Shown here in pieces: positions 1 through 23,545 of a DNA stretch of 23,545 nucleotides. Each line of letters starts with the position of its first letter. Positions within the stretch are counted from its first letter, which is position 1. The notes beneath the pieces are model-generated. The model was given only the letters and a program-made list of their open reading frames with translations, did no database searches and was not told the DNA's origin. This DNA is from a virus: IMG/VR virus record IMGVR_UViG_3300025759_000717, positions 1 through 23,545 of that record, one strand, 5' to 3'. Position numbers and translations under genes: made by a program.

Positions 1-450
1 TCTGGTTGGTTGCGGGTTAACCGCATATTTGTTGCTACTTCAGGATCAGGCGGCACTGCTGCAGGTACGATCTATGTCGCTAATAGTGGGGTTACCAGTG
101 GGGTACCTACCGGAATAACGTACGGGAATATAGTACAAGGCGACAACCAAAGCCAGATGTCAGTGTATACAGTCCCTGCAGGATTCACGTTATTCTTAGA
201 TGATGTTACGTTTACAGCAGCTATTGCTATCGCTAACAAGAACGTAACCGCTAAGTTCGTGACTAGAGACTTTGGCTCAAACACGTTTCGCACAAAGATC
301 ATACAGACAGTACAGAGTAATTTGCTTGTATTGCCTTTTCATTACCCGTTCAGCATTGCAGAGAAAACGGATATGGAATGCCGAGCCAGCTCCGATACCA
401 CCAACGTAGTCGTCGGCGCTTCATTTGAGGGGGTGCTAATAGCAAACTGA
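1..450 (+). CDS. Phage structural-type protein, 5' partial
   Basis: The frame is open from the first base of the window (S-G-W-L-R-V-N-R-I) and ends with TGA at 448-450, so this is most likely the C-terminal 149 residues of a longer protein. A TTG at position 10 has no Shine-Dalgarno sequence in front and is an unlikely start. The visible part is rich in beta-prone Thr, Val, Ser and Gly residues (SGSGGTAAGTIYV, MSVYTVPAGFTLFLDDV) and ends in a segment with PFHYPFSIAEKTDMECRAS and SFEGVLIAN. This composition and the 'YTVPAG' and 'EKxDMExRA' phrases resemble small virion proteins of environmental tailed phages, as I recall them; the exact position in the particle is unknown. The next gene starts one base after the stop, which suggests co-transcription and coupled translation with the virion genes that follow. 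Confidence 0.7.
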   Translation, partial: SGWLRVNRIFVATSGSGGTAAGTIYVANSGVTSGVPTGITYGNIVQGDNQSQMSVYTVPAGFTLFLDDVTFTAAIAIANKNVTAKFVTRDFGSNTFRTKIIQTVQSNLLVLPFHYPFSIAEKTDMECRASSDTTNVVVGASFEGVLIAN

Positions 451-451
451 T

Positions 452-3400
452 ATGGCAGCTCCAAACTGGAAAACTTACGATACAAATGGTGACGGCAAAC
501 TAACCGACACTGAACTTACTACGTGGAATAATGTGGTAAGAGCCTATAGAAACTACGTAGATTCTAACTTTGAAAACACCTACGAAGCAGATGTTGCTGC
601 TAGTGGAAGTGTGTCTAGAAGCCCCTACGAAGATGGTTCAGCATCCGATAGTTTTTACGGGAACTGGGGTTTTCCTGTCCCTGATACAGAAGAAAGCACG
701 ACTACAAACTGGTGGGCCGACGATTCAACTGCTTGGTGGGACGTAAAAGATCCTGCAGCTTTCTTTGGTGTTAAAGGAAATCGTACCGAAGAGCAGGTTG
801 CTCGGGTACAACAATTTAGAGACGAATTTAAATACGATTTAGATGGGGCTAAACCTACTTTACAACTACTAAATAGTTGGATTGACGGTGATATCCCTAC
901 ATCTGAATTTAAAAATTACGTAGGGACAGGAACTACTCCCCCCTCAACTGACCCCGCGCTTGTTGGTATTGTTGGATACGATGGTACAGCTCCTGCTCAA
1001 GGTAATAATTGGTACGAGGATTTTTTAAGCAGTGTTGATGCCGGAACAAATGCACAGCTTGCAGAAGATATAGGCGCTCTTATAGGTGCCGCGACAGGGA
1101 CTGCTAAAGACTACGAAGGTAATATTAATCCTGATGCCTACGATGAGGATGGGGATGGGGTATTAACAGGAGAAGAACGTAGAGCCTATGACTTTGCCGT
1201 AGCGGTAGACGAAGGCACTATTATGACCTTCAGTGGAGAGGGCGCACCTAGTTCTACTGGCGAGTTCAGCGATAGTGATGCTGATCTAAACGCGTGGAGC
1301 AACGACGCATGGACAAATTTTTGGGAGGGGTTAAGCAGCGGTTCGCAATTAACACTTAAAAACGATCTTCAAGCATCAGGGTTAATTGAAACAACAAACG
1401 CTAATGGTATGCCTATACCATTCCCACGCGCCTTTCAAATGCTGCAAGGGTTAATGAACATGTTCATAACAGTGAGTGGGTTTGAGATAACCCCTACTGC
1501 AATGGAACAAGCGCGGAGCATGAACGCGGCGGCTAGAGGAGAGTTACGAGAAAAGACTCGATGGATAGCACAACGCGTTAGTGAAGGTTGGACTCAAGAA
1601 CAAGCTAGGCATTTGTATTATGAATGGGGTGGTGAAGGGCAAGAAGTAAACCCGAACAAAACTTTGTCAGATACAGAGATTGCGGACATATACCAACTAT
1701 ACCAAGCGGGGGAAATTCCAGAAGGGCAATACCCTGCTACGTATGCGGGAGATACAAGTGCAATAACTAAAACCGAAGTTGATTGGAAAAGAAACAAGTT
1801 ACTTGCTGCTGCACAAAGCCCTATAGCGAAAGCATCTATAGGCAAACTTACTGACGATCAGATACGCGACCGTATAGCTACCGAACAAAAAGAAGCGGCT
1901 ATTTTAGAAGGGTTGTCAGACACGCAGATATACAGCCCAGAGTTTTTAGAAAACAAACGACGCCTTGTTAAAGCAGGTGTAGACGCTATAGATGCGTGGA
2001 CGGAACCTTTTGAACCAGAAATGCAAAGGAACCTTAAGCGGTTGGCTTATGAAGGCGCGATAAACAAACTAAACGATTTTGCTGACAGTATAGCAACCAC
2101 AAGGGATGAAAACGGTGGGTGGGTGTCACTAGATACTAAAGCTAAAAAAATGCTCAACCTAGCCTCTTTCGGGTTAAGTGCATTAGGCACTACTGCCCAA
2201 GAAATGGCAGGGGCTATAAGTCTTATAGGTGAAACTGCATCAGACAGTATCCTAGGGCGTTTTGGTACAGCCTTTGTAAACCTAGGTGCCTCGACCGAAA
2301 CACAAGATTTTGCTGATGCAGCAAATGAAGTTGAAGCACGTATAGGTAGGGCTACAGGTTTTTTTGATACGGCTAAAGCTGTATTCCAAGATGGTGTCCC
2401 GGTTGAATATCTGCTGCGTATGATAGTGCCAGAAGTTGGTAACGAAGTAATACTATCAAGAGTGTTTGGGGGTACGACTAAAGGTACTAAATTTAAAGAT
2501 GCAGATGAACGGTTTAGGGACGCCATACTACGTACGGATAGGCCCACGGGAGGCCCAGAATGGCTTAAAGACAAACTTAAAACTCTAGGGGGTATACAAC
2601 CTGATGAGTTAGGAGATGTGGCAGAACTTGTATTTGCTACGGCTGGAGGTTCTTTTGATCGTTCATACGAAACCGCTATAAAGTCAGGTATGTCTGAGGA
2701 AGAAGCCTTAGACTATGCCTATGGAGTCATGGGTAAAACAGTTACTGGAGCTTTTCTTGTTAATAGAATAGCCGCAGGGCTAACCATCGATGATATGGTT
2801 GAGAACTTTTTTCCCGGCGCGGATAACAAAAAAGCACGGGAGGCGTTAGAAGCAATCTATAACCACCCAACAATTAGAGCAGCACTTTCTGCAGGAGGTG
2901 AAGGAGCTACTGAAGGGTTAGAGGAAGCAGTTGCGACGGCTATCACCACTACTGAATTGGTGCTTATAGACGACTCGATTGATGTTGCGGGGGAAGTAGG
3001 TCAGAACGCATTCTTTGGGACTTTGTTCGGATCACTTGTTGACTTATCGATGACCGCTGGCTTCGCTATTGATAGTGCTGCTGCTAGTGTTATTGCTGCA
3101 AGAAACCCAGAAATAAATTCTGTACTAACAACAGCACGAGAAGAAATAAATGCGGGCACTGATCTCGCTACTGTAACCAGAAACATGGAGGAAACTCTAA
3201 ACGGGATGGGTTTAACTAACGTAGCATCCCAGACAGACATACTAGATAGCGTTAATGACGCAGCTTTTACCACTGGTGCTGAGACAGAAAGAAAGTTTGA
3301 GGAATTAGGTTATACGGCTACAGAAGAAGAAATAGACGAGTACATTGGTAAATCAAACGAAGCAGATACCCTCAACAATATAGACACTTATGTAGACCCC

Positions 3401-6289
3401 AGACAAGTTACTGTAGATGAAGCCAAAGCCGAGCTAATAGCCCAAGGTATAACCGATCCCAGCGACGCAGAAATTGCTGCATACGTCGGTCAGGGCGACG
3501 AGACTTTCCAGAGTACTAAGAATACAGAAATAGAAACTTATGCTGACCCGAGAGTTATAGACGATGCGGAAGCTAGGGCCGCACTACAAGCACAAGGTAT
3601 AGCTAATCCAAAACAAGAAGAAATTGACCAATTTACAGGTCAAGGCGATGAGAATTTTGAAACTAACAACATAGGCAAAGCTACTGATTACGCTAACCCG
3701 TTAGCCCTATCCGCTGCAGAAATAGAAGACATCGCTGCAAAACAAGGGTACACCCTAGCAGCAGGTGAGGCAGAAGCTCTTTCAGGGCGGGTAATACCGG
3801 GACAAACAGAAGCTGAAGCTTTAGCAAGCCAAGAAAATACGTTTAACAACGCAGCTATTACAGCAGCGGAATTGGAAGCCATAGCTGCCGCTCAAGGGTA
3901 TACCTTAACTCCTGAAGATCGCGCTCTAATAGGAAACAACCCTAACGCTGCCCAAGAATTACTTAACGCAAGCAACCGGTTTAATGCTGGTGCAATCACA
4001 AGGGAAGAAATAGAAACCGCTGCACGTAATGCGGGTATTGACCCTAAAGACCTTACAAGTAGCGATTACGCGCTGGTTGGCACTATCACGTCAGCCGTAG
4101 ATGCTGACGGTAACCCTGTAACTGCTGCTGATCTTTTAGCCTACCAAGAAGGTGTTTTTGAAGGCAGGGTAGCAGATGCAACTGCAGCAGAACGAAAAGC
4201 CGCAGCAGAAGCCGCTATTACTGCAGCCGTTACAGCCGCTGGCGCTCCTGCCCTATCTCCTACTGATCTTGAGCGTTATGTCGCAATGGCTATCGGTGGC
4301 GGGCTTACTATCGCTGAAGCAGTACAAGCAGCAGAAGCTGATATTGCCGCCGCCGCTGTTACTGATGATGCCGCTGCTACTGATGATGGCGCTGTTACTG
4401 ACGATGGTGGCGCTGCTACTGACGATGGCGCTGCCATGTCTGCGTTTGATGTCCAAGCAATGAATTGGTTGTTCGGTCGGTATGGGTTAGACACTAATGC
4501 TTGGCCTGAAGGTATAGAAATCCAAGGAGGGGATATAAACGGGGACGGTATTTATAGCGCAGATGAACTTAGAGCGATAGGGTTTACACCCGAAATAGGC
4601 GCAGATCCTAGATTCTTTGAAGATCCTGAAGGGTCAAATACTGATTCGGGCGCTGTTACTGACTCTGGTACTGACTCTGGTACTGACTCTGGTGGTAACT
4701 CTGGTATTAGAGACCAAGTAGTAGCGGCTGTAACGGCGGCTGGTGTAACTTTAGCTGCAGATAAAATCGACGAGATTGTTGCTGATGTTGTTTCTGGTGC
4801 CGTTACTAATATAGACGAAGCAGTCGCAGATAAAGTTGCGGAGGTAGCTGGTAATGACACTGACTCTGGTACTGATAATCAGCTCGATGACTCAACCATC
4901 GAGGGCGACCCAGATGATTACGTAAAAGTAAAAGACTTCAACCGTGAAGTAGGTACCTTACAAGACAATATTGTAAAGTTAATTACTAAATTAGAATCAG
5001 AAGGGGCAACTCGTGATGAGGCTCTTGCTGCGGCTATCGGTGTACCTGCAGGACAACCCGGAGGCCCATCGGGGTTATATGCCGAACTTGGCAAGTTTGC
5101 TACTTCAGATCAAGCAGAGGCAATCAAAAAAGTAGTTGATGGTATTGCTACAGAACTTGGTACGACTGCTGATGATGTTGCGGCAATAAAAATTAAACTA
5201 GATACTCTTGTAACCAAAGACGATATATCAGGTCTCGCCACTAAGGAAGACGTAACAGACGCAGAGGGGCGTTTAAACACCCGTATTGAGGAGCTTGAAG
5301 CCGAAGGTAAAACTCGTCTTGATGCTGTAGACATCGCCTTAGAAGAACTGGCTACCGATCTAGGTACAACTAAAAAAGATATTACTGACCAACTTACTAA
5401 GTTTGAATCTGATCTAGCTTTAGATATAGCGGAACTTGCAACCAAGCAAGACGTTTTAGATTCCGAAAAGCGTATCCGCGATAAGCAAGACGAGTACGTA
5501 CGGCAAGGTATGAAGGCAGATGAAGCCTTACAAGCCGCAATAAACGATGTTGCTACAGAGTTAGGTGTAACTAAGGACGTTCTAACCGACCAACTTGCGG
5601 CTTTCCAAACAAAACTAGATGCAGATTTATCTCTACTTGCTACTAAACAGCAAGTTAACACGCTTGAAACAGAGCTGTATTTAAAGTTAGCGGAGTACGA
5701 AGCACAAGGTAAAACTCGTGACGAAGCAACCCAATTAGCTATTAAGGATCTGGCTACTGATTTAGAGACTACCGAAGATAATTTGATGACTCAGTTGGGG
5801 GTAACTCAAGACACCCTAACCGACAGAATCAATGAAGTTGAGACCAACCTCGAAAATCAATTCAATAGTCAGATCGAGTCTACCAAAGAACTTATAACCG
5901 AAACTGCGACAGAGACTCAAAAACAAATACAAACTACGGCAAACCAGAGCGCAGCTAGAGACTTCTTTGATATGGTCTTAGGCTCTGAAGATCTTGAAGG
6001 GCAGGAAGTTACGGTAAGTCAGTCTCCTTTGGCGCAAATCAACTACATATATGACTTCCAAGACCCCTTAGCCAACCAACAACAGCGCGGGTTCTTTGGT
6101 GCAGCAAGCCCTTACGGAGAGTCGTTAGCTGCAGGGAAAAACAGACGACCCCAGACAATCGCTAATGTTATGCAGGGGCCACTGAACCTGCAAGGCGCAC
6201 CAGTAGGCCCGATGGGTATGGCCGCAGGCGGTAAAGTAGATTATGATTTCCTAAACGAAATCTCACAAATAATGAGTTTTGGAGAATAA
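452..6289 (+). CDS. Giant repeat-rich virion protein with EF-hand-like loops
   Basis: This is a 1945-residue acidic protein with no domain I can name over most of its length. Three canonical 12-residue EF-hand/dockerin-type calcium loops are visible: D10-E21 (DTNGDGKLTDTE), D231-E242 (DEDGDGVLTGEE) and D1361-E1372 (DINGDGIYSADE). Residues about 570-890 are Gly/Ala-rich and partly hydrophobic and contain GEGATEGLEE (816-825), a phrase typical of large polyvalent phage proteins. Residues about 950-1213 hold degenerate repeats of roughly 50 residues with 'AQGI..P...EI...GQGDE'. Acidic TDDG and TDSG linkers follow, then three exact-length 67-residue helical repeats (1595-1795), a Gln/Thr coiled coil, and a C-terminus with MGMAAGGKVDYDFLNEI. 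Length, coiled coils and neighbours suggest a tail, tape-measure-like or internal ejection protein; this is inference. No signal peptide or catalytic motif was recognised. The start follows the upstream stop by one base. Confidence 0.75.
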   Translation: MAAPNWKTYDTNGDGKLTDTELTTWNNVVRAYRNYVDSNFENTYEADVAASGSVSRSPYEDGSASDSFYGNWGFPVPDTEESTTTNWWADDSTAWWDVKDPAAFFGVKGNRTEEQVARVQQFRDEFKYDLDGAKPTLQLLNSWIDGDIPTSEFKNYVGTGTTPPSTDPALVGIVGYDGTAPAQGNNWYEDFLSSVDAGTNAQLAEDIGALIGAATGTAKDYEGNINPDAYDEDGDGVLTGEERRAYDFAVAVDEGTIMTFSGEGAPSSTGEFSDSDADLNAWSNDAWTNFWEGLSSGSQLTLKNDLQASGLIETTNANGMPIPFPRAFQMLQGLMNMFITVSGFEITPTAMEQARSMNAAARGELREKTRWIAQRVSEGWTQEQARHLYYEWGGEGQEVNPNKTLSDTEIADIYQLYQAGEIPEGQYPATYAGDTSAITKTEVDWKRNKLLAAAQSPIAKASIGKLTDDQIRDRIATEQKEAAILEGLSDTQIYSPEFLENKRRLVKAGVDAIDAWTEPFEPEMQRNLKRLAYEGAINKLNDFADSIATTRDENGGWVSLDTKAKKMLNLASFGLSALGTTAQEMAGAISLIGETASDSILGRFGTAFVNLGASTETQDFADAANEVEARIGRATGFFDTAKAVFQDGVPVEYLLRMIVPEVGNEVILSRVFGGTTKGTKFKDADERFRDAILRTDRPTGGPEWLKDKLKTLGGIQPDELGDVAELVFATAGGSFDRSYETAIKSGMSEEEALDYAYGVMGKTVTGAFLVNRIAAGLTIDDMVENFFPGADNKKAREALEAIYNHPTIRAALSAGGEGATEGLEEAVATAITTTELVLIDDSIDVAGEVGQNAFFGTLFGSLVDLSMTAGFAIDSAAASVIAARNPEINSVLTTAREEINAGTDLATVTRNMEETLNGMGLTNVASQTDILDSVNDAAFTTGAETERKFEELGYTATEEEIDEYIGKSNEADTLNNIDTYVDPRQVTVDEAKAELIAQGITDPSDAEIAAYVGQGDETFQSTKNTEIETYADPRVIDDAEARAALQAQGIANPKQEEIDQFTGQGDENFETNNIGKATDYANPLALSAAEIEDIAAKQGYTLAAGEAEALSGRVIPGQTEAEALASQENTFNNAAITAAELEAIAAAQGYTLTPEDRALIGNNPNAAQELLNASNRFNAGAITREEIETAARNAGIDPKDLTSSDYALVGTITSAVDADGNPVTAADLLAYQEGVFEGRVADATAAERKAAAEAAITAAVTAAGAPALSPTDLERYVAMAIGGGLTIAEAVQAAEADIAAAAVTDDAAATDDGAVTDDGGAATDDGAAMSAFDVQAMNWLFGRYGLDTNAWPEGIEIQGGDINGDGIYSADELRAIGFTPEIGADPRFFEDPEGSNTDSGAVTDSGTDSGTDSGGNSGIRDQVVAAVTAAGVTLAADKIDEIVADVVSGAVTNIDEAVADKVAEVAGNDTDSGTDNQLDDSTIEGDPDDYVKVKDFNREVGTLQDNIVKLITKLESEGATRDEALAAAIGVPAGQPGGPSGLYAELGKFATSDQAEAIKKVVDGIATELGTTADDVAAIKIKLDTLVTKDDISGLATKEDVTDAEGRLNTRIEELEAEGKTRLDAVDIALEELATDLGTTKKDITDQLTKFESDLALDIAELATKQDVLDSEKRIRDKQDEYVRQGMKADEALQAAINDVATELGVTKDVLTDQLAAFQTKLDADLSLLATKQQVNTLETELYLKLAEYEAQGKTRDEATQLAIKDLATDLETTEDNLMTQLGVTQDTLTDRINEVETNLENQFNSQIESTKELITETATETQKQIQTTANQSAARDFFDMVLGSEDLEGQEVTVSQSPLAQINYIYDFQDPLANQQQRGFFGAASPYGESLAAGKNRRPQTIANVMQGPLNLQGAPVGPMGMAAGGKVDYDFLNEISQIMSFGE
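4355..4429 (+). repeat. Imperfect 18-bp tandem repeats coding TDDG linkers
   Basis: Four consecutive units of 18, 18, 21 and 18 bp follow the pattern GCTG(T/C)TACTGA(T/C)GATG(G/C)C and encode (A-V/A-T-D-D-G/A)n inside the 1945-residue gene. The acidic low-complexity stretch probably forms a flexible or calcium-attracting linker between the degenerate repeat region and the third EF-hand loop. Confidence 0.85.
4657..4692 (+). repeat. Perfect 12-bp tandem repeat (x3) coding TDSG
   Basis: The unit TACTGACTCTGG occurs three times in a row without a mismatch and encodes T-D-S-G repeats. A further partial copy (ACTGACTCTGGTACTGA) lies at about 4859-4875. The perfect identity suggests recent slippage expansion, so copy number could vary between related phages. 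Confidence 0.9.
5234..5836 (+). repeat. Three 201-bp tandem repeats (67-residue helical units)
   Basis: Units at 5234-5434, 5435-5635 and 5636-5836 each encode exactly 67 residues. Each begins L-A-T-K-(E/Q)-(D/Q)-V, has 'EG/QGKTR-(D/E)-A' near residues 24-31 and 'LATDLGTT' or 'VATELGVT' near residues 39-46. They are diverged at the nucleotide level but keep the period without any insertion or deletion. A degenerate upstream copy (LESEGATRDEALAAAI) begins near 4920. The spacing and hydrophobic pattern suggest helical coiled-coil rods, as in phage fibre or tape-measure-like proteins. Confidence 0.85.
6281..6284 (+). promoter_or_regulatory. Shine-Dalgarno deciding the start at 6291
   Basis: GGAG is followed by a 6-base spacer (AATAAA) and ATG at 6291. 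It lies inside the last codons of the upstream gene and favours 6291 over an in-frame TTG at 6279. Confidence 0.75.
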
Positions 6290-6290
6290 A

Positions 6291-7136
6291 ATGGCAGGCT
6301 TTCTAGACTACCTTAAAGATGCTTCTGCTTGGTTAAAGAGCGAAGAGAACCAAGGCACTGTTGGGCTACTCAGTATGCTTGGCACAGCAGCGTTTTCGGG
6401 TAGTGACTTTTTTGATACCCAAATAGAGAAAACAGGGTACCAAGGGAAAATCCCAGACTACACAGCCGTTAGAGAGCGTGTACAGGATACCTATGACCCC
6501 AATAGACGGCCCGGAAGTGGTGGGCAACGGTTCTTTTCAGAGACAGAATTTGTAGAGCAAGGCCAAGAAGCTTCGGCTAAACAGCGTGCAGTTCAACAAG
6601 CACTGAATCTAAAGGCACAAAACGCAGCTAATATGGCTAGACAGTCTAGTCAGTATGGTGCGCCGCCCCAGCCTCAACCACAAATGCCAATGCCCGTTAT
6701 GGGTGCTGCCCCTTCGCAGGTAGGCACTATGATGCCACCTCCTCAACAAGGGGGTCTAGCCAGCTTCTCTCCCCAGTACAAATATGGTGGCGGTATTGCC
6801 GCACTTGCTGGCGGCGGCGCTGCTTCTGCGTACAACCGAAGATATAACGGGTATGCGGCTGGTGGACGACCGAACGGTCAAGGCTACTATTTAGGTGGTG
6901 CAACAGATGGAATGGCAGACAAAGTACCTGCTACAATTGACGGTATGCAAGAAGCCAGATTAAGCGATGGGGAGTTTGTTATTCCTGCAGATGTCGTTAG
7001 TCACCTCGGTAATGGCAATTCTAACGCTGGTGCTAACACGTTATACGGTATGATGGATAAAGTTCGACAAGCTCGTACCGGCAATAAAGAACAGGGTAAA
7101 GAGATAAACCCTAACAAATTCATGCCGAACAGGTAG
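6291..7136 (+). CDS. Virion-associated protein with GEFVIPADVV module
   Basis: This 281-residue protein starts at the ATG preceded by GGAG six bases upstream. The N-terminal 60 residues contain a weakly hydrophobic stretch (VGLLSMLGTAAFSG). The middle is Gln/Pro/Met-rich (PPQPQPQMPMPVMG) and is followed by Gly-rich blocks GGGIAALAGGG (about 165-175) and AAGGRPNGQGYYLGG (about 188-202). Residues 225-264 carry SDGEFVIPADVVSHLGNG and then N-S-N-A-G-A...LYGMMDKVRQARTG. I recognise that C-terminal module from many environmental phage contigs and prophage tail proteins, often at or near the end of tape-measure or internal virion proteins, but I know of no biochemical role. The gene begins just after the giant repeat protein and is followed by another virion-type gene after 6 bases, which fits one late operon. 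A structural or assembly role is inferred. Confidence 0.72.
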   Translation: MAGFLDYLKDASAWLKSEENQGTVGLLSMLGTAAFSGSDFFDTQIEKTGYQGKIPDYTAVRERVQDTYDPNRRPGSGGQRFFSETEFVEQGQEASAKQRAVQQALNLKAQNAANMARQSSQYGAPPQPQPQMPMPVMGAAPSQVGTMMPPPQQGGLASFSPQYKYGGGIAALAGGGAASAYNRRYNGYAAGGRPNGQGYYLGGATDGMADKVPATIDGMQEARLSDGEFVIPADVVSHLGNGNSNAGANTLYGMMDKVRQARTGNKEQGKEINPNKFMPNR

Positions 7137-7142
7137 AAGATT

Positions 7143-7973
7143 ATGGCAGCAGCAGACGATCCTATTGTAGGTAAACAAACAGGTAGTGAATCCTCCCTAT
7201 CTAACTGGGCGGGTGATTACGTTACTGATATGTTGGGTAAGGGCCAAGCTCTTGCAAACCAACCATACCAAGCTTATACCGGCCCACTTTCGGCTGGACA
7301 ATCTACAGCCCAACAAGCAGCGTTTCAAGGGATAGGTAATCTATCTGTTCCTACTGGGCAGATGGGTGCGGCAGGGTTCCAACCACAAAAGTTTACGGCC
7401 CAAGCTGCACAAGACTATATGAACCCGTACCTGCAATCGGCGTTAAACCCTCAGATTGAAGAAGCGCGGCGACAAGCTCAGATCACACGTCTTGGGGATG
7501 CTAACAGGTTAACGCAAGCTGGCGCTTATGGTGGTTCACGTCAAGCCATTATGGAGTCTGAATTAAACCGTAGTTTAGGGCAAAACCTTGCCAACATTAC
7601 GGGGCAGGGCTACCAAACTGCGTACGACAAAGCCATGCAGCAGTTTAATACCGAGCAAAGTGCGGCACAGCAAGCGCAAAATCTTACGAACCAGTACGGG
7701 CTACAAGCCCTGCAGAACCAAGCCAATCTGGGTGCACAAGAACGCGCTATTCAAGCCGAAGGCATTGCTGCCGATATTGCTCAGTTTGAAGAAGAGCGAG
7801 ACTTTCCCTATAAGCAGACGCAGTACCAACAGTCGTTGTTGCAAGGGTTACCACTGGCAGCGCAATCGTATTCTTACGCAAAACCTAGCCAACTATCTGA
7901 ACTACTTGGGGGATCTGGCGGTCTCATGGGTCTACTCCAAAGCTTCGGCATAATTCCGTCAGACGCAGAATAA
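7143..7973 (+). CDS. Conserved Gln/Ala-rich phage virion-type protein
   Basis: This 276-residue protein is rich in Gln and Ala and lacks recognisable catalytic residues. Its core, residues about 93-173, has the order MNPYLQSALNPQIEEARRQA, then ITRLGDANRLTQAGAYGGSR, then QAIMESELNRSLGQNLANIT and GYQTAYDKAMQQFNTEQ. I recognise this core as a recurrent protein of environmental podovirus- and siphovirus-like phages, sitting among virion genes, with no established function known to me. The rest is predicted helical, with many repeated Gln/Ala pairs, and it ends in a Gly/Leu-rich tail (SELLGGSGGLMGLLQSFGI). It starts 6 bases after the preceding stop with only a weak purine-rich ribosome site (AGAAGA). 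A helical internal or ejection protein is plausible but unproven. A second long frame inside it (7588-7953) is a shadow. Confidence 0.72.
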   Translation: MAAADDPIVGKQTGSESSLSNWAGDYVTDMLGKGQALANQPYQAYTGPLSAGQSTAQQAAFQGIGNLSVPTGQMGAAGFQPQKFTAQAAQDYMNPYLQSALNPQIEEARRQAQITRLGDANRLTQAGAYGGSRQAIMESELNRSLGQNLANITGQGYQTAYDKAMQQFNTEQSAAQQAQNLTNQYGLQALQNQANLGAQERAIQAEGIAADIAQFEEERDFPYKQTQYQQSLLQGLPLAAQSYSYAKPSQLSELLGGSGGLMGLLQSFGIIPSDAE

Positions 7974-7986
7974 AGGGTAATTAATA

Positions 7987-9924
7987 ATGGCATATCAACC
8001 AATTGAACCTGTAGGTTTGGGTAGAAACGTTTCTGCTGAGATGATGAAAGGTGGCCCACGACTACAAGAAGAAATTAAGACAATGGGGCCAAACACGATC
8101 AAGATGATTGCGTTGCAGCAGATTGCCGACCAGCAAAAACAAAAGGCTATGCAGGCAAATCTTCAGGCACAAACCAATCCTGCTACTGTAGTACAGCAAT
8201 TGGAACAGCAGCTTGGTGGTATGGGTCAACCCCAACAAAGTATGGGGCTTCCTCCTATGCGTGATAAAGCGCAACAGGTTGGTGGTGCACTTGCTCAGAA
8301 ACAACAGCAACAGCAGAAAAATATGCAGCGTGCTGCACAAGGCCAAGGCCGACCCATGATGGCTGGCGGCGGGTTGCTATCCAGACCTGCACCGAATATA
8401 GATCCACGGTACTTTGAAGGTGGCGGCATCGTTGCTTTCGCTACAGGTGATCCGGTTAAAGGGTACGAACCTACGGACGAAGAAATAGCTGCAGAACGCG
8501 CTAGGCTTAAAAGTAACAGGCTCCTTAGACAACTATCTGATGCTCAGATTATAAGTAGGTTAAAAAAGAAAAAAGAAGTTGATTTTTTAGGTATGCCTAG
8601 AGGCAGAAAACCTTCTCAAAGCCCGTTAGCGTTAGCTGGGGCTGGGCCGCAAGAAGAAGCGAAGAAAGAACTTACTGGTACAACAGAATTCCCTGAATCT
8701 CCAATGTTGGGTAATGTAGGAGGTGCTCCAAAAGGGTTGGCAGGCTTGATGCCGGGAGCGAATCTTCCTGCGGGGTTACCCCCTATCGATGACCGAACAA
8801 AAAAAGTATTTGAAGGGTTACCCGAAGAAAAGGTAGACGAAAAGATAGATGTAAGTGTAGAAGAAGAGATAGAGGTAGATGTACCTAAAGTATCTGCTAC
8901 GGGTATAGATATCCCTCAAAGTCTAAAAGATGCGGGACAAAGACCTAGCACTGACAAGATAACACAGGGTTTGGGTGCTCTTAAAACAGCGGGTGTAGAT
9001 GAAGAAGCAGCGGCTAGGACAGACTACAGAAAACAAATGCAGTTAGATCCTGAGCTTAAAGAAGAAATGAATACGATGGCGCGGCGAACCAAGGAGCGTG
9101 AGGAGAACTATAAACCTTCTAGAGCGACAACCATCAGAGAAGCGTTAGCAGGTGCGGCAAACAGGGGTAGCCTTGGTTCTGTAGGTGCAGGTATTTCAGG
9201 TGCGATGTCAGCTAGAGAAGGGGATATCCAAAAACGTAAGGATAGTTTGTTTAAAGCCCGTCAAGATTCACTCGACAAGTTAGTGATGCGTTCCGATGAT
9301 ATCGCTAAAGGCGCTCTAACTTTCGGTGCTGATGCTAGGAAGGGGTTTAAAGCAGATGCGCGAACATTGGTTGACGCAGAAGTTGCTATGTATAGCACTC
9401 AAAGCAGCGATGCTAGGCAAGCAAGGCAGCAAGAGGCCGATATCGCTATTGCAAATGCAGGGCAACAGTTCAAAGCGGAAGTCGAAAACGTAAGAAGTAC
9501 GTTGAAAGCCCGAGCAGATGCAGATTTAGCTAGTTATCGAAAAGACTCTACTGCGATTGCGAGAGAAGGTAATACAGCAACTGCTACGAAAAATAAAAAC
9601 ACCTTGGTTCGCAACATAGTGAACGATAGAAACAAACTAGAAATAAAAATAGCAGAGGTAATTGCGGAACGCGCAAGTGCATTGGATTCGATAGAAACTG
9701 AAAAACCTGAAAGTCTAAAAGATGCTGACGGTAATTTTGATGAGGCTAAAGTTACAAAATGGAAGAAAGATATCCTAGACGGGATGGCCCTTCAATATGC
9801 TCCGATACTAGCCAGTTACGACGCGTTGCTAAAAGATCAAGGGATAGACATACCTGAACGTGCAGCACCGACAGAACAGAAAGCTTCGCCAGAGACACAA
9901 GCATTGATAGATAAGTACAAATAA
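7987..9924 (+). CDS. Coiled-coil virion-type protein with AGGG/GGGIVAF motifs
   Basis: This 645-residue protein is preceded by AAGGG 9 bases before its ATG. Residues 1-120 are Gln-rich (NPATVVQQLEQQLGG, KQQQQQKN). Two Gly-rich motifs follow: MMAGGGLL (124-131) and EGGGIVAFATGD (144-155). These resemble AGGG-type motifs in the two nearby virion proteins. Residues about 240-320 are acidic and Pro/Glu-rich (EEKVDEKIDVSVEEEIEVDV). The C-terminal half, from about 340, is a long charged helical region that probably forms coiled coils. It includes AGAANRGSLGSVGAGISGAMSAREGDIQKRK, quoted here as two adjoining segments: AGAANRGSLGSVGAG, then ISGAMSAREGDIQKRK. I have seen this kind of protein repeatedly in marine phage contigs, but no function is known to me. 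Its place between other virion genes suggests a particle or assembly role. Confidence 0.7.
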   Translation: MAYQPIEPVGLGRNVSAEMMKGGPRLQEEIKTMGPNTIKMIALQQIADQQKQKAMQANLQAQTNPATVVQQLEQQLGGMGQPQQSMGLPPMRDKAQQVGGALAQKQQQQQKNMQRAAQGQGRPMMAGGGLLSRPAPNIDPRYFEGGGIVAFATGDPVKGYEPTDEEIAAERARLKSNRLLRQLSDAQIISRLKKKKEVDFLGMPRGRKPSQSPLALAGAGPQEEAKKELTGTTEFPESPMLGNVGGAPKGLAGLMPGANLPAGLPPIDDRTKKVFEGLPEEKVDEKIDVSVEEEIEVDVPKVSATGIDIPQSLKDAGQRPSTDKITQGLGALKTAGVDEEAAARTDYRKQMQLDPELKEEMNTMARRTKEREENYKPSRATTIREALAGAANRGSLGSVGAGISGAMSAREGDIQKRKDSLFKARQDSLDKLVMRSDDIAKGALTFGADARKGFKADARTLVDAEVAMYSTQSSDARQARQQEADIAIANAGQQFKAEVENVRSTLKARADADLASYRKDSTAIAREGNTATATKNKNTLVRNIVNDRNKLEIKIAEVIAERASALDSIETEKPESLKDADGNFDEAKVTKWKKDILDGMALQYAPILASYDALLKDQGIDIPERAAPTEQKASPETQALIDKYK

Positions 9925-9927
9925 GGG
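9923..9927 (+). promoter_or_regulatory. Shine-Dalgarno deciding the start at 9934
   Basis: AAGGG is followed by TCGTTG and ATG at 9934, giving a 6-base spacer. The alternative in-frame TTG at 9931 would leave only 3 bases. The site overlaps the TAA stop of the upstream gene. Confidence 0.6.
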
Positions 9928-9933
9928 TCGTTG

Positions 9934-12900
9934 ATGAGTCTTATCCAAGATTTAGAACGTGCGTTAATTAATGCTGATGCTGCTGGAGATGTAGACGCGG
10001 CTAGGCTTTTAGCGAAAGAACTGCGTATTCAGCTAGGGGATTTTACATCCGCCCCTATGGAAGAACCCGACTTTCTAGACCAGATCGAAGAGTTTGGTAA
10101 GGGTATTCCTAGGGGGATTATCGGGTTAGCTGAACAGGCTGCATTAGGTGGCGCTTCTATACTGACCGAAGAAGCTGAAGAAGGTGTTCGTGAGTCTATC
10201 CTCGATACCGCTGGTTCTGCCAGAGAGTACTTTGCACCCGACCGTGGTTCTGAAGATACCGTAGGTGGTAAGTTTGGTGAGGCAGTTGGGTCGTTCGCAG
10301 GTCTTGGTCTTGCTTCTTTAATTCCGGGCATTGGTATGCCCCTTGCTGGTGGGTTAGCTGTTGGCGCTGGTGCTGGTGAAGCTAGAGAACGTTCGCGCGC
10401 TGCTGATGCTACCGAAGGTGAACGCGGCTTTGCTACTGCGTTAGGTGCCGTAGTTGGTCTGTCTGAATTAATCCCGATTAAAGTCCTAGGTGCACTCCGT
10501 AAAGACGTTGATGATAGCGTCGTTAAACAGATACTGGGTCGCGTTAAACGTGCTGGTATTGCAGGTGGTGCTGAAGGTGCACAGGAAATGGCTGCGGGTA
10601 TAGCCCAGAACCTTATTGAGAAAGGCGTTTACAATCCTGAACAAGGGACGTTTACGGGTAGTGGTGAAGCGTTTGGCTATGGGGCAGGTGTTGGCGGCTT
10701 GGTTCAAGGGCTACTTGATCTAGCACTACCTAAGTCAAGAGGCAGGGGCGAGGTTGCTCCAGACGAAGTAACCGAAGAGTCCATAGAAGAAACATTGCAG
10801 TTAGGGTACGACCCTTCAGCAGAGATAATCTTTGAAGATGGAAGCGTACTACGTGGCAATAGAGAGACAATAGAAGAAGCAGGATACGACTTCGATGAGG
10901 CGCGGCAGAACACTGAGTTCCGCGCTATAGCCAAAGCAAAGCAACAAGAAGCCCTTGCTGCAGAAGAAGCGCGAATAGCCGCAATCCCCGACTACCCTGC
11001 TGGAGCAGTCCCCGGTGTACCTGATGCTGTTGTAGATGATGCTAGTACCGAAGCGTCTATTATCTTTGAAGAACAGGCTAAAAAGAAAGCCGAAGCTGAT
11101 AAAAAGATGCCGATGGTTGTTGACCAACCAGAAAGCCCTGACTTCGTTACAACGCCAGAAGGCGAGACGTTATCCGCACAGCAGTTTAAAAACAAAGAAC
11201 TAGAAGACCAAGTAGCTGCACAAGTTGCGGCACTCGAAGCGGAAATAGCTTTAGCAGACATACCTGCTCCCCAAGTACTCCAACAAAGACAGCTTGCTGA
11301 CGAATCACAAGCGGTAGCAGCAGCGAAAGCAGAGTTAGCCGGTAGACCGCAAACAGATTTATTCCCTACACAGCTCACTACGGCAGAGGCACAAGCAGCC
11401 AGACAACCCGCGCCAGAACCTGCGCCAGAACCTGCACAAAAGATCAGTCAGAAGTTCCTGAAAGACATTGGGATCGCTCCAACAGACACACGTACTAGAA
11501 AAACAAAACCTATATACCAACGGCTTATGGCTAAGAAAGAAGTTCCTCTAGCGGAACTTAATGCCGAACTTAAAGCGTATGTAGATAACCCAGACGTAAA
11601 AGATGCTCCGACTAAAGCTAAGATAAACGAGTTCTTGGGTGTGCCTCAGAACAAACAGATCGAGCTTGCCTTTGGGGAAACCGAAACGGTAACTCCTACC
11701 GAAACGACAAAAACGGCAGAAACGGTAGAGACAGTAAAAGAAGTTACTACCTCACCATCTACAACAGCAGAAAAATCTGTCACAGAAGAAGCGAAAGAAG
11801 ATACTGGGACAACACCCAAGAAGTTTGATATGAAGAGCCTTGAAGGGCTGTCTATCACAGAACAACTAAAGGTACTCGAAGGTAGGGGTGCACCTACTGA
11901 GTTTACTCCTGCGGCAGTTGTTGACGGACAACTTGAACTTGAGGGGTCTATTTCTGAGACAGATCTTGAGCAACAAGGCGAGCAAAGACGTTTCGTAAAC
12001 CAAGTCAGTAGGGATATGCAGCGCCAAGAACTAGATACTAAGCCGCTAACTATTGGCGAGCGTGCAGAAGCTGTGATGAAGTCGCCTTTGGGTATAGAAC
12101 CTGCATTAGCTAATGTGCCCCCAGAGTATCGTAAACAAGTTACTGCCGCAGTAGAAACCGAGCGAACTATCCGAGAAGCTATGGCGCAAAAAACTGCTGA
12201 CGAAAAAGCTGTGAAGCAGAGGAAAGCCAACGCAGCGGTAACAGAAGGCGCTAAAGATAAGAAGACTAAAGTACCTGAATTGTCAGGCACTGCTCAGAAA
12301 CGCCCGAAAACAAAGTCTAGAACTAAGCTGAAATCATTACCCGAAGACGTTGTAAAAGAAGCTAACAAACGTATAGATCAAGGCGAACCGGGTTCCGTCA
12401 ACGAGATAATAACGAAGGTCAAAGAAGACCTAGGTATACCTAGATTCCAAGACGGTGTTGATACCCCCCTACCAGATTCGGTAATACAACAATTGCGACA
12501 GGGTAATCTCAAAGAGGCGCTAGAGCTTGTTAGTAAGTCAGAAGTTGACCCCATAATTAAGCGGTTGGCTAAACAGTTCTCTACAATGGTAGGCACTACC
12601 AAGGTTGCCATCGTACCTGCGAACCCAGAAGATATCTCCGGTAAAGATAACTACTACGAACTAAAGAATAAGAAAACGGCCATATCGTACCGACAAGTGT
12701 TAAATAAGTTAGAGGAAAAGAACAAAACGCGCATTACGCGCATACCGGGGATGTATCAACCAGTAAGTACTGACAAGAATCTAAAACACTTTAACGACAT
12801 AATCTTGCTAGATGAGGTAACAGGACTTACCCCTGCCACATTAATGCACGAGATGGCTCACGCGGTGACGTATGCAACATTGCAAAACCCCTCACACCCC

Positions 12901-15900
12901 CTTACTAAGCAGATAACTAAGCTGTTTAAAGAGGTTGAACCAAAACTATCTGGCGTAAACGGTACTGATAATGTACTAGAGTTTGTTGCGGAGGCTTACG
13001 GTAGTCAGGAATTTATCCAAGAACTATCTAAGATACAGGTTCAGGTGAAAGGTAAGTTTATAAGTGCTCTACAAGCCCTTTACAATAATATAAGTAACTT
13101 CATACGTAGCAAACTTGGTCTAGCCCCTGTCGAGTTATCCAAAACAGATGCCTTTACCAAACTAGATACCCTACTGCAAAAAATTATAGCCCCTGCTTCA
13201 GATATGCAAGGTGCTGGTGACCTACTGCAAAACTCTACCGACCCAGAAGTCAGAGCGTTGATGCGTAAGATGGGTAACGTGCAGAAAGATTTTAAGGCAC
13301 CCACCAAGAAGTTTCGGGATGACTTTGTTAACCAAGCAGATAAGTTCCTACGGAGCGGCGTATCCGGTAAAACCCGCCGTGCCTTCCTAGGCTTCATGCC
13401 TTCACAGGCTTTGGCAGACATAGCAGGTAGCTATAACAAGAAGTTAGGTGATCTAGGTCAACGACTACACAGGTTGATGGAAGAGCAGCGCGGTGAGTTG
13501 AACAAGAAAGACAACGCTGCCGATGGCACCATGAAACAAGTAGATGAGTGGGCTAAAAATAATCAAGCCGCCGTGCCCCTGCTAGATGACGTTATAACCG
13601 AAAGCACCCTAGAAGGTGTTGACCCCTCCAAGCCTAGAAGCACCTACGAAAAGAATGCAGCAAAGTTAGCGATCTGGAAAGGGCTGCAACCTAAATGGAA
13701 CAAGCTCAAAGAAAGCGGTGGGCAAGACATCTACGTAGGTATGCGAGATTCTTACGCCAAGCTGTACAAAGAACTGATTGCTGTCATCAACAAACGTATT
13801 GACGGGCTTGACGTAGACAAAGAAAACAAAGAAAAGTTACGTAAATCTGTCTTCGATAAGATAACTGATCGGGCTGGTACAGATCCTTACTTCCCACTAA
13901 TGCGCTCCGGGGATTACAAACTTAGCTTCCAAGCCTATAACGAAGCAACAGATAGCACTGAACCTGTGTTCTTGATGTTTGAAAGTCCTAGAGAGCGTGA
14001 TAAGTACGTTAAAAACGAGTTAGAGAACAACGATACCGTAGAACGAGATGGGGAAGGTGCGTTGGTATATAGCGAGTATGATGGTAACGACTCTCCGACA
14101 TACAAGAAAACCACCTCTGCCAGTTTTGTTAACGAAGTGCTGGAGATCCTAGAGACGGCAAAAGTAGATGCAGCGGTTAGGAATCAAATACTGAATTCGT
14201 TCATAGAGACGTTACCCGAAACATCTTTTGCTAAGAACTTTCAGAGACGGGAAGGGGTTGCTGGCTTCGACCAAGATCATATAAGGGTTATGCGATCTAA
14301 GATATACGATATTGGGCGGCAAGTTACGCGTCTAGATTACACCAATCGCATAACGAAGATGCAGCAACAGATACTCGGTACTGACCCTGATAACCTTGAT
14401 GGCACGTTAGCCGGTTTAAAGAACCGTGAAGGTACCCTGAAAGATATACAAGCAGAATTAGAAGCTCGGGCAGAGTTCGCCATGCGGCCACCTAAAGATG
14501 GTTTTGCTCAAGCAGCCAACCGTGCTGCATTTATCTGGACTATTGGGCTTAACACTTCTTCTGCGCTGGTCAACCTGTCTCAGGTGCCACTATTCGTACT
14601 GCCTATGTTGGGCGGCAAGCACGGGTTTCGTAATGCAGGTAAAGCAATTACTGAAGCAGCGGGTCTAGTATCTGGCACGCTCCTCTCCAGCAAAACAATG
14701 TCACGTCGTATTCGCGGTATTGTGCCATTTGGTAAGAACGATACAGTCGATGCTTTTGCAATGCCCTCTATGGACAACTTGTTCGAGATGGATGAAGCGG
14801 GTAACTACACTGTACGTAAAGACATTGAAGGCTATGCAGAGCGTAGGAAAGAACTTGAAGAGATCCTACCGCTTGTCCAACTTGCAGCAGAACGTGGGCA
14901 GCTCAACCGATCCCTGTTTGCAGATAGCTTGGGTCTAGATTCTTCTGGTCGAGACAAGAGTGTTATCGACAGAGTAAGTTCTTGGTCAGCATTTATGTTC
15001 CATCAGGTGGAGCAGTACAACCGCCAAGTGACAATGCTTGCAGCTTACAAGTTGGAGTTAACACGTTTAGCTAAAGAACAACCTAATTTATCCGCCGGGA
15101 AACGAAGAGAGTTAGCTGCTCAAAACGCGTTATACGAAGCGCAACAACTGAACGGCGGTTCAGTCTTAGAAACTGCTCCTCGGTTTGCCCAGAAAGGTGT
15201 AGGCCGAGTTGCTCTGATGTATAAGACGTACGGCATCCAAATGTACTATACGATGCTCAAATCAGCCAAGACCATGTTGAACCGTGAGAACGATCCCGAG
15301 GTTAGGAAAGCTGCATTTAAACAGTTGGTTGCAGTGCATGGTACAGCGTTGTTCTTTGCAGGGGTACAGGGGTTACCGCTGTTCGGTGCATTCACTATGA
15401 TCGCTAACTTGTTCTTAGATGAGGACGAGGATGATGCAGAGACCATCGTACGTAAGCATATCGGAGAGGGTTGGTATAAGGGTGCTCTAACAGAACTGCT
15501 AGACGTTGATGTATCACAGCGGGTGGCGCTCACTAACTTGTTATTCCAAGTAAACCGGTACAACCGAAACCCTTCACCGGAAGAGACAGTATTTTACTAT
15601 TTAGGTGGCCCCGCATGGAGTGTTGGTAAGTCGTTTATCCGAGGTACAGGCGAGCTTATTAACGGAGACATGGAGCGGGGTATCGAAGCGATGGTGCCGG
15701 GGGCAGTCCGTAATGGTTTGAAGGCAATACGTTATACGGAAGAAGGTGCCTTAACGCGACGTAAAGATCCTATCCTTGACGACATTACTGGGGGTCAGCT
15801 TGTCGCGCAGGTGATAGGTTTTGCCCCCGCTGAGTACGCAAGACGGCAAGAAGAGAACCAAGGGGTTAAGCGTATAGAGAATACTTTACGTACTAACCGA

Positions 15901-16170
15901 GGCAAGCTACTCAAGCAATACTACCTCGCCATGCGTATGGGAGACTACGAAGAAGCTCGGGATGTCAAACAAGATATATTGGATTTCAATAAGCGTGTAA
16001 GTAGGAAGTTCCCGAAAGCAATTATTACATCGGATTCAGTTGCACGTTCTATGAGATCGCACATGCGTACTTCTGCCACTATGCACAACGGTATTGCGAT
16101 AAGCCCTATGTTCCGAACAGCTTTACAAGAACACTTAGACGATAGTACCCCAATAACGCTAGATGATTAA
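9934..16170 (+). CDS. Giant polyvalent virion protein with HExxH metallopeptidase motif
   Basis: This protein of 2078 residues is the last gene of the late block. Residues 1-30 have 'ALINADAAGDVDAARLLA', a common N-terminal phrase of large phage proteins. Residues about 110-186 are Gly/Ala-rich and hydrophobic (GLGLASLIPGIGMPLAGG), and AEGAQEMAAGIAQN follows near 213. A long Glu/Pro/Thr-rich linker spans about 330-560. A zinc-peptidase signature lies at about 970-1021: LMHEMAHAV with His972, Glu973 and His976, then EFVAEAYG, whose Glu1016 or Glu1020 could be the third ligand. The C-terminal third holds hydrophobic segments at about 1532-1560 (LNTSSALVNLSQVPLFVLPM) and 1798-1826 (ALFFAGVQGLPLFGAFTMIA) plus HQVEQYNRQVTMLAAY near 1690. 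I associate this layout with polyvalent phage proteins injected with DNA, functionally like T7 internal proteins. Peptidase activity and membrane insertion are inferred. Its 3' end overlaps the convergent gene by 4 bases. Confidence 0.8.
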   Translation: MSLIQDLERALINADAAGDVDAARLLAKELRIQLGDFTSAPMEEPDFLDQIEEFGKGIPRGIIGLAEQAALGGASILTEEAEEGVRESILDTAGSAREYFAPDRGSEDTVGGKFGEAVGSFAGLGLASLIPGIGMPLAGGLAVGAGAGEARERSRAADATEGERGFATALGAVVGLSELIPIKVLGALRKDVDDSVVKQILGRVKRAGIAGGAEGAQEMAAGIAQNLIEKGVYNPEQGTFTGSGEAFGYGAGVGGLVQGLLDLALPKSRGRGEVAPDEVTEESIEETLQLGYDPSAEIIFEDGSVLRGNRETIEEAGYDFDEARQNTEFRAIAKAKQQEALAAEEARIAAIPDYPAGAVPGVPDAVVDDASTEASIIFEEQAKKKAEADKKMPMVVDQPESPDFVTTPEGETLSAQQFKNKELEDQVAAQVAALEAEIALADIPAPQVLQQRQLADESQAVAAAKAELAGRPQTDLFPTQLTTAEAQAARQPAPEPAPEPAQKISQKFLKDIGIAPTDTRTRKTKPIYQRLMAKKEVPLAELNAELKAYVDNPDVKDAPTKAKINEFLGVPQNKQIELAFGETETVTPTETTKTAETVETVKEVTTSPSTTAEKSVTEEAKEDTGTTPKKFDMKSLEGLSITEQLKVLEGRGAPTEFTPAAVVDGQLELEGSISETDLEQQGEQRRFVNQVSRDMQRQELDTKPLTIGERAEAVMKSPLGIEPALANVPPEYRKQVTAAVETERTIREAMAQKTADEKAVKQRKANAAVTEGAKDKKTKVPELSGTAQKRPKTKSRTKLKSLPEDVVKEANKRIDQGEPGSVNEIITKVKEDLGIPRFQDGVDTPLPDSVIQQLRQGNLKEALELVSKSEVDPIIKRLAKQFSTMVGTTKVAIVPANPEDISGKDNYYELKNKKTAISYRQVLNKLEEKNKTRITRIPGMYQPVSTDKNLKHFNDIILLDEVTGLTPATLMHEMAHAVTYATLQNPSHPLTKQITKLFKEVEPKLSGVNGTDNVLEFVAEAYGSQEFIQELSKIQVQVKGKFISALQALYNNISNFIRSKLGLAPVELSKTDAFTKLDTLLQKIIAPASDMQGAGDLLQNSTDPEVRALMRKMGNVQKDFKAPTKKFRDDFVNQADKFLRSGVSGKTRRAFLGFMPSQALADIAGSYNKKLGDLGQRLHRLMEEQRGELNKKDNAADGTMKQVDEWAKNNQAAVPLLDDVITESTLEGVDPSKPRSTYEKNAAKLAIWKGLQPKWNKLKESGGQDIYVGMRDSYAKLYKELIAVINKRIDGLDVDKENKEKLRKSVFDKITDRAGTDPYFPLMRSGDYKLSFQAYNEATDSTEPVFLMFESPRERDKYVKNELENNDTVERDGEGALVYSEYDGNDSPTYKKTTSASFVNEVLEILETAKVDAAVRNQILNSFIETLPETSFAKNFQRREGVAGFDQDHIRVMRSKIYDIGRQVTRLDYTNRITKMQQQILGTDPDNLDGTLAGLKNREGTLKDIQAELEARAEFAMRPPKDGFAQAANRAAFIWTIGLNTSSALVNLSQVPLFVLPMLGGKHGFRNAGKAITEAAGLVSGTLLSSKTMSRRIRGIVPFGKNDTVDAFAMPSMDNLFEMDEAGNYTVRKDIEGYAERRKELEEILPLVQLAAERGQLNRSLFADSLGLDSSGRDKSVIDRVSSWSAFMFHQVEQYNRQVTMLAAYKLELTRLAKEQPNLSAGKRRELAAQNALYEAQQLNGGSVLETAPRFAQKGVGRVALMYKTYGIQMYYTMLKSAKTMLNRENDPEVRKAAFKQLVAVHGTALFFAGVQGLPLFGAFTMIANLFLDEDEDDAETIVRKHIGEGWYKGALTELLDVDVSQRVALTNLLFQVNRYNRNPSPEETVFYYLGGPAWSVGKSFIRGTGELINGDMERGIEAMVPGAVRNGLKAIRYTEEGALTRRKDPILDDITGGQLVAQVIGFAPAEYARRQEENQGVKRIENTLRTNRGKLLKQYYLAMRMGDYEEARDVKQDILDFNKRVSRKFPKAIITSDSVARSMRSHMRTSATMHNGIAISPMFRTALQEHLDDSTPITLDD

Positions 16171-16313
16171 TCTTCCATCTGGCTTTGTTCTTTGTCTAGT
16201 ATTTGCAACGTACTCAACACAATCTGATCGTCACCAGCGTCTAATACGTTACTGTCACGCAGTTTAACAAGTGTCATCCACGCGAGTAGTAGTTCAGTTT
16301 TGTTTGCTTCCAT
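16167..16313 (-). CDS. 48-residue protein of unknown function
   Basis: The gene reads ATG at 16313 to TAA at 16167 and encodes MEANKTELLLAWMTLVKLRD, then SNVLDAGDDQIVLSTLQILD and KEQSQMED. It is preceded by a perfect AAGGAG Shine-Dalgarno sequence with a 6-base spacer, the strongest evidence that it is translated. Its stop overlaps the stop of the convergent giant late gene (bases 16167-16170). The product is small, acidic and probably helical, with a short amphipathic N-terminal helix and no cysteines or signal sequence. I recognise no family. It lies at the far end of the replication block, behind a terminator-like hairpin, and its ribosome site is buried in a second hairpin, so it is probably regulated at translation or expressed by read-through. 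A regulatory or host-directed small protein is possible, but nothing in the sequence shows it. Confidence 0.6.
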   Translation of the reverse strand: MEANKTELLLAWMTLVKLRDSNVLDAGDDQIVLSTLQILDKEQSQMED

Positions 16314-16317
16314 CAGG

Positions 16318-16337
16318 AACTCCTTAGTGTAGGAGTT
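16318..16337 (-). promoter_or_regulatory. Hairpin occluding the ribosome-binding site of the 48-residue gene
   Basis: On the - strand AACTCCT (16337-16331) pairs perfectly with AGGAGTT (16324-16318) around a 6-base loop ACACTA. The 3' arm contains most of the AAGGAG Shine-Dalgarno sequence, only 4 bases (CCTG) before the ATG. In the folded state the ribosome site would be closed. This is seen directly in the sequence; the regulatory effect is inferred. Confidence 0.6.
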
Positions 16338-16340
16338 AGG

Positions 16341-16361
16341 AAACCCCCTCCGAAGAGGGGG
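16341..16361 (-). terminator. UUCG-capped Rho-independent terminator-like hairpin
   Basis: On the - strand CCCCCTC (16361-16355), loop TTCG, GAGGGGG (16350-16344) form a perfect 7-bp GC-rich stem closed by a C(UUCG)G tetraloop and followed by TTT. The T-run is short (TTTCC). From the + side the loop reads CGAA with no T-run, so the - strand is the likely functional direction. It sits after the 75-residue gene and before the 48-residue gene. Transcripts from the replication block would therefore stop or be attenuated here. Confidence 0.65.
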
Positions 16362-16416
16362 CGCTCAGAGAGCAGGAGGATGACAGCACGAAGTGTGAGA
16401 AGGAGGACGGACTGTC
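16341..16416 (-). ncRNA. Candidate small RNA with two CCUCCU motifs
   Basis: Between the stop of the 75-residue gene and the UUCG hairpin lies a 76-base stretch with no reading frame of note. On the - strand it could fold as a first hairpin (GACAG 16416-16412 with CTGTC 16386-16382, and inside it CAC-TTC-GTG), a small GCTC-TCT-GAGC hairpin (16373-16363) and the terminator. Two copies of CCTCCT (16406-16401 and 16379-16374) lie in the first loop and in the linker, both unpaired in this fold. CCUCCU can pair with Shine-Dalgarno sequences. A weak extended -10 promoter is just upstream. It could equally be a 3' untranslated region or leader with chance pyrimidine tracts. Confidence 0.3.
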
Positions 16417-16422
16417 AGGTTA

Positions 16423-16451
16423 AATATATCACAACACCCTCCAGATACGAA
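16423..16451 (-). promoter_or_regulatory. Possible extended -10 promoter on the - strand
   Basis: TATATT (16428-16423) is directly preceded by TGA, giving a TGn extended -10, and by TTCGTA (16451-16446) at a 17-base spacing. The -35 match to TTGACA is poor (about 3 of 6). The TGA is also the stop codon of the 75-residue gene. It would start transcription near 16416, just before the candidate small RNA and the 48-residue gene. Confidence 0.25.
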
Positions 16452-16656
16452 CCCCTAATCTGTTACCTTCTACCCTAACCCTAGTTTCTATCGACCAACC
16501 TTTTTGCTTGGTTATTGCTTTGGCTTGCCGTATTGTTTCGGGGGTATTGATGCACGGTACGAATATAGATGAACCGACAACCATACACCCCCAGTTAATG
16601 ATAATCTGAACGCCATCAGGCGATAGATCATACGTTCTCAGTACTCCCTTCTTCAT
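16429..16656 (-). CDS. Small conserved-type phage protein, unknown function
   Basis: The 75-residue product starts at the ATG at 16656, which has GAGGG five bases upstream; a GTG at 16662 would add two residues but has a worse site. The sequence has the phrases IIINWGCMVVGSSIFVPCIN, ETIRQAKAITKQKGWSIETR and GNRLGVRIWRVL. It looks like a compact alpha/beta fold with two cysteines (in GCMVV and VPCIN) and resembles small hypothetical proteins near replication genes of other phages, whose function I do not know. It overlaps the end of the primase-helicase gene by 29 bases, so translation is probably coupled to it and the two may be functionally linked. The stop TGA forms part of a possible promoter for the downstream non-coding region. 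Confidence 0.65.
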   Translation of the reverse strand: MKKGVLRTYDLSPDGVQIIINWGCMVVGSSIFVPCINTPETIRQAKAITKQKGWSIETRVRVEGNRLGVRIWRVL

Positions 16657-19459
16657 CGTCACCCTCAGAAAACTGAACTACAATCACGTCTGTTGGGGGC
16701 ATATTTAGCTGGGTACCTTTACTTAACCGCATTTTCATCCGTTTAGCCCCTAGCTTTTCAACAAGATCATTTACGAACGCCCCGTAGTTTATCTGCTGTT
16801 CGCCACACCACAACCGCAACGGCTTGGGTACTAGGTATAACTTCTTTATATCTGTTTCATACCTAGCCACCAACTTGTTTCGGGGTACGGCCTCGGGCAA
16901 GATTATGGACTCCATCGCGGTACCGTCTTGCTTACGTAAGTCACTGGTGCTCTTGATCCGCAAGATGTTATCGATATGCTCGTTAACGTACTCATTGAGT
17001 GTCTGCTCAATAGAGACAGCCATATCCTGCGCTTTGGCCTTGTTCTCTAACAACATACTAACGGCCCAGTCAGTAAGCGCCGGTATGTCAAACCGGATAA
17101 GATCTAGCTTTTCCGCAATGATCGCACCTGTCAAGGTAAGCGTTACATAGACCGACCAGAATCGGTTTTCTGAAGATAACGCTGCCTTCCTGTCAATTCG
17201 AATCTGCACTTCTTGTACTATCCGCTTGACCTCATCAAGATTGTTCATGACGTATTGCGCGACGACTGGCCCCGCGTGCCCGTAACACTTACCTAATGCG
17301 CGACTGAACTCATCTGTTTCTTTTTTACTGCTAGAACCTGTAAACATCTTTTCGACACGTACTTCTAGTATGCGCTGTGCTTCGGCATTCGGATTGTCTT
17401 TCTTCATACGAATACGTTCTATGATACTGGTGTTACCTGTGGTCAATGCCAGAAGACTCCAAGACTCACCACGTAACCGTTCTGAATTACCCCCACTAAC
17501 CAACCGCCCCCTCTGCTTACCAGTGGTGAACTGTAGGGCTAACGTGCTTAACGCTTTACTCTCAGCATTAGTCAACTCGTCAATCAACAAAGGTAGGTTG
17601 TGCAGTACCTCAGACCGATTCATCTTGGTGTTGTGTGTATCCTGCTCATTGATAACTAACTCTGCTGGATCACCCCATATCGATGCAGCAGCTTTCATAG
17701 CAGTCGTCTTGCCTAGCCCTGACTCCTTACTGTAAAGATGTAACGCTGCACACGCTATGTCATCGATGAATTGCATGAGGATAGAACCGAACCCAGCGCA
17801 AGTTGCGAACTGGTGTAATTCAAATCCCGGTTTATTATAAAAATCGATTATCTGCCGCCACTCATCGAGCGTGCCTTTCGGCTCAAATGCTGGGAACATA
17901 CCCGCAGTGGCTTTAGAAGGCGGGTTAAACACCACCTCATCTTTCAAGATCATCTGGTTACCCAGTACAAACCCTGTTGCCTCATCGTCTATCCAACCAA
18001 ATTGCCTATATGCTTTATCTGCCACTTCCTTCTCCTGTAGTTCATTTACCCAAGTTGTGATGTATTCCATCAATTTTTCCACTCTCGAAACAGCTACCCC
18101 GTGCATGGACATGTTCTTTCTAAGTTCTTCCCTAGATGTAACTGCCGTTAAAGGCAGAGTGAACTCCCGTACACCGTCTTTCGGTAGATGTAGACGTACC
18201 ACTACAGATTCACCTAACTCTAAATCTACGATGCGCTTAACAATGTAGATATCGTTGTGGTAAATCCGTTCTTCGTTTTCGTTTCCTTCCGAATCTTGTG
18301 ACCGTATGTAAACTCCCCCGTTCGTACCTCTAATATATGGGAACGGATACTTGGGTATAACATAGGTATTGATCGGGGCATTAGGTAGGTCTAAAGCAGG
18401 TGCTTCGACCGTATTTTCCTCTTCTGTAGCTTCCTTAATACGCTTACCGATATGCAAAGGTGACCTGTATTTGCCTCTATTGGGACACTGTAAACACGTT
18501 TCTGGTAAAATCTCCTCAAATCTGGCACATGTGTAACGTTTGTCAGACGTTAAGTTATCCCATTTCGCATCGGTTTCATCAGGATCATACCCATCGTACC
18601 GCTCCGATAACTTGTGCGCCTTCTCTCTTGACCCATCGCTACAGGCTTTCAATACCGACAACACACCTCGCCATATAGGTTCCGACACTCCATTAGGGTT
18701 AATGTACGCACTGGCTATATGTGCACACCCTTCCCCCTGACTAGTCTTGCGTAGGATATCCTTGAACCGGTACTCGCGGTTCGATAACGCTGCGTTCATC
18801 ACCGCGTTAGCCCCATCAAGTTTCTTTGTGGGAACTGGTATCGGATCGTTTCCGAGCAACCTCGAAAATATATCGAAGTCAACAAGGGTGGGTAAGTGCG
18901 TACCTACGAAGTCTACTTCTGCTGGAACTTCGGGCTTGTAGTTATGGGTTGTGGGTACACGTAATACCCGTGCTGCATCCGCTGTGACTGCGGGGTCAGC
19001 GAGAAAGTTGTTATCTGCACATAGTTGCTTGAGCTTAAGTGCTACTGGCAACCAGTCATCGGTAGGTACTGCTTCTGACAGCACCCAGTATACGTGGATA
19101 CCTCGACCTGAGTTAACCATCAAAGGGCGTGGTAATTTGAACTGTTTACAAAACGCTTTTAGCTGAGAAATCGCTTCTGTCTGCGATACAAAATCTTTCG
19201 ATGGGCCACAATCTAGATCAAGAAAAAATGATTTTAGATGTTGAACGTTATCTACCTTACGAGAATTAGCCTCCTTAAAACTAGCCAACGCAAAATAAAC
19301 ATCGTAACCCTTCGTATCAAAGTCTTGCGCTGCATCAATTAAATCATCCACGGACTCAAAAAATTTCTGACTCCTCCTATCCGCAGACGTGTTAGATGCA
19401 AAAACACAATACGACCCACTCTCTGGTAGCGCCTCCTTTAAAAATATTGCTGTTTCCAT
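16628..19459 (-). CDS. Primase-helicase: AEP-like primase plus DUF927-type ATPase
   Basis: This 943-residue replication protein probably makes primers and unwinds the phage DNA. Residues about 1-200 look like an archaeo-eukaryotic-type primase/polymerase: FFLDLDCG with Asp81 and Asp83 as likely metal ligands, SGRGIHVYW (117-125) with His122, and DAARVLRVPTTHNYK (161-174). A middle segment has possible zinc ligands Cys311, Cys322 and Cys325. From about 365 to 720 it matches a DUF927-type helicase ATPase, with Walker A SKESGLGKTT (577-586, Lys584), Walker B LLIDE (624-628) and a sensor-like ALTTGN (671-676). The C-terminal 220 residues are unassigned. The start at 19459 has no strong Shine-Dalgarno sequence (only GGAT at some distance), and a stable hairpin ends 19 bases upstream. 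No DNA polymerase gene is in the window. Confidence 0.85.
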   Translation of the reverse strand: METAIFLKEALPESGSYCVFASNTSADRRSQKFFESVDDLIDAAQDFDTKGYDVYFALASFKEANSRKVDNVQHLKSFFLDLDCGPSKDFVSQTEAISQLKAFCKQFKLPRPLMVNSGRGIHVYWVLSEAVPTDDWLPVALKLKQLCADNNFLADPAVTADAARVLRVPTTHNYKPEVPAEVDFVGTHLPTLVDFDIFSRLLGNDPIPVPTKKLDGANAVMNAALSNREYRFKDILRKTSQGEGCAHIASAYINPNGVSEPIWRGVLSVLKACSDGSREKAHKLSERYDGYDPDETDAKWDNLTSDKRYTCARFEEILPETCLQCPNRGKYRSPLHIGKRIKEATEEENTVEAPALDLPNAPINTYVIPKYPFPYIRGTNGGVYIRSQDSEGNENEERIYHNDIYIVKRIVDLELGESVVVRLHLPKDGVREFTLPLTAVTSREELRKNMSMHGVAVSRVEKLMEYITTWVNELQEKEVADKAYRQFGWIDDEATGFVLGNQMILKDEVVFNPPSKATAGMFPAFEPKGTLDEWRQIIDFYNKPGFELHQFATCAGFGSILMQFIDDIACAALHLYSKESGLGKTTAMKAAASIWGDPAELVINEQDTHNTKMNRSEVLHNLPLLIDELTNAESKALSTLALQFTTGKQRGRLVSGGNSERLRGESWSLLALTTGNTSIIERIRMKKDNPNAEAQRILEVRVEKMFTGSSSKKETDEFSRALGKCYGHAGPVVAQYVMNNLDEVKRIVQEVQIRIDRKAALSSENRFWSVYVTLTLTGAIIAEKLDLIRFDIPALTDWAVSMLLENKAKAQDMAVSIEQTLNEYVNEHIDNILRIKSTSDLRKQDGTAMESIILPEAVPRNKLVARYETDIKKLYLVPKPLRLWCGEQQINYGAFVNDLVEKLGAKRMKMRLSKGTQLNMPPTDVIVVQFSEGDDEEGSTENV

Positions 19460-19478
19460 AAGATAGATCCGAAAGACA

Positions 19479-19525
19479 CCACGGCAGGGGCATTGTTACG
19501 CCCTCTTCGACTAATCTAGCCGTGG
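19479..19525 (-). promoter_or_regulatory. Structured leader hairpin before the primase-helicase gene
   Basis: CCACGGC (19525-19519 on the - strand) pairs perfectly with GCCGTGG (19485-19479). Inside it GGGC (19504-19501 plus neighbour) can pair with GCCC around GTAACAAT. The structure ends 19 bases before the ATG at 19459 and is followed by TGTCTTTC, so it could be a weak terminator/attenuator or a translational control element. Confidence 0.4.
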
Positions 19526-19541
19526 GTATTGTTGAATGAAT

Positions 19542-19563
19542 GGGCTTCTTCTAGAAGAGACCC
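19542..19563 (-). other. Hairpin after the single-stranded DNA-binding protein gene
   Basis: GGGTCTCTTCTAGAAGAAGCCC, split as GGGTCTCTT, loop CTAG, AAGAAGCCC, forms a stem with one C-A mismatch; its core TCTTCTAGAAGA is a 12-base perfect palindrome. It lies 13 bases after the stop at 19577. There is no T-run, so it looks more like an mRNA processing or stability element, or a protein site, than a terminator. Confidence 0.35.
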
Positions 19564-19576
19564 AAATTAGTTAGGA

Positions 19577-20272
19577 CTAGTCGTCCCAAGCATCAACAAG
19601 GTCACTCAGATCTTCTTTCTCTTTCGGGGCAGCAGACTTTACTTTTGCTGCTTTCTTCTTTGGTTCTTCAATGGGTAACTCGATAACGTTATCCACCTCC
19701 GAACTGCTTTCGGTTTCGACCTCAAAGAATGGGCTGTCATCATCCCCTTCAGCGTCATCGGCACTAAACCCATCAACTGAGTCAAAGGGAGAAGCTACCT
19801 GAACAGGTACATACTTTGTAACCTGCACGGCGCGTAAACGTAATGACACACCAGCACTTGCCATACTGTAGGGTACAAGCACAACCGCAAGGTTAACCGT
19901 ACTCCCAGATGTTAGTTGAAAATCTTCGGCTAACTCTTTGTTCTTCGCATCGTACTGCTTAGGTTTGTTGGTAACGTCTTTACCGTATGCCCCTTTGAGT
20001 TTCGCCTTACCGATATACATACCCTCATCGTCTTTCGTAAAAGGCACTGGGAACTTCTCAGGCCACTTCGCGTCACGTTTCTCCTTGTACACTGAAGCCA
20101 TCGCAGTCATGAGCGCCTTAGCTTGAGTTTCATTCATCTTGAAAGACATTTCGTATGCTGCTCCATCGTCCAATGGGTCGCACGGTACGCTACGGTTTTC
20201 ACCGCTGTCGAACTTGTACGTCTTGTTAATACGTGGGTACAGCGCCTCTACATTTGCAATCTTATAGTTCAT
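19577..20272 (-). CDS. Single-stranded DNA-binding protein, T7 gp2.5-like
   Basis: The 231-residue product is a likely replication and recombination single-stranded DNA-binding protein. The fold region (about 1-160) contains VSLRLRAVQVTKYV, a segment I associate with DUF2815/gp2.5-type proteins. The C-terminal 70 residues are a disordered acidic tail that ends in DLVDAWDD: acidic residues around one aromatic, as in T7 gp2.5, whose tail contacts polymerase and helicase. A Lys-rich patch (PKKKAAKVKSAAPKEK) precedes it. The start is chosen at 20272 because GGAG lies 8 bases upstream; an ATG at 20290 directly after the previous stop would add six residues. The tail contains ASPFDSVDGF (nucleotides 19766-19795), almost the same as the C-terminus of the upstream protein. 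It belongs to the helicase/primase block. Confidence 0.8.
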   Translation of the reverse strand: MNYKIANVEALYPRINKTYKFDSGENRSVPCDPLDDGAAYEMSFKMNETQAKALMTAMASVYKEKRDAKWPEKFPVPFTKDDEGMYIGKAKLKGAYGKDVTNKPKQYDAKNKELAEDFQLTSGSTVNLAVVLVPYSMASAGVSLRLRAVQVTKYVPVQVASPFDSVDGFSADDAEGDDDSPFFEVETESSSEVDNVIELPIEEPKKKAAKVKSAAPKEKEDLSDLVDAWDD

Positions 20273-20280
20273 ATATGTTT

Positions 20281-20284
20281 CTCC
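20281..20284 (-). promoter_or_regulatory. Shine-Dalgarno deciding the start at 20272
   Basis: On the - strand GGAG is followed by AAACATAT and ATG, an 8-base spacer. The alternative ATG at 20290 immediately follows the upstream TGA and has no purine-rich site of its own, although coupled re-initiation is possible. Confidence 0.6.
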
Positions 20285-20290
20285 AAACAT

Positions 20291-20950
20291 TCATCCATTA
20301 AAAATAAAACCGTCTACCTCATCAAATGGGGATGCACCACCGTCCTCCATTGGCACTACGTTTAAAGTAATAGCTTTCGTAGTATCTGGGTGCTTCATCA
20401 TTATCTGTACGGCTTCGTACTCCTGCTCTTCTAACGGACGCATAGGTCTGAAGAAGAGTTTTGGTCTGTCGCTACTAGGGTCAAAAAAGACCTTCGTTAT
20501 CACAGCGACTATTGGGGTATTTTGTGCCTCTAGATACCTAGCATAGGCTTGTAGTGGCATATTGACCCCAATTGCGTCCCCAAATATAGAAGCCGAAGAT
20601 AGTTGTAGCTGATAAACTGTTTCCAGATCATCCTCCATAACTACGGCTAACCGCTGCACAAACTTACATGCACGGCTTTGCCCTTGCCCTGACCCCTTAA
20701 TATTGTTGACACAATCTAAACAACGCCCCGCTTGTCTTTGTTCTGCTGGAACATCGGTAGCAGGTGTATCTGTATCTGAAGACCAACAAGTAGGTAAAGC
20801 AACCTTGTTAGGGTCATAAGCATCCGCGTAATAAATACGGGACATATAGGCTATACCAACTACGATGACATTTACAGAATCTTCTGCTGTTTCTGGCAGA
20901 CCCTCGAACCGGCGGTTGCGTACACTAATTCTTTTCACTGTTTCAGCCAT
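20291..20950 (-). CDS. Four-cysteine, probable zinc-binding replication-block protein
   Basis: This 219-residue protein starts at an ATG that overlaps the upstream stop by one base (TGATG). Four cysteines lie in the order TCWSSD, GRCLDCVNNIKGSGQG, RACKFVQR (Cys55, 77, 80 and 95), which suggests a zinc knuckle. The following region has QLQLSSASIFGDAIGVNMPL and QAYARYLEAQNTPIVAVITK, then DRPKLFFRPMRPL. I have seen this arrangement in proteins beside single-stranded DNA-binding genes in other phages, but I know of no experimental function. The C-terminus is GGASPFDEVDGFIFNG; ten residues match the tail of the next gene's product at nine positions. The stop is directly followed by an ATG of the next frame (TGA-ATG). 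A nucleic-acid-binding or replication-accessory role is inferred. Confidence 0.72.
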   Translation of the reverse strand: MAETVKRISVRNRRFEGLPETAEDSVNVIVVGIAYMSRIYYADAYDPNKVALPTCWSSDTDTPATDVPAEQRQAGRCLDCVNNIKGSGQGQSRACKFVQRLAVVMEDDLETVYQLQLSSASIFGDAIGVNMPLQAYARYLEAQNTPIVAVITKVFFDPSSDRPKLFFRPMRPLEEQEYEAVQIMMKHPDTTKAITLNVVPMEDGGASPFDEVDGFIFNG

Positions 20951-21210
20951 CAATAGTCTTCGTCAGTTTCTAATTGTGGGACAGTTTCTTCGTTACCACT
21001 TACATCACTCCACGTAGCAGAGGTAACATCTTCCCCTTCGGGTGTAGTTAACGCTTCGGTGATAGCTGCTAGGTTGAATCGGTATGTCGAACCGATATGT
21101 ATGTAAGTGTTTTTAGGAATGATTCCAGCTTTCAGCCAACCACGCACTGTGGCTTGATTCACTTTAAAATGTTCTGCAACATCTGAAATCGGGACAAAAG
21201 GGCTACTCAT
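20950..21210 (-). CDS. Excisionase/MerR-like helix-turn-helix protein
   Basis: This 86-residue protein has a winged helix-turn-helix of the excisionase/MerR-like kind at its N-terminus: FVPISDVAEHFKVNQATVRG and then WLKAGIIPKN, with the wing YIHIGSTYRFN and helix LAAITEAL. The C-terminal 35 residues are acidic and probably disordered. It probably binds DNA as an early regulator, an architectural factor or a small replication accessory; no integrase is visible, so a role in excision is not supported by the window. The ATG overlaps the upstream stop by four bases (ATGA) and its own stop overlaps the next ATG (TGATG), so the three genes 135-86-219 are likely translated as a coupled unit. Confidence 0.78.
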   Translation of the reverse strand: MSSPFVPISDVAEHFKVNQATVRGWLKAGIIPKNTYIHIGSTYRFNLAAITEALTTPEGEDVTSATWSDVSGNEETVPQLETDEDY

Positions 21211-21614
21211 TTTTTCGGTCTCCTGACAGAGATAGTGTATGTTGAATCCGAGTTAAGACCTTTCGGTAACTTATCGGGGTTTTCTTCTAGGTACTGACGC
21301 ACGTTCTTTTGATTAAGTCGTTTGTCGAAGAACTCTGGTACCTCATTCTCAAGGATAAACTCGTACATGGATTCCCAATCGCTTGTCCAATAGGATTGTT
21401 TAATTGACCGGTAAAACAAACCTTCTGAAGTCTTCACGCTGTCAACACCATGTTCTTTGCAGTGGTCAAGCAATGCTCGTTTTATCCTGTCGCGCTCATC
21501 TGTGAGAGTACCGTATTCTTCGTCAAACGCTTTCTTCAGTTCAGTGCGTTTTTCAGTTATCTTTAGGTAGACTTTAGTTAGCTTCTCTAAAGATAGGGTA
21601 CTACTTTCGGCCAT
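21207..21614 (-). CDS. Conserved phage protein of unknown function (135 residues)
   Basis: The start is placed at the ATG at 21614, which follows AAGGAG with a 6-base spacer; a GTG at 21629 would add five residues. The N-terminal 60 residues are helical and charged (VYLKITEKRTELKKAFDEEY, TLTDERDRIKRALLDHCKEH) and probably form a coiled coil. The C-terminal part has GVDSVKTSEGLFYRSIKQSY, EFFDKRLNQKNVRQYLEENP, and LPKGLNSDSTYTISVRRPKK. This order (charged coiled coil, 'SV.T..G.FYR', 'P.GL......V.VRRP') is familiar from proteins in replication regions of many phages, but I know of no assigned role. Similarity of the coiled-coil part to Gam-like nuclease inhibitors is possible but not supported strongly. 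It ends in an ATGA overlap with the helix-turn-helix gene. Confidence 0.7.
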   Translation of the reverse strand: MAESSTLSLEKLTKVYLKITEKRTELKKAFDEEYGTLTDERDRIKRALLDHCKEHGVDSVKTSEGLFYRSIKQSYWTSDWESMYEFILENEVPEFFDKRLNQKNVRQYLEENPDKLPKGLNSDSTYTISVRRPKK

Positions 21615-21620
21615 TTCGAT

Positions 21621-21626
21621 CTCCTT
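21621..21626 (-). promoter_or_regulatory. Shine-Dalgarno deciding the start at 21614
   Basis: On the - strand AAGGAG is followed by ATCGAA and ATG, an ideal 6-base spacing. This makes 21614 the start rather than the in-frame GTG at 21629. Confidence 0.8.
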
Positions 21627-21664
21627 CACTTATCGAACTGTCCAATATAATGTACTTGGATTTA

Positions 21665-23200
21665 TTACGCAAGGATTTCGTTGTATAAGTCGATCATTTT
21701 TGTATGTATGTTTATTTTGTTATCAAGCATTCTATAGACGTGCTTTTCTATGGCAGATCCTTGCAGTTGAACTACGGTACACTTATGGTCTTGACCTGAT
21801 CTATGTACACGAGCGTTGGCCTGTGCGTACGTTTCTAATGAACTGGTTGGCCCCCACCACACCACTGTATTTGCAGCCGTAAGGGTTACACCATGCGCTG
21901 CTGCTTGGGGTTGGATCACTAAAACTTTAGGGTCTTCGAGGGTTTGAAACTGTTTAAATATTTCCGTGCGTTTAGGGGCAGGAACATCACCCCTGATTAC
22001 TGCTGTCGTAATCCCGTCGCTACCTAGCTTCTCTACCAACATATCTATAACGTGTTTAAAAGGTACGAAAACAAGGATTTTCTTACTGGACTCGTCAATA
22101 ACTTCTCGCAGCACTTTGTACCGATGCTTGATATCAAACTCTAGTGACTCACCCTTGTCGGTATAGACAGCACCACAAGATATTTGTAGTAACTTGTTCA
22201 TGTTAACCGCTGCATTGGCGGCAGTTACTTGCTCTCCCGCTGCATCCATGACCATCCGATCTTTCAACAACTTATAGTATTTTATCTGTTGTCTGGTAAG
22301 TTCAACTTCCCGTTTTACATACACCATAGGGGGTAGGTCTAGGCACTCTTCTTTGGTGAACCGGATAGCCGGTTGGAGAACCCTGTACACCGTATCGGTT
22401 GCGTCGTCCTTCGGCACCCATCTAAAGTTGGTGATCTTTGTCATCACTCGGTCGCGGAATGACCCGAAGAACCTTGGTACCGCTGACTGGTTAACAAGTT
22501 TGGCTATACCATAAGCATCGAGGGGACTCTGAGCTGCGGGAGTACCCGTCATCATCCACAACCATTTATCTGGCGTGAGTAATGCGTTAAGCGTCTTCCA
22601 TCGCTTGGTCTGTGCGTTTTTATAATGAGTAGCTTCATCCACAATAATCAGGTCAAACCCACCGTTTGCTATAGCGTCTGACACAATCTCTACACCGTCA
22701 TAATTTATTATCACGAAATCAGCATTGTTGTTGATTATGCCTTTGCGTTTTGCTGCTGGCCCGTAAGCCACGTCTACTGTTCGGTGCATCGCAAATGTAA
22801 ATAAATCGTTACGCCACGCGGAATCCATGATAGATAGGGGGCATATCACTAGAGCACGTTTAATGTGCCCTTCGTTCATAAGATAGTCTGCCGCCCAGAT
22901 AGCACTAGCAGTCTTGCCGGTACCCTGCTCGTTGAAGCAGAAGGCACGTTTGTTTAACGTAAGAAAAGAAGAAGTCGTTTTCTGGTGCTCGAACGGCGTG
23001 TACTTACCCGTCCACTTATACTTCCCTTCGATCGGGGAAGGTACTTTGATGTTTAAATTTTTAAGTACTTGAGCCTCGTCGATACCCCAGTTAACCATTA
23101 CTTTGTTATCAGGTAACTGCTTACTTTTGGGTATGACTGTCGTTACTTTTTTAGGGTTGCGAAGCCGCAAGAGCAACGCCTTGTTCTGGTAAATTTCCAT
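21665..23200 (-). CDS. SNF2-like superfamily 2 helicase/translocase
   Basis: This 511-residue protein has all main SNF2-family motifs: TPFEHQ (68-73), Walker A NEQGTGKT (90-97, Lys96), ALVICPLSIMDSAW (116-129), the DEAH-type box VDEATHYKN (187-195, here DEAT), MTGTP (217-221), a helicase C domain with KILVFVPFKHVIDML and VLVIQPQAAAHGVTL, and ARVHRSGQ (463-470). It is a compact single-chain ATPase without extra DNA-binding or nuclease domains, so it is probably a DNA translocase used in phage replication, recombination or replication-fork remodelling; this role is inferred from family and context. AGGA lies about 6 bases before the ATG at 23200. A 142-base structured, gene-free leader separates it from the HNH-like gene, and 50 bases separate it from the 135-residue gene, so it probably shares the same transcript. 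Confidence 0.9.
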   Translation of the reverse strand: MEIYQNKALLLRLRNPKKVTTVIPKSKQLPDNKVMVNWGIDEAQVLKNLNIKVPSPIEGKYKWTGKYTPFEHQKTTSSFLTLNKRAFCFNEQGTGKTASAIWAADYLMNEGHIKRALVICPLSIMDSAWRNDLFTFAMHRTVDVAYGPAAKRKGIINNNADFVIINYDGVEIVSDAIANGGFDLIIVDEATHYKNAQTKRWKTLNALLTPDKWLWMMTGTPAAQSPLDAYGIAKLVNQSAVPRFFGSFRDRVMTKITNFRWVPKDDATDTVYRVLQPAIRFTKEECLDLPPMVYVKREVELTRQQIKYYKLLKDRMVMDAAGEQVTAANAAVNMNKLLQISCGAVYTDKGESLEFDIKHRYKVLREVIDESSKKILVFVPFKHVIDMLVEKLGSDGITTAVIRGDVPAPKRTEIFKQFQTLEDPKVLVIQPQAAAHGVTLTAANTVVWWGPTSSLETYAQANARVHRSGQDHKCTVVQLQGSAIEKHVYRMLDNKINIHTKMIDLYNEILA

Positions 23201-23216
23201 CTATATTCCTCGGTAG

Positions 23217-23313
23217 TAGCCCTGCTTCGTCCACAGATAGGGCTAGGTCTGTTATGAAGGGTATTAGCACCCTTGGACTAGCCTGATTTTTGTACTCGGC
23301 AACTGGAGGGTGC
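23217..23313 (-). promoter_or_regulatory. Structured leader of the SNF2-like gene with alternative pairings
   Basis: On the - strand three perfect pairings are visible in the 142-base gap. GCACCCT (23313-23307) can pair with AGGGTGC (23273-23267). The same central bases, as AAGGGT (23274-23269), can instead pair with ACCCTT (23262-23257) around a 6-base loop, so the two stems exclude each other. TAGCCCT (23245-23239) pairs with AGGGCTA (23223-23217) around 15 bases, ending a few bases before the AGGA ribosome site. No T-run follows any stem. Attenuation or translational control is an inference. Confidence 0.4.
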
Positions 23314-23342
23314 TTCGTACGTGGTTTAAAGACGCATCAGGT

Positions 23343-23545
23343 TCAGCGTCTGGTAGGTTTCTTCTGCCTCGAAACGGGTGCCTTCTTCAGGTTACGGCTA
23401 CGGTTCTTACTTGAACTCTCTACCTTCACACCGTCTTTGTTGCTACCACCTCTTGCCAGTGGTCTGTTATGGCTAACGTCCTTGCCTTCTCGCTTGTCCG
23501 CTTTGCCGTTGTTGTTCTCGTCTTTGCCTTTTTTGTCCATTTCAC
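23343..23545 (-). CDS. Small HNH-like protein, 5' partial
   Basis: The frame runs off the window edge: GAA precedes the first visible ATG (23540) in frame, with no ribosome site visible, so the true start probably lies beyond the window. The visible part is very basic and contains GKDVSHNRPLARGGSN, then KDGVKVESSSKNRSRN, and ends KKPTRR. It resembles the short HNH-type proteins common in phages, whose core reads 'D-V-D-H..PL..GGSN...NL.V.....NR'. Here the residue before the His is Ser rather than Asp (S23-H24), and the usual Asn of 'NL.V' is Gly (G37), so nuclease activity is doubtful. Two in-frame TGA codons (TGA ACC TGA) close it. It may be the first gene in view of the - strand replication block. 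Confidence 0.6.
   Translation of the reverse strand, partial: EMDKKGKDENNNGKADKREGKDVSHNRPLARGGSNKDGVKVESSSKNRSRNLKKAPVSRQKKPTRR

Follow-up and report, generated by a model that had tools for sequence, protein, structure and literature searches.

A conserved putative small RNA at the end of a phage replication operon probably pairs with the ribosome sites of the same operon

Small RNAs of the NfeR1/alpha-r14/cuckoo type pair with ribosome sites through an unpaired anti-Shine-Dalgarno sequence, and the cuckoo-type RNAs, which belong, like the CcsR RNAs, to alphaproteobacteria, carry the CCUCCUCCC motif in identical form in the unpaired parts of several hairpins (PMC10746234). CcsR genes sit together with a DUF1127 gene (PMC10253847). 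In Vibrio cholerae, OppZ and CarZ are small RNAs derived from 3' untranslated regions, which are released by RNase E cleavage and pair with the initiation sites of their own operons (PMC7398697). Among phages, translational control of early genes is known from the T4 proteins RegA and RegB, of which RegA competes at the initiation regions of about 30 T4 mRNAs (PMC3014915), and the c4 RNA of P1/P7 and the sar RNA of P22 block translation initiation of a phage mRNA (PMC12197685).

The stretch of DNA analyzed here, denoted as the window, is a fragment of 23,545 nucleotides (23.5 kb) from a virus record. The initial annotation had proposed a minus-strand phage small RNA that has a promoter of its own, segments complementary to Shine-Dalgarno sequences and a terminator; its TGA-TATATT, the CCTCCT motifs in a loop and in the linker, and the UUCG hairpin with TTT were all found where they had been placed (Table 1), and conservation upholds the predicted RNA as a whole. 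The terminator hairpin reads CCCCCTC-TTCG-GAGGGGG, followed by TTT ending at 16341. The 76-nt RNA has a predicted fold of -29.3 kcal/mol (z = -3.8), which none of 200 shuffles matched in stability, and both CCUCCU motifs are unpaired in this fold. CCTCCT is not in excess in the window (10 occurrences versus 10.45 expected), and neither the promoter nor the terminator, which has three T only, passed the consensus scans. Since conservation shows both, we did not count these scans against them, and the element was judged to be above chance because this ordered architecture recurs at the same place in 119 distinct relatives. The conservation of the weak TTCGTA hexamer may reflect coding constraint, since it lies inside ORF77.

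Table 1. Features of the element and its neighborhood in the window (positions in the window; all on the minus strand).
Feature	Position	Strand	Remark
SNF2-type helicase	21665-23200	-	
Candidate target AAGGAG	21621-21626	-	ribosome site of the 135-aa family-4 gene (start 21614)
Structured RNA resembling int-alpA	19466-19526	-	just upstream of the primase
DUF927 primase/helicase	16628-19459	-	
ORF77 (77 aa)	16429-16662	-	closes the early/replication operon; conserved family with no Pfam match; flanks the element
-35-like hexamer TTCGTA	16446-16451	-	weak; 17 nt from the -10
Extended -10 TGA-TATATT	16423-16431	-	conserved in 71 cluster representatives
Small RNA (76 nt), predicted	16341-16416	-	predicted +1 at 16416 (G, 92% conserved); fold z -3.8; homologues
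5' hairpin GACAG...CTGTC	16382-16416	-	5 pairs with compensatory changes
Loop seed CGUCCUCCUUCUC	16397-16409	-	window subgroup; close relatives have exact complements to it in early ribosome sites
CCTCCT in hairpin loop	16401-16406	-	
Linker seed AUCCUCCUG	16373-16381	-	equivalent of GUUCUCC in other relatives; core of the family
CCTCCT in linker	16374-16379	-	
Intrinsic-terminator-like hairpin	16341-16362	-	UUCG loop, short T run
CTCCT-N6-AGGAG hairpin	16317-16338	-	masks the ribosome site of ORF48
ORF48 (48 aa)	16167-16313	-	flanks the element

The element is the last of an operon that runs, by gene family, 15-16-23-34-...-helicase-4-2-9-12-primase-ORF77. This operon is called early based on its replication gene content, and only 8 of its early genes are present in the window. 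The other minus-strand genes of the cluster are a 135/140-aa gene, a small HTH-like gene, a 220-aa gene and one with a weak match to T7 SSB; by Pfam, the window neighbors tested besides ORF77 and ORF48 are the SNF2 helicase, the DUF927 primase and weak matches to HTH_17 and T7 SSB. The TGA stop codon of ORF77 is at the same time the TGA of the extended -10 promoter, and beyond the element, in minus-strand order, lie ORF48 and then a convergent 2079-aa gene. The ORF77 family consists of small proteins at the operon end with the invariant residues D-L-x-P-D-G ... G-x-x-x-W-R. The structured RNA upstream of the primase resembles Rfam int-alpA (RF02996), with a score of 23.9 bits in the window, which is under the cut-off of 35.8, and of 39.4 bits, above the cut-off, at the same place in a relative (L151, 3205-3281). 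With RNAs at both sites, the primase-ORF77 pair is flanked by two RNAs.

Relatives were collected by primase-based scans of IMG/VR, which provided many syntenic loci, and the site was located via an ORF77 profile, independently of the RNA sequence. Of the distinct sequences downstream of ORF77 obtained in this way, 119 carry the element and 11 lack it, and the 119 fall into 71 clusters at 90%; one of the 119 (L041), which keeps the promoter alone, was excluded from the 71 representatives. L041 is nearly identical to L040 up to the promoter and then leads straight into the convergent gene, which reflects either recombination that naturally removed the RNA or a join made in assembly. A DNA-pattern scan across IMG/VR found 88 stretches, and a relative of the primase is encoded in each of the 80 loci that were newly fetched; the architecture is thus particular to this phage group, which comprises mostly marine viruses of bacteria. 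No near DNA match to the window was found among cultured phages, and in those with the nearest replication modules, Pseudomonas phage Rollin and the Rhizobium phages RHph_TM, the RNA is absent at that place. A 14.4-kb MAG contig labelled Rhodobacteraceae (L164) carries the same replication genes and the RNA; it is possibly a hint to the host or a mis-binned phage contig, and a single contig does not suffice for naming a host.

Among the cluster representatives, TGATA is virtually invariant. The -10 has TA at positions 1-2 in 100% and T at position 6 in 94% of the 71 representatives, variation is seen in its three middle bases and in the six bases that follow, and the base after these is G in 92%. 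This pattern, TGATANNNT + N6 + G, is predicted to be an extended -10 promoter that overlaps the ORF77 stop and has its start point fixed at 6-nt spacing. The five pairs of the 5' stem are formed in 98.5% of cells over 52 sequences, and compensatory changes, on which the initial annotation had made the small RNA depend, are present, as 7 cells changed on both sides compared with 0.8 in shuffles, none of 500 shuffles being as high. The hairpin is followed by an unpaired linker that contains CUCC in almost every cluster, mostly as GUUCUCC, and then by the terminator, whose T run is about 5-7 in most relatives; in a few clusters (L220, L221, L224 and L242), UCUCC sits in a hairpin loop and not in the linker. 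A shorter run of 1-3 T was seen in the relatives that have ORF48, as if read-through were wanted. The expectation that CCUCCU itself would be kept did not hold, since the usual linker is GUUCUCC, although the targets change along with the linker. CCUCCU in the loop was rejected as a universal core, being absent in L051, L057 and L076 and in the majority of distant relatives; the shared core is the linker CUCC, and the loop CCUCCU is a feature of the subgroup to which the window belongs. Throughout a related clade (L058-L080, e.g. L064) and in L166 the element is absent and the ORF77 stop is TAA/TAG; the clade provides a natural negative control for the RNA.

The position directly after the last operon gene, the use of a terminator between convergent genes and a promoter that is weak by consensus scan would all suit a mere 3' untranslated region that terminates the early operon and has no regulatory role of its own. 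We consider this quite improbable, because the promoter, its spacing, the compensated hairpin and the CUCC linker are kept while loops and spacers drift, because the related clade manages without the element, and because a terminator alone leaves the covariation of linkers and targets, described below, unexplained.

For 30 genomes or large fragments in addition to the window, ribosome sites were set against the linker that their own phage carries, with genes called by a simple script that gave no credit for sequence beyond the Shine-Dalgarno core. A tally of all ribosome sites with at least 8 complementary nt, in which early and late genes were pooled, was rejected as too coarse. Many early genes read aaGGAGAACGAC-ATG, which is the complement of GUCGUUCUCC, with, for example, a match of 13 nt at family 15 in G003. 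GGAG sites with at least 4 extra nt matching their own linker numbered 32 compared with 12.1 +/- 4.0 for permuted linkers, and at every threshold none of 2000 permutations was as high as the own linkers; in the 15 genomes with GUU linkers, GGAG was extended by the own-linker complement (GGAGAAC...) at 48 of 174 early sites and at 1 of 185 elsewhere (p = 7e-16), and in ten divergent genomes (40-72% primase identity) at 36/126 and 1/136 (p = 6e-12), where the permutation and Fisher values ignore relatedness and kinship inflates these probabilities. Since the extension is common to several unrelated genes per genome, gene descent does not explain it. The matched targets include the SNF2 helicase, an ATPase, family 4 and others of the same operon. 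A further complementarity, to GGAGAAC at the end of ORF77 (codons WRT), was judged to be coding because relatives have CGN codons in its place.

The sites also differ along with the linkers. In phages with CGUU linkers, AACG was present at 17 of 31 sites and AACC at none, whereas with GGUU linkers AACC was present at 9 of 14 sites and AACG at 2. The UCUCU linker is accompanied by GGAGAGAGA, in accordance with this covariation, and in G016, whose linker is UCUCUCUCC, GGAGAGA-type sites made up 5/14 early and 0/11 other sites. The linkers of G018 and G019 showed no enrichment of extended matches. In relatives lacking the RNA, GGAGAAC occurs at 1 of 41 early sites, and in the distant, cultured Pseudomonas phage Rollin at 0 of 39 sites. 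In contrast to the earlier proposal of an RNA that could pair with many ribosome sites in general, the evidence points to the replication operon of the phage itself. CUCC/CCUCC would pair with many bacterial ribosome sites, and anti-Shine-Dalgarno RNAs with broad host regulons exist (NfeR1, PMC10746234), so that a general RNA acting mainly on host mRNAs (host shut-off), its similarity to phage sites being incidental, may be conceived. Considering that the extended matches lie in the early operon and are nearly missing at the GGAG cores of the remaining phage genes, and that they covary with the linker, such an RNA seems rather unlikely. Further host targets beside the phage early operon are possible.

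In the subgroup of the window, the linker is CAUCCUCCUG and the loop is CGUCCUCCUUCUC. Extended early matches to this linker were found at 0 of 44 sites, and a loop complement of at least 9 nt (range 9-11) was present at 5 of the 44 early sites versus 0 of 66 others; the same measure gave 4/319 early sites in GUU-type phages. The loop matches include family 16 in G001 (11 nt) and G007 (10 nt), family 34 in G007 (10 nt) and family 4 in G001 (9 nt), and families 16 and 34 are targets in other phages as well. The family 34 site is AGGAGAACGAC in G014 versus AGGAGGACGAT in G007, the same base change as that of the seed from GUUCUCC to GUCCUCC. Of the two AAGGAG sites that had been named as natural local targets, the one at 21621-21626 proved to be the ribosome site of the family-4 gene, where GAAGGAG is a 7-nt complement of the loop seed and the best contiguous candidate in the window; orthologues of family 4 have an extended match in 9 genomes and are among the most frequent extended targets. 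For this subgroup, the support comes from the loop and a few genes, with a contiguous match of at most 7 nt in the window.

The short T run of the terminator in this subgroup, followed by the hairpin that masks the ORF48 site, could also belong to a cis-acting leader (attenuator) of ORF48. Since most relatives possess the RNA with about 5-7 T in its run but lack ORF48, we regard such a leader as highly improbable.

Based on the comparison of relatives, in which the predicted promoter, hairpin, linker and terminator are conserved, the complementarity is confined to the early operon and linkers covary with targets, the element is probably an operon-terminal anti-Shine-Dalgarno small RNA that represses translation of its own early operon, as the counterpart in RNA of T4 RegA. 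The RNA would start from an extended -10 promoter of its own, placed at the operon's 3' end, and end at the intrinsic terminator. Its unpaired CUCC segment, in the linker and in the window subgroup also in the 5' loop, would pair with GGAG ribosome sites and occlude initiation at several cistrons of the same operon, thereby reducing early-gene translation. For an RNA that is placed at the operon end and matches ribosome sites of that operon, negative feedback or an early-to-late switch is the suggested outcome. Expression of the RNA, repression rather than activation, and the timing of its action are what we infer from these data; the phage small RNA family appears to be real, its target class is strongly supported, and the mechanism is probable.

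Initiation is normally blocked by pairing over a ribosome site, and this speaks against a scheme in which pairing would protect or activate the early mRNAs, for example against a RegB-like GGAG nuclease, or in which the RNA would sequester another regulator of these sites. The comparative data reveal pairing and not the sign of its effect, and T4 RegB does cut GGAG in early mRNAs (PMC3014915); on balance, we consider both roles unlikely. If repression by the RNA is true, early genes would be shut off by an RNA in a group of uncultured viruses that is widespread. The covariation of linkers and targets offers ready-made compensatory pairs from different phages, which makes the mechanism directly testable, and private linker-site codes could serve as orthogonal translational switches. 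On a broader proposal we are evenly divided, namely that an RNA stands in place of a RegA-type protein repressor throughout a widespread phage family, where one small RNA would read a shared extended site (GGAG plus about 3-7 nt) in several early cistrons, RNA and sites would coevolve as a private lineage-specific code, and the early-to-late switch would be timed by the RNA.

When compared with known families, neither the window element nor 17 diverse loci matched any family above the gathering threshold in Rfam 15, and no match at a relaxed E-value overlapped the element. Membership in the cuckoo/CcsR/alpha-r14 RNAs, which the initial annotation had brought up, was not borne out, as the repeated CCUCCUCCC motif and a DUF1127 neighbor are absent. 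CCUCCU is present once in the loop and once in the linker, most relatives have GUUCUCC once, in the linker, and the neighboring ORF77 and ORF48 are without Pfam match, which also led us to reject a CcsR/CIN1 locus, where a gene for a small DUF1127 protein would be co-transcribed. Like the NfeR1/CcsR RNAs, the element is a putative small RNA that would expose an unpaired anti-Shine-Dalgarno segment. This segment is complementary to the predicted targets and covaries with them. Unlike in those RNAs, the core, mostly found in the linker, is GUUCUCC, or CCUCCU in the window group, the element lies beside a phage primase and ORF77, and its predicted targets are in the phage operon. As with OppZ/CarZ, it lies at the 3' end of the operon whose initiation sites it matches, being the last element of the operon that holds nearly all extended sites, but it is a phage element with a predicted conserved promoter of its own and apparently many target cistrons. 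It resembles T4 RegA/RegB in being encoded in the replication gene cluster, RegB likewise acting on GGAG of early mRNAs, whereas these are proteins and the RNA would read its sites by base pairing. Phage antisense RNAs such as c4 and sar act on one antirepressor mRNA each, whereas here several cistrons of the replication operon share the matching extended ribosome site. The small RNA family had no counterpart in Rfam or in the papers considered here on comparable regulatory RNAs, and its predicted design is of the anti-Shine-Dalgarno type in action and of the autoregulatory operon-end type in position, with a putative promoter of its own.
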